NCBI GenBank assembly: GCA_018660505.1
Contig: JABJKE010000030.1
Span: 97,989 to 161,988 of the forward strand
DNA from: Rhodobiaceae bacterium
GTDB lineage: Bacteria > Pseudomonadota > Alphaproteobacteria > RS24
Direction of reading: 5' to 3'
Length of the DNA stretch: 64,000 nt
Shown: piece after piece, positions 1 through 64,000 of the stretch
How positions within the stretch are numbered: the first letter of the stretch is position 1
Layout: every line of letters begins with the position of its first letter
Made by a program: the position numbers and the translations under genes
The notes under the pieces: model-generated
The model's input: the letters and a program-made list of their open reading frames with translations, nothing else
Told to the model about the DNA's origin: nothing
Database searches by the model: none

Positions 1-607
1 GTAAAAAGCGCACCACAAGGGTCGCCCAGATAGAGCCTTCTGCGCCCAGTTCTGGAAACCCAAAGGCGCCAAAGACGAAAATGTAATTGGCAAAAATATT
101 CGCAATATTGGCGACAATCATAATCACCATGCCGGGGCGCGGATTGCGAATGCCTTCGAGGAAAAAACCAGTCGTCATATGCAGTGCCGCGAACGGCAAG
201 CTGAGGCCCGCAATCATTGAAATACGCCCGCCGGCAGCCGCCAGCTCGGGCGTTTGTCCGCTCAGCAGCAACAGCGGCTCGCCGAAAAAGCAGAACACCA
301 TCCCCACAAGGCCAATGGACAGCCCCCAAGGCATGGCGTGCCACCAGACTTTGCCAGTTCCGCTATAATCTTTGGCGCCGAATTTATTCGACACTAAAAC
401 CGAAGTGCCCATCAGCAGGCCAATCATAATCAAAATGAAAATATTGCTCGGCACCATGCCAATGCCCAAATAAGCCAAATGCTCCGACGCGTAATGGCCC
501 ACCACCACGGTGTCGGTAATGCCCAAAGTCAAAATGCCGATGCGCGAAATCACCACCGGCCAAGCCAGCGTCATCAGGGTTTTTATATCTTGCCAAATTT
601 GCTTCAT
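1..607 (-). CDS. MATE family efflux transporter, N-terminal part (C-terminus beyond left edge)
   Basis: Minus-strand translation from ATG at 607 reads MKQIWQDIKTLMTLAWPVVISRIGILTLGITDTVVVGHY..., a MatE-like hydrophobic N-terminus. ATGA overlap with the upstream nitroreductase stop. The frame is open to the window edge. Confidence 0.85.
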   Translation of the reverse strand, partial: MKQIWQDIKTLMTLAWPVVISRIGILTLGITDTVVVGHYASEHLAYLGIGMVPSNIFILIMIGLLMGTSVLVSNKFGAKDYSGTGKVWWHAMPWGLSIGLVGMVFCFFGEPLLLLSGQTPELAAAGGRISMIAGLSLPFAALHMTTGFFLEGIRNPRPGMVIMIVANIANIFANYIFVFGAFGFPELGAEGSIWATLVVRFL

Positions 608-1182
608 GGCCGCAGGCCAAACTGAACAACTTCCTCTAGCGAAGGGCGCGCCCGTTCGCTGGGTGCCTCTTTGGCGGTACCAATATAAATAAACCCAGCT
701 ATTTCATCGCCGCTCGTGCCGCCCAAAGCTGTTAACACCGCGCGCTCATAGGCCACGTCTCCGGTCAGCCATTGGGCTGCAAATCCGGCAGATTGGGCGG
801 CGGTGAGCAGCGTCATGCACACAGCACCGGCCGATAAAATCATTTCCCCGCGCGGAATTTTAGGATGCGGCTTCGGGCAAGCCAGAACGGCAATCACACA
901 TGGCGCGCGCAAAAACTGCGCGGCCGCACTGGCATAAGCATCCACTGAGGGCGCTTCGGCTTTTGCCGCCAATGCATCGGCGGCGATTTTACCTAGCTCG
1001 GCGCGGGCCGCTTCTTGCAATACCACCAGCCGCCAGGGGGCTAATTTGCCATGGTCGGGCACCCGCGTTGCCGCACCCAATAGGTCTTGCAAAACCTCAG
1101 CCGAAGGGCCCGGCACCGTCATATTGCGCGCCAATACCGAACGACGGGTTTTTAAGAATTCTAAGGTTGAACTATCGCCCAT
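604..1182 (-). CDS. nitroreductase family protein
   Basis: ORF begins MGDSSTLEFLKTRRSVLARNM and contains VPDHGKLAPWRLVVL, a nitroreductase FMN-binding pattern. Confidence 0.88.
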   Translation of the reverse strand: MGDSSTLEFLKTRRSVLARNMTVPGPSAEVLQDLLGAATRVPDHGKLAPWRLVVLQEAARAELGKIAADALAAKAEAPSVDAYASAAAQFLRAPCVIAVLACPKPHPKIPRGEMILSAGAVCMTLLTAAQSAGFAAQWLTGDVAYERAVLTALGGTSGDEIAGFIYIGTAKEAPSERARPSLEEVVQFGLRP

Positions 1183-1280
1183 TTTCTTGTCCTATCAAGC
1201 TGTCTCGCCTTGGCTTATCGCCGCCCCGCGTTAAAGTCAATTAGCGCTCGCAACAACAATAACAATCAAAAGGTTGGCCC

Positions 1281-2105
1281 ATGCGCATCGTGGTGTTCTC
1301 TGTCGCCGTGTTTTTTCTCGCCTCCCCTGCTTCTGCTGGGGCTTGGGGGCTGGGTGTCGGGGAGAGCAAAGCAATTTTGCAATATGGCAGTGGCGACCAG
1401 CCAGTGCAGTTTCCCCTAGCACCAGCGCGCGATTATAGGCTGCAAGAAACATTCATCAGCTTATTGGTGGAACATGGCGCCACCGCGCGCACCACCCTCT
1501 TGGGCAAAGCGAGCCACCAACGCGTACGCGAGGCCTTGCAAACTTATGAAACCCAAACCGGCCAGCTCGGCTTGCAAGTCGATGTGCCCGCATTGGCCAC
1601 CGGATTATTGCCGCCGTATATTTTTCAGGGGCTTAAAACGCTATTTCCCAAACGCCGATGGCGACGCGAAAAACGGGCCAGCGTGCAAGGCGGCCTCGAT
1701 TGGCAAACCGCACAGCGCACGACGCGGCCAAGCGGAAGCCCCCAAAACGGCTATCACCTCGGCCTATCGCTGGCCGATAAAATTACCTTGGGGCGGGTCT
1801 CGGTTCTGCAAGAAGTTGACTATAGCGAAACGCGGTTGTCGCGGGAGCACCATATAGCGGGCCAATATCAGCTTTCTTTGCGGCGTGGGAATTGGCAAAT
1901 CGGCTCCCAAGCGCAGCAGTTTGAAAACCAGACCAGCGGCTATTTATCCCTGACGCAGAGCACGCGGCTCACTTGGAAGCCCGCGCTTTACCCGTTTGAG
2001 ATTAGTTTTGGGCGCGGGTCGACAAGAGTGAACAATCGCCTTCACCCGCTGGCGCGGTTTCGACGCGGCCAGCAGTGGACGCTCGAGTTTCAACACAATT
2101 TCTAG
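1281..2105 (+). CDS. secreted / probable outer-membrane protein of unknown function
   Basis: Signal peptide [19 protein letters not shown], alternating polar/hydrophobic C-terminal half, terminal Phe (FQHNF). Confidence 0.65.
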
Positions 2106-4063
2106 CGGCGTAAATCGGGCGCCGTGGCTTCCAGCGACAAAGCGTCGGCGGCTTCTTGCAAACCCATAACCGTTTGATCTTTCGAGCCCAGACGGCGCAT
2201 GGAGACGGTTTTGCCTTCGGCCTCGCGCATGCCCACGGCCAGAATAACCGGAACTTTAGCCACCGAATGCTCGCGCACTTTATAGTTAATTTTCTCATTG
2301 CGCGTATCGGCGCGCGCGCGCAAACCTTGCGCGTTTAATTGCGCCACCACCTCATGCGCATAAGTATCGGCATCGGTGGTAATCGGGCACACCACCACTT
2401 GCTCTGGCGCCAACCAAAGCGGCAATTTGCCCGCATAGCTCTCGATGAGAATACCGAGGAAACGCTCGATGGATCCCAATACGGCGCGGTGCAACATGAC
2501 GGGGCGATGCTTCTCGCCATCTTCGCCAATATAGGCGGCATCCAAACGCTCCGGCAGCACGAAGTCGAGCTGCAAAGTGGCGCATTGCCATGTCCGGCCA
2601 ATGGCGTCGGTCAGGTGATATTCAATTTTGGGGCCGTAAAACGCCCCCTCGCCAGGCAGTTCTTCCCATGCCAGACCCGCTTCGGTTAACGCATCGCGCA
2701 AGCCTTGTTCAGCGCGGTCCCAGGCCTCGTCTTCGCCCGCGCGAACGTCGGGGCGCAGAGCGATTTTCACCGACACATCGGTAAAGCCCAAATCATCATA
2801 GACTTGGGTTACCAAGCCGCAAAAATCGACGGCCTCGGAAATAACTTGGTCTTCGCGGCAAAAAATATGCGCGTCGTCTTGGGTCATTTGGCGTACCCGC
2901 ATCAATCCATGCAATGCGCCATGCGGCTCATTGCGGTGGCAACAGCCAAATTCGGCCATGCGAATGGGCAAGTCGCGATAAGACTTAATGCCTTGCTTGA
3001 AAATTTGCACATGGGCGGGGCAATTCATCGGCTTGATGGCCATTAAATCCGCATCGCCAGAGATTACCGCCGTTTTATCGTCTGTCGATGGCACTTCGTC
3101 TGGCACCACAAACATATTCTCGCGAAACTTATCCCAATGGCCCGACTGCTCCCAGAAGCGCTTGTCCAAAAGTTGTGGCGTTTTCACTTCTTGGTAATCA
3201 TTGGCGTCTAAGCGGCGTCGAATATATTGCTCCAACTGCTGCCAAATCGTGTAGCCCTTGGCGTGCCAAAACACGCTGCCTTGCGCTTCTTCTTGGAAAT
3301 GGAACAAATCCATCTCGCGGCCGATTTTGCGATGGTCGCGTTTTTCCGCTTCTTCCACCATATGCAAATAGGCTTTTAAATCTTTCTCATGGCCCCAGCA
3401 GGTGCCGTAAATGCGCTGCAACATTTCATTATTGCTATCGCCGCGCCAGTAAGCGCCAGCCAATTTGGTCAGTTTGAAAGCTTTGCCCAGCTTGCCCGTC
3501 GAGGGCAAATGCGGGCCACGGCATAAATCTTTCCACGCGCCTTGGCGATAAATCGTAATCGGCTGGTCGCCCGGAATAGAGGCGATAATTTCGGCTTTGT
3601 AAATCTCGCCAATCTCGGTGAAATGCGCCACCGCTTCGTCGCGTTGCCAGACTTCGCGGACAATCTCTTCGTTGCGGTCAACGATATCGCGCATCCGTTG
3701 TTCGATGGCTTCTAGGTCATCGAGGCTAAAGGGTGTCTCGCGCGCGAAGTCATAAAAAAATCCGTCTTTAATCACCGGGCCAATGGTGACTTGCGTTTCG
3801 GGGAAGAGTTCTTGCACCGCCTCGGCCAAAACATGGGCGCAATCATGGCGCAGCAAATCGACGCCCTCTTCATCGGCGGCGGTGATAACGGCGATATCGG
3901 CATTGGCATCAATGACTGTGGCTAGGTCGACGACCTCGCCATTGAGCTTTAAGGCGAGCGCTTTTTTGGCCAAAGATTTGGAGATGCTGGTCGCGAAAGC
4001 AAGCCCGTCTAGGGGCGCATCAAATTCGCGGGTCGCGCCATCCGGCAAGGTCAATGTAATCAT
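2102..4063 (-). CDS. thrS: threonyl-tRNA synthetase
   Basis: TGS domain start [14 protein letters not shown]; class II motifs [11 protein letters not shown] and [31 protein letters not shown]. Confidence 0.98.
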
Positions 4064-4422
4064 AAGTCCAACTTCTCTTTTTTCGCCGCCTGTTTGGCGT
4101 CCGTCTCATCACCTGCGTGTGCCGAGGAAACTCTCCATGGTGCATACCAAGGTGGGAGGCAAACCTCAAGTGGCACGGGGTCAAAACCATGGCCCGGATG
4201 CATTTTATGAAACGGATGACATTTGCCCAGACGTTTGGCCGACAACCAACCGCCCGTCCAAACGCCATGCGCCTTCACGGCATCGAGCGCATATTCCGAG
4301 CAAGTGGGCTGAAAACGGCACCGCGGCCCCAGCACCGGCGAGACAAAGAGGCGATATATATGCACCGGTAAAAGCACCAAAAAACGCAGAGAAAGACGTA
4401 TCATGCGGCCATAGTAACGCAT
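4060..4422 (-). CDS. yidD: membrane protein insertion efficiency factor YidD
   Basis: [37 protein letters not shown]...[21 protein letters not shown] is the YidD signature. ORF track extends to 4578; an internal ATG start (about 4422 or 4404) is more likely. Confidence 0.93.
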
Positions 4423-4492
4423 CGCCATAGGGTTTCGAAACAAAAGAATGCAGCTTACAAGCCGACCCATTGGCGTTAGACTATTTTGATAA

Positions 4493-4801
4493 ATGGACAC
4501 ACTTGAATACCAGTTCAGCGGAGAAATATGGATTTGGTCGGGCAAGAAAACCGACTGGTTTTTCATTACGCTGCCCAAAGACGTGAGCGACCACGCCCGC
4601 TATTTCACCACCCATGTGCAACGCGGTTTTAAATCTTTGAAAGTAAATGCCCAAATTGGCAACAGCCAATGGCAGACCTCTATGTTTCCCAGCAAAGAAC
4701 GCCAGAGCTATTTATTACCGGTAAAAAAATCAGTCCGCGTGGCAGAAAACATCGAAGTCGGCAAACCTCAAGCGGTCAAAATTACGCTGCTTGGGCTTTA
4801 A
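4493..4801 (+). CDS. DUF1905-type domain protein
   Basis: 102 aa; [36 protein letters not shown] fits the DUF1905 pattern. Confidence 0.8.
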
Positions 4802-5238
4802 ACCCCGAGTTGCGCCAGACAGTCTTCCACCGCATCGAAAGTCAGCAAGGTCGAGGCATGGCGGTTTTTAAAATCGCGCACGGGCTCCAAAACTTCTAAA
4901 TCGGCCCACCGCCCCGTCGGCGGCGTGCCGTCTTGTTTCAACATGGCGCGCATGGTGGCCCCCACGGCACGCAACTCGTCTGGCGCCGTGCCAATAATCT
5001 CGCGCGCCATCACCGAGCTGGCCGCTTGGCCCAAAGCGCAGGCCTCGAGCTGATGCGCAAAGGCCGCCACCGTGCCATCATCGCCCAGAGCCAATTCGAC
5101 ATGCACTTTCGAGCCACATAGCCGCGACACGGCATCGGCTTGGACAATGCCCGCCCGCGGCCCATCTGACAGATTGCCGATATGGGGAATATCGGCCGCC
5201 AGTTTTAAAATCCGCTGATTATAAAGCTCGTTCATCAT
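4798..5238 (-). CDS. iron-sulfur cluster assembly scaffold (NifU/IscU-like) protein
   Basis: LYNQRILKLAADIPHIGNL, CGSKVHVELAL and LEACALGQAASSVM resemble the IscU/NifU N-terminal domain. Confidence 0.85.
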   Translation of the reverse strand: MMNELYNQRILKLAADIPHIGNLSDGPRAGIVQADAVSRLCGSKVHVELALGDDGTVAAFAHQLEACALGQAASSVMAREIIGTAPDELRAVGATMRAMLKQDGTPPTGRWADLEVLEPVRDFKNRHASTLLTFDAVEDCLAQLGV

Positions 5239-5262
5239 GGTATTAAGATAGGTGCTGGCGCA

Positions 5263-6618
5263 TCATTTTGCGAGCTTCCAAATCGTCCCATCCGCCGTGT
5301 CTTCAATCGCCACGCCCATGTTTGCCAGCGCATCGCGCGCCGCATCGGCGGCAGCGAAATCTTTTGCGGCGCGCGCCTTGGCACGCGTCTCTATCAAGGC
5401 CTCCACGGCAGCCGCATCGATATCGCCAATTTGCACGGCGAACCAATCTTCCGGCACCTGTTGCAACAGACCCAGTAAACTCGCGGCGGCCAAAAACCCG
5501 CCTTTGTCTTCTGGCGTCTGGAGGTTTTTGCTCAAGGCAAATAATTCGGCCAAGGCTTTGGGCGTGTTTAAGTCATCGCAAAGCGCCGCCAAAAAGCTTT
5601 CCGGTGGTTGCGCTGGCGCGGCTTCGATATCGCGGGTGTCGCGCAAAACGCCATAGAGGCGGTCGAGGTTTTTCACCGATTGGGCCAGCAAATCATCGCT
5701 GAAATCGAGCCGCTGGCGATAATGGCCTTGCAGCAGCGCCAAGCGAATGGCCTCGCCGGGGGCTTCTTCTATCAGCTCATCCATCACCTTAATATTGCCG
5801 ATGGATTTCGACATTTTTTCGCCAGAAATATTGAGCATGCCATTGTGCAGCCAATAATTGGCCAAAGGCGCGCCATGCGAACACCGGCTTTGCGCCGCCT
5901 CATTTTCATGATGCGGAAATTGCAAATCCGCGCCGCCGCCATGAATATCAATGGTGGTGCCAAGGTGCTTTTCAATCATCGCCGAACATTCAATATGCCA
6001 GCCCGGGCGCCCCCGACCCCACATACTGTCCCATCCGGGTTGCTCTGGCGTGGAGGGTTTCCACAATACGAAATCACCGGCATCTTTTTTATACGGCGCC
6101 ACATCGACGCGCGCACCGGCCAGCATATCGTCGCGCGAGCGCCCCGAAAGCGTGCCATAGGCGCTGTCTTGCGTAACATCGAACAGCACATGGCCCTCGG
6201 CCTCATAAGCGTGACCTTTGTCGATTAAGCCCTTAATCATCGTCTCCATCTCGCCAATGTGATGGGTCGCAAAAGGCTCAATATCGGGCGGCAAAACGCC
6301 CAATAGCTGCATATCGGCCAGATATTTGCCATGATAGCGCGCGGTAACGGTCGAAATATCGACCCCTTCCGCCCCCGCTTTGGCGTTAATTTTATCATCC
6401 ACATCGGTAATATTGCGGGCATAGATGACCTGCGGATAAAGCGCACGCAACAGGCGCACCAAAACATCAAACACAACGGCAGGTCGAAAATTGCCGATAT
6501 GGCAAGGGCCATAAACCGTGGGTCCGCAAACATATAGCGTTACCCGCGAGGCATCTTGAGGCGTAAAGACTTGCTTTTCGCGGGCCAGACTATTGTGCAA
6601 AGAGAGCTGAGTTTCCAT
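5263..6618 (-). CDS. cysS: cysteinyl-tRNA synthetase
   Basis: [36 protein letters not shown] and KMSKSIGN motifs. Start set at [10 protein letters not shown] rather than the longer ORF start. Confidence 0.97.
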
Positions 6619-6841
6619 GCGCGCACCATAATTCATCTGCGGGGCGAGCCGCAAGGCCAATTAAAGGGCCAAATAAATAAGCCGCGCCCAGCTGGAAATC
6701 CAACCGCTGTGAGTTAAATAAATCCATAGAGACGCTGGAAGCGGCGGATACCCCGCTGCTTTTAGAGGCTCCATGGTTCATGTTTATCTTGTCCCTAGGG
6801 GTAAACTTGGCTATCTAACCAACTCCCTTAAGCGGGTTTTT

Positions 6842-7005
6842 GCAAAGAGACTTTGCTTTCTTGCAAAACAATGTGCAAAATTAGGGGGAGCTGACCTCGC
6901 CTCGACGTGGCATAACCAAGCCTAAGTTCGAGACGCCGAAGCATAGTAATTTAGGCAGTCTGTATGCCTGACGAATAGCGGGACGTATTTCCCGCCCAGT
7001 GAGGT
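6842..7005 (+). promoter_or_regulatory. structured folE 5' leader (candidate riboswitch; THF-II/folE-motif is one hypothesis)
   Basis: Stems GCAAAG/CTTTGC (6842-6856), GCCTAA(6920)/TTAGGC(6951), AGGCA(6953)/TGCCT(6965) and GCGGGA(6978)/TCCCGC(6990), followed by SD GAGGT at 7001-7005. Confidence 0.45.
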
Positions 7006-7011
7006 ATTAAA

Positions 7012-7638
7012 ATGGACGCGAGAGTAGACGGCAATAAAACGCCAACAATTGGAGAACGGGACGTAAAAGTGGAAAAACCTTCACGCGAGCAAGCCGAATC
7101 CGCCGTACGCACACTGATTGCCTGGGCGGGCGATAACCCCGAACGCGAGGGATTGATCGATACGCCAAAGCGCGTCGTCAACGCCTATACTGAATTTTTC
7201 GCAGGCTATGACGAAAACCCAGATGAGGTTTTGGGTCGCACCTTTGAAGATGTCGAAGGCTATGACGATATGGTCATGCTGCGCGATATTTCGCTGGAAA
7301 GCCATTGCGAGCACCATATGGTGGCTATTTTGGGCAAAGTGCATATTGCCTATATGCCCGTCAACAAAGTGGTCGGCATTTCGAAACTGGCCCGCGTGAT
7401 TGAGATTTTTGCCAAACGTCTGCAAACCCAAGAAACCATGACGGCGCAAGTTGTCGATTGCATTCAGCGCGTGTTGGAACCCGCAGGCGTTGCCATTTTG
7501 GTCGATGCCAAGCACCAATGCATGACAACACGTGGCATTAAAAAACCAGATGTGGCGACCATTACCACCCAGTTTACCGGCGTTTTTGCAGAAGATCCGC
7601 GCATGGAAGCCCGCTTCCTTGCCATGATTAGCCGCTAG
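7012..7638 (+). CDS. folE: GTP cyclohydrolase I
   Basis: [48 protein letters not shown] is the FolE signature. Confidence 0.97.
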
Positions 7639-7673
7639 GGTCTATAAGACCTCAAAGAGTTGAGGGAAAAAAC

Positions 7674-8150
7674 ATGACTGGTCCATTTGCACCCCGCGAA
7701 ACCATAGAACAAGTAGAAGAAGGCCACGTCTTGGCGCCAAAATTTGACGCCAAGGGCCTGATTCCCGTCGTCACCACTGATTTTACCAGTGGCGAATTAC
7801 TGATGCATGGCTTCATGAACGAAGAAGCCTTAAAGCTGACCATTGAAACGGGCGAAGCGCATTATTTCTCGCGCTCGCGCGAAGCCATTTGGCACAAAGG
7901 CGCGACCAGCGGTCTGGTGCAAACCATTGCCGAAATGCGCGTCGATGATGACCAAGATTGCATTTGGTTGCGGGTCCATGTCGGCGGCAATGGCGCCTCT
8001 TGCCACGTCGGCTATCGCTCGTGCTTTTATCGGTCTTTGCCAACGGGCGAGCTGCCCGACACGCCAGTGGCCTTGCGCTACGAAGAAGATGAGAAAGTCT
8101 TCGACCCGCTCGACGTCTATGGCGATGCGCCCAACCCAACCAAGCTTTAA
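7674..8150 (+). CDS. hisI: phosphoribosyl-AMP cyclohydrolase
   Basis: [44 protein letters not shown]...[11 protein letters not shown] is the HisI pattern. Confidence 0.94.
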
Positions 8151-8153
8151 AAC

Positions 8154-8585
8154 CTATCCGGTGGCGATGTAATCTTTCAACGCCGCCGCTTCTCTCTCGG
8201 TTTGCTGAATGCGATAATTCACCAAATCGCCAATAGAGACGATGCCGCACAGATGATTGTCGGTCATAACCGGCAAATGGCGAAACCGCTTTTGCGTCAT
8301 AATGCTCATGGCTTCATCAATGCCTGAACTCAGCGCAATGCTCTGCGGGCGTTCGGTCATATGTTCGCAGACAGATTCTTGCAAAGCCGCCGCGCCATGT
8401 TGGGCCAAGGCGCGCATCACATCGCGCTCGGTGAAAATGCCGTGGCAAATCTCTCCGTCGCCCGTCACCACCAGCGCGCCAATCGCCTTTTCATTCATCA
8501 TTTGCAAAGCCTGCTCGACGGTTTTCTCGCTTTCAATCGCGATAACCTCGGCACCTTTATTGTTCAAAATCGCCTGAATACTCAT
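8154..8585 (-). CDS. CBS domain-containing protein
   Basis: 143 aa with two CBS repeats (IESEKTVEQALQMMNEKAIGALVVT; FTERDVMRALAQHG; MTQKRFRHLPVM). Confidence 0.88.
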   Translation of the reverse strand: MSIQAILNNKGAEVIAIESEKTVEQALQMMNEKAIGALVVTGDGEICHGIFTERDVMRALAQHGAAALQESVCEHMTERPQSIALSSGIDEAMSIMTQKRFRHLPVMTDNHLCGIVSIGDLVNYRIQQTEREAAALKDYIATG

Positions 8586-8651
8586 GCTCAGCCTCCTTCC
8601 CCCATCAGCATGCGACAGGGTGCCGCAGATTGCAAGCCATGCCGGGTCGAT

Positions 8652-9452
8652 CTATTTTTTCGGGTTTTTCCAGTTGCCATAGTCCACCTGCCCGGGCCCG
8701 CCAGAGGCCGAAAGCGGTGGCTTTTCTAAAAAGCCGATGAGCAGAAGTCCGGTAAAAAAGCCAACCAAATGCGCAATCCACGCGATGTTGACCGCCGCGC
8801 CATCTGGGCTGGCGAGCCCATAGGGGCCCAGCAAGCCAAAGGCCAAATTCATCACCAACCAAATGCCGATGAACATAAGCACGGGACGACGTTTGGGCAC
8901 TTCCGCAAGCCGCAGCAACCGCCGCTCTGGGTTTTGCGACTTCGGGTCGAGCCAACGCACATCAGAAAAAGCAAATCGCGACGCCGCCCCCATCAGGCCG
9001 GCCACGCCGCCCGAGGCACCGATAATCGGGATGAGATAATTTTGCACAGGCGCGGCATAAATTTGGCCAAGTCCCGCCAGCATCGTGCACATCATATAGA
9101 GGAACATGAATTTGCGCGGCCCCAAGCGGCGCGCCACCGGAGCGCCAAAAGCCAACAGCCAAACCGAATTTAAAATGAAATGCGCCCAACCGCCGTGCAA
9201 CATCGAATAGCTGAACAAATTGACCAGACCTTGCACCCAAGTGCCCGGCAGACCGCCCAGCCCTTCGGCGAAAAGCCGAGCTGGAAACAGACCCAGCGAG
9301 ACCAATAATTCATTGCGTTGGGCATAGCCACCAAAGGCCATCAGCAATTGAAAAACCAACAGGAGCCCCAGCAAAGCGAGGACGATAAAAGGCGCCCTTA
9401 AAATCGGCTGTTTGGCCTCTTGGGTCGCGTCGTCTGGCGGCGTCTGCGTCAT
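8652..9452 (-). CDS. rhomboid family intramembrane serine protease
   Basis: Multiple TM segments, HGGWAHFILNSVWLLAFG and the catalytic-type GASGGVAGLMG. Confidence 0.87.
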   Translation of the reverse strand: MTQTPPDDATQEAKQPILRAPFIVLALLGLLLVFQLLMAFGGYAQRNELLVSLGLFPARLFAEGLGGLPGTWVQGLVNLFSYSMLHGGWAHFILNSVWLLAFGAPVARRLGPRKFMFLYMMCTMLAGLGQIYAAPVQNYLIPIIGASGGVAGLMGAASRFAFSDVRWLDPKSQNPERRLLRLAEVPKRRPVLMFIGIWLVMNLAFGLLGPYGLASPDGAAVNIAWIAHLVGFFTGLLLIGFLEKPPLSASGGPGQVDYGNWKNPKK

Positions 9453-9462
9453 GTGATGGTTC

Positions 9463-10074
9463 CTATTTGCCTGCCGCTTTTTTCAAAGCCGCCTCGACCA
9501 ATTCCAATCGATCATTGCCGAAATACATATCCGTTTGATTGACATACATCGTCGGCGAGCCAAAGCCGCCGCGGTCAATCACTTCTTGGGTATTGGCCCG
9601 CAAGCGCGCTTTGACCGCGTCACTTTGCATGGCTTCCAGCGTGGCCGAGGCGTCGAGCCCCACCGCGTCGCATAGCGCGGTTAATTCTTCGGGCTGGCTG
9701 ATGTCGCGCAATTCACCCCAATAGGCGTGAAAGGCGGCATGCGAGAAAGCGCTTAATTTGCCATGGTCTTGCGCCACCAAAGCGGCCCGCATCAGGCCCG
9801 CGGCGGGCAGCGGAAAGACTTTCGGCTGACCGATGGTAATGCCGCAAAACCTTGCCCAATCTTGCAAATCTTTCAGGTAATAACGCCCTTTCACCGGATG
9901 CGGCTTGGCGCGCGTTTCATAGACCGTTTCATTGACCGCGTTAAAAACCCCGCCCACTAAAATCGGTTTGAAATCAATCTCCACCTCGCAGCGCGCGGCC
10001 ATGGCTTCGACGCGCGAGAAAGCCAGATAAGTCCACGGGCTTGAGATGTCGTAAAAAAATTCGAACTGAACCAT
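9463..10074 (-). CDS. 2-hydroxychromene-2-carboxylate isomerase / DsbA-family protein
   Basis: VQFEFFYDISSPWTYLAFSRVEAMA...IDFKPILVGGVFNAV and GGFGSPTMYVN. Confidence 0.87.
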   Translation of the reverse strand: MVQFEFFYDISSPWTYLAFSRVEAMAARCEVEIDFKPILVGGVFNAVNETVYETRAKPHPVKGRYYLKDLQDWARFCGITIGQPKVFPLPAAGLMRAALVAQDHGKLSAFSHAAFHAYWGELRDISQPEELTALCDAVGLDASATLEAMQSDAVKARLRANTQEVIDRGGFGSPTMYVNQTDMYFGNDRLELVEAALKKAAGK

Positions 10075-10075
10075 A

Positions 10076-11716
10076 TTAACCTGCCACTTGTTGCGCTGGC
10101 AAAAACGCTTTGCCACGAATGTGGTCAGAGATTTTTTCCGCCATCATAATGGTTGGCGCATTGGTGTTGCCGGTCACCAGGGTCGGCATAAGCGACGCAT
10201 CGACGACGCGCAAACCTTCCAGCCCATGCACTTGGCCATGCTCATTGGTCACCGCCATGGGGTCATTGCCCATTTTGCAGGTGCCCACGGGGTGATAAAG
10301 CGTCTCGCCCGTGGCGCGAATCCAGCCATCCAGTTCGTCGTCATTATCGACGTTCACATCGCCGCTTGGTTTTATTTGCGCGCCCCGATAGGGGTCGAAC
10401 GCTTTTTGCAAAAAAATATCGCGGGTGATGCGGAAGCCATTTCGAATATCGACAATGTCTTGCTCGGCCGTGAGATAATTCGGATACATGGCCGGCGCAT
10501 CTTCCGGATTGGCAGTTTTCAGCGTCAGATAGCCACGGCTTTCAGGGCGGCAGCCATAAACAATCGACGAGAAACCATGTTCGGTTGGCAAATCATCGCG
10601 CCCATGCACGTCGGGCACGGCCACGGAAACATAGTGAATTTGCATATCTGGTACGGCTTTGCTGGGCGCTGATTTGAAAAACGCGCCCGCCGCCGTGGGA
10701 GGAAAAGACGCATCGCCTTTGCCCATCAGCAGATATTGAATGCCCGCCAATTGCGTGCGCCACCAAACGGCAGAGCGGTGCAAAGTAACCGGCTGCGTGC
10801 AAGCGAATTGGCTAACCACGCCCAAATGGTCTTGCAGGTTTTGCCCCACGCCGGGCAGCTCGTGCACCACCTCTAGCCCATGCGGTTTAATTTCGCTGGC
10901 GGGTCCCACGCCACTGCGCAATAGAATTTGCGGCGAATTAATGGCTCCGGCCGAAAGGATAACTTCCTTATTGGCAAAAACCGTCTGGCTTTTGCCATTT
11001 TTGATAAATTCAACCGCCACCGCGCGTTTGCCTTCAAAGACGATAACATCCACCGTCACTTCGGTTTCTGTGTGCAGGTTTTTGCGTTTCAACACCGGGT
11101 GCAAATAGCCCACCGCCGCGCTGCATCGTTTGGAGCCGCGAATGGTATGCTCAAAACGCGACACGCCTTCTTGCTGTTCGCCATTGAAATCTGGCGTGAA
11201 AGGAATGCCCGCCTCTTGCCCCGCCGCGATGAAAACATCCAGCAATTCGTCGTTCTCGCGGTCTGATTTTTTCACCGACAAAGGCCCGCCTTTGCCGTGG
11301 TATTCTTCGTCGCCATCGCCTTCAAAATCTTCGGCCCGTTTGAAGTAAGGCAGCACGCTTTCATAAGACCAGCCGGCATTGCCCAATTGGTTCCAATGGT
11401 CATAATCAGCCGAATTGCCGCGAATATAGACCATGGCGTTAATCGAGGACGAGCCGCCCCAACCGCGCCCGCGTGGCCAATACATTTGCCTTCCGTTGAG
11501 CGTCGGTTCGGCTTCGGTTTCGAAACCATAATTTTGCTCATTGCGCTCTGGCACGATTTGCGAATAGCCCGCAGGCATATGAATAAACAGGTTTTTATCT
11601 TTCTTTCCTGCTTCCAATAGCAAAACACTATCGGCACTGTTTTCGCTCAATCGATTGGCCAGCACACAACCCGCGCTGCCGGCGCCCACGACAATATAGT
11701 CAACCCGTTCTATCAT
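10076..11716 (-). CDS. GMC-family FAD-dependent oxidoreductase (choline dehydrogenase-like)
   Basis: DYIVVGAGSAGCVLANRLSE, RGRGWGGSSSINAMVYIRG and YHPVGTCKMG motifs. Confidence 0.93.
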   Translation of the reverse strand: MIERVDYIVVGAGSAGCVLANRLSENSADSVLLLEAGKKDKNLFIHMPAGYSQIVPERNEQNYGFETEAEPTLNGRQMYWPRGRGWGGSSSINAMVYIRGNSADYDHWNQLGNAGWSYESVLPYFKRAEDFEGDGDEEYHGKGGPLSVKKSDRENDELLDVFIAAGQEAGIPFTPDFNGEQQEGVSRFEHTIRGSKRCSAAVGYLHPVLKRKNLHTETEVTVDVIVFEGKRAVAVEFIKNGKSQTVFANKEVILSAGAINSPQILLRSGVGPASEIKPHGLEVVHELPGVGQNLQDHLGVVSQFACTQPVTLHRSAVWWRTQLAGIQYLLMGKGDASFPPTAAGAFFKSAPSKAVPDMQIHYVSVAVPDVHGRDDLPTEHGFSSIVYGCRPESRGYLTLKTANPEDAPAMYPNYLTAEQDIVDIRNGFRITRDIFLQKAFDPYRGAQIKPSGDVNVDNDDELDGWIRATGETLYHPVGTCKMGNDPMAVTNEHGQVHGLEGLRVVDASLMPTLVTGNTNAPTIMMAEKISDHIRGKAFLPAQQVAG

Positions 11717-11719
11717 TTA

Positions 11720-12250
11720 TTATCCTATTTCTTTCAAATCGCGTTTGTAACGCTGCCAATTTTCAACATAGTGCATGGCCGAGGCAATCATCATTTGCTC
11801 GTTATCCTCACCCAATTCTCGCACAATTTTTCCGGGCATCCCAAGCACCATAGAATTATCCGGTATTTCTTTGCCTTCGCCCACCAGAGCATGCGCCCCG
11901 ATGAGGCAATTTTTGCCAATCTTCGCGCCGTTTAAAATCGTCGCGCCAATGCCCACCAGCGAATTATCGCCCACGGTGCAGCCATGCAGCATGGCTTGGT
12001 GCCCCACGGTTATATTTTTGCCCAAAGTCAGTGGAAAGCCGATATCCGTATGCAGGATAGAGCCATCTTGCACATTGGAATTTTCGCCAATGGTGATGGT
12101 TTCATTATCGCCACGCAAAACGGCAGCGAACCAAACGCTCGCGTTTTCCAATAGAACAATATTGCCCATCACTTGCGCGTCTGGCGCAATCCAATAATTG
12201 CCCGTTTCGGGCAGTTGAGGAGAGCTCTCTCCCAAGGCATAAATAGGCAT
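11720..12250 (-). CDS. gamma-carbonic anhydrase family (left-handed beta-helix hexapeptide) protein
   Basis: [49 protein letters not shown] hexapeptide repeats. Confidence 0.9.
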
Positions 12251-12337
12251 AATTCCCTCCAGCTTCGCATGATTAATCGCTTCGTCTTTCGCACCCTCCT
12301 ATGGTAAACACTCAAAAACCGCTGTCGAGAGGAAACA

Positions 12338-13087
12338 ATGATTAAGCGCATATTGTCGCGGGCAATCCCCGAGCATGAATGGCCTATCTGGGCCATTCCC
12401 TTGGCTGTGCTTATCGGGTTTCTTATCAGCAGCGGCTTGGTTTACCTGTTCTATTTTGGGCCCGGCTTGCGCGATTTGCAGGGGGTCTCTTACCGCCCGA
12501 CCGACGATCCGGCGCGCGTTCGGGTAGAGGTTGGCGGCACTTTATTTGCCGTGCCCGCGCATTTTACGCGCAATGGACAGACCCGCAGTCGGCGCGAATT
12601 AGCCCATGCGGAATTGCATGCTTTATTGCCAGAGTTGCAGCCTTGGCACCCCGCCTTGGCGAAACAGTTTTTGCGCGCCGACAAACAATCGCCGCTGATT
12701 GTTATCAACCTACGGGCTGGAAAACGAAACTTCCCAGAAGCCCGCGTGTTCGACGCTCTCTACAAGCCCTACCTCAAGGGAGCGGGGGCCGTGCGAAAAG
12801 ATGGCTTGCAAGGGTTTAACTTTCAGCCAAACTCGCCCTATGACCGCAAACAAATTTTCCGCGCCCTGCCCGCAGGCTCGACAGAAGAACGCGCCAAAGC
12901 GCCGCTGTTTATTTGCGATACAAAAGACCACCCCAGCCCCTCTTGCGAAAGCCGCTTTGATATTGGCAACACGGCGCAAGCCAGTTTCGTGTTTAAGCGC
13001 GCCCATTTGTCGGATTGGGAAAACATCGATACCCGCATCAAAGACATGATCCGCAGCGCCCGCGCCTCGGCGCGCACGCAAAATTAG
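12338..13087 (+). CDS. membrane-anchored protein of unknown function
   Basis: 249 aa with one N-terminal TM segment (WPIWAIPLAVLIGFLISSGLVYLFYF); coding confirmed only by frame and spacing. Confidence 0.6.
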   Translation: MIKRILSRAIPEHEWPIWAIPLAVLIGFLISSGLVYLFYFGPGLRDLQGVSYRPTDDPARVRVEVGGTLFAVPAHFTRNGQTRSRRELAHAELHALLPELQPWHPALAKQFLRADKQSPLIVINLRAGKRNFPEARVFDALYKPYLKGAGAVRKDGLQGFNFQPNSPYDRKQIFRALPAGSTEERAKAPLFICDTKDHPSPSCESRFDIGNTAQASFVFKRAHLSDWENIDTRIKDMIRSARASARTQN

Positions 13088-13096
13088 CGGACCCGC

Positions 13097-13309
13097 TTAA
13101 GCGGTCGGTAAATCGAACTCTAAAATAGCCATGTTGAAATCATAAGACACTTCGCCCTCGTCTTCATCGCGGAACATCGTGCCGATAAATTCATCGCCGA
13201 GAAACACTTCAACCATGTCCTCTTTGCCACCGCGTTTTAGGGTCACCGCGTCATTTTCAAATTTACTTCGCAGATAGCTCTGCACGCGGTTCATTTCATC
13301 ACTGGTCAT
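13097..13309 (-). CDS. DUF3126 family protein
   Basis: MTSDEMNRVQSYLRSKFENDAVTLKRGGKEDMVEVFLGDEFIGTMFRDEDEGEVSYDFNMAILEFDL; small alphaproteobacterial family. Confidence 0.85.
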   Translation of the reverse strand: MTSDEMNRVQSYLRSKFENDAVTLKRGGKEDMVEVFLGDEFIGTMFRDEDEGEVSYDFNMAILEFDLPTA

Positions 13310-13337
13310 TACTCTCTCCCTGATTTCAGCGGCCAAC

Positions 13338-14114
13338 CTATTGGGCTGTGTAGCCGCCGTCAATAACAAGCTCAGAGCCGGTCATCCACTCGCTTTCATC
13401 GGAGGCCAAAAACACCACGCCATTGGCAATATCCAAAGGCACGCCGAGGCGTCCCAGGGGAGTGGCTTCGGTCAGGCCTTCCACGGCTTCGTTTTCGCCC
13501 GGCATCATGCCCGCCTCGACCGCATCTTTAATGCCGTCGCGCACCAATTGGGTCAGCACAAAACCAGGGTGGATGGAATTGACGCGGATTTTATACCCCA
13601 AAGTGCCCATTTCTACCGCCATGCCTTTGGTCAGCAAGCGCACGCCGCCTTTGGCCGCGTGATAGGCCGCTTGGCCAGCCGAACCGACAATGCCATAAAT
13701 CGACGACACATTGATAATGCTGCCGCCGTTTTCTTTCATCGCCCGCACGCCATGTTTACAGCCTAAAAACACCGCATCTAAATCGATAGACGTGACTTTG
13801 CGCCATTGCTCGAGCGAGGTGTCTTCGACCGGCGTGCCATCATGGGTGATGCCCGCATTATTGACCAGAATATCGAGACCGCCAAAAACCTCTTGCGTCT
13901 TGGCAATGGCCGCTTCCCAATGCGCTTCATTGGTGACGTCATGGGTAAAAAACGCGATGTTTTCATGCTCAGCTGCCAGCGCTTGTCCTTCCTCGACCAG
14001 CACATCGGTGACCATAACTTTGGCTCCCTCTTGGTGCATACGCCGCGCCATTTCGGCGCCCAGGCCGCGCGCGCCGCCCGAAATAAAAGCTGTCTTTCCG
14101 CTTAAGCGTCCCAT
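13338..14114 (-). CDS. SDR family oxidoreductase
   Basis: GKTAFISGGARGLGAEMARR, LVNNAGIT and YHAAKGGV; start moved to MGRLSGKTAF. Confidence 0.93.
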   Translation of the reverse strand: MGRLSGKTAFISGGARGLGAEMARRMHQEGAKVMVTDVLVEEGQALAAEHENIAFFTHDVTNEAHWEAAIAKTQEVFGGLDILVNNAGITHDGTPVEDTSLEQWRKVTSIDLDAVFLGCKHGVRAMKENGGSIINVSSIYGIVGSAGQAAYHAAKGGVRLLTKGMAVEMGTLGYKIRVNSIHPGFVLTQLVRDGIKDAVEAGMMPGENEAVEGLTEATPLGRLGVPLDIANGVVFLASDESEWMTGSELVIDGGYTAQ

Positions 14115-14142
14115 GTGGTTCTCCCCAATTTTTGAAACGTGA

Positions 14143-14961
14143 TTAGATGCCATCCCCTTCGGAGGCGAGGCTGTGGTCCATTTGCCGAGACGGCTCCGGC
14201 GTCGATACTTTGCCAACGATTTTGGCTGGCACGCCCACCGCCGTTGTATAGGCCGGCACATCGGTCAGCACCACAGAGCCGCCACCGATTTTGGCGCAAT
14301 CGCCAACTCGAATATTGCCCAGCACTTTGGCGCCCACGGAAATCAGCACGCCATTGCCAATTTTTGGATGGCGGTCGCCGCCCTCTTTGCCACTGCCGCC
14401 AAGGGTCACCCCGTGCAACATCGATACATCGTCGCCCACGCTGGCGGTCTCGCCAATCACCACGCCCGTGGCATGGTCGATAAAAATACCTTTGCCAATG
14501 CTGGCGGCCGGATGAATATCGGCTTGAAACACTTCCGAGGCGCGGTTTTGCAAATATAAAGCCATACCGCGGCGCTGATGATGGATGAGCCAATGCGCGG
14601 CGCGATGGGTTTGCAGCGCCAAAAAGCCTTTGTAATAAAGCACCGGATCGAGATGCGTGCGGCAGGCCGGGTCGCGGTCAACATTGGCGACAATATCAGC
14701 CCGCACGCTGGCGCTGAAAGCTTCATTGCCGGCAAAAGCCTCTTCAAAAACTTCGCATAGGGTGCGCGCGCCAATCTCTGAATTGGCTAATTTTTCCGAC
14801 AAATGCGACGCAATGGCCAGTTCCAGAGTTTCATAATTCAAAATCGTGGCATGCAAAAACCCCGACAAAGCCGGTTCGCGCGCGGCCAAATCGACCGCCT
14901 CGTCTCGAATGCTCGACCACACGGGGTCTAGCGTCTGCATTTTTTCGGCCGCTTCCGTCAT
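14143..14961 (-). CDS. cysE: serine O-acetyltransferase
   Basis: QTHRAAHWLIHHQRRGMALYLQNRASEVFQADIHPAASIGKGIFIDHATGVVIGETASVGDDVSMLHGVTLGG. Confidence 0.95.
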   Translation of the reverse strand: MTEAAEKMQTLDPVWSSIRDEAVDLAAREPALSGFLHATILNYETLELAIASHLSEKLANSEIGARTLCEVFEEAFAGNEAFSASVRADIVANVDRDPACRTHLDPVLYYKGFLALQTHRAAHWLIHHQRRGMALYLQNRASEVFQADIHPAASIGKGIFIDHATGVVIGETASVGDDVSMLHGVTLGGSGKEGGDRHPKIGNGVLISVGAKVLGNIRVGDCAKIGGGSVVLTDVPAYTTAVGVPAKIVGKVSTPEPSRQMDHSLASEGDGI

Positions 14962-15095
14962 CTGTTACTTCCCCAAAGGCACGCGCTGTCCGTGCAAAAG
15001 GCTTTCGTCGCACGCCTTGTCACGATAGGTTTAGGTTAACACCAGCCAAGATTCGCTGGCAAGCCCGTTTCCCTTCAACCGACTGAATAGTACCC

Positions 15096-15914
15096 ATGCC
15101 GATAATCTGCGTCCAAGGCCTGCCCTTTTATTACGAACAAGCCGGACAAGGCGCTGACGTCTTGGTGCTCAATGGCTCGGGCAGCGATATGCGCGTGACG
15201 CCGAATATTATGCAAAGCCCGTTGACCAGCCATTTTAAAGTCACCAGCTTCGACCCGCGCGGGCTCGGCCAAAGCGTCAAACCCGACGATGGCTATACGA
15301 TGGCCGCTTATGCTGACGACGCAGCACAGCTGATGGCAGCGCTGGCGATAGACACGGCGATGGTTTTGGGCATTAGCTTTGGCGGCATGGTGGGGCAAGA
15401 ATTAGCCCTTCGCCACCCCGATAAAGTGTCGTGCGCCGCGCTCTTTTGCACCGCTGCGGGCGGCGCCGGCGGGGCTTCTTATCCGCTGCACGAGCTGGCG
15501 GCTTTACCGCCAGAAGAAGCGCTGCCACTGAGCGTGAAGCTAAACGATACGCGCATAGATGACGCTTATTTGGCGGCCAATCCAGAGGTGCTAGAAATGG
15601 CCCGCCAGCGCACGGACCTCTCGGCCTATGCCGACGAGCCCAATTGGGCGCAAGGCCGCGCCGGACAATTGGCAGCGCGTGCAGCGCATGATTGTTGGGA
15701 CAGATTAGACACGATAGCCTGCCCCGTCTGGTTGGCGGGCGGCAAATACGACAGCATTGCCCCGCCAGAAGCGATGCAAGCCATGGCGACAAAAATACCC
15801 AATGCCAAACTCAATTTTTATGAAGGCGGCCACTTGTTTATGGTGCAAGATGGCAAAGTATTTCCCGACCTCATCGCATTTTTCAAACGTCATTATAGAC
15901 AAGGCAGCCCATGA
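15096..15914 (+). CDS. alpha/beta fold hydrolase
   Basis: SFDPRGLGQSVKPDDGYT and GISFGGMVGQELALRHP (nucleophile elbow). Confidence 0.9.
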   Translation: MPIICVQGLPFYYEQAGQGADVLVLNGSGSDMRVTPNIMQSPLTSHFKVTSFDPRGLGQSVKPDDGYTMAAYADDAAQLMAALAIDTAMVLGISFGGMVGQELALRHPDKVSCAALFCTAAGGAGGASYPLHELAALPPEEALPLSVKLNDTRIDDAYLAANPEVLEMARQRTDLSAYADEPNWAQGRAGQLAARAAHDCWDRLDTIACPVWLAGGKYDSIAPPEAMQAMATKIPNAKLNFYEGGHLFMVQDGKVFPDLIAFFKRHYRQGSP

Positions 15915-16738
15915 CCTCTTCTTCTCTCTTACCCCAAGGCGCCATCGCCCTAGACACGAAAGCCGCCCGTCTGGTGGCTGGCTATGAAACCACACCGCAT
16001 GGCAAAATTGGCCATTTGCGATTTAATTTTCCCGACAAACATAATGTCATCGACCTCGAGGGCTGGCAGGGCATCGCTTATGTCATGCACCAATTGGCAG
16101 CCCTCGACGACATACGGCTGATTATTTTGCGCGGCGTTGGCGGCAAAACTTTCGTGGCGGGCGCTGATATTTCGCAATTCGAAGAAGTGCTGGCCGGCCC
16201 CGAAGGCACAGAATTCGACATTGCCACGGTCGCCGCCTTTGACGCCATCGCCCAGTGCCCCATCCCAACTCTGGCCGCCATCGAAGGCTATTGCCTTGGC
16301 GGCGGCTTGGGATTGGCAGCCGCTTGTGATTTGCGCCTGGCGCGCGAAGATGCTCGGTTTGGCATTCCGGCGGGCAAATTAGGGCTGGCCTATCCGGCCA
16401 ATGCGACCCAGCATTTATCGACTTTGGTGGGGCCAGCCCATGCCAAGCGGATTATTTTTACCGCCGATCGATTGCCCATCGACGAAGCCGAGCGCATCGG
16501 CCTGGTGCAGCACCGCGCCAGCGCCGAGAATTTTGAAACGGCGCTGCAAAATCTGGCCGAAAGCATTTGCGCCAAGGCGCCGATGAGCTTGCGGGCCAGC
16601 AAATTTATCCTCGACAATCCACATGCAGAGGCCGCGCAAGTGAAAAAACGTCTTGCAGACTGTCTGGCCAGTGAGGATTATGCAGAAGGTCGCCAAGCCT
16701 TCCTACAAAAGCGCGACCCCATTTTTAAAGGAAAATAG
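15911..16738 (+). CDS. enoyl-CoA hydratase/isomerase family protein
   Basis: GGKTFVAGADISQFEEVL and AIEGYCLGGGLGLAAACDLRLA; ATGA overlap with the upstream gene. Confidence 0.92.
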   Translation: MTSSSLLPQGAIALDTKAARLVAGYETTPHGKIGHLRFNFPDKHNVIDLEGWQGIAYVMHQLAALDDIRLIILRGVGGKTFVAGADISQFEEVLAGPEGTEFDIATVAAFDAIAQCPIPTLAAIEGYCLGGGLGLAAACDLRLAREDARFGIPAGKLGLAYPANATQHLSTLVGPAHAKRIIFTADRLPIDEAERIGLVQHRASAENFETALQNLAESICAKAPMSLRASKFILDNPHAEAAQVKKRLADCLASEDYAEGRQAFLQKRDPIFKGK

Positions 16739-16747
16739 GAGAACATT

Positions 16748-17536
16748 ATGGATTTTTCAGAGCAAGTCGCCATCGTAACCGGATCTTCCGCAGGCATTGG
16801 CCAAGCCGCCGCCATTGGCATGGCCGAAGGCGGCGCCAAATTGGTGATTAATTACGCCAAAAACGCCGATGCCGCCGAAGCCGTTGTGGCCGCGTGCAAA
16901 GCCGCAGGTGGCGATGCCATTGCCGTGAAGGCCGATGTCTCCCAAGACGCCAATTGCAAAACGCTGGTCGAAGCCGCCATGGACAAATGGGGACGCCTCG
17001 ATATTTTGGTAAACAATGCGGGCACCACAAAATTTATGGGGCATGACAATCTAGAGGGTTTGGACGCGGCTGATTTCGAAGAAATTTATGCGCTTAATCT
17101 CATCGGCCCCTATCAGATGATCAAACATGCGCGGCCTTTTTTAAAGCAAGCCGACGCACCTTCCGTGGTGAATATCTCCTCGGTGGCTGGCGTGCGCGGC
17201 ATTGGCTCGTCCATTGCCTATGTCGCCTCCAAAGGCGCGCTGAACTCTGCCACTTTGGCATTGGCGCGCTCCTTGGGGCCAGAGAACATTCGCGTCAACG
17301 CCGTCTGCCCGGGTTTTGTTGGTACCGATTGGTTCCGCAATGCTTTTGGCGACGAAATATTTGAAAAAATCTCCAATGCGCAAAAACACAACACCCCCAT
17401 GGGGCGCGCGGGCGGGCCGCAAGACGTCAAAGGGCCGATTTTGTTTTTTGCCAATCGGATGAGCGCCCATGTGACCGGACAATTAATGGTGGTCGATGCG
17501 GGCATGCTGTTGGGCATGCCGTTTGAAATTGGCTAG
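16748..17536 (+). CDS. SDR family oxidoreductase
   Basis: VAIVTGSSAGIGQAAAIGMAEGG, LVNNAGTT and YVASKGALNSAT. Confidence 0.93.
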   Translation: MDFSEQVAIVTGSSAGIGQAAAIGMAEGGAKLVINYAKNADAAEAVVAACKAAGGDAIAVKADVSQDANCKTLVEAAMDKWGRLDILVNNAGTTKFMGHDNLEGLDAADFEEIYALNLIGPYQMIKHARPFLKQADAPSVVNISSVAGVRGIGSSIAYVASKGALNSATLALARSLGPENIRVNAVCPGFVGTDWFRNAFGDEIFEKISNAQKHNTPMGRAGGPQDVKGPILFFANRMSAHVTGQLMVVDAGMLLGMPFEIG

Positions 17537-17552
17537 ACAAAAGGAGCCGCAA

Positions 17553-18824
17553 ATGAGTGCCGAGCTGAAACAACAAGCCTGTGACGTTATCGATGCGATG
17601 GCGGGAGAGCTGGTGGAAGCCAGCCATGCCATTCACGCCAAGCCCGAAGTGGCCTTTGAAGAGGTCTTCGCGCATGGCTTGCTGAGCAATAAAGTGGAAG
17701 CGGCGGGCTTGCGCGTCGAGCGCCACGCTTGCGGTCTCGACACGGCTTTCATCTCCGAATTTGGCACGCAAGACACCGCGCCTTTGGTGGGCATTCTATC
17801 GGAATATGATGCCCTGCCCGGCATCGGCCATGCTTGCGGCCATAATATTATTGCCACCACGGGGCTTGGCGCCAGTCTGGCGCTGGCGAAACTAGGAGCC
17901 AAATTACCCGGGCGCGTTCGTTATTTAGGCACGCCCGCCGAAGAAAGCGGCAATGGCAAAGAGCTGATGGCGCGCCAAGGCGCCTTTGAGGGTTTGGATG
18001 CCGCCATGATGGTGCATCCAGCGGGGGTGAACCTCATCACCATGCCCAGCCTTGCGGTCAATGAAGTGCGCGTGACCTATACTGGCAAAGCAGCCCATGC
18101 CTCGGCCATGCCATTTGCGGGCATTAACGCGCTGGATGGTTTGGTGATGGCCTATCAATCGATTGCTCAATTGCGCCAGCACATTAAACAAAGCGAACGC
18201 ATTCACGGCATTTTTAACGAGGCGGGTCTGGCACCCAATATTGTGCCCGACCGCGCGGTGGGCACTTTTTATGTGCGCGCCGCCAATGGGCTAGAGCTGG
18301 CCAATTTAAAACAGCGGGTGCAAAATTGTTTTGAGGCGGGAGCTTTGGCGGCCGGTTGCGAAGTGCAAATCGATTGGGCGCTGGGTGACTATTTAGAGAT
18401 TAAAGACAGCTGGCCGATTGCCGAGCGCTACAAGCAAAACGCAGAAAGCCTGGGGCGTGATTTCTTCCCGCTCGAAAAAATGCCTGGCAGTGGCGCAGGC
18501 TCCACCGATATGGGCAATGTGAGCCACCGCGTACCGTCTATCCATCCGATGATTGCCTGTGCGCCGCCCAGTGTGGTGATACACAACCCTGAATTTGCCA
18601 AATGGGCGGGCTCAGATATGGGCGATAAAGCGGTTGTGGATGGCGCCAAAGCTTTGGCCATGACGGCGATTGACGTGATGTGCGACAAAAAAATGATGCA
18701 GGCCGCGCGCGCGGAATTTGACCGGACGGCAGAATTTTCGTCGCAGTCTTTATTGGCGGCTTGGCATGGCGACGGCGGGCATGAAAACGGCGATGCCAGT
18801 TTGGGCGGTTGCGGCTGCTGCTAG
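17553..18824 (+). CDS. M20 family metallopeptidase / amidohydrolase
   Basis: HAKPEVAFEEVFAHGLL, LSEYDALPGIGHACGHNIIATTGLGA; start at MSAELKQQ. Confidence 0.9.
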   Translation: MSAELKQQACDVIDAMAGELVEASHAIHAKPEVAFEEVFAHGLLSNKVEAAGLRVERHACGLDTAFISEFGTQDTAPLVGILSEYDALPGIGHACGHNIIATTGLGASLALAKLGAKLPGRVRYLGTPAEESGNGKELMARQGAFEGLDAAMMVHPAGVNLITMPSLAVNEVRVTYTGKAAHASAMPFAGINALDGLVMAYQSIAQLRQHIKQSERIHGIFNEAGLAPNIVPDRAVGTFYVRAANGLELANLKQRVQNCFEAGALAAGCEVQIDWALGDYLEIKDSWPIAERYKQNAESLGRDFFPLEKMPGSGAGSTDMGNVSHRVPSIHPMIACAPPSVVIHNPEFAKWAGSDMGDKAVVDGAKALAMTAIDVMCDKKMMQAARAEFDRTAEFSSQSLLAAWHGDGGHENGDASLGGCGCC

Positions 18825-18887
18825 AGCTTGCGAAAGCACAAAACAGCGGCTATAGAAAACCGTCTTATCGAGATTGGGAATGGCATT

Positions 18888-19079
18888 ATGGCTCAAGCGG
18901 GCAAACCAAAATTCAGCAATGAAGCAGGCGCAAGCGAAGTATCTATTCCCGTGCGCGCGTTCGAGTGCATCGGCGCCGATGCCCCCAATGACCACCCCCA
19001 TGTCTATTTAGATATGGGCGATGAAGACGAGATTATCTGCCCCTATTGCTCGACGCGCTATCGCTTTAAGGGCGAATGA
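18888..19079 (+). CDS. zinc-finger domain-containing protein (zf-CHCC type)
   Basis: C-terminal HVYLDMGDEDEIICPYCSTRYRFKG is characteristic; internal start MAQAGKPKF preferred. Confidence 0.85.
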   Translation: MAQAGKPKFSNEAGASEVSIPVRAFECIGADAPNDHPHVYLDMGDEDEIICPYCSTRYRFKGE

Positions 19080-19139
19080 GGCGATACTCTCTGCGGATTT
19101 TTCTTGTTGTGATGCCCGAATATCGCCACTGTTGCGCTA

Positions 19140-20144
19140 TTGACTAACCGCATCGCAACTCGGGGGACGCGCGCTTTGATACGCATTTTCAAAAACCTCT
19201 TGATTGGGCTTTTTGCCGTCATCGTCCTCGCCTTGGTCGCTTCGCCTTTTCTGATTTCTTCCGATTTATTGCGCCATGACGTGATTGCCAAATATCGCAA
19301 TGACGCCTCCTTTATCTATGAGTTGCCGTCGGGCGCGCGGGCGCATATTCGCGACGAAGGCAATAAACAAGGCCCGCCGCTTTTGCTCATTCATGGCTCA
19401 AACGCCAGCTTGCATACTTGGGAGCCATGGGTGCGCACGTTGAGCGAACATTATCGACTGATTAGTTTCGACCTGCCGGGCCATGGGCTAACGGGTGCAA
19501 CGCCGGAGGATGACTATAGCGTGGACGCCATGGCAAATTTCACGCGCGAGATAGCCGATTTATTTCAATTGGATAAAGTCTCGCTGGCGGGCAACTCGAT
19601 GGGCGGCGCGGTGGCGCTAAAATTTGCTTTGGACAATCCCAAACGAGTGGCGGCGCTCATCCCTGTTTCTTCCGGGGGCATGGCGGTGGATGCGGATGAG
19701 ACGAGCGTTGGCGCTTTTAATTTAGTCGGCTCGCCCGCAGGTCGCATGATGATGCGCTATATAACGCCGCGGTTTATCATTGCCTCGACTTTGCGCGGTG
19801 TGGTGGCTGACCCTGATAATTTTGTGACCTATGAGATGATTGATCGCTATTGGGAAATGTTGCGGATGACGGGCTCGCGCGATGCGACCATCCAGCGTTT
19901 CGCGGGCTATCAAACCCGTGCGCCGCTAGAGCCGCATCTGGGCAAAATAAAAGCCCCGACGTTATTGTTATGGGGTCAGCAAGACCAATTGATTAAGGTA
20001 AAATATGGCCTTCGGATGAACGAAGCCATTTCGAGAAGCCTGCTGATTATCTACCCGCAAGCGGGGCATTTGGCGCATGAAGAAATCCCCCAAAAAACCG
20101 CCGACGACGCGCATAAGTTTTTGCAGATTGTGTTGGCGGAGTAA
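19140..20144 (+). CDS. membrane-anchored alpha/beta hydrolase
   Basis: LLIHGSNASLHTWEPWV, SFDLPGHGLTGATPEDDYS and LAGNSMGGAVALKFA; TTG start, N-terminal TM. Confidence 0.88.
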   Translation: MTNRIATRGTRALIRIFKNLLIGLFAVIVLALVASPFLISSDLLRHDVIAKYRNDASFIYELPSGARAHIRDEGNKQGPPLLLIHGSNASLHTWEPWVRTLSEHYRLISFDLPGHGLTGATPEDDYSVDAMANFTREIADLFQLDKVSLAGNSMGGAVALKFALDNPKRVAALIPVSSGGMAVDADETSVGAFNLVGSPAGRMMMRYITPRFIIASTLRGVVADPDNFVTYEMIDRYWEMLRMTGSRDATIQRFAGYQTRAPLEPHLGKIKAPTLLLWGQQDQLIKVKYGLRMNEAISRSLLIIYPQAGHLAHEEIPQKTADDAHKFLQIVLAE

Positions 20145-20199
20145 AAAGACCTGACTATCCATCAAGTCCAAAAATAATAATTGTCGATTGGATAAGCGC

Positions 20200-20871
20200 A
20201 TGACGAACGAAGAGCTAGAAGAACTCATTAAAAATTGCCCTACCCTTTTCCACATGGCCGAACGAGGTTCATGGGCTGCTATTAAGGAGCGCGGACTGCT
20301 CAGCACATCCGCCTTATTAGACGCTTATGGTGTGACAGGCTCGAAGCGAACTGACATTGAGGTTAAGCATCGGCAAACCAGTATTTCGATTAAAACGGAA
20401 ACCCTTCCGAAAGCGGTGTTAAGAGACCAAATGGCTATGGATGATGAAGGCTTAGAAGACTGCCTCCTCGACGACCTCAAGCCTTCGGATTGGTACAAAA
20501 CCCTTAACTCAAAAGTATTCTTCTGGTTGAGCGAAGACCGCTTGCACCGTTTGACAGGAGCCAGAGCTTATCGTGAACATGAACATGACGTAATCGAACT
20601 CGATACTGCCTCAATGATAGAAGCGCATTATAACAAGATTTGGTTGTGTCCGATAAATAGCGGGTTCACTAAGCAAGACCCTGCGAAAAGAGGCAAAGGC
20701 ACTTTCGCCCGAATTCATGATTATCGATACCACGAACGGAAGAAAAGAACGACGCAGGAGAGGGTAGTAGAACTATGCGTCGACCATAGTGTCACGGACA
20801 TTCGCGAACACGTTAAGCGAGTAATAGTTAAGAAGGGAAAAACTGAATTGGGCATAATTGAACAGCGCTAA
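20200..20871 (+). CDS. DUF7002-like protein of unknown function
   Basis: LFHMAERGSWAAIKERGLLSTSALLDAYGV, LRDQMAM, NSKVFFWLSEDRLHRLTGARAYREHEHDVIELDT and WLCPINSGFT match the family layout as I recall it. Atypical composition versus neighbours. Confidence 0.7.
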   Translation: MTNEELEELIKNCPTLFHMAERGSWAAIKERGLLSTSALLDAYGVTGSKRTDIEVKHRQTSISIKTETLPKAVLRDQMAMDDEGLEDCLLDDLKPSDWYKTLNSKVFFWLSEDRLHRLTGARAYREHEHDVIELDTASMIEAHYNKIWLCPINSGFTKQDPAKRGKGTFARIHDYRYHERKKRTTQERVVELCVDHSVTDIREHVKRVIVKKGKTELGIIEQR

Positions 20872-20941
20872 CAAAGTCATATTCAATATGAACACCAAAG
20901 CCCTCGAAACACGTTCTTTATTTAGTCAAACCCTTGTGGCC

Positions 20942-21016
20942 TCGCGCTAGAAGGGCTTGCCAACTTGTTGGCTTAGCCCGCTTTGCGCCAGCGGAGGGGC
21001 GAAGCCCCGTAGTCGG
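20942..21016. repeat. dispersed REP-like hairpin repeat, copy 1
   Basis: Aligns with 42033-42108; hairpins GGGCT-t-GCCAA(CTTG)TTGGC-tt-AGCCC and GGGGC(GAA)GCCCC. Confidence 0.8.
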
Positions 21017-21049
21017 GTGTCCAATTAATCTCATTTTCCATTGGAGCCA

Positions 21050-21136
21050 TGGTGGCCTCGGACGGACTCGAACCGTCACGCCCATTCGGGCCGCAGATTT
21101 TAAGTCTGCTGTGTCTACCGATTCCACCACGAGGCC
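21050..21136 (-). tRNA. tRNA-Leu (anticodon TAA), CCA encoded
   Basis: Minus strand: GGCCTCG TGGTGGAATCGGTAGACAC AGCAGACTTAAAATCTGC GGCCCGAATGGGC GT GACGGTTCGAGTCCGTC CGAGGCC ACCA; class II variable arm. Confidence 0.96.
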
Positions 21137-21176
21137 ATGCTGGATGGCGTTTCTATAGCATGAATTTCACGCTTGT

Positions 21177-22277
21177 TTAGTTAGAAATATCTTCCATTTT
21201 CAAGCTTTCACCAATTTTCATCACCAGCGCCTGATTGCCCGCCGCTTTGACGAAACGATCGCGCGGTTCTTCAAACGGCTCGAAAGATAAAATGAAGGTT
21301 CCCCAATGCATGGGCACCATGCGTTTGCAGCCGACATCGCGCCCCATGGCTGCCCCGCCCTCCGGGTCCATATGGGCGCCGCTCATGAAATCGCGCGGCG
21401 CATAGGCCCCAATGCTCATCAGGCCGAGGTCGCAGCCGCCATGGTTCTCGGCCATATGGGCGCCGATATCTGAAAATAAACTGTCATGCGTTTCCGTGTC
21501 GCCGGTATGAAACACCGAGCGCCCGCCAGCCGAAAATCCGTAAGACATCCAAAGCGTGCGATTGACGTCAAACGGCGAGCGGTTCGACCAATGCACCGCC
21601 GGATAGGCGGTCAGGCGAAATTCGCCGGTGCGCGAAGGCAGGGTGACGTCGTCATACCAATCGACTTCGCGCACCGTGCCATAGCCGCGTTTGGTGAAAT
21701 AATCGCCCAAGCCCAAAGGCACAATGGCGGTGATATTTTCGCGGTTGGGCAGGTTTTCCAACGTATGCACATCGAGGTGGTCGTAATGCGCATGGCTGAT
21801 GACCACGACATCGATGGGCGGCAAATCTTCGATGAATAATCCCGGCGGCAAAAGGCGTGCGGGCCCCGCAAACGACATGGGGCTGGCGCGGCGGCCAAAC
21901 ACGGGGTCGGTGAGCACGCTCACCCCGTCGAGGCGGACCAGAAAACTGGCATGGCCAATCCAGCTGACGAAATCGGCGTCGCCAAGGGCGGCCAATTGCG
22001 CTTTGGCTTGCTGGCGCGCCAGCGCATGATTGGCCGGAATCGGCTGCCCGCTATGGGTGACTTGGCGCCAGACCGCTTGCCCTAAAAATTGCAGCCGTCG
22101 GCCAACCGAGACATAGCGCGTCATGCTGCCGGGCGGATTGCGGAACCCATTTTCGAGATGATGATACGGCTTATCGCCGCCCAAAGGCTTGCCCGTGCCA
22201 CAAGATGATAAAACCACGCCCAAGACGACCAGCGCGCCGATACCCAATACTGCCGACATATTCATATTTCTCACCAT
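21177..22277 (-). CDS. MBL-fold metallohydrolase, NAPE-PLD/UlaG-like lipoprotein
   Basis: DFVSWIGHASFLVRLDGVSVLTDPVF, VVISHAHYDHLDVHTL and VFHTGDTETHDSLF; lipobox-like LSSCG. Confidence 0.9.
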   Translation of the reverse strand: MVRNMNMSAVLGIGALVVLGVVLSSCGTGKPLGGDKPYHHLENGFRNPPGSMTRYVSVGRRLQFLGQAVWRQVTHSGQPIPANHALARQQAKAQLAALGDADFVSWIGHASFLVRLDGVSVLTDPVFGRRASPMSFAGPARLLPPGLFIEDLPPIDVVVISHAHYDHLDVHTLENLPNRENITAIVPLGLGDYFTKRGYGTVREVDWYDDVTLPSRTGEFRLTAYPAVHWSNRSPFDVNRTLWMSYGFSAGGRSVFHTGDTETHDSLFSDIGAHMAENHGGCDLGLMSIGAYAPRDFMSGAHMDPEGGAAMGRDVGCKRMVPMHWGTFILSFEPFEEPRDRFVKAAGNQALVMKIGESLKMEDISN

Positions 22278-22302
22278 TCCTTGCGCCAAAGCGCCATCCC
22301 AC

Positions 22303-22330
22303 AAAAAACGGCGGCCCGAAGACCGCCGTT
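22303..22330 (-). terminator. Rho-independent terminator
   Basis: Minus strand AACGGCGGTC TTCG GGCCGCCGTT TTTTG; downstream of the 22386-22631 gene. Confidence 0.85.
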
Positions 22331-22385
22331 CATCTATATAGGTCGGATACGCCTTTGTATCCAGTCCTAGATAAAGCCAAAAGGC

Positions 22386-22631
22386 TTAGTTATCTAGGCC
22401 TTGCCATACTGGCCAGCACTTGCCACCCGCTTTGCTTGCGAGGGCTTTTTGTGCGGCTTTCGCGTCGGCACCATTTTGGGCGGCGCTATAGTCGGCTTTA
22501 CCTGTGCACCAAACATAGAATTGGTGGTTGCCCGATTGCGACATCGCATCGAAGCTAGAATCAAGAGCTACAGCGGCATTTGGCAGCGCAAAAGCGGCGG
22601 CCAGTACCAGAGCAGAAACAGTGTTTTTCAT
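22386..22631 (-). CDS. small secreted protein of unknown function
   Basis: Signal peptide MKNTVSALVLAAAFALPNAAVA; two Cys in the mature part; followed by a strong terminator. Confidence 0.7.
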   Translation of the reverse strand: MKNTVSALVLAAAFALPNAAVALDSSFDAMSQSGNHQFYVWCTGKADYSAAQNGADAKAAQKALASKAGGKCWPVWQGLDN

Positions 22632-22761
22632 AATCATCTCCCATTTGTGATGACCTGAGAGTGGCCTGCACGTCGAAAAAATAAAACTAAAAGTTTTGTT
22701 AGGTTTACGGAGCCCCGCAAAATATGTGCTAAGCTATTGATAATAATAAGAAAGGGAAATT

Positions 22762-23760
22762 ATGACCGTCTCTCCATATCAAGACATCATCGACCGATAT
22801 CGCATTTTTGCCGATTATGAAGCCAAGGACCGCAGCCCGCCTTATGTGGCTTTGGCAAATATTTTCGCCAAAAGCGAACCCTGCTTGCGGTATGTCTCGC
22901 AATTTTCGACCGACAAACAACAGCCAAACCTAATCTTCGCGGCCTTGCGCAAAATCGCGGGCGTGCCAGATAGCCAAGCCAGCGCCGAGGCCGCCTTGGC
23001 CGAACATGGCCCCGCCATTGCCCAATTGGTGCAGGCGCGGCGCACCCAAACCAATGAGCCCGCCCGCTGCGCCGCTTTATATATGGCGCTCTCCAAAGTG
23101 GCCGAAACAGATGATAGACCCATCGCGCTCCTTGAAATCGGCGCCTCGGCCGGGCTTTGCCTCTTGCCTGATTATTACCAATATCGCTTTCAAGACACCC
23201 ACAGACGGCCCCAAAAGGCCGAAGCGGACGCGCCGATTATCGATTGCGACGTCAGCGGCACGCCGCCTTTTGATACCGCCTTGACCATCGGCTGGCGCCA
23301 TGGGGTCGATATCCATCCGATTGATATTGGCGACGCGGACGAGTGCGATTGGCTGGAAACGCTCATCTGGCCAGGCCAAGAACCGCGTCGAGCCCGCCTT
23401 CAAGCAGCGCTGCGGGTAGCGCAAAAACAGAGTTTCGAAATCGAGGCCGGCGACGCTGTCGACCAACTCGACGCGCTTGTGGAAAAAGCGCCGCGCGATA
23501 TGTGTGTGGTTGTCTATCATGGCGCGGTGATGAATTACCTGCCGCCCCATCGGGTGCAAGATTTCGTCACAAAAATTCGCGCCCTGCCCGTGCGCTGGAT
23601 TAGCCAAGAAGACCCGCATTTATTTCCAGATTTTGTCGATGCGCAGAATAAAAAAATTCAACCGCGCGACATGCTGGGTCGTTTCCTTCTGGCGCTGGAT
23701 GGCAAAGCTTTGGCGCATACGCATCCCCATGGCGCGGATGTGGTCTGGCTGGCCGATTAA
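22762..23760 (+). CDS. DUF2332 family protein
   Basis: YRIFADYEAKDRSPPYVALANIFA...RCAALYMALSKVAETDDRPIALLEIGASAGLCLLPDYYQYRF. Confidence 0.85.
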   Translation: MTVSPYQDIIDRYRIFADYEAKDRSPPYVALANIFAKSEPCLRYVSQFSTDKQQPNLIFAALRKIAGVPDSQASAEAALAEHGPAIAQLVQARRTQTNEPARCAALYMALSKVAETDDRPIALLEIGASAGLCLLPDYYQYRFQDTHRRPQKAEADAPIIDCDVSGTPPFDTALTIGWRHGVDIHPIDIGDADECDWLETLIWPGQEPRRARLQAALRVAQKQSFEIEAGDAVDQLDALVEKAPRDMCVVVYHGAVMNYLPPHRVQDFVTKIRALPVRWISQEDPHLFPDFVDAQNKKIQPRDMLGRFLLALDGKALAHTHPHGADVVWLAD

Positions 23761-24542
23761 GCCTTCAATAAGTCGGCGGGCGCGGGGCGTTCGATTAACG
23801 CCATGCCCATTTGGGTGAAAAGCGCTTGCACCGATTGCTCGACGACGGCCAAAGCGGCTTCATCGGTGCCGCGCGCCACCACGCTGACACCTGCGCCATC
23901 GGCGCCATAAAACGGATAGAGCCCAATCGAGATATCGGGATATTGGCCTTGCAGCTTCTCCATCGCCTCGGCAATCGAGCCTTCTGGCACTTGCGCGGTT
24001 ACCGTGATGGAGGACAATTTCTCGCCGCCTTGCAAAGTCGGCAGAATATTTTCCATCATCGCTTGCATGATTTTCGGCACGCCGGCCATCACATGCACAT
24101 TTTCAATGCGAAAGCCCGGTGCCGTCGAGACCGGATTATCGATGAGGCTCGCGCCTTCCGGGATGCGGGCCATGCGGGCGCGGGCGGCATTAAATTCAAT
24201 ATCTTGCGCCTCGTAATGCGCCTCTAAAAGCTGCACGGCAATCGGGTGCATTTCTAGCTTCACGCCAAAGGCGGCGGCAATGCAATCGGCGGTAATGTCG
24301 TCATGCGTGGGGCCAATGCCGCCTGTGGTGAACACATAAGTATATCTCGCCCGCAGGGCATTGACGGCGGCCACTACGTCGTCCATCTCGTCTTGCACAA
24401 TGCGCACTTCGCGCATATCGACGCCAATTTCGCCCAAGGCGCTGGCCACAAAGGCTAAGTTTTTATCTTGCGTGCGGCCCGATAAAACTTCATTGCCGAT
24501 GATCAACATGGCGGCGGTAACGGGCTTGGCGGTTTGGGTCAT
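23757..24542 (-). CDS. competence/damage-inducible protein A-like (CinA N-terminal, molybdopterin-binding fold)
   Basis: AAMLIIGNEVLSGRTQDKNLAFVASALGEIGVDMREVRIVQDE and TYVFTTGGIGPTHDDITADCIA. Confidence 0.93.
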   Translation of the reverse strand: MTQTAKPVTAAMLIIGNEVLSGRTQDKNLAFVASALGEIGVDMREVRIVQDEMDDVVAAVNALRARYTYVFTTGGIGPTHDDITADCIAAAFGVKLEMHPIAVQLLEAHYEAQDIEFNAARARMARIPEGASLIDNPVSTAPGFRIENVHVMAGVPKIMQAMMENILPTLQGGEKLSSITVTAQVPEGSIAEAMEKLQGQYPDISIGLYPFYGADGAGVSVVARGTDEAALAVVEQSVQALFTQMGMALIERPAPADLLKA

Positions 24543-24649
24543 GATAGCTCTCCTGGCCGATAAACTAGCTCTGCCGCGAAATAATACAAGGCGCGAAATT
24601 ATCGACACATCCCCTCGCCTTATGCTAGTTCTTAGCCAAAGGATTGACC

Positions 24650-25480
24650 ATGAACTTTATCGAAGCCAGCTTTGAGCCGCTTAAAAATACCGGACAAATT
24701 AAAATCCATTCGGCTGAGGATTTCGAAGCCATGCGCACCGTTGGGCAAAAGGCGGCGCAAACGCTCGACCTATTGAGCGAGTTTGTAAAACCGGGGGTCA
24801 GCACACAAAGCTTGGACGATAAAGCTGTTGAGATTATTCGCGACCTCGGCGCCGTGCCCGCCCCGCTGAATTATCGCGGCTTTCGCAAATCGATTTGCAC
24901 TTCCATCAATCATGTTGTTTGCCATGGTATTCCCGGCGAAAAACTGTTGCGCGAAGGCGATATTATGAACGTCGATGTGACGCTATATCATGACGGCTGG
25001 CATGGCGACCATAGCCGCATGTATGGCCTTGGCGAGACTTCCGTCAAAGCGCAACGGCTGATGGATGTGACCTATGATGCGCTAATGCAGGGGCTGCAAG
25101 TCACCAAGCCGGGCGCCACTTTGGGCGATATTGGCCACGCCATTCAATCTTATGCCGAGCTGAACCGCATGGCTGTGGTGCGCGATTTTTGCGGCCATGG
25201 GCTGGGGCGGATTTTTCACGATAGCCCAAATATTTTGCATTACGGACGCCCGGGCGAAGGGCTGGTATTGCGCGAAGGCATGTTTTTCACCGTTGAACCG
25301 ATGCTGAATTTGGGCAAGCCCGCGGTTAAAATTTTGGGTGATGGCTGGACGGCTGTCACGCGCGACCGCACGCTGTCGGCGCAATTTGAACATTCCGTCG
25401 GGGTTACCGCGACGGGCTGCGAGATATTTACCAAATCATTAAACGGCAGCGATACACCGCACCGAAACCCCGCTGGCTAA
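24650..25480 (+). CDS. map: type I methionyl aminopeptidase
   Basis: SICTSINHVVCHGIPGEKLLREGDIMNVDVTLYHDGWHGDHSRMY and FCGHGLGRIFHDSPNILHY. Confidence 0.95.
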   Translation: MNFIEASFEPLKNTGQIKIHSAEDFEAMRTVGQKAAQTLDLLSEFVKPGVSTQSLDDKAVEIIRDLGAVPAPLNYRGFRKSICTSINHVVCHGIPGEKLLREGDIMNVDVTLYHDGWHGDHSRMYGLGETSVKAQRLMDVTYDALMQGLQVTKPGATLGDIGHAIQSYAELNRMAVVRDFCGHGLGRIFHDSPNILHYGRPGEGLVLREGMFFTVEPMLNLGKPAVKILGDGWTAVTRDRTLSAQFEHSVGVTATGCEIFTKSLNGSDTPHRNPAG

Positions 25481-25491
25481 AAGGAAACAGG

Positions 25492-26205
25492 GTGCAAGAA
25501 AAACCAATAAAACCGCCACCCACCAAACCCCCTAAAAATTACCGAGCGGGCCACCGTGCCCGTTTGCGCGAGCGGTTTCGCAAAGCCGGGCCCGACAGCG
25601 TGCAAGACCATGAATTGCTCGAGCTGATTTTATTTCGCGCCATTCCGCGCCGCGATGTCAAAGATTTGGCGCATAAGCTCATCGAGCGGTTCGGCGATTT
25701 ATCCGCCGTCTTGGCCGCGCCGCGCGACGACCTTCTGGCCATCAAAGGGGTCAGCGAAGGCGTGGTCGATGATTTTCTGGTGGTGCGCGCCACCGCTTTG
25801 CGCTTTGGCCAATCTAAAATCTTGCACAAGCCGGCGCTGGCCCATTGGCAAGATTTGGTTATTTATTGCCGCACAAAAATGGCCGAGAACCAGATAGAAG
25901 AATTTCATGTGCTGTTTTTAGACAAACAAAACCGCATTATCGCCGATGAAAAAATGGGGCAAGGCACCGTCGACCACACGCCAGTCTATCCGCGAGAGGT
26001 GATCAAACGCGCCCTGACGCTCAACGCGACGGCGCTTATCATCGCCCATAATCACCCCAGCGGAGACCCGTCGCCCTCGCGCGCGGATATTGATATGACG
26101 CATAAATTGCGCGATTTAGCCAAGGGATTTAACATCAGCCTGCACGACCATTTGATTGTCGCGCGAGGGGAAGTTTTGAGCTTTAAAGAAAAAGGACTGC
26201 TTTGA
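25492..26205 (+). CDS. radC: DNA repair protein RadC (JAB domain)
   Basis: GTG start; VYPREVIKRALTLNATALIIAHNHPSGDPSPSRADIDMT (JAMM motif). Confidence 0.95.
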   Translation: MQEKPIKPPPTKPPKNYRAGHRARLRERFRKAGPDSVQDHELLELILFRAIPRRDVKDLAHKLIERFGDLSAVLAAPRDDLLAIKGVSEGVVDDFLVVRATALRFGQSKILHKPALAHWQDLVIYCRTKMAENQIEEFHVLFLDKQNRIIADEKMGQGTVDHTPVYPREVIKRALTLNATALIIAHNHPSGDPSPSRADIDMTHKLRDLAKGFNISLHDHLIVARGEVLSFKEKGLL

Positions 26206-26319
26206 GAGCAAAATTTGCGCTTTGCACACACGAAAAGCCATTTGGCGCCCAATCTGGCTCAACCTAGGCTTTAATCAGCGGCATATTTCTGTTACATCGA
26301 GGCTCAAAGGAGACTGCCA

Positions 26320-27606
26320 ATGATTCCCCGTTATGCCCGCCCAGAAATGACCGCCCTTTGGGAAGCCGAAAGCCGCTTCTCTATCTGGCTCGAAATTGAA
26401 ACCCACGCCATGGATGCCATGGTGAAACTCGGCATTGTGCCAGCCGAAGCGGCCAAAGCGGTGCGCGAAAAAGGCAATTTTGATGTCGCGCGCATCGATG
26501 AGATTGAGCGCGAAGTCAAACATGACGTCATCGCTTTTTTAACCAGCTTGGCAGAATATGTCGGCCCCGAAGCGCGCTTTGTGCATCAGGGCATGACCTC
26601 CTCCGACGTTTTAGACACCTGCTTGAGCGTGCAATTAATGCGCGCCAGCGATATTTTGCTGCAAGATTTAGAAGCGCTGCTGGCGGCCATTAAAAAGCGC
26701 GCCATGGAGCATAAGATGTCAGCCTGTATTGGCCGCAGCCACGGCATTCATGCCGAGCCCACGACTTTTGGTCTCAAAATGGCGCAAGCCTATGCCGAGT
26801 TCGACCGTTGCCGCGACCGCCTGGTGGCGGCGCGCCAAGAAATTGCCACTTGTGCGATTTCGGGCGCCGTCGGCACTTTTGCCAATATTGACCCAAGCGT
26901 TGAGGCCCATGTGGCCGAGGCCATGGGGCTGCAAATCGAGCCGGTTTCGACGCAAGTTATTCCGCGCGATCGCCACGCTATGTTCTTTGCCACTTTGGGC
27001 GTCATCGCCTCCTCGGTCGAGCGGTTGTCGGTGGAAGTGCGCCATTTGCAACGCACGGAAGTTTTGGAAGCCGAAGAATATTTCTCCGAAGGCCAAAAAG
27101 GCTCTTCCGCGATGCCGCATAAACGCAATCCGATTCTGACCGAAAACCTAACCGGTCTGGCGCGTTTGGTGCGCGGCATGGCGGTGCCCGCCATGGAAAA
27201 TGTGGCGCTATGGCACGAACGCGATATTTCGCATTCCTCAGTTGAGCGGATGATTGGCCCCGATGCCACCATCACGCTCGATTTTGCTCTGGTGCGTTTG
27301 ACCAATGTGGTCGACAACCTATTGGTTTATCCCGAGCGGATGCAAGAAAATCTCGATAAATTGGGCGGTCTGGTGCATTCGCAACGGGTGCTTTTGGCGC
27401 TCACGCAAGCCGGTGTGAGCCGCGAAGATGCCTATCGTTTGGTTCAACGCAACGCCATGCCTGTCTGGCGCGGCGAAGGCACATTCTTGGACTTGTTAAA
27501 AGCCGATACGGACGTGGTTTTGAGCGATGCCGAATTGGACGCTCTGTTTGACCTTGGCTATCACTTTAAACACGTGGATACGATTTTCACCCGTGTTTTT
27601 AAATAG
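26320..27606 (+). CDS. purB: adenylosuccinate lyase
   Basis: GMTSSDVLDTCLSVQLM, GRSHGIHAEPTTFGLK and GSSAMPHKRNPILTENLTGLAR. Confidence 0.97.
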   Translation: MIPRYARPEMTALWEAESRFSIWLEIETHAMDAMVKLGIVPAEAAKAVREKGNFDVARIDEIEREVKHDVIAFLTSLAEYVGPEARFVHQGMTSSDVLDTCLSVQLMRASDILLQDLEALLAAIKKRAMEHKMSACIGRSHGIHAEPTTFGLKMAQAYAEFDRCRDRLVAARQEIATCAISGAVGTFANIDPSVEAHVAEAMGLQIEPVSTQVIPRDRHAMFFATLGVIASSVERLSVEVRHLQRTEVLEAEEYFSEGQKGSSAMPHKRNPILTENLTGLARLVRGMAVPAMENVALWHERDISHSSVERMIGPDATITLDFALVRLTNVVDNLLVYPERMQENLDKLGGLVHSQRVLLALTQAGVSREDAYRLVQRNAMPVWRGEGTFLDLLKADTDVVLSDAELDALFDLGYHFKHVDTIFTRVFK

Positions 27607-27680
27607 CCAGTAACGAGGTTTGCGAGAATCAGCCGCAAGCTTTAACCTCTCCGTCATGTTAACGGGGTATGGAGACAAAA

Positions 27681-28445
27681 ATGTCAAAACGGGTTCGCCT
27701 CTATGAAGGCAAAGCGAAAATACTCTACGAAGGCCCAGAGCCCGGCACTTTGGTGCAGCATTTTAAAGATGATGCCACCGCTTTTAATGCCGAAAAACAC
27801 GAGGTGTTTGAAGGCAAAGGCGTTTTAAACCATCGCATTTCGGAATATATTTTCCAGCAGTTGGCGCAAATTGGCATTCCGACGCATTTCATTAAATCGC
27901 TGAACATGCGCGAGCAATTGGTCCGCGAGGCGGAAATTATTCCCATTGAATTCGTGGTGCGCAATGTCGCCGCTGGCTCGCTGGTCAAGCGCCTTGGGCT
28001 CAATGAAGGCGATGTGCTGCCGCGCCCCTTGGTGGAATTTTATTACAAAGATGACGCGCTCGGCGACCCGATGATTTCGGAAGACCATATCGCCGTCTTT
28101 GGCTGGGCGGGGCCGCAAGAGATGGATGAGATTGTCTCCATGTCGCTGCGCATTAATGATTTTATGACCGGTCTCTTTCAAGGGGTCGGCATTCGGCTGG
28201 TCGATTTCAAAATCGAGTTCGGCCGCATTTGGGATGGCGAAACCCAACGCATTGTCTTGGCCGATGAGATTAGCCCCGATAGCTGCCGCCTCTGGGATGT
28301 GGGCTCGGGCGAGAAACTCGATAAAGACCGCTTCCGGCAAAACCTCGGCGGCATGATAGACGCCTATCAAGATGTTGCCCGCCGCCTTGGCCTATTGAGC
28401 GACACGGCGCCGGAAAAAGGCGATGGCCCGAAACTTGTTAAGTGA
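27681..28445 (+). CDS. purC: phosphoribosylaminoimidazole-succinocarboxamide synthase
   Basis: [34 protein letters not shown] and [22 protein letters not shown]. Confidence 0.97.
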
Positions 28446-28465
28446 ATTTACGGTAAGGAATTAAG

Positions 28466-28711
28466 ATGAAAGCCACCATCCACATTACGTTAAAAAACGG
28501 CGTGCTCGACCCACAAGGCAAAGCCATTGAAAACGCCCTTGGCTCTTTGGGCTTTGGCGGGGTCGACGAGGTTCGCCAAGGCAAGCTCATCGAAGTGCGC
28601 TTAGACGAGACCGACGCCGATAAAGCGCGCGCCACCCTGACCGATATGTGCGAGAAATTGCTCGCCAATACGGTGATTGAAAATTACGACATCCACCTCA
28701 GCGAGGCGTAA
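28466..28711 (+). CDS. purS: phosphoribosylformylglycinamidine synthase subunit PurS
   Basis: [43 protein letters not shown]. Confidence 0.95.
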
Positions 28712-28716
28712 AACCA

Positions 28717-29385
28717 ATGCAAGCAGCCGTTATTGTTTTCCCGGGCTCCAACTGCGACCGTGATGTTGCCGTGTGCCTAGAAGCCGCCACGGGGCAAGCT
28801 CCCCTTATGGCTTGGCATGGCGATGCCAATCTTCCCAAATGCGATTTAATCGTCTTACCCGGCGGGTTCTCTTACGGCGATTATCTGCGCTGCGGCGCCA
28901 TGGCGGCCAATAGCCCCATCTTGCGCGAAGTGGTGGCACAAGCGCATAAGGGCGCGGCCGTTTTGGGCATTTGCAATGGCTTTCAAGTGCTGACCGAATG
29001 CGGGCTTCTACCCGGCGTTTTAATGCAAAACAAAGGCCTGAACTTTGTCTGCCGCAACACGCAGCTCACCATCGCCAATAATAAAACCGCCTTTACCTCG
29101 CTGTATGGCGCGGGCGAAGAGATTACCATTCCCGTGGCGCATAATGAGGGCAATTATTTTGCCGATGACGACACACTCAAACAATTGCAAGACGAAGACC
29201 GCATCGCACTGACCTATGCCAAGGGCGACAACCCCAATGGCGCGTGCCTCGATATTGCCGGTATCAGCGATACATCGGGCCGCATTGTCGGCATGATGCC
29301 GCATCCAGAACGCCGCGCCGAAGCCGCCCTTGGGGGCGACGATGGCAAGCGTATGTTCACCGGCGTTGTGGAGATGCTATCATGA
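28717..29385 (+). CDS. purQ: phosphoribosylformylglycinamidine synthase subunit PurQ
   Basis: [35 protein letters not shown] and [19 protein letters not shown]. Confidence 0.96.
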
Positions 29386-31574
29386 GCCATATCAATGACA
29401 CCCCGATTACCGAGGCGCTGGTAGCCGAACACGGGCTGACGCCAGACGAATTTCAAAAGGTCTGTGAGCATATGGGTCGGGTGCCCAATTATACCGAGCT
29501 CGGGGTTTTCTCGGTCATGTGGTCGGAACATTGCTCGTATAAATCATCTCGCAAATGGCTGAAAAAACTACCCGTATCGGGCCCGCAAGTCATCCAAGGG
29601 CCGGGCGAAAACGCTGGCGTCATTGATATCGGCGACGGCGATGCGGCGGTGTTTAAAATGGAAAGTCATAACCACCCTTCTTTCATCGAGCCCTATCAAG
29701 GCGCCGCCACGGGCGTGGGCGGCATTATGCGCGACGTCTTTACCATGGGCGCGCGCCCCGTTGCCAATTTAAACGCGCTGCGTTTTGGCGCGCCAGAGCA
29801 CCCCAAAACCCGCCATCTTGTGGCCGGCGTCGTGTCGGGCATTGGCGGTTATGGCAATTGCATGGGCGTGCCGACGGTGGGTGGCGAGATTAATTTCGAC
29901 CCGAGCTATAATGGCAATAATCTGGTGAACGCCATGTGCGTGGGCGTGGCGCGCACCGATAAAATTTTCTATGCGGCCGCCACAGGCATCGGCTCTCCGG
30001 TGGTTTATGTGGGCTCCAAAACCGGACGCGATGGCATTCATGGCGCCACCATGGCCTCGGCCGAATTTGACGATGCGTCGGAAGAAAAACGCCCTACCGT
30101 TCAAGTGGGCGATCCGTTTACCGAAAAACTATTGCTGGAAGCGTGCCAAGAACTAATGGCCTCGGATGCGATTATTGGCATTCAAGATATGGGCGCCGCG
30201 GGTCTCACCTCTTCGTCGGTTGAGATGGCCGATAAAGGCGGCGTTGGCATTGTGTTGAATCTCGACAAAGTGCCGGTGCGCGAAACCCATATGACGGGCT
30301 ATGAAATGCTGCTCTCGGAAAGCCAAGAGCGCATGTTGATGGTGCTCAAACCCGGCCGCGAGCCAGAAGCCAAAGCGATTTTTGACCGCTGGGGTCTCGA
30401 CTTCGCCGTCATTGGCGAGCTGACCGACACAGGCCGCATGGTGGTGCATCACCAAGGCCGCGAAATTGCCGATATGCCCCTAGGGCCCTTGGCCGATGGC
30501 GCGCCCGAATATGACCGCCCGCATGTGCCGACCCCAAAAGCGGACGACTTCAACGACGCTTGGCTGGACGGCGCGCCGGACACGCTGAGCGCGCTTAAAA
30601 AACTGATGGGCTCGAGCGAAGTGGCCTCGCGGCGCTGGGTCTATGAGCAATATGACAGCATGGTGATGGGCGATACCGTGGCCGGCCCCAGCGGCGATGC
30701 CGCGCTGGTGCGCGTGCATGGCACCAACAAAGGCCTTGCGATGTCGACCGATGTAAACCCACGCTATTGCTTCGCCGACCCGGTAGAGGGCGGCAAACAG
30801 GCGGTGGCAGAAGCCTATCGGAACATTTGCGCGATTGGCGCCAAACCTCTGGCCATCACCAATTGCTTGAACTTTGGCAATCCCGAACGACCCGAAATTA
30901 TGGGTCAATTCGTCGGCTGCCTGGAGGGCATGGGAGATGCGGGCAAAACTCTCGATTTCCCCATCGTCTCGGGCAATGTGTCGCTTTACAATGAAACCAA
31001 TGGCACGGGCATTTTACCGACCCCGGCCATTGGCGGCGTCGGGCTTATCCAAGACCTCGACAAAGCCGTGGGCAATAGCTTTACCCAAGACGGCCAGATT
31101 ATCTATCTACTGGGCGAGACAAATGGCCATTTGGGCGCCTCGCTCTACCAGCGCGACGTGTTGGACAATCATCAGATTGTGGGCCCGCCTCGGGTTGATT
31201 TGGCGCAAGAAAAAGCCCATGGCAGCTTTGTTCGAGACGCCATCGACCAAGGCCTTATTGCGGCCGCCCACGACTTATCCGACGGCGGCCTTTTGGTGGC
31301 TTTAGCCGAGATGAGCTTGGGGCACGGCATCGGCGCTCAAATCGAGCCAGATGGCGACACCGGTTTCTGGTTCGGCGAAGACCAAGCCCGCTACCTGATG
31401 AGCGTCGCGCCGGAAAAAGCCGACGCCTTTGAAGCTTTGGCGAAAGACCTACCGCTGAAGCGGCTTGGAAAAACTGCTGGCCATACATTGACATTTGGGT
31501 CTAGCCTTTCCATATCCGTAGCAGAGCTGAATGAAATTTATGAGGGTTGGTTTCCGGCCCTCATGTCGAGTTAA
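29382..31574 (+). CDS. purL: phosphoribosylformylglycinamidine synthase subunit PurL
   Basis: [22 protein letters not shown] and [37 protein letters not shown] overlap with purQ, so start is 29382. Confidence 0.97.
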
Positions 31575-31590
31575 GCCGAAAGGACACATC

Positions 31591-31833
31591 ATGCCCATGA
31601 GCGCTGGTGAACTAGAGACCCTCATCCGCACGGCCCTGCCCGATGCGCAAGTCGAGATTACCGACCTGCGCGGCGATGGCGACCATTACGCGGCGCATGT
31701 GGTCGCTGCGGCCTTTGAGGGCTTGTCTCGGGTGCAACAACACAAGATGGTCTATGACGCGCTGCAAGGCGGCATGGGCGACGAATTACACGCCTTGGCG
31801 CTGCAAACCGCAGCGCCGTCGAAACACAGTTAA
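31591..31833 (+). CDS. BolA family protein
   Basis: IRTALPDAQVEITDLRGDGDHYAAHVVAAAFEGLSRVQQHKMVYDALQG. Confidence 0.92.
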   Translation: MPMSAGELETLIRTALPDAQVEITDLRGDGDHYAAHVVAAAFEGLSRVQQHKMVYDALQGGMGDELHALALQTAAPSKHS

Positions 31834-31852
31834 CCCAAGTTAGGAGACGAGG

Positions 31853-32182
31853 ATGAGCGACATTCATCAGACGATTCAAAGCGAAGTCGATAGCGCCGAT
31901 GTGGTGTTGTTTATGAAAGGCACGCCTGTGTTTCCGCAGTGCGGCTTCTCTGGCCAAGTGGTGCAAATTTTAGGCCATATCGGCGTGCCCTTTAAAGGCG
32001 TCAATGTGCTGGAAGATGACGGGCTTCGCAATGGCATTAAAAGCTTTTCGAACTGGCCAACCATTCCCCAGCTTTATATTAAAGGCGAATTTGTGGGCGG
32101 CTGCGATATTATCCGCGAGATGTTTGAAGAAGGCGAATTGCGCCCGCTACTCGAAGAAAAAGGCATTGCGTTAGCTGAATAA
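31853..32182 (+). CDS. grxD: monothiol glutaredoxin, Grx4 family
   Basis: [24 protein letters not shown] and [24 protein letters not shown]. Confidence 0.95.
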
Positions 32183-32221
32183 GATAGCTGGCTGAATAAG
32201 AGAGCCGCTGAGCCAAAGAAA

Positions 32222-32250
32222 AAGCCCGCCGAATTGGCGGGCTTTTTTAT
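32222..32250 (+). terminator. Rho-independent terminator, possibly bidirectional
   Basis: AAAGCCCGCC GAATT GGCGGGCTTTTTT between convergent grxD and rpsD. Confidence 0.88.
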
Positions 32251-32307
32251 TTCCTGTTTGACGTCCGGTCGCTTTCGCGCCCGTGCTGGTTTTGGCCAGC
32301 CTAAAAT

Positions 32308-32928
32308 CTAATTGCGCGAATAAAATTCGACCACGAGATTAGGTTCCATTTGAACCGGATAAGGAATATCGGCCAATTGCGGCACTTGGGTCAGCGAGGC
32401 GGTCATTTTAGAATGATCGACGCTGGTATACTCCGGAATATCGCGCTCGGCGCTTTGGATCGCTTCCAGAACCACATTGAGGTTGCGCGACTTTTCGCGC
32501 ACTTCCACAACATCACCCACTTTCAGACGACGGCTTGGAATATTGCACCGACGACCATTGACCATCACATGACCATGGTTGACGAATTGGCGCGCAGCAA
32601 ACACGGTGGTGACGAATTTCGCCCGATACACCAACGCATCGAGACGTGACTCGAGCAAGCCTACGAGGTTCTCGCTGGTATCGCCTTTGACCCGAACCGC
32701 TTCGGCATAAATGCCTTTAAACTGCTTTTCGGTAATATTGCCGTAATAGCCTTTCAGCTTCTGCTTGGCACGAAGCTGCAGACCAAAGTCAGACAGTTTG
32801 CCACGGCGGCGCTGACCATGCTGGCCGGGGCCATAATCACGGTTGTTGACCGGGCTTTTGGGGCGACCCCAAATGTTTTCGCCCATACGGCGGTCAATTT
32901 TATACTTCGTTGATAGGCGCTTGCTCAT
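32308..32928 (-). CDS. rpsD: 30S ribosomal protein S4
   Basis: [70 protein letters not shown]. Confidence 0.98.
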
Positions 32929-32951
32929 GCGGCGCTGTCCTTACTTTAAAC

Positions 32952-32979
32952 AAAAAAATGCGCGAGACGATTTCTCGCG
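32952..32979 (-). terminator. Rho-independent terminator
   Basis: Minus strand CGCGAGA AATCG TCTCGCG CATTTTTTTG, downstream of the 33036 gene end. Confidence 0.8.
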
Positions 32980-33035
32980 GATTGGCGCGTAATATACAAA
33001 AAGCCCCGTCATTGTCAAACTGGTTTTTCGCTTAT

Positions 33036-33869
33036 TTACGCGTCTTTCTCGATATTCTCGCCAGGGTCGCGCTCACCACGAGAAATGGCCGCCACACGCG
33101 GCTTTAAAAGCGGGTCTTTTGCCCCGCGAGGCCAGCGTAAAAGCGAATTTATCATGCCGCGAAACGTGCGCACGTCCTGTTCGGTCAGGGTCGCGCGGTG
33201 CAACATATTGCGAATATTGCGCGCCATAGCCGGCGCTTTGGCCGGCGGGGCCAAAAATCCCGAAGCCGAGAGCCCCGCTTCCAAATGCGCGAACATAGCG
33301 TTAACCTCGGCGCGCGTGGCGGGGCGCGTGTCTGGCATTTCTTGGCGCACCTCGGGTGTGGTGTCGGTGGCCTGATACCATTCATAGCCCAGAAGCAAAA
33401 CCGCTTGCGCCAAATTGAGCGACGAAAATTCTGGGTTGAGCGGCACCCGACAAATCGCATCGGCGAGGGAAATATCTTCATTGTCGAGGCCGGTGCGCTC
33501 GGGGCCGAATAAAATCCCGCCCTGCAAATCGGCGTTCTCGGCTTGGCGCGCCCGCATTTCGGCCGCCACTTTCTCGGGCGTTAACACCGGCTTCACCATA
33601 TCGCGCATCCGCGCCGTGGTGGCCACCAGAAAGCCCAAATCAGCGGTGGCTTGCGCCACTGTATCAAACAGTTTGTGGTTCTCAATCAAAGCAGAGGCGC
33701 CCGACGAGGCCTTCAGCGCGCGCTCATATTGCCAGCCCTCGCGGGGGCTTACCAACCTGAGGTCCGTGAGGCCGAAATTCAGCATGGCACGCGCCACGGT
33801 GCCGATATTTTCGCCTAATTGGGCGCCGACAAGGATAATTGCTGGCGCTTTTGTCCTTAAATCACTCAT
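33036..33869 (-). CDS. trmJ: RNA methyltransferase, TrmJ-like (SPOUT)
   Basis: IILVGAQLGENIGTVARAMLNFGLTDLRLVSPR, FGPERTGLDNEDISLADAICRVPLNPEFSSLNLAQAVLLLGYE. Confidence 0.88.
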   Translation of the reverse strand: MSDLRTKAPAIILVGAQLGENIGTVARAMLNFGLTDLRLVSPREGWQYERALKASSGASALIENHKLFDTVAQATADLGFLVATTARMRDMVKPVLTPEKVAAEMRARQAENADLQGGILFGPERTGLDNEDISLADAICRVPLNPEFSSLNLAQAVLLLGYEWYQATDTTPEVRQEMPDTRPATRAEVNAMFAHLEAGLSASGFLAPPAKAPAMARNIRNMLHRATLTEQDVRTFRGMINSLLRWPRGAKDPLLKPRVAAISRGERDPGENIEKDA

Positions 33870-34010
33870 TCCACTCCCTTAGGCCAAAGAACGCCTTTTA
33901 TCAACGCTGCAATTTTGCTATGAACTAAAGCTCACACAAAGATGTTAGGGGTTCGGCGGGCCGTTGAGCCCTGCTTCGCGCCATACCATCAGCTACAGGA
34001 TGAATAGAAA

Positions 34011-35222
34011 ATGTCGAAAATAAAAGTAGAGAATCCAATTGTTGAGCTGGATGGCGATGAAATGACCCGCATCATTTGGCAGATGATTAAAGACAAATTA
34101 ATTCATCCCTATCTCGACCTTGATTTGAAATATTTCGACCTCGGCATTGAAGCGCGCGATGACACGGACGACCAAATCACCATCGATAGCGCCGAAGCGA
34201 TTAAGCAAATCGGCGTTGGGGTAAAATGCGCCACCATCACCCCCGATGAAGCGCGCGTTGAAGAATTTGGCCTCAAACAAATGTGGCGCTCGCCCAATGG
34301 CACCATCCGCAATATTCTAGGCGGTACGGTTTTCCGCGAGCCGATTATTTGCCGCAATGTGCCGCGCCTGGTGCCCGGCTGGACCGACCCGATTGTCATC
34401 GGCCGCCATGCCTTTGGCGACCAATATCGCGCCACCGATTTCGTCGTGCCTGGCAAAGGCAAACTGACCATGAAATGGGAAGCCGAAGACGGCAGCGACA
34501 CCAAAGAATTTGAAGTGTTTAACTTCCCCAGCGGCGGCGTGGCTATGTCGATGTATAATCTCGATGACAGTATCCGCGATTTCGCCCGCGCCTGTATGCT
34601 CTACGCCATAGACCGCCAATGGCCGCTCTATCTCTCGACTAAAAACACCATTTTGAAAGCCTATGACGGGCGCTTCAAAGATTTATTCCAAGAAGTTTTC
34701 GACGCTGAATTTAAAGACCAATTTGATAAATTGGGCATCGCCTATGAGCATCGCCTGATCGACGATATGGTGGCGGCAGCGATGAAATGGAACGGCGAAT
34801 TTGTCTGGGCCTGTAAAAACTACGATGGCGATGTGCAATCCGATACCGTCGCCCAAGGCTTTGGCTCCTTGGGGCTGATGACCTCGGTTTTGTTAACACC
34901 CGATGGCAAAACCATGGAAGCCGAAGCCGCCCACGGCACGGTGACGCGCCACTATCGCGCGCATCAGCGCGGCGAAGACACATCGACCAATTCCATCGCC
35001 TCGATTTTTGCTTGGACGCGCGGCATTTCCAAACGCGCTGAATTGGATAAAAATGACGCGCTGGCGCATTTTGCCACGACGCTGGAGAAAACCTGCGTCA
35101 GCACCGTAGAGCGCGGCTCAATGACCAAAGATTTGGCACTCTTGGTCGGCGAAGGCCAAAAATGGCTCACCACCGAGGGTTTCCTCGATGCGGTTCGCGA
35201 GAATTTAGAAAAAGCGCTTTAA
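34011..35222 (+). CDS. icd: NADP-dependent isocitrate dehydrogenase
   Basis: [40 protein letters not shown] and [34 protein letters not shown]. Confidence 0.97.
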
Positions 35223-35229
35223 GCTTACC

Positions 35230-37905
35230 TTAACCTAACAGGGCTTCAATATCGGCAATGGCTTGCGCGCCATTTTGCGTCTCGGGGCCGCCGGCTTGCG
35301 CCATGTCTGGGCGTCCGCCGCCGCCCTGCCCGCCAAGCGCGGCAGAGCCAGCTTTCACTAAATCAACCGCATTGAAACGCGACGTTAAATCCTGCGTCAC
35401 GCCCACGGCAATGCCTGCTTTGCCATTATCAATGCCAATGAAAACCACAACGCCGCTGCCCAATTGCTTTTTGCCGTCGTCCACAAGACCGCGTAATTCT
35501 TTGGCTGGCAGGCCATCGAGACAGCGCGCCATAAAGGAGACGCCGTTAATCTCGCGCACCTGCGAGGCGCTCTCGTCGCCGCCGCTATGGGCGCCCGCCA
35601 AGGCCAATTGTTTTTTGGCTTCGGCCAACTCTCGGTCGAGGTTTTTTCGCTCTTCGAGAAGCTTGCTGACGCGAGCCGGCAGGTCTTCCACGCCGACTTT
35701 CAATTCTTGCGTGGCGGCGTGCAGAATATGTTCGTGGGCGGCAATTTGGGCCAAAGCGGCTTTGCCTGTGCGCGCCTCAATACGGCGCACGCCCGAGGCG
35801 ACCGCGCCTTCGGAGCTGATTTTCAACAGGCCAATATCGCCCAAACGGCGCACATGCGTGCCGCCGCAAAGCTCTACCGAATAGGCGCCCTCTGTGTCGT
35901 CTGAATTGCCCAAGCCCATCGATAAAACGCGCACTTCATCGCCATATTTCTCGCCAAACAGAGCCAAAGCGCCCGCTTCAATGGCTTCATCGGGGGTCAT
36001 CAGGCGGGTCGAGACGTCGGCGTTTTGGCGGATGATATCATTGACCATGGCCTCGGCGGCATCAACTTCTTCTGGTGTCATGGCGCGCGGATGCGAGAAA
36101 TCAAAGCGCAAACTCTGGTCGTTGACCAGCGAGCCTTTTTGCGTCACATGATCGCCCAACACACGGCGCAAGGCTTCGTGCAATAAATGCGTGGCCGAAT
36201 GATTGGCGCGAATCGCATCGCGCCGCGCCACGTCAATTTCTTGATGCACCAGCGCGCCGTGGCGCAATTCGCCCGCCTCGACCGTGCCGTGGAGAACATG
36301 CACATCGCCGAGCCTTTTTCGGGTTTCGGTAATCTCAATCGCCAGACCCGCCCCATCGCTCAACCGACCGATATCGCCAACTTGGCCGCCGCTTTCGGCA
36401 TAGAACGGGGTTTGGTTGAGCATGACGGCAATCTCGTCGCCAGCCTTGGCCTCTAGCACGGTCTCGCCATCGCGCACGATGGCCAGCACTTGCCCCTCGG
36501 CTTCGCCGGATTGATAGCCGACAAATTCGCTGGCGCCATGCTCATTACGTAAATCAAACCAAATGGCCTCCGTTGCCTCTTGGCCGGAACCCGACCAATT
36601 GGCGCGCGCGTCGGCGCGTTGTTTTTCCATCGCCGTATCAAAGCCATTGGTATCGACCGACAGGCCTTTTTCGCGCAAAGCATCTTGGGTCAAATCAAGC
36701 GGGAAGCCGAAAGTATCGTAAAGTTTAAACGCCACATCGCCCGGCAGCGTGTCGGTTTTCATTTGCCCCAATTCATCGTCGAGCAATTTCAGACCACGCC
36801 CCAACATATCACGGAAGCGGTCTTCTTCGTGGCGCAGGGTTTCCACAATCAAGGCGCTAGCGCGTTCTAATTCAGGATAGGCCGCCGCCATTTGGGTTTT
36901 TAACGCGGGAAACAATTGCCATAACACTGGCTCTTTAGTGCCCAACATATGCGCGTGGCGCATGGCGCGGCGCATAATGCGGCGCAGCACATAGCCGCGC
37001 CCCTCATTGGACGGCAAAACGCCATCGGCGATTAAAAACGCCGACGAGCGCAAATGGTCGGCAATCACCCGATGGCTGACCCCATGCGCGCCCTCAATGC
37101 TTTGGCCAGATATATCGGCCGAGGCCTCGATGAGATGATACATGAGGTCGGTATCGTAATTATCGTGTTTGCCTTGCAAAACCGCGCCAATGCGCTCTAG
37201 CCCCATGCCCGTATCGATACTGGGTCGGGGTAAATCCACGCGCGTGCCATCGCTTTGCTGCTCATATTGCATGAATACGATGTTCCAAATTTCAATAAAC
37301 CGATCGCCGTCTTCTTCCGGGCTGCCCGGGGGGCCACCGGCAATGGCTTCGCCATGGTCGAAGAAAATTTCGGAGCATGGACCACAAGGGCCCGTGTCGC
37401 CCATTGACCAGAAATTATCAGCCGTGCCAATGCGGATGATTCTATCTTCCGACAGGCCCGCAATTTTTTGCCAAAGGCCGAAAGCCTCTTCATCTTCTGC
37501 ATAGACCGTTGCCAGTAATTTCTCAGCCGGCAGGTCGAGTTCCTTGGTCAAAAAATTCCACGCGTAATGAATGGCTTCTTCTTTAAAGTAATCGCCAAAG
37601 GAAAAATTTCCCAGCATTTCGAAAAACGTATGGTGGCGCGCGGTATAGCCAACATTGTCGAGGTCATTATGCTTGCCGCCAGCGCGCACGCATTTTTGCG
37701 AACTCACCGTGCGCGGACCGACCCATTTTTCGGGGATGGCTTCTTGCCCGGTAAAATAATTCTTAAACGGCACCATGCCCGCATTGGTGAACAAAAGCGT
37801 CGGGTCATTCAGCGGCACGAGCGGGCTGGAGGCCACCACTTCGTGCGATTCCGCTTTAAAATAATCTAAAAAACTTGCGCGGATATCCGCCAGACCAGTC
37901 GACAT
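35230..37905 (-). CDS. alaS: alanyl-tRNA synthetase
   Basis: [44 protein letters not shown] and [15 protein letters not shown]. Confidence 0.98.
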
Positions 37906-37985
37906 GGTTCACCTCACTCTATGCCTTTTACATAGCCGTTCGCGCGCTCAAGAACAAGAAGCTTCCCCTGCCGATAGCACAACAA

Positions 37986-38010
37986 AAAGGCCCGACAAAG
38001 CCGGGCCTTT
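37986..38010 (-). terminator. Rho-independent terminator (recA)
   Basis: Minus strand AAAGGCCCGGCTTTGTCGGGCCTTTTTG. Confidence 0.85.
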
Positions 38011-38074
38011 CAATTTATGTCACTGTAAGCTCGATTGTCAGTTCGACTGCCAGTTCGCTTGCTAGTGCAAAAGA

Positions 38075-39172
38075 CTAACCTGCCGCTTCTTCCACCGGAG
38101 CTTCATCTTGCCCCTTGGCCAATAAGGCTTCTTCCTCTGTTAGCTCTTCAACATCGATGAGACCCGCATCAGCGCGCACTTTGGCTTCAATTTCCGCCGC
38201 CATATCTGGGTTTTCGAGCAAGAACTTGCGGGTGTTTTCTTTGCCTTGGCCGATGCGTTGCGTGCCATAGCTATACCAGCTGCCGGCTTTCTCAACGATT
38301 TCAGCTTTCACACCGAGGTCAATCAGCTCCCCCATTTTGGAAATGCCTTCGCCATATAAAATGTCAAATTCGACGACGCGGAAAGGCGGGGCCACTTTAT
38401 TCTTCACCACTTTCACGCGGGTCTGGTTTCCAATCACTTCATCGCGGTCTTTAATGGCGCCAATGCGGCGAATGTCCAAACGGCACGACGAGTAAAATTT
38501 CAGCGCATTGCCGCCAGTGGTGGTTTCGGGCGAGCCGAACATCACGCCAATTTTCATCCGAATTTGGTTGATGAAAATCACCATCGTATTGGAACGCGAA
38601 ATCGAGCCAGTCAATTTACGCAGCGCTTGGCTCATCAACCGCGCTTGCAGACCTGGCAGACTGTCGCCCATATCGCCTTCTAATTCGGCTCTTGGGGTCA
38701 AGGCTGCCACCGAGTCGATAACCAAAACATCGACCGCCGCAGAGCGCACCAATGTATCGGCAATTTCGAGCGCCTGCTCGCCATTGTCTGGCTGCGAAAT
38801 CAGCAAATCTTCCACATTCACGCCCAGCTTATTTGCATAGCCGGGATCCAGCGCATGTTCCGCATCGATAAAGCCACAAGTGCCACCGACTTTTTGCGAC
38901 TCGGCAATCGTATGCAGCGCCAAAGTGGTTTTGCCCGAGCTCTCCGGACCATAAATCTCAATCACCCGCCCTTTGGGCAAGCCACCAATGCCAAGCGCAA
39001 TATCAAGCCCCAGCGAGCCCGTTGAAATGCTCTCGATAGCTTCGATACTGGCTGGATCGCCCAGCTTCATAATCGAGCCTTTACCGTAACTTTTCTCAAT
39101 CTGAGACAACGCCGCTTCCAGCGCTTTTTTCTTCTCTTCACTCTTTTGCATAAGGTTCACCACTTCAGCCAT
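38075..39172 (-). CDS. recA: recombinase RecA
   Basis: [58 protein letters not shown]. Confidence 0.99.
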
Positions 39173-39225
39173 AATCTAAGCTCCCGTTATTTCATAGCCC
39201 GATAGTGCGGGCAATGAAGCATTAT

Positions 39226-39240
39226 GTTCACTTTTTGTTC
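39226..39240. promoter_or_regulatory. alphaproteobacterial LexA (SOS) box upstream of recA
   Basis: GTTC-ACTTTTT-GTTC, exact GTTC-N7-GTTC, about 55 bp upstream of the recA start. Confidence 0.85.
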
Positions 39241-39358
39241 TATTTGTCAAGAACAGGTATAAGCCATTGAATTGGTGCTATTTTTTATAAATTTAAACCT
39301 GTGTGTAAAAACCAAATCGGCGATTTTAAGCGGTGCTGGATAGAATCACCAAATGGCA

Positions 39359-39811
39359 TTAGTCGTCGCGATAGACCCGCTCGCGCTTTTCGTGGCGCTC
39401 TTGGGCTTCCAGTCCCATGGTCGCAATGGGGCGCGCATCGAGACGCTTCAAACTAATCGGGTCGCCGGTCTCTTCGCAATAGCCATAGGTCTTATCTTCG
39501 ATACGCCGCAGCGCGCTATCAATTTTATTGACCAGCTTGCGATGCCTGTCGCGCGTGCGCAGCTCGAGTTGTTTCTCGGCTTCTGAATTGGCACGGTCGA
39601 CGTCATCAGGGTGATTGACGCTTTCGTTTTGCAAGCCCATCACCGTCTCTTTGGTTCCTTTAATCAGATCGTCTTTCCAGTCCATCAGCTTGCGACGGAA
39701 ATACTCTCTTTGCCGAGCGTTCATAAATGGCTCGTCATCTGTTGGAACATAGTCTTTCGGCAGTCGGGTCGCCATGAGCGTCTCTTCCCTATCATTTCGT
39801 TTTTCGTCCAT
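39359..39811 (-). CDS. dksA: RNA polymerase-binding protein DksA
   Basis: EPFMNARQREYFRRKLMDWKDDLI...DPDD-like NHPDDVDRANSEAE and zinc-finger region KTYGYCEETGDPISLKRLDARP. Start could be 39775 or 39811. Confidence 0.93.
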   Translation of the reverse strand: MDEKRNDREETLMATRLPKDYVPTDDEPFMNARQREYFRRKLMDWKDDLIKGTKETVMGLQNESVNHPDDVDRANSEAEKQLELRTRDRHRKLVNKIDSALRRIEDKTYGYCEETGDPISLKRLDARPIATMGLEAQERHEKRERVYRDD

Positions 39812-39990
39812 CGCCTTTTGAGCAATTAAACGAGCGCATTTTCTATAGGTAATTCGAGGCATAAAATCAAGCCACCTTCGCGTTAATAAGTTTACAGAAT
39901 TGACACTTGCACGCACGCGAGCTTGCCCTTAGTCTTTGCCGCCATACGTCGCCTGTTACAGGTAATTTGATATTCATGAGGAAACCATCC

Positions 39991-40842
39991 ATGTCCCAAA
40001 AGTTTGAAGGCACCGAAAATTATATCGCCACTGAAGATTTGCGCATTGCGGTTAATGCCGCGTTAACGCTGCAACGCCCGCTGCTGATTAAAGGCGAGCC
40101 CGGCACGGGTAAAACCGTTTTGGCGGAAGAAGTTTCCAAAGCCCTGAACATGAAGCTGATTACCTGGCACGTGAAATCGACCACCAAGGCGCAACAAGGG
40201 CTTTACGAATATGACGCTATCACCCGCCTGCGCGACAGCCAATTGGGCGACGAGCGCGTGAAGGATGTGAAAAACTACATCAACAAAGGCAAGCTGTGGG
40301 AAGCCTTCGAGCAAGAAGAACGCGCCGTGCTGCTGATCGATGAAATTGATAAAGCCGACATCGAGTTTCCAAACGATTTGCTGCAAGAGCTAGACCGCAT
40401 GGAATTTTACGTTTACGAGACCGGCGAAACCATTAAGGCGGCGCAGCGCCCGCTGGTTATCATCACCTCGAACAATGAAAAAGAATTGCCCGACGCGTTT
40501 TTGCGCCGTTGCTTCTTCCACTATATCTCCTTCCCCGATGCCGATACGATGACCGAGATTGTAGATGTGCATTATCCAGACATCAAAGACCGTCTGGTGA
40601 AAAACGCCCTCGCCTCGTTTTACGAAGTGCGCGATGTGCCCGGCCTGAAGAAAAAGCCTTCGACGTCCGAGCTTTTGGATTGGTTGAAACTTCTGATGAA
40701 CGAAGACATCGACCCGGAAACCCTGCGCCAGCAAGATGCCGGCAAGCTGATTCCGCCGCTGCATGGCGCGCTGATTAAAAACGAGCAAGACGTGCATTTG
40801 TTTGAGCGTCTGGCCTTTTTGGCGCGGCGAGAGCGCAATTAG
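39991..40842 (+). CDS. MoxR-family AAA ATPase
   Basis: RPLLIKGEPGTGKTVLAEEVSKAL (Walker A), AVLLIDEIDKADIEFPNDLLQELDRMEF (Walker B). Confidence 0.93.
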   Translation: MSQKFEGTENYIATEDLRIAVNAALTLQRPLLIKGEPGTGKTVLAEEVSKALNMKLITWHVKSTTKAQQGLYEYDAITRLRDSQLGDERVKDVKNYINKGKLWEAFEQEERAVLLIDEIDKADIEFPNDLLQELDRMEFYVYETGETIKAAQRPLVIITSNNEKELPDAFLRRCFFHYISFPDADTMTEIVDVHYPDIKDRLVKNALASFYEVRDVPGLKKKPSTSELLDWLKLLMNEDIDPETLRQQDAGKLIPPLHGALIKNEQDVHLFERLAFLARRERN

Positions 40843-40865
40843 ATTGACTGAAAGGGGCCTGTCCC

Positions 40866-42041
40866 ATGTTCGTTAATTTTTTCCATGAGCTGAAAAACGC
40901 CAATGTGCCCGTCTCCTTGCGCGAATATTTATCGCTGCTCGAAGCGCTGGACCATGAGGTCATTCAAAACGAAGTGACCGAGTTTTATTATTTGTCGAAA
41001 GCCGCCCTCGTCAAAGACGAACGCAACCTCGATAAATTCGACCAAGTTTTCGGCACCGTGTTTAAAGGGCTGGAGAGCTTGGGCGATGGCGAGGTTTCGG
41101 AAATTCCCGAAGACTGGCTGCAAACGCTGACGGAAAAATTCCTCTCGGAGGAAGAAAAAGCCGAAATTGAAGCGCTCGGCGGCTGGGACAAAATTATGGA
41201 GGAGCTGAAAAAGCGCCTCGAAGAGCAAGAAAAACGCCACGAAGGCGGCAATAAATGGATTGGCACCGGCGGCACCTCGCCGTTTGGCTCGGATGGCTAT
41301 AACCCCGAAGGCGTGCGCATTGGCCAAGACAAGAATAAAAACTTCAAAGCGGTTAAAGTCTGGGACAAGCGCGAATATAAAAACCTCGACGACAGCGTCG
41401 AGCTGGGCACGCGCAACATCAAAGTAGCGCTGCGCCGTTTGCGCCAATTCGCGCGCGATGGCGAAGCCGATATGCTGGACCTTGATGACACCATTAAATC
41501 GACCGCCAATGCCGGCTATCTCGACATTAAAATGATCGCCGAGCGTCGCAACCGGGTGAAAGTTCTGGTGTTTTTCGATATCGGCGGCTCGATGGACCCG
41601 CATATTCGGCTTTGCGAAGAGCTGTTTTCGGCCGCGCGCAGCGAATTTAAAAACATGGAATATTTCTACTTCCACAATTGCCTCTACGAAGGCGTGTGGA
41701 AAGACAACAACCGCCGCCACAACGAAAAAATGGATACATGGGACGTGCTGCACACCTATGGCAGCGACTATAAAATCATCTTCGTGGGCGATGCCTCGAT
41801 GAGCCCCTATGAGATTACCTATGAGGGCGGCAGCGTGGAACATTGGAACGAAGAAGCGGGCGCGCTATGGCTGAAACGCCTGACCGATATCTACGAGAGC
41901 GCCATCTGGCTGAACCCGCTGGGCGAACGCTATTGGGAACACACGGCCTCGCTGCAAATTATTAAGCAGATTTTCTCAGATAGAATGTATCCGCTGACCA
42001 TTCAGGGGCTGGATGAGGCTATGCGGGAGTTGTCGCGCTAA
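40866..42041 (+). CDS. VWA domain-containing CoxE-like protein
   Basis: KVLVFFDIGGSMDPHIRLCEELFSAARSEFKNMEYFYFHNCLYEGVW; paired with MoxR upstream. Confidence 0.9.
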   Translation: MFVNFFHELKNANVPVSLREYLSLLEALDHEVIQNEVTEFYYLSKAALVKDERNLDKFDQVFGTVFKGLESLGDGEVSEIPEDWLQTLTEKFLSEEEKAEIEALGGWDKIMEELKKRLEEQEKRHEGGNKWIGTGGTSPFGSDGYNPEGVRIGQDKNKNFKAVKVWDKREYKNLDDSVELGTRNIKVALRRLRQFARDGEADMLDLDDTIKSTANAGYLDIKMIAERRNRVKVLVFFDIGGSMDPHIRLCEELFSAARSEFKNMEYFYFHNCLYEGVWKDNNRRHNEKMDTWDVLHTYGSDYKIIFVGDASMSPYEITYEGGSVEHWNEEAGALWLKRLTDIYESAIWLNPLGERYWEHTASLQIIKQIFSDRMYPLTIQGLDEAMRELSR

Positions 42042-42108
42042 AAGCACCTGCCAACTTGTTGGCTTTGGTGCGCCTTGCGCCAGCGTAGGGGCGCAGCCCC
42101 GAAGTCGG
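42033..42108. repeat. dispersed REP-like hairpin repeat, copy 2
   Basis: Aligns with 20942-21016; GCACC-t-GCCAA(CTTG)TTGGC-ttt-GGTGC and GGGGC(GCA)GCCCC; overlaps the VWA gene stop codon. Confidence 0.8.
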
Positions 42109-42182
42109 CAAGAGGTTAGCAACGGGAATGGTTTTGTTTCTGGCTTTTGTTGTTTTTTATTTTGATGGAAGCTTGGCCTAAA

Positions 42183-42239
42183 GCTCAAGTTCAGGGCTGG
42201 CGCCCTGCCCTTGAGCCTGCTCCAAGCCAGCAAGCTGGC
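42183..42239. repeat. tandem palindromic hairpins, divergent REP-like element
   Basis: GCTCAAG-tt-CAGGGC(TGGC)GCCCTG-cc-CTTGAGC at 42183-42216 and GCCAG(CAAG)CTGGC at 42226-42239. Confidence 0.6.
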
Positions 42240-42333
42240 GTCGCAGTCGCCCGCCCCTCAAAACGGGTCGCCAACAGCTCACGCCGTTGGACGTTGGGGG
42301 GATGAATTACCGACGAACCTATTTTGCCACTAT

Positions 42334-43311
42334 TTAATCTTTAGGAGACTGAATAGCCGATAAAATATCAGCGGCAGAATTTAGCGAGTTCGCCGTTTTC
42401 TTTGAATACCCTGTGTCCTGTGGCGCATAAATCGCACCTGCTGCTGTTAGCGTCACGGCGTCTTTAACATCTTGAGTCAACGTGGCCGCAGTCATGGTTT
42501 CAAAAGTGTTGAGCGCATTGGCGCGATGCTTATTGACTACTGCATTGTGCCGCTCCGCGCGGTATATACCAATCAGCATGAAATCAATAAAGATTAGCAA
42601 TCCAAGGAAAGAAAATCTCGGGATGAAATGATTCCAAGCAATTTTTTCCGATGTGGGAGGTTGGTCAAAAAAATAAAAGTATACTGACGTAACCAATAAA
42701 GATACGGAAATGGCTATTACCCCCCAAAACCAATTTTTTGAATTTTCTACGTGCCTAGCAGACTCCACAGAAAAATGTCGTGCCTCTTGCGCCACACCAA
42801 GTTTGCTGGCCTCGTCAGAAGCCATCTCTGCAACTTGTTTAATTTGTGCTTCAGAAGCCTTGGCATTTCGGTAAACCTCTTCTATTTGACTGTAAAGTTC
42901 TTGAAGTTCTTTCGAGTTCGAGGAGGAAGCCGGTGGTTTCAAAACCCGAAGTTGGAAAGGAGCTAAGAGATTACAAATTTCATTAAGATTTTTGTATGTT
43001 TGGTCTTGAGCAGACCGATTGATACGCACTGCTTCTTCTGCCGTTGAGATGCCATTCACTCTAATTACATGGGATGCTATTGGGTCTATAAAACCCTCTA
43101 ATCGCATTCCCGTTTTTTCTAATATTTTCGCTACTTTTTCAGTATCGATTAAAGAAAAATACTCTTGAACCTCTCTAAGCACATTCAGATACCCAACAAA
43201 AAGTTCGCCAAATTTTTTAGGCCCTTGCAATGAGCCAGCATCTAGGTTTTTTATCCAATCCAACTTAACGTCAATAGTTTTCCCTTCAGGATATTCACTA
43301 AACTCTGTCAT
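42334..43311 (-). CDS. unknown protein with two TM segments and helical N-terminal region
   Basis: 325 aa; NWFWGVIAISVSLLVTSVYFYFF and FIPRFSFLGLLIFIDFMLIGIY; 2-nt gap from the upstream gene. Confidence 0.8.
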   Translation of the reverse strand: MTEFSEYPEGKTIDVKLDWIKNLDAGSLQGPKKFGELFVGYLNVLREVQEYFSLIDTEKVAKILEKTGMRLEGFIDPIASHVIRVNGISTAEEAVRINRSAQDQTYKNLNEICNLLAPFQLRVLKPPASSSNSKELQELYSQIEEVYRNAKASEAQIKQVAEMASDEASKLGVAQEARHFSVESARHVENSKNWFWGVIAISVSLLVTSVYFYFFDQPPTSEKIAWNHFIPRFSFLGLLIFIDFMLIGIYRAERHNAVVNKHRANALNTFETMTAATLTQDVKDAVTLTAAGAIYAPQDTGYSKKTANSLNSAADILSAIQSPKD

Positions 43312-43313
43312 TT

Positions 43314-43991
43314 TTACTCCTCACTACTTGGCTTTTCAGGCTCCGAAGCTTCCATGGTAAGCGAAGCCTCTTTTTGTTTTTCTTTGCATAGCCCTTCGCT
43401 TCTAACCGTAAAAACCTTTTGGTCTCCAACAACCCCATACCATTCGTCAAAATAGAAAATCGTGTCCTCAAATCCTATCAGAGGGTCGCATTCATCTCCC
43501 GGTTCTTTTATTAAGTATCCATTTAGAGAATCCGAATTTTTTCCTTTAAAACTAATCACCGCCATGGAGCTTGTGTTTTCGCTTTCATCCTCATCTACGA
43601 AAGCTAAGCACCCCAAATGGTCACCCGCCTGTCCAGGCTTGCCCATGTGGTCGTAGTTAAAATCGACAACCTGAAGCTGCTCCATCGTACCATCAATTTT
43701 TAAATCTAATCGAATTGCCAGAACAAAACTATTTCCGGGTAATGAATCAGGGTAATGGGGGTCCATTGGGACTTGTCTGAAAATAGAACTCCCTGCCCCA
43801 GTTTCGTCTCTCTCAAAACGTAAATGCGCGACGTAATTGCGAGCCACATTTTTTTCAAGAACAATCCCCAAGCACAAGCCCTTGTCCTTGTAATAACTAA
43901 AAAACATTTGCCCTAATTTTAGTTCACCAATAGGTTTCAAACCTTCAATCGCGTTTAAAAAACCTGTGTCATTTAAAGTTTCATTATTCAT
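43314..43991 (-). CDS. unknown acidic soluble protein
   Basis: 225 aa; AGGA SD upstream of ATG; AT-rich; stop 2 nt before the next gene's ATG. Confidence 0.8.
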   Translation of the reverse strand: MNNETLNDTGFLNAIEGLKPIGELKLGQMFFSYYKDKGLCLGIVLEKNVARNYVAHLRFERDETGAGSSIFRQVPMDPHYPDSLPGNSFVLAIRLDLKIDGTMEQLQVVDFNYDHMGKPGQAGDHLGCLAFVDEDESENTSSMAVISFKGKNSDSLNGYLIKEPGDECDPLIGFEDTIFYFDEWYGVVGDQKVFTVRSEGLCKEKQKEASLTMEASEPEKPSSEE

Positions 43992-44101
43992 TATAAAGTT
44001 CCTAAAAACTGCTCCACATCGTGCAGAGCTTCATGGTTACAAAAACTTCAAGGTGACGCCGCTTAAGAGCGGTTTATTTTTCCTGCCCCCGCGAGGGTAA
44101 C

Positions 44102-44123
44102 TAGGCCACGCAAGCGTGGCCTA
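44102..44123. repeat. perfect inverted repeat with CAAG loop (hairpin/terminator-like)
   Basis: TAGGCCACG CAAG CGTGGCCTA. Confidence 0.7.
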
Positions 44124-44130
44124 ATAAAAC

Positions 44131-44337
44131 TCATTTTGTGTGACACTCTGGACAGCAATGCTTACAACCATTGGCGGCAGATTGCGTCTTCTTTGCTTCC
44201 TGCAAGGCCCGCCGACTATTTTCAAAGCGACCAAGTGGCAAGCTATTATTCGGCAAAGCCGGACAAGGGCTTTTATCAACATGAACCCAGTAATCACCAT
44301 TTGCCTGTTTACCCAAACTAAAAGAATATTTAGCCAT
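44131..44337 (-). CDS. small Cys/His-rich protein of unknown function
   Basis: 68 aa ending NGCKHCCPECHTK; near-perfect SD AAGGAGGTGAG just upstream of ATG. Confidence 0.7.
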   Translation of the reverse strand: MAKYSFSLGKQANGDYWVHVDKSPCPALPNNSLPLGRFENSRRALQEAKKTQSAANGCKHCCPECHTK

Positions 44338-44549
44338 TCAACTCACCTCCTTTCTATTTTTATTTTTCAAAGAGAGCTAACTGGTCAAGTATAGATGACT
44401 TCCTAGCTTCGGCTGCTTCTAAAAAGCATTTGCTCAAATAAAACTTTCGTCGGGCCTATTAATTACGGGGATAAGTTTTGCGACACCCCACAACAAACCC
44501 TAGATTGCCCCCGCTCCCCCACTCGCCTATGGCGTGTAACACCCTGCCG

Positions 44550-44801
44550 CAATTTAGTGCTAAGCTCTCCACATCCCTCAGGTCGACGGCCTGAGGGTTG
44601 GGGCTTAGAACTCCCCTCGTAAAGCGGGCGCATGCTGCTAAGCCCTACGCTATCGACTTAGCATTTACTTGGCATGCGCTCGTCATTATCCGTTGCTTCG
44701 GCCTAGGCTGGGGTGATGGCGGAATATAGTGCCTCCGGCCCAATACGCCGTGCCGACTTTACGCGGTAGTTCTAACACCCCAGCACCAGCGCTAGCTGGT
44801 G
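44550..44801 (+). ncRNA. candidate structured noncoding RNA region, class unknown
   Basis: CCCTCAGG/CCTGAGGG stem; nested GCGCATGC-TGCTAAG/CTTAGCA-GCATGCGC (44628-44679); GCTGGGGTG (44707)/CACCCCAGC (44776); CACCAGC-GCTA-GCTGGTG followed by TTGGTTTTG. Strand is a guess. Confidence 0.3.
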
Positions 44802-44830
44802 TTGGTTTTGTTCGAACAAAAGAGAAAATA

Positions 44831-46917
<2,087 letters not shown>

Positions 46918-46988
46918 CCAAAAATTATCCCAAACAAGCCACGCTAAGCTGGGTTTAACGAACAATAATAACAACCAATGGACTTCCC

Positions 46989-47162
46989 ATGGCCCTCTTG
47001 ATTTCACAGGTATTTCTGCTCGCCGTCTATGTTTTGGTGCATGTGCTAATCGCCATCGTTGCGGTGCACATCGGTCTTTGGCTGCAAGGCAGCGTCGAAT
47101 GGCTGATCGATCGCGTCAACGCCAGTCCCGACGATATCGACAAGCGGTTTCCAAAAGCCTAA
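46989..47162 (+). CDS. 57-aa membrane protein, unknown
   Basis: My translation: MALLISQVFLLAVYVLVHVLIAIVAVHIGLWLQGSVEWLIDRVNASPDDIDKRFPKA*; below the ORF-track length cutoff. Confidence 0.5.
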   Translation: MALLISQVFLLAVYVLVHVLIAIVAVHIGLWLQGSVEWLIDRVNASPDDIDKRFPKA

Positions 47163-47222
47163 CCGCGATGAAGGCTTGGGCGGCGCGCTTTCTATTTCTG
47201 TCAATCGCGCTATATTGCTGGC

Positions 47223-49475
47223 ATGGCGGAAGAACAAAAAAGTCTGACAGGGCGCGGCGACTTGGCGCCCATCGAAGAACCGGGGATGCGGGAAGGCCAA
47301 GCTATGGCTTTCACCCCGCATCGCGCCGAACGGCCCGAAAAAACCGAAGGCGGCTTATCGTTTCGCATGGTCTCGGACTTCCAACCAGCCGGCGACCAAC
47401 CGCAAGCCATTGAAGAGTTAATCCAAGGCATTGAAGCCGACGAGCGCGACCAAGTTCTGCTGGGCGTAACTGGCTCGGGCAAAACCTATACGATGGCGCA
47501 AGTCATCCATCGCACCCAACGCCCGGCGCTTGTTTTGGCGCCCAATAAAACCTTGGCAGCGCAGCTTTATGGCGAGTTCAAAAGCTTCTTCCCCGACAAT
47601 GCGGTGGAATATTTTGTCTCTTATTACGATTATTATCAGCCCGAGGCCTATGTGCCGCGCACCGATACTTTCATCGAAAAAGAGAGCAATATTAACGAGC
47701 AAATCGACCGCATGCGCCACTCCGCCACGCGCGCGCTATTGGAGCGCGATGACGTGATTATCGTTGCTTCCGTGTCGTGCATTTATGGCATTGGCTCGGT
47801 CGAGAGCTATTCCAATATGACGCTGGAGCTGAAACCCGGATTGGAAATCAGCCGTTCGCAATTGCTCGCAGATTTAGTGGCGCTGCAATATAGTCGCAAT
47901 GATATGGCCTTTGCGCGCGGCGACTTTCGCGTGCGCGGCGACACCATCGATATTTTTCCGGCCCACTATGAAGACCGCGCCTGGCGGGTCGAGTTATTTG
48001 GTGATGAGATTGATAATCTGACCGAATTTGACCCGCTGACGGGGCATAAAACCTCTGATATTGAGCAAGTGCGCGTCTATGCCAATTCGCACTATGTGAC
48101 GCCTGGCCCGACGTTAAAACAGGCCGCCGTGGGCATTCAGGCAGAGCTGAAAACGCGGCTCGAAGAGTTTGAAGCGGCGGGGCGTTTGCTGGAAGCCCAA
48201 CGGATAGAGCAACGCACTATGTTCGACTTGGAAATGCTAGATGCAACCGGTAGTTGTGCGGGGATTGAAAATTATTCGCGCTATTTAACCGGTCGCAAAC
48301 CGGGCGAGCCGCCGCCCACTTTGTTTGAATATCTGCCCGATAACGCCCTCGTGTTTACCGATGAAAGCCATGTGACCGTGCCGCAAATCGGCGGCATGTT
48401 TCGCGGTGACTTTAAACGCAAATCAACGCTGGCGGAATTTGGCTTCCGCCTGCCCTCTTGCGTCGACAATCGGCCGATGAAATTCGAAGAATGGGATATC
48501 ATGCGGCCGCAAACCGTGCATGTTTCGGCCACCCCCGGCCCGTGGGAAATGGAACGCACCGGCGGGGTGTTTGTCGAGCAGGTCATTCGTCCCACGGGGT
48601 TAATTGACCCAACCTGCGAAATCCGCCCGGCCACCAATCAGGTCGACGATTTAATGGCCGAATGCCAAGACATGGCCAAGCGGGACCAGCGCGTTTTGGT
48701 AACCGTTTTGACCAAAAAAATGGCCGAAGATTTGACCGAATATATGCATGAGCAAGGCCTGCGGGTGCGCTATATGCACTCCGATATTGATACGCTGGAG
48801 CGGATTGAGATTATCCGCGATTTGCGGCTTGGCGCTTTCGATATTCTCATCGGTATCAACCTACTGCGCGAGGGGTTGGATATTCCCGAATGTTCGCTCG
48901 TGACTATTTTGGATGCCGATAAAGAAGGGTTTTTGCGCTCCGAAACCTCGCTGGTGCAAACCATCGGCCGCGCGGCCCGCCACGTCGAAGGGCGCGTGCT
49001 TTTATACGCCGATAAAATGACCGGATCTTTGACCCGCGCCATGGCCGAGACCGACCGACGCCGAGCCCGCCAAATTGCCCATAATGAAGCGCATGGCATT
49101 ACCCCCGCTTCGGTGAAGAAAAACATCGCCGATATTATCGAAGGCATGGCGGAGCAAGACAATCAAGCGGCGCCAGGGCCCTATCGGGTGCGCGAGGCGA
49201 TGGAAGAAAAACAAGCGCCGCTGCTGGGCAGTAATTTACGGGCCCATATCGAAGGGCTGGAGAGCGAGATGCGCGAAGCGGCGGGCGATCTCGAATTTGA
49301 AACCGCAGCGCGCTTGCGCGATGAGATTAAACGCCTGCAAGAAACCGAATTGGCCATTGCCGACGACCCCTTTGCCCGCCAATCTGCGGTCGATGCCCGG
49401 GTGGCGGAAAGCACAGGTAAGAAAGCCAAAAAACCCCCTCGACGCCCCTCTGGACGCAGCAGAAAGGGGCCTTAA
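47223..49475 (+). CDS. uvrB: excinuclease ABC subunit B
   Basis: [42 protein letters not shown] and the C-terminal UVR motif. Confidence 0.98.
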
Positions 49476-49488
49476 AATAAGGCCCCTT
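49464..49488. terminator. hairpin overlapping the uvrB stop codon
   Basis: Perfect 11-bp stem AAGGGGCCTTA AAA TAAGGCCCCTT; no strong U-tract on either side. Confidence 0.6.
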
Positions 49489-49542
49489 AAGCGTTAAGGT
49501 AAAGAAGCAGTCTGCAAGTCAGCCGAGGGTTTCGGCTGAAGA

Positions 49543-50196
49543 TTAGAAATCGTAAATATAACTAACCGAGAAAACGTCGCTTTCAAATGTGCCGAAGTCA
49601 TAGCTCCGGAATTCCGCCCGGAAAGGTTCATGCGAGACACCAAAACCGAAGAAAGCCCCATCATCTGTATTCGGGTCATCAATCGAAGCAAAGCCCGCGC
49701 GCAGCGTATAGCGCAGCAGCGGTGGACCGCCTAAATCGAAACCTTTCAGCAGCGACATCTCAAAAGCTGGTTGGTCTGGCTTTGGCGTTGGGCCCGTTCC
49801 GCTAGGTGCGTCATAGGCACCATTGAGCAGCGAAAGACCAACCTCAAAATTCAAATCAGACGAAAGGCGCAGGCCAAATCCGCCGGTTATAAAAATATCA
49901 TCTGCATCTTCTTTAGCCAGTTCCGGTTCGTCCGTGTTCAAACCATAAGCGACGGCGCCTTCTGCCGTGCCCGAGTGACTAATAAAGCCAGTGCCGCCAA
50001 ATACATAAGTGAAAGTGCCCAAGCGTTCGGCGCGCGATTGTTGCGGCCAATCTTTATAGGTTTCCATATCGTCGGCACGAGATGGGGTTATCAAGAGCGT
50101 GCTAAGCGCAAAAACAGTTGCGGCCAGCAAAAGCCCCACGCGGCGAATTGGGGCGGGTGAGGAAACGGCTTCATTTAAATAATTATAGACTTGCAT
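49543..50196 (-). CDS. probable outer-membrane beta-barrel protein
   Basis: Signal peptide-like N-terminus, repeated amphipathic strands, C-terminal Phe (VSYIYDF). Confidence 0.7.
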   Translation of the reverse strand: MQVYNYLNEAVSSPAPIRRVGLLLAATVFALSTLLITPSRADDMETYKDWPQQSRAERLGTFTYVFGGTGFISHSGTAEGAVAYGLNTDEPELAKEDADDIFITGGFGLRLSSDLNFEVGLSLLNGAYDAPSGTGPTPKPDQPAFEMSLLKGFDLGGPPLLRYTLRAGFASIDDPNTDDGAFFGFGVSHEPFRAEFRSYDFGTFESDVFSVSYIYDF

Positions 50197-50525
50197 CGAC
50201 TTACTCCTTTTTTTGTTCTTCGACAGCTTAATGTCGCATCGGTTAAATATTGGTAAAAGCTAACGACATGGCTCCGCAAAGCGAAAGCCAATGTGACATA
50301 GAGGTGTCATGACACCTGAAAAGACACGCAATTCATAACGAAGCCCTACCGACCTGCCTTATGTTATTTTTAGGTCTGTTAGTGTTTTACCTAATTCCGG
50401 CGGCTTGTAAAACGTTTTTGTTGGGTAAGATGGGCAGCCCTTTGGCAAATCTGGCGCCGATGGCGAAAGCAAATGTTTTGCCCAAAAACTTTTACACCCT
50501 TGGGGGAAACTGCTACATCAGGCGC

Positions 50526-51308
50526 ATGACAAAAATTACGTCCAAAGCTGTCTTGATTACTGGCGCCGCCAAACGCATCGGGCGCGCGCTCGCCGAAGGG
50601 CTGGCCGCCGATGGCTGGGCCATCGCCATTCATTATTCTAGCTCGCAAACCGAGGCCGAGCAGTTGGTCGAGGATATTCAAGCACAGGGTGGAAACGCCA
50701 TAGCGCTGCAAGCCGATTTGCGCGCGGCCGCGCAAGTCGAAACCTTAGTACCCAAAGCGGCAGCCGCCTTGGGCCCCTTATCGGCGCTGATAAATAACGC
50801 CTCGACTTTCGAGCGCGACACCGCCCACACGCTGACCGCCGAGACTTGGGACACGCACCTCAACGCAAATTTGCGCGCGCCGGCTTTATTGATGCGCGAT
50901 TTTGCCAATCAGCCCGAGCTGCAAGACGCAGGCCTTGGCGATAGCAATATCATCAATATTACCGACCAACGGGTGTTTCGCCTGACCCCTGATTTCGTGA
51001 GCTATACGGTTTCCAAAACCGGATTGGCCACGCTCACCCAAACTTTCGCGCAAGCTTTGGCGCCGCAACATATTCGGGTCAATGCCATCGCGCCGGGGCC
51101 AACTTTGCCCAATCCGCGCCAAGCGTTGGCCGAATTTGAAAAACAAGCCAGCCTTGTGCCCCTGGCCCATGGCGCCTCGCCGGAGGATATTGTGGCCGCG
51201 GCGCGCTATATTTTGTCCGCCCGCGCGATGACCGGCCAAACCTTGACGCAAGATGGCGGCCAGCATCTGGCTTGGCAGACGCCAGATGTCGTCGATGTCA
51301 AAGAGTAA
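50526..51308 (+). CDS. SDR family protein, pteridine reductase/FolM-like
   Basis: KAVLITGAAKRIGRALAEGLAADGWAIAIHY and NITDQRVFRLTPDFVSYTVSKTGLATLTQ; next to folB. Confidence 0.87.
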   Translation: MTKITSKAVLITGAAKRIGRALAEGLAADGWAIAIHYSSSQTEAEQLVEDIQAQGGNAIALQADLRAAAQVETLVPKAAAALGPLSALINNASTFERDTAHTLTAETWDTHLNANLRAPALLMRDFANQPELQDAGLGDSNIINITDQRVFRLTPDFVSYTVSKTGLATLTQTFAQALAPQHIRVNAIAPGPTLPNPRQALAEFEKQASLVPLAHGASPEDIVAAARYILSARAMTGQTLTQDGGQHLAWQTPDVVDVKE

Positions 51309-51320
51309 AGTAGACAGATT

Positions 51321-51749
51321 ATGAACCAACATCCGACCAGTGCTTCGAAAAACCTAGCCAGTGCCGCGCTTGGGCTGCGCCATGTCTTTGTCAAACGATT
51401 GGCCATTGCCGCCAATATTGGCATCCACCCGCATGAGCGTACCGCCAAGCAAACCATTCTCATTAGCCTCGATGCCGCGGTGGCGGAAACCAAGGTTCTG
51501 CCCAAAAGCAACATAGGGCCCGAAAGCACCATCGAAGACGTCGTTTGTTATGAAAGCATGAGCAAAACCGTCATCGCCATTATCGAAGAAGGCCACATTG
51601 ATTTGGTGGAAACGCTGGCCGAAACCATCGCCGAGCGGCTATTGGCCGACCCGCGCATTCGCCATTTGCATGTGCAGGTGGAAAAACCAGAGGCGATTGC
51701 CGCTGCCGAGAGCGTCGGCATTTCCATTGAGCGGCTACAAACTGCTTAA
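51321..51749 (+). CDS. folB: dihydroneopterin aldolase
   Basis: FVKRLAIAANIGIHPHERTAKQTILISLDAAV, VVCYESMSKTVIAIIEEGHIDLVETLAETIAERLL. Confidence 0.88.
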   Translation: MNQHPTSASKNLASAALGLRHVFVKRLAIAANIGIHPHERTAKQTILISLDAAVAETKVLPKSNIGPESTIEDVVCYESMSKTVIAIIEEGHIDLVETLAETIAERLLADPRIRHLHVQVEKPEAIAAAESVGISIERLQTA

Positions 51750-52051
51750 ATCAACGCGCTATGGCGCCTTTTCAACCCAAAAAAACCGCGCTCAAGGCGT
51801 CATTTTTTCGCTATCTATATGTTTTTCAATAGTTAAACGTAAGATGGGAGTTTTTCACACCCCCCTGCAACATTTATCGCTTTGTTGTAAAGACCGAAAA
51901 TAGCCTCTAAAAAATAATTATTTTCCCTGCTTGATTTTCTTTATCTCAATAATTTCAAATACTTAAGTATTTTGCTTAAAATTTAGGCAATGAGTATGGA
52001 AATGTTATAAATCAATAGTTTGGCGGTCGAATCGTTTTTTTACACACATAG

Positions 52052-52060
52052 TTATCCACA
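52052..52060 (+). promoter_or_regulatory. DnaA-box consensus match in AT-rich intergenic region
   Basis: TTATCCACA exact consensus. Confidence 0.5.
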
Positions 52061-52131
52061 GAACCCGTGCATTAAATTTTGTCCAGTTTTAGCTAGACTA
52101 AGGGTCATTTTTACCGATATTGGGTTGTATT

Positions 52132-53991
52132 GTGACCGAAACAGAAAAATTACAAGGACGGGCTCTCATTGAGGCCAAAGTCGCGACGCTGCCCTCTGCG
52201 CCGGGTGTCTATCGCATGTTGGATACCGAGGGCAATGCGCTCTATGTCGGCAAGGCCAAAAACCTGAAAAACCGTGTGCGCTCCTATGCCCGCCCCTCCG
52301 GCCACAATAATCGCATTTCGACGATGATTGCCGCGACGCGGCAGATGGAATTTATTCGCACGGAAACCGAAACCGATGCCCTGTTGCTCGAAGCCAATCT
52401 GATTAAAAAATTACGCCCGCGCTATAATGTTCTGCTGCGCGACGATAAAAGTTTTCCCTATATTCTCTTGGCCGACGACCATGCCGTGCCGCAGCTCTAC
52501 AAACACCGCGGCGCGCGCAAAAGGCGGGGCGCTTATTTTGGCCCCTTTGCTTCGGCGGGTGCCGTCAACCGAACGTTGAATACTTTGCAACGCGCGTTTT
52601 TATTGCGCTCTTGCAGCGACAGCGTTTACGAAAGTCGCTCGCGTCCCTGCTTGCTGTATCAAATCAAACGCTGCTCGGCACCCTGCACTGGCGAAATTTC
52701 GAGCGAGGCTTATGACGAATTGGTGGAGGAAGCGCGCGACTTTTTATCTGGCAATAGCCGCAAAGTGCAAGACGCGCTGCTGGAGAAAATGCAAATCGCC
52801 AGCGAGGCGCTCGACTTTGAAGTGGCGGCCGCGGCGCGCGATCGCATTCGAGCGCTGACCTATGTGCAAAGAGGCAATGGGGTAAACCCGCTCGATGTGG
52901 TGGAAGCCGATGTCGTGGCCGTGGTGCAAGAAGGCGGGCAATCTTGCGTGCAAGTTTTCTTCATTCGCGCCGGGCATAATTTGGGCAATCGAGCCTATTT
53001 CCCGCGCCATGATAAACATCAGACCGAGACCGAAATCCTCGAAGCTTTCTTAGGCCAATTTTATGAATCGCGGCCCGTGCCGCGCGAGATTTTTATCAAT
53101 CGGTCGCTATCCAGCGCCTCGCTTTTGGGCGAGGCCTTTAGCTCTCGCATGGGCCATAACGTTAAAATTCATCGCCCCCAACGCGGTGATAAGGTGAAAT
53201 TAATTACCCATGCCGAACAAAATGCCAAAGAGGCTTTGGGCCGTCATGTATCGGAAAGCGCCAGCCAGCGGTTGCTTTTAAAAGGCGTGGGCGAGGCTTT
53301 TGGCCTTGCCGCCCCGCCACAGCGCATTGAGGTTTTTGACAATAGTCACCTGCAAGGCACCAATCAAATCGGGGGCATGATTGTCGCGGGACCCGATGGG
53401 TTTATGAAAAACCAATATCGGAAATTCGACATTAAAGATGAAACCACCACACCGGGCGACGATTACGCGATGATGCGCGAAGTGTTTACCCGCCGCTACG
53501 GACGCCTCGCCAAAGAAGAAACCCGCGAGACCGCCGCCTGGCCTGATTTAGTGCTTATCGATGGCGGCAAAGGGCAATTGAGCGTGGCCCGAAAAGTCAT
53601 GGCCGAATTGGGCCTCGAAGATATCCCCCTCGTCGGCGTCGCCAAGGGCCCCGACCGAGACGCGGGGCGCGAGCGGTTTTTCATGGTCGGCAAGCAAGAC
53701 TTCATGATGTCGCATAATTCTCCGGTGCTCTATTACCTGCAACGCCTGCGCGACGAAGCCCACCGTTTTGCCATTGGCCGCCACCGCGCCAAACGCAAAG
53801 CCGATATTCGCAAGAACCCATTGGATGGCATTGAGGGCATTGGCGGACATCGCAAAAAAGCGCTGCTGCATCATTTTGGCTCGGCCCGAGAAGTCGCCAG
53901 CTCGGCCCTGGCCGATTTAGAAAAAGTAGATGGCATTAGTGCAAAAATGGCGCAACGCATCTACAATCATTTCAACTCAGACGAGTCGTAA
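52132..53991 (+). CDS. uvrC: excinuclease ABC subunit C
   Basis: [39 protein letters not shown] and [22 protein letters not shown] 52132 preferred over TTG 52120. Confidence 0.97.
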
Positions 53992-54003
53992 GGAACCGAC
54001 CTC

Positions 54004-54567
54004 ATGCAAAACCTGCCCAATCTGCTCACGCTTTTTCGTATCGCCATGATACCCGCCGTCTATGCGACCTTCTATATTGCGGGCGGGCTTGGCGATTGGC
54101 TGGCGCTGATTATTTTTTCCGTCGCTGGTCTCACCGATTTTTTTGATGGCTGGTTGGCGCGCAAATATAATGTGCAATCCGGCTTTGGCCGTATGCTCGA
54201 CCCGATTGCCGATAAATTAATGGTCGCCACCTGCCTGATGCTTTTGGTCGGCTTTGATATTGTCAATGATTGGCACATGGTGGCGGCGGTCATTATTTTA
54301 TGCCGCGAGGTGCTGGTCTCGGGCTTGCGCGAATATTTAATGGAGCTGCGCGTCGCTTTGCCCGTGTCTACTTTGGCAAAATATAAAACCACCATTCAAA
54401 TGGTTGCCATTGGGTTTTTACTCTCCGACCAGGCGGGCGAGAGCCTTATATCGGGCGCCCATGTCATTGGCCTTGGGCTTTTATGGCTGGCCGCGATATT
54501 GACCCTCATCACGGGTTATGACTATGTGCGCCAAGGCATGAAACACGCCGATTGGTCGGATAGTTAA
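54004..54567 (+). CDS. pgsA: CDP-diacylglycerol--glycerol-3-phosphate 3-phosphatidyltransferase
   Basis: NLPNLLTLFRIAMIP and TDFFDGWLARKYNVQSGFGRMLDPIADKLM (CDP-alcohol phosphatidyltransferase motif). Confidence 0.95.
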   Translation: MQNLPNLLTLFRIAMIPAVYATFYIAGGLGDWLALIIFSVAGLTDFFDGWLARKYNVQSGFGRMLDPIADKLMVATCLMLLVGFDIVNDWHMVAAVIILCREVLVSGLREYLMELRVALPVSTLAKYKTTIQMVAIGFLLSDQAGESLISGAHVIGLGLLWLAAILTLITGYDYVRQGMKHADWSDS

Positions 54568-54658
54568 GCTGGTTTTTTCATGGGCTGGTCATGGCCCGCG
54601 TTTTTGGCTACATGTGCCTCAGATAAACCAACCCATTATGAGATTTGACGAGACTTAA

Positions 54659-54958
54659 ATGACAGACCGTGCCCCGCTTCCCTGCCCCGAAATGGCTGAC
54701 GTTCGTGAAACCATCGACGCGCTCGATCGCCAATTGGTGGCGCTCTTGACCGAACGGCAAAAAATGATTGAAGCAGCTGGCAAAGTAAAGCCCGCGCGCG
54801 AAACCGTGCGCGACGAAGCCCGCATTGAAGAAGTGATCGCCTTGGTGTTAAAAGAAGCCGCCAAGACAGGGCTCGCAGCAGAAATAGCGGAGCCTGTTTG
54901 GCGGCAACTGATTGAAAGCTCTATCGAGCATGAATATCGGGTGTTTGATAAACGCTAG
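54659..54958 (+). CDS. chorismate mutase, AroQ type
   Basis: [31 protein letters not shown] and [13 protein letters not shown]. Confidence 0.9.
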
Positions 54959-55275
54959 AATTGCTTTTCAGGCACTTCCACGGTGAGGCCGTCGAGCGTA
55001 TCGCTGACTTTCAACTGGCAAGCCAGGCGCGAGTTTTCTTTCACTTCAAAAGCGAAGTCCAACATATCGGATTCCATTTCCGCGCGTTCGCCGGTTTTGG
55101 CTACCCATTCGTCGCGCACATAAACATGGCAAGTCGCACAGGCACAAGCGCCACCGCAATCTGCATCAATGCCGACAACTGAATTTTTAATTGCCACTTC
55201 CATGACGGTCATGCCGTTGTCGCCTTCATGAGTAACTTCTGTGCCGTCGTGTCCGACGAAAGTAATTTTAGCCAT
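54955..55275 (-). CDS. 2Fe-2S ferredoxin, adrenodoxin type
   Basis: [21 protein letters not shown]...SRLACQLKV. Confidence 0.95.
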
Positions 55276-55405
55276 TATGTCCTCCATTTAATTTTTAATG
55301 AATATAAGCAATTTACGCTTGAGGGCAAGCATTCGCAGGCCCATATTAGCAATTAGTGCGGCCCGGTTTTTGGCAGCCGCTTGGCTCTTCTCTTAAGGCT
55401 TCTCC

Positions 55406-56407
55406 TTGCTCATGCCCATGGCTCGCCACATAACCATTAAAGTCGAAACTTGGCCGCTGAAACAGCGCTTTGCCATTGCGCGCGGCAGTAAAATCGATGC
55501 CGAAGTGATTTGCGTCGAGATAGAAGAAAACGGCATTATCGGGCGCGGCGAGGCGGTGCCCTATGCGCGCTTTGGCGAAACCATGGAGACCGCCAGCGGC
55601 GCTATTGAAGCGCTTCTGCCGGCCTTACAAGCGGGCCTGAGCCGTGAGGAGCTAGCCCAAGCGCTTTTGCCCGGTGCCGCGCGCAATGCGCTGGATTGTG
55701 CGCTATGGGATTTAGCGGCCAAACAAAGCGGCGAGCGCGCTTATATCAGCGCCGGATTGGACGCTTTAAAACCCGTCACCACCGCTTTTACCATCGGGCT
55801 GGATGACGCCGACCGCATGGCCATTATGGCGGTGAAAGCCCAGGCCTATCCGCTATTGAAATTAAAACTCGGCGGCGCCGATGGGGTGATGGCAGACCTC
55901 AGCCGTCTGGCCGCTGTGGCCGAAGCCAGACCCGACGCGCAATTGGTGGTCGATGCCAATGAGGGCTGGCAGCTGAGCGAGCTGGCCCGCTATGCCGAGC
56001 CCTTGGGCCGTTATGGCGTGTTGTTTTTCGAGCAACCCGTGCCGCAAGCGCAAGAACACGGGCTGAGCCAAATCGACTTGCCGTTTTGCGCCGATGAAAG
56101 CGTCCACGACCGCCACGACATAGAGGCGATGAGCGAGGCTTATACCTGGGTGAATATCAAACTCGATAAAGCTGGCGGGCTGACCGAGGCTTTGGCTTGC
56201 GTCGACATGGCGCGGGCGCGGCACAAAAAAATTATGGTCGGCTGTATGGTCGCCACGTCTTTGTCTATGGCGCCAGCCTTTTTGGTGGCGCAACACGCCG
56301 ACCTCGTCGACCTCGATGGGCCGCTCTGGTTGGCGCAAGACCGCCAACCCGGTCTGTTGTTTGAAGGCGCCAGCCTGCACCCCCCAAGCGCCGATATTTG
56401 GGGCTAA
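55406..56407 (+). CDS. dipeptide epimerase (enolase superfamily, L-Ala-D/L-Glu epimerase-like)
   Basis: GRGEAVPYARFGETMETASGAIEA, LLKLKLGG (KxK), LVVDANEGW and WVNIKLDKAGGLTEAL. Confidence 0.9.
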   Translation: MLMPMARHITIKVETWPLKQRFAIARGSKIDAEVICVEIEENGIIGRGEAVPYARFGETMETASGAIEALLPALQAGLSREELAQALLPGAARNALDCALWDLAAKQSGERAYISAGLDALKPVTTAFTIGLDDADRMAIMAVKAQAYPLLKLKLGGADGVMADLSRLAAVAEARPDAQLVVDANEGWQLSELARYAEPLGRYGVLFFEQPVPQAQEHGLSQIDLPFCADESVHDRHDIEAMSEAYTWVNIKLDKAGGLTEALACVDMARARHKKIMVGCMVATSLSMAPAFLVAQHADLVDLDGPLWLAQDRQPGLLFEGASLHPPSADIWG

Positions 56408-56502
56408 CGCCTATCCCAGAGACAGGCTGAGGCGCTGACGCTATGGCTTGGGCGTGGGAAGAAAAAACCCAATTTGGCCCAAGAATAAGCTAGGTTTGGG
56501 GC

Positions 56503-57507
56503 ATGACAATCGACTGGAACAACCCCAAATATATCGACCTGCCGGACCTGCGCATGGCGGTTTTTGAAGCCGGCACCGCGCGCGACGACCGCCCCAGTGT
56601 GGTGCTTTGCCATGGCTGGCCAGAGGTCGCCTATAGCTGGCGCAAAGTGGTGCCGCAGCTGGTCGAGGCGGGTTGGCATGTGATTATTCCCGAACAACGC
56701 GGCTATGGCTTCACCGGAAACGCGCTGAGCGATGCGGGCGATGAAAGCGGTGTGCCGCTTTACGATATGCAGCATTTAACCGGCGATATGGCGCATCTTC
56801 TCGATGCCTATGGCCTCGAGAAAGCGGTTTTTGCTGGCCATGATTGGGGCGGCATTATGATTTGGCAATTGCCGTTTTTCCAAGCCGAGCGCATCGCCGG
56901 CCTCATCGGCGTCAATACGCCCTTTATACCGCGCCTGTCGCAAGACCCGATTGAGCTGATGCGCGGCGCCTTGGGCGATGATTTTTATATCGTGATGTTT
57001 CAAAACTACGGCCAAGCCGAAGCCATATTAGACGCCGACCCCGCCCTGCCCTTGCGCTGCCTATATCGCCAAAGCGCGGGCGCGCAAGCGCAAAACCCTG
57101 CGCCAGATGCGTCTTCGGAAGTTTGGGAAAAAATCCAATTGCTGAAAATGATACGCCAAGAGGAAGCCAGCTGGCCGGGCGTGGCTTTATTAGAAGACGC
57201 GGATTTTGCTTATTACGTCGACGCCTATAAGCGCTCTGGGTTTCGCGGCGGCATTAATTGGTACCGCAATTTCTCGCGCAATTGGCAAGCCTCGGCGGGC
57301 GTCGAACAAACAGTGCCGCAGCCGAGCCTGATGATTTGTGCCGCCGACGACCGCGTTTTGCCGCCCTCTATGGCCGATGGCATGGACGCCTATGTTAGCG
57401 ATTTAGAAACCCATATCATCGACGATTGCGGTCATTGGACCCAAAACGAACAGCCCGAGGCTTTGAGCCATTTAATGCTCGACTGGCTGACCCGTCGTTT
57501 TGCCTAA
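56503..57507 (+). CDS. alpha/beta hydrolase, epoxide hydrolase-like
   Basis: VVLCHGWPEVAYSWRKVVPQL, VIIPEQRGYGFT and FAGHDWGGIMIWQLPFF. Confidence 0.92.
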   Translation: MTIDWNNPKYIDLPDLRMAVFEAGTARDDRPSVVLCHGWPEVAYSWRKVVPQLVEAGWHVIIPEQRGYGFTGNALSDAGDESGVPLYDMQHLTGDMAHLLDAYGLEKAVFAGHDWGGIMIWQLPFFQAERIAGLIGVNTPFIPRLSQDPIELMRGALGDDFYIVMFQNYGQAEAILDADPALPLRCLYRQSAGAQAQNPAPDASSEVWEKIQLLKMIRQEEASWPGVALLEDADFAYYVDAYKRSGFRGGINWYRNFSRNWQASAGVEQTVPQPSLMICAADDRVLPPSMADGMDAYVSDLETHIIDDCGHWTQNEQPEALSHLMLDWLTRRFA

Positions 57508-57613
57508 GCCTTACTGCTGCGCCTGAAAGTTAAAATATTTTTTACCAAACCTTGAGCCAACGCACGGCTTTGCCTATAGTCGCGCCAACTCAACAGGGAC
57601 TTCCAGCGAAACG

Positions 57614-58924
57614 ATGAACAAACCTGAAAAAATGATAGGCCAAGCCTCCGCCAAACAACTTGCGGCCATTCAAGGCGAGGCGCCTTTGCGCATTCTTCTG
57701 CCCAGCTATCGCTCCGACCCGCATACTGGCGGCCAAGGCATTTACATGCGATTGATTGCCAAAGCTTTGGTCGATTTGGGCCATCATGTGGATGTTATTT
57801 CGGGCCCGCCCTACCCCGAGCTCGACCCGCGCGTGGGGCTGATTAAACTGCCATCGCTGGATATGTATGCCCGCCCGAACCCGATTATGTGTCTCAATCG
57901 TGAGATTATCTCGAATAAGACCGACCTCTTCGAATGGTGGAGCCATAATTGGGGCGGCTTTCCAGAGCCCTATACGTTCGGCGTTCGCATGGCCGACTAT
58001 ATGCGCGATAAAATCGATGATTATGACATTATGCATGACAATCAGACGCTGTGTTACGGCATGCTCGATGTGCGCGCCATGGGGCTGCCGGTGGTTGGCA
58101 CCATTCACCACCCGATTACCATGGATAAGCGCATCGATATTTCGCACGCCAAATGGCCGCATATGAAATTTTTGAAATGGCGCTGGTATAGTTTCCTCAA
58201 TATGCAAATCAAAGTAGCGCGCCAGCTCGACCCGCTCATCGTGGTATCCGATAGCACCAAGCGCGATGTCGAGAAAGATTTCGGCGTCGACCCGAAAAAA
58301 ATGGTTCGCATCCACCACGGTATCGACCATGAATTATTCCAACCCCAACCCCATATTACTCGCAAGACCAATCGATTGATGGTCACCGCCAGCGCCGATG
58401 TGCCGCTCAAGGGGCTGATTTATCTCATTGAAGCCTATGCCAGCCTGCTCGACGCGCATCCGGATTTGGAGCTGCTGGTGGTGGGGCGTTTGCGCGAAGG
58501 CCAGACCATGCAATTGCTCAATAAATTGGGCATTCGCGACCGCGTTAAATTCGTCTCTGGCCTCAGCAGCGAAGATATTCGCGACCTATACGCCGAGGCC
58601 ACCATCGCTGTGTCGCCTTCGGTTTACGAAGGTTTTGGCTTTCCCGCAGGCGAGGCTTTGTCTTGCGGCGTGCCAACCATTGCCACCACGGGCGGTTCGC
58701 TGCCAGAGGTGGTGGGCGATGCCGGCCTTGTGGTGCCGCATTCAAACCCGCCCGCGCTGGCCGAAGCGATTGACGCGCTCTTGCGCGATCCGGCGCGGCG
58801 CGAAGCCATGTCGAAAAAAGCGCGCCAGCATATTCTCGATAAATTTAAATGGGAACGCTGCGCCCGCGAGGTTGTCGACCTCTATCGCCAGACTTTGGCC
58901 ACCCACCATAAGGTTGCTTTGTAA
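57614..58924 (+). CDS. glycosyltransferase family 4 protein
   Basis: SDPHTGGQGIYMRLIAKALVDLGHHVDVIS and VSPSVYEGFGFPAGEALSCGVPTIATTGGSLPEVVGDAGLVV. Confidence 0.93.
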   Translation: MNKPEKMIGQASAKQLAAIQGEAPLRILLPSYRSDPHTGGQGIYMRLIAKALVDLGHHVDVISGPPYPELDPRVGLIKLPSLDMYARPNPIMCLNREIISNKTDLFEWWSHNWGGFPEPYTFGVRMADYMRDKIDDYDIMHDNQTLCYGMLDVRAMGLPVVGTIHHPITMDKRIDISHAKWPHMKFLKWRWYSFLNMQIKVARQLDPLIVVSDSTKRDVEKDFGVDPKKMVRIHHGIDHELFQPQPHITRKTNRLMVTASADVPLKGLIYLIEAYASLLDAHPDLELLVVGRLREGQTMQLLNKLGIRDRVKFVSGLSSEDIRDLYAEATIAVSPSVYEGFGFPAGEALSCGVPTIATTGGSLPEVVGDAGLVVPHSNPPALAEAIDALLRDPARREAMSKKARQHILDKFKWERCAREVVDLYRQTLATHHKVAL

Positions 58925-58927
58925 ATT

Positions 58928-59668
58928 ATGCAGACCATCCATCTCGATTACCTCGGCCTCGAAGACAGCCATCGGCTGCTCGATTTAGGCTGCGGCCATG
59001 GCCGCCATACCCATGCCGCTTATTTTCATAAGCGCTGCCAAGCGGTCGGTATCGACTTAGGGTTCGACGATATTCTGGTGACCCGAAACGGGTTTGACGC
59101 GCATCCCGATTTGCAACCCCAGACCGGGCCTGCGCGCCGCTATGACTTAATGGTCGGCGATGCGCTGCAATTGCCATTCGCCGATGGTCATTTCGACCGG
59201 CTTATTTGCTCCGAAGTGCTGGAACATATTCCAGATTATCAAGCCGCTTTGGCCGAAATTTGGCGAGTGGTCAAACCCGGTGGGCGCATTGGCATTTCTG
59301 TGCCGCATCGCTGGCCAGAAAAAATTTGCTGGCTGTTTTCAGAAGATTATCACAATACGCCCGGCGGCCATGTGCGGATTTTTAAGGCCAAGGATTTGCG
59401 CGCCGATTTCGAAGCCTTGGGGTTTCGCTTTCAGCGCAAACATTTAAAACACGGGCTGCACAGTCCCTATTGGTGGCTGCGCTGTGCCATTGGCGTCAAC
59501 AACGACCGCAATATTCTCGTGCGCGGCTATAAAAAATTGCTGGAAATTGAAATTCTCAAAAACCCGCTGCCGCTGCGCGCCCTATCGGCGCTGGCCGACC
59601 CCGTGATGGGCAAAAGCGTGGTGCTTTATTTTGCAAAGCCACCGCTTGATAGCGCGGAAGAAACCTGA
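58928..59668 (+). CDS. class I SAM-dependent methyltransferase
   Basis: HRLLDLGCGHGRHTHAAYFH and GDALQLPFADGHFDRLICSEVLEHIPDYQ. Confidence 0.93.
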   Translation: MQTIHLDYLGLEDSHRLLDLGCGHGRHTHAAYFHKRCQAVGIDLGFDDILVTRNGFDAHPDLQPQTGPARRYDLMVGDALQLPFADGHFDRLICSEVLEHIPDYQAALAEIWRVVKPGGRIGISVPHRWPEKICWLFSEDYHNTPGGHVRIFKAKDLRADFEALGFRFQRKHLKHGLHSPYWWLRCAIGVNNDRNILVRGYKKLLEIEILKNPLPLRALSALADPVMGKSVVLYFAKPPLDSAEET

Positions 59669-60726
59669 TGAGCCAGACCTCAAAATCTCCCTTTGGTGAT
59701 TTTTTTAACGGCGCACGCGATAGCATATTGGCCTTGCAAAACGCCGACGGCTCTATTCCGTGGTTTCAAAACGGCGTTATCGACCCGTGGAATCATCTGG
59801 AAGCCGTGATGGGGTTAAACCTTATCGGCGAGCGAGACGCGGCCGAACACGGCATCGCTTTTTTGCGAGACAGCCAAGCCCCCGACGGCAGTTGGTGGGG
59901 ACAATTGGGCAGCGCCGTGCCAATCGACGAAGAGCTGCATCAATTCACTCTGCAAGGCATAGAAAACAACCACCGCATTCGCGATACAAATTTCATCGCC
60001 TATATTGCCACCGCCATTTGGCATCATTATGCGCTACACGCCGACCTAGATTATGCCCATGCCAATTGGCCCATGGTCAAAGCCGCCATCGATTTCGTAC
60101 TGGCCTTGCAAAGCCCGCATGGCGACATTCGGTGGACCGCGCCAGACCCCGAGACACCCGAAGACGATGCTTTGGTGACGGGCAATAGCTCCATCCATAA
60201 AAGCCTACTCTGCGCCGAAAAACTGGCCGCGGCTCTGGGAAAAGACGCTGGCCCCTGGCACAAGGCGCGGTTGGCCTTGGGCGAAGCTGTCGCCCATAAG
60301 CCCGAGCGTTTCGACCGCACATGGGAACCCAAGACACGCTATTCGATGGATTGGTATTATCCGGTTTTAAGTGGCGCCCTATCGCCGGAGAAAGCGCGCG
60401 ATAAATTGCAATCGCGGTGGGATGATTTCGTCGTCGACGGCTTTGGCTGTCGGTGTGTGGAAGAAGAACCTTGGGTGACAGTGGCGGAAAGCGCCGAATT
60501 AAGCATCGCGCTGATGGCGCATGGCGACACCAGCCGCGCGCTGGCGCATTTGTCTTGGCTCGACCAATTTAGAGATGAAAACGGCGCCTATTGGATGGGC
60601 ATGCAGATAGAGCAAAAAGCCTTTTGGCCTATCGAGCAGCCGGCCTGGACGGCCGGGGCGGTTATTCTGGCGCAGGATGGTGTCAGTCAAACCACGCCCG
60701 CACATGGCGTGCTGACGGGCCTATAG
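59668..60726 (+). CDS. alpha/alpha-barrel protein, prenyltransferase/squalene-cyclase repeat-like
   Basis: LALQNADGSIPWFQNGVIDPWNHLEAVMGLNLIG...AIAFLRDSQAPDGSWWG-type QxxDGSW repeats; overlaps the upstream stop. Confidence 0.75.
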   Translation: MSQTSKSPFGDFFNGARDSILALQNADGSIPWFQNGVIDPWNHLEAVMGLNLIGERDAAEHGIAFLRDSQAPDGSWWGQLGSAVPIDEELHQFTLQGIENNHRIRDTNFIAYIATAIWHHYALHADLDYAHANWPMVKAAIDFVLALQSPHGDIRWTAPDPETPEDDALVTGNSSIHKSLLCAEKLAAALGKDAGPWHKARLALGEAVAHKPERFDRTWEPKTRYSMDWYYPVLSGALSPEKARDKLQSRWDDFVVDGFGCRCVEEEPWVTVAESAELSIALMAHGDTSRALAHLSWLDQFRDENGAYWMGMQIEQKAFWPIEQPAWTAGAVILAQDGVSQTTPAHGVLTGL

Positions 60727-61329
60727 GCGGCGCAAAATGCGCAGCGATTGAACCGCTTTTTCTTCGACAAATAAGCCCGAATGCAGGGCTAATTTATAAA
60801 TCTCATGCGGCGGACGCCCGCCATCGGCGACATTGGGAAACACATCGTGGATGGCCAAAATGCCGCCGCGCATCACCCGCGTGCCCCAATTTCGATAGTC
60901 CGCCAAAGCGGCGGGCATCGAGTGGCCGCCATCGATAAACACAAAAGCAGGCGCCGCCAAAGGCAGTTGCTGCACCACTTGCGACGGGCTGAGCGCGGGA
61001 ATGACCGTATCTTCCAATCCGGCGCGGCGCATCGTGGCCCGAAATTGCAGCAAGGACGACATGCCGCCCTCGCCGTCATCTAAATCTGCGTCGAAATAAT
61101 CTTCGCCCGGTTGGTTTTCCTCCGAGCCGCGATGATGGTCGATGGCCAGCAAAACCCCGCCCGCCTGTTGGCAGGCCGTACCCAGGATGACCGTCGATTT
61201 GCCGCAATAGGAGCCAATTTCAACGCACAAGCCTTGGGGCGACATTTCTTGGGCCACGGCAAATAGGGCTTCGCCCTCTTGCGCGTCCAAAAACCCTTTC
61301 ACGCTATCGAGCGAAATGGGAAGCTTCAT
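60721..61329 (-). CDS. class I SAM-dependent methyltransferase
   Basis: GLCVEIGSYCGKSTVILGTACQQAGGVLLAIDHHRGSEEN and AFVFIDGGHSMPAALADYRNW. Confidence 0.88.
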   Translation of the reverse strand: MKLPISLDSVKGFLDAQEGEALFAVAQEMSPQGLCVEIGSYCGKSTVILGTACQQAGGVLLAIDHHRGSEENQPGEDYFDADLDDGEGGMSSLLQFRATMRRAGLEDTVIPALSPSQVVQQLPLAAPAFVFIDGGHSMPAALADYRNWGTRVMRGGILAIHDVFPNVADGGRPPHEIYKLALHSGLFVEEKAVQSLRILRRL

Positions 61330-62675
61330 TATCGACCTATTTTCCGTTTCAAAGCATTGGAGCCAAAATCGGATGGCTCTAAATCTTCCGCATCCAAATT
61401 AGCCGGCCCTTCTTGCAATTTAATATGGTCGACGTTATAGCGGCCCGAGGCCAAGTCATGCATCACATCAAACTCAAACACGCAAGCGGGCGCCTCATAA
61501 TAGTTTTTGATAAAGGCATGTTGCACGCGTGTGAGCGCGCCCGACGAATCGTATAAATCGGCCATTAAGAAAATCCAGCTATCCTCATCGGCATAAAACT
61601 GGCGCTTGCTATAGGTCGGGTTGAACCCCGGCTTGGCGGTCGCCTCGAGAATATTTACCCGATGCGCCTCATAGCGCAGCAAATCTGGGTTCGGATGGTT
61701 TTGCGTCATCAGCTCATCCGCCGTGGTGGTAGAGGCAGAGGCGCGATAATTATTATACGGCACCAGCATTTCGCGTTTGCCAACCAGCTTCCAATCATAC
61801 CGGTCTGGCGAGCCGCCAAACAGAAACATATTGTCATTATTGCGAAGCCCGCCCGAAGTGCTCAAGGGCCCATCATAGGTTGTCATACTGGGCGTCGTGC
61901 GCATGACTTTGCGGGTGCTGGGGTTAAAAACAGAGCCATGACGCGGTTTCTCAATCTGGTTGATTGTATTGGTCATGGAGAAGCCTTGGCCGTTAAAGCG
62001 CGGCGGCGAGGTCCAAATTCCCATCCAGACAAATTGGTCATTGGCGTGTTTGGCTTGCGGGCCTTGTGGGTCTGCGTAGTAATTATAGCGCCAATCTTTG
62101 CGGGTAATGCGCGTGCGGTTGCCATTGGCGAATACATTGGCGCCATGGGTCACCGCTTGGTAGCGATAGCCGTGCCAATGAAAATTATGGTTCCAATAAT
62201 ATTCAACCGGCGTTTTGGGAATCGGAAACGGCACGCCAATGCGCGCGCCGACAACGCCATTGCCGCCATCGGTCAGCTGTGCCCGAGAGACATTTTTCTT
62301 GGTCTCGTCATAAACAAAATCCGGCAGCGCGCACGAGCGACGTGACGGATAGACATGCATTTTGTAAGTCTCGGGATGGCGCTCCAATAGCGCCAATTGG
62401 CCGGCGCTAAGGCGCTCTTTATAGCGCGCCATATTGGCATGGGTGATGGTGAACAAAGGTTTATCGGCGGCAAAAGGGTCGATATGGTCGCCGCCTTTCA
62501 CATAGCCCGCCGGCGGTGTGGTAATCCCGCCCGTATAGGCTGGCACCGCGCCAGAAGCTTTTGGGTCAGCGCCATTTTGGGTCAGCACAGTGCCCAAATC
62601 ATTGGCGTCGAGCGCCCAACTGGGGGGCGTAAAAGCGATGATCAGCGCCACAGCGGCCAAACAATATTTTTTCAT
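61329..62675 (-). CDS. DUF1329 domain-containing secreted protein
   Basis: Signal peptide; LTQNGADPKASGAVPAYTGGITTPPAGYVKGGDHIDPFAADKPLFTITHANMARYKERLSAGQLALLERHPETYKMHVYPSRRS. Confidence 0.9.
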   Translation of the reverse strand: MKKYCLAAVALIIAFTPPSWALDANDLGTVLTQNGADPKASGAVPAYTGGITTPPAGYVKGGDHIDPFAADKPLFTITHANMARYKERLSAGQLALLERHPETYKMHVYPSRRSCALPDFVYDETKKNVSRAQLTDGGNGVVGARIGVPFPIPKTPVEYYWNHNFHWHGYRYQAVTHGANVFANGNRTRITRKDWRYNYYADPQGPQAKHANDQFVWMGIWTSPPRFNGQGFSMTNTINQIEKPRHGSVFNPSTRKVMRTTPSMTTYDGPLSTSGGLRNNDNMFLFGGSPDRYDWKLVGKREMLVPYNNYRASASTTTADELMTQNHPNPDLLRYEAHRVNILEATAKPGFNPTYSKRQFYADEDSWIFLMADLYDSSGALTRVQHAFIKNYYEAPACVFEFDVMHDLASGRYNVDHIKLQEGPANLDAEDLEPSDFGSNALKRKIGR

Positions 62676-62714
62676 CAGTAAGTCTCCTATTTGACACGCA
62701 GACTACCGATGCGG

Positions 62715-62778
62715 CAAGCTAATGACAAGAGAAGCCTGATGGAGAACAAGCTAATGACAAGAGAAGCCTGATGGAGAA
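62715..62778. repeat. perfect 2 x 32-bp tandem duplication
   Basis: CAAGCTAATGACAAGAGAAGCCTGATGGAGAA twice: 62715-62746 and 62747-62778. Confidence 0.97.
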
Positions 62779-62791
62779 TAAGGGGAAAATT

Positions 62792-64000
62792 ATGTTCGAT
62801 TTAATCATTCGCAATGCCAAATTGGTCGATGGCTCTGGCGCGCCTGCCCGACACGCAGATATCGCTATTGAAAATGGCAAAATTGCCAAAATTTCTGACC
62901 TCGATACACTGACCGAAAAAGCCAAAACCGAGATTGACGCCAAGGGCGATTTAGTGACCCCCGGATGGGTGGATGTGCATACCCATTACGATGGCCAAGT
63001 GACTTGGGACCCCTATTTAACGCCGACCGGTTGGAACGGCGTCACCACGGTGGTGATGGGCAATTGCGGCGTCGGCTTTGCGCCGGCCAAGGAAGACAAA
63101 CGCGATTGGTTGATTGGCCTGATGGAAGGCGTGGAAGATATTCCAGGCGCCGCCTTGGCCGAAGGTATCGACTGGGAATGGGAAACCTTTCCCGAATATC
63201 TCGATGCCCTGGACGCCAAACCGCGCGCGCTCGATATCGCCACGCAAATTCCCCATGGCTCGGTTCGCGCCTATGTGATGGGGCAACGCGGCGCCGATAA
63301 TGAGGCGGCGACGCCAGACGATATTCAGAAAATGGCCGATATTGTCGAAGATGGCATCCGCGCTGGCGCGCTCGGCTTTTCGACCTCGCGCACCATGTTG
63401 CATCTGTCGAAAGATGGCGAGCCCGTGCCCGGCACGTTCGCCAATAAAGACGAGCTCATCGGCATTGCCGAGGGCATGCAAAAAGCTGGCTATGGGGTGT
63501 TTGAAATGGCCTCCGATTTAAATCCGGCTGAGGAAGAATTTGGCTGGATGTCCGAATTATCGAAAAAAACGGGCCTGCCCGTCACTTATGCTTTGCTGCA
63601 AAACCCAGCCGAGCCCGAAGGCTGGCGCAATTTATTAAAAATGACCGATAAAGCAGTGGCCGATGGCGCCAATGTAAAAGCCCAGATTGCCTTGCGCGCG
63701 ACCGGGCTTATTTTGGGTTGGGAAAGCACCGTGCATCCGTTTTCCATGCATCCCGAATATCGACCGCTCGCCGATTTGCCAGCCGCTGAACGCCTCGAGC
63801 GTTTGCGCGAGCCGGGCATGCGCGAAGCGCTGATTAACGGCGCGCCGCATTTTGTCACCACGCCCGCCGAGGAAGACGGCGAAGGCTTGCCCACCGGACA
63901 TGGCATCGGCGCCATGATTGCTTTGGGCTTCAATAATATGTTCCGCCTGATGCAAAATGGCGTGCCCGATTATGAACCCAAAGCCGAAGATAGCATCGCG
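62792..64000 (+). CDS. amidohydrolase family (D-aminoacylase-like), C-terminus beyond right edge
   Basis: Not in the ORF track because it is open at the edge; MFDLIIRNAKLVDGSGAPARHADIAIENGKIAKIS...GWVDVHTHYDGQVTWDPYLTPTGWNGVTTVVMGNCGVGFAPA. Confidence 0.92.
   Translation, partial: MFDLIIRNAKLVDGSGAPARHADIAIENGKIAKISDLDTLTEKAKTEIDAKGDLVTPGWVDVHTHYDGQVTWDPYLTPTGWNGVTTVVMGNCGVGFAPAKEDKRDWLIGLMEGVEDIPGAALAEGIDWEWETFPEYLDALDAKPRALDIATQIPHGSVRAYVMGQRGADNEAATPDDIQKMADIVEDGIRAGALGFSTSRTMLHLSKDGEPVPGTFANKDELIGIAEGMQKAGYGVFEMASDLNPAEEEFGWMSELSKKTGLPVTYALLQNPAEPEGWRNLLKMTDKAVADGANVKAQIALRATGLILGWESTVHPFSMHPEYRPLADLPAAERLERLREPGMREALINGAPHFVTTPAEEDGEGLPTGHGIGAMIALGFNNMFRLMQNGVPDYEPKAEDSIA

Follow-up and report, generated by a model that had tools for sequence, protein, structure and literature searches.

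Two copies of a hairpin element in the window

The window is a stretch of 64,000 nucleotides from one contig of a Rhodobiaceae bacterium whose assembled genome comprises 1.77 Mb in 46 contigs. It carries two copies of a composite hairpin element. Copy 1 lies beside a tRNA-Leu(TAA) gene, recognized by both ARAGORN and Rfam (RF00005), and copy 2 lies at the end of an open reading frame (ORF) of 391 amino acids. From inspection by eye, we take the product of this ORF to be a VWA/CoxE-type protein encoded downstream of a MoxR-type ATPase. Copies were scored with two covariance models, R1 for the whole element and R2 for its first hairpin (module A) alone. The features are as follows.

20934..20944, + strand: left target duplication (TTGTGGCCTCG), a detached piece of the tRNA-Leu 3' end in opposite-strand orientation; the direct repeat (91% over 11 nt) stops precisely at the 5' boundary of module A
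20942..21016, + strand: copy 1, whole element (module A + module B), R1 score 100.1 bits
20945..20989, + strand: copy 1 module A, R2 match 63.4 bits, supported by pair counts
20945-20947/20985-20987, + strand: copy 1 basal stem
20953-20957/20975-20979, + strand: copy 1 outer stem, GGGCT/AGCCC
20959-20964/20967-20972, + strand: copy 1 inner stem
20996..21008, + strand: copy 1 module B hairpin, GGGGC(GAA)GCCCC
21050..21060, + strand: right target duplication (TGGTGGCCTCG), the second member of the direct repeat, which forms the 3' terminus of the intact tRNA-Leu gene
21050..21136, - strand: tRNA-Leu(TAA), host gene of copy 1
40866..42041, + strand: ORF of 391 aa, host gene of copy 2
42033..42108, + strand: copy 2, whole element (module A + module B), R1 score 91.9 bits
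42036..42081, + strand: copy 2 module A, R2 match 57.5 bits
42039..42041, + strand: TAA stop codon of the copy 2 host gene (ORF 40866-42041), provided by the element's conserved TARAAG loop; the sister species without the element ends in SRG*
42044-42048/42067-42071, + strand: copy 2 outer stem, GCACC/GGTGC
42088..42100, + strand: copy 2 module B hairpin, GGGGC(GCA)GCCCC

The two aligned copies, 20942-21016 and 42033-42108, had been pointed out in a sequence-only reading of the window, and its description of them is accurate. The inner hairpin GCCAA(CTTG)TTGGC, which can alternatively be read as six pairs closing on TT, is the same in both copies; three of the five outer-stem pairs (pairs 2, 3 and 5) are changed on both sides; and a GGGGC(GNA)GCCCC hairpin comes next in each. 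The 34-nt 3' half has two exact matches in the 64-kb window versus none expected from shuffled sequences. A chance origin of the similarity is ruled out by these shuffles, by the pair counts and by the covariation tests given below. The folding free energy of one copy is unremarkable (z ~ -1.4), and the evidence for structure therefore comes from covariation, not from stability.

Two other repeats occur in the window. Just downstream of copy 2, at 42265-42293, lies a second dispersed hairpin repeat, GGGTCGCCAACNGC..ACGCNGTTGGACG, which is separate from the A/B element; exact copies of it are also present in at least three further species of the genus (G002, G003 and G007), and near matches elsewhere. 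A perfect 32-bp tandem duplication, CAAGCTAATGACAAGAGAAGCCTGATGGAGAA, occupies positions 62715-62778.

Modular architecture and covariation of the stems

The unit of the element is either module A alone (~47 nt) or A followed by a second hairpin, module B (~75-85 nt). Module A consists, in order, of a CGC basal arm, a TARAA loop, a 5-bp outer stem, the inner hairpin, a GCYTT loop and a GCG basal arm, giving a basal stem of 3 bp, an outer stem of 5 bp and an inner stem of 5-6 bp around the internal loop TARAA/GCYTT. It is followed by module B (GCC-AGCG-hairpin-GAAGTC-GGC), by the AAGCGAGG...CGAGACG variant of B, or by an inverted A. The 5' foot is CGC-TARAAG and variants of it, with TAAAA in 105, TATAA in 36 and TAGAA in 16 of 178 copies; neither a GTAG nor a CGTC foot was found in these copies or in their consensus.

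Over ~180 copies all three stems covary strongly. Pairing of the outer stem holds in 96.9-99.5% of cells, confirming that it is kept in copies outside the window, and the 3-bp basal stem also covaries (CGC/GCG, CGG/CCG, GGG/CCC, GGC/GCC and GAC/GTC). Among 80 and 92 distinct rows, 91-92% of cells pair and all 14 pairs of A show two-sided changes in some copies. The covariation score is 0.64-0.67, against 0.23 for shuffles and at most 0.13 for slid pairings (about three times the shuffles and at least five times the slid pairings), figures that overstate independence because the rows were fitted to the covariance model and the copies are related. The first MAFFT alignment, of ten sequences, gave the same answer. 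The loop bases are also correlated: G6 occurs with T43 in 13 of 14 copies and A6 with C43 in 87 of 96, the pattern expected for interchangeable wobble pairs, so a G.U/A.C wobble is possible. Pair counts and covariation thus substantiate a dispersed hairpin family in which pairing is kept far better than sequence.

The earlier proposal that structure is selected over sequence calls for caution. Beside tRNA-Ser(CGA) in G010 lies a 123-bp tandem array (L056:2002-2537) whose repeats are 96-100% alike in most units; its hairpin stems occur in two quite different, fully paired versions. Between units 2 and 5 the stem is changed at 10 of 29 positions and is still paired, whereas the adjoining repeat is changed at 2 of 78. 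Stepwise compensation could hardly produce this pattern; whole arms have been replaced in this array, and they seem to have been exchanged as blocks, or different A copies seem to have entered the same site. Compensatory changes therefore indicate that pairing is required, not that each pair was selected singly, and some of them may reflect exchange among copies rather than stepwise selection.

Distribution across genomes

In this group of alphaproteobacteria with small genomes, the element is dispersed well beyond the two loci of the window. A covariance-model scan found at least 14-19 copies in the window's own genome, and the R1 and R2 scans recovered copies in all 12 genomes of the genus, at least 3-24 in each, these per-genome counts being lower bounds from 150 scored candidates per genome. 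In the rest of the family its presence is patchy (at least six copies in G013, three in G014, and one each in G018 and G022). A class-wide draw of 240 genomes, scanned with stricter filters than those used for the genus, gave three matching genomes: the window's own, G013 and one outside the family. The last of these (G135, from another family of the class) has two A-hairpin matches (L244 and L245), perhaps through horizontal transfer or a misplaced contig. The matching genomes are alphaproteobacterial, mostly metagenome-assembled genomes (MAGs), and are labelled Rhodobiaceae, Phyllobacteriaceae or Alphaproteobacteria. With Rfam, only tRNA scored above the gathering threshold and no credible match covered the element; no similar DNA was found among phage and plasmid records. 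Literature searches, whose reach excluded most subscription papers, did not find the same element.

Location at gene 3' ends

The copies lie mostly outside coding sequence, and inverted pairs occur. Sixty-one of 178 distinct copies are within 250 nt of a tRNA gene. Among 26 same-sense copies located 3' of tRNAs, 15 begin directly at the tRNA end, usually right after CCA, and the tRNAs so abutted comprise Met, four Ser, Leu, Tyr and Arg isoacceptors. Some copies run antisense to a tRNA, others lie within the 5' half of tRNA-Ser copies, and others again belong to arrays of several units. Of the copies remote from tRNAs, 36 terminate a sense ORF of 120 aa or longer and one terminates an antisense ORF, although the independent number is smaller, as several of these copies belong to the same gene in different species. 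The ORFs stop mostly at element positions +1 to +8, and by +43 at most sites; exact abutment extends to stop codons. Judged by eye, the host genes presumably encode HemF, cytochrome c1, RpoH, thioredoxin reductase and GltD.

Empty sites and target duplications

The same gene end carries the element in some species and lacks it in others. Copy 2 is missing from the corresponding gene in G010 (99% identical protein) and in G004, where the reading frame runs uninterrupted to ...SRG*. Likewise, among the cytochrome-c1-like and HemF-like genes, some species have the element at the gene end and others a plain stop codon.

Direct repeats of the host site, 11-99 bp long and free of mismatches up to 71 bp, border many copies. 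For 33 of 164 copies, a sequence of 14 nt or more stops precisely at the 5' boundary of A and reappears after A or B; the same holds for 14 of 464 shifted controls, some of them probably located within the arrays that contain the copies. Perfect examples measure 71 nt (L147), 40 nt (L057), 24 nt (L129) and 24 nt (L041). At a lepA-like gene end in G008, a 52-nt duplication surrounds the element and the gene end is intact; G000 and G010 have a single end. Genes survive the insertion because duplication leaves the gene body with one of the two ends still attached, and copy 1 of the window, with the intact tRNA-Leu 3' end on one side and its detached piece on the other, is such a case. At the same tRNA-Leu in relatives, two tandem units are present in G010 and a composite in G004.

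Comparison with the empty sites in relatives revealed no target duplication at copy 2, which indicates that one simple insertion chemistry does not cover every case. We also considered whether the basal stem arm is always derived from the target. At 5 of 27 sites the basal arm has the same triplet as the target, where 1.75 would be expected (p ~0.005); this supports such a rule weakly, and the rule was not retained.

As a separate observation, a duplicate of the initial 14 nt of tRNA-Ser(GGA) lies upstream of the gene, followed by hairpin A, in L057:1614-1751, L197, L212 and L214. The same 14-nt duplication with hairpin A is found in genera g3 and g4 of the family.

Proposed origin and mobility of the element

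We interpret the element as a lineage-specific family of small non-autonomous mobile hairpins that insert at the 3' ends of genes or beside them and frequently duplicate a long target stretch of variable length; we place the probability of this reading at roughly 0.7. New copies would enter at or beside gene 3' ends, where the target duplication of 11-99 bp would leave one intact tRNA or gene end. The form recognized at insertion may be the folded single strand, widely spaced nicks followed by fill-in may produce the duplications, and insertion would be carried out by a candidate trans-acting nuclease or recombinase, or by host repair machinery. Given the tRNA targeting and the duplications, a Cas1/casposase-type enzyme is a conceivable candidate. 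Arms would be exchanged between copies through conversion or template switching. Most likely, the candidate enzyme joins the hairpin, folded as a single strand, at widely spaced nicks close to the 3' ends of genes. In the one interval between closely spaced copies that was inspected by eye for a parent element, no obvious transposase was seen.

Copying by host repair alone is the main rival to enzyme-driven joining. Template switching or fold-back synthesis at stalled forks could yield tandem duplications with a captured hairpin, with later conversion swapping the arms, and the target-element-target arrangement could likewise have come from tandem duplication instead of transposition. Such errors would account for duplications that are long and variable (11-99 nt), for stem arms replaced as blocks and for the agreement of target triplet and basal arm at 5 of 27 sites, and they accord with the failure to find a Y1 transposase or reverse transcriptase. 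However, copies that abut tRNA ends and stop codons exactly and share a fixed 5' boundary suggest an insertion end that is defined, and the element is restricted to a lineage whereas error processes are universal, which makes an origin without a dedicated enzyme rather unlikely. We consider it improbable that the hairpin is a selected cis-acting RNA serving the 3'-end stability, processing or termination of mRNAs and tRNAs. Its sense orientation at gene 3' ends, the stop codon in its loop and its covariation, including the possible loop wobble, would suit that role, but it is patchily present at orthologous genes, essential ones included, some of its copies run antisense to tRNAs, lie within the 5' half of tRNA-Ser copies or form arrays of several units, and neither a T-run after B (by eye) nor an Rfam match was found.

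The sequence-only reading had likened the element to REP sequences moved by RAYT (TnpA-REP) enzymes. In favour of REP/REPIN elements, the palindromes are small and imperfect, their 5' foot is conserved, inverted copies occur in pairs and most copies lie outside coding sequence. The foot, however, is of the TARAAG type and not GTAG, and the long flanking duplications are unlike REP/IS200-type movement. A search for the Y1/RAYT transposase gave no PF01797 match in 12 genomes of the genus and 13 others of the family, with control genomes positive, and no reverse transcriptase (PF00078) was found in the 12 genus genomes. Most of these genomes are fragmented MAGs, in which the absence of an enzyme is weak evidence taken alone; the completeness argument leans on G010 (100% complete, three contigs), in which neither Y1_Tnp nor reverse transcriptase was found. 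Mobilization by a RAYT is accordingly very improbable.

Under the mobile-hairpin reading, a bolder version, which we regard as speculative, would make the 47-nt hairpin a new minimal form of mobile DNA: its fold would be the sole recognition signal, an enzyme with no relation to RAYT or to reverse transcriptases would insert it precisely at tRNA 3' ends and stop codons while duplicating up to ~100 bp, and its arms would be swapped as blocks between copies. REP-like repeats without an accompanying transposase occur in many bacteria, and how they spread has yet to be explained. In the present family, insertions that look recent and have perfect duplications, together with empty sites in close species and a sharp 5' boundary, make it possible to work out the insertion chemistry. 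It also illustrates that compensatory changes between repeat copies can come from block replacement and are, alone, no proof of stepwise selection on a functional RNA.

Comparison with known systems

Integron attC sites are imperfect hairpins with internal loops that are recognized by fold and not by sequence, lie at gene 3' ends and often contain the stop codon. The hairpin family resembles them in all but the mode of recognition, which in our case is conjectural; unlike attC, its copies are dispersed at unrelated chromosomal genes, and no RYYYAAC/GTTRRRY boxes were seen by eye. A classical MITE has a short duplication of fixed length and the terminal inverted repeats of a DDE transposon; the duplications described here vary from 11 to 99 bp. 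Elements of the IS200/IS605 type make no target duplication, unlike many copies of the hairpin, copy 2 being one that has none. Variable-length duplications are shared with retro-elements that use target-primed reverse transcription; given that PF00078 is absent from the 12 genus genomes, a reverse transcriptase would have to come from a source outside them, which is conceivable.

GTAG REPs and REPINs, which are mobilized by RAYT (TnpA-REP), have a single-stranded foot and are recognized as folded single-stranded DNA (PMC8266576, PMC3116915). Like them, the present element is a hairpin with a conserved foot, forms inverted pairs, is mostly extragenic and is dispersed in many copies, at least 3-24 per genus genome; unlike them, it has target duplications and lacks both the GTAG foot and a RAYT. 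CGTC-tagged REPs are small palindromic dispersed repeats, frequent in Alphaproteobacteria, with an unpaired CGTC (or TGTC/CCTC) foot, a plain stem of 8-9 bp and a loop of 4-5 nt (PMC3733652). Heterogeneous stems and loops, dimers and the lack of a known dedicated transposase are common to both families, whereas the TARAAG/GCYTT internal loop, three stems, second hairpin module, preference for tRNA ends and long target duplications set the present one apart. The Rickettsia palindromic elements are likewise small and alphaproteobacterial, enter genes without destroying them and move in an unknown manner (PMC3767692). They can sit in frame inside proteins, whereas the hairpin family terminates genes, mostly within its first 8 nt, or duplicates their ends, and favours tRNA ends. 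The hairpin family belongs with the REP-like small palindromic repeats in the broad sense, and its defining features are those of neither GTAG REPs, CGTC REPs, IS200/IS605 derivatives nor Rickettsia palindromic elements.
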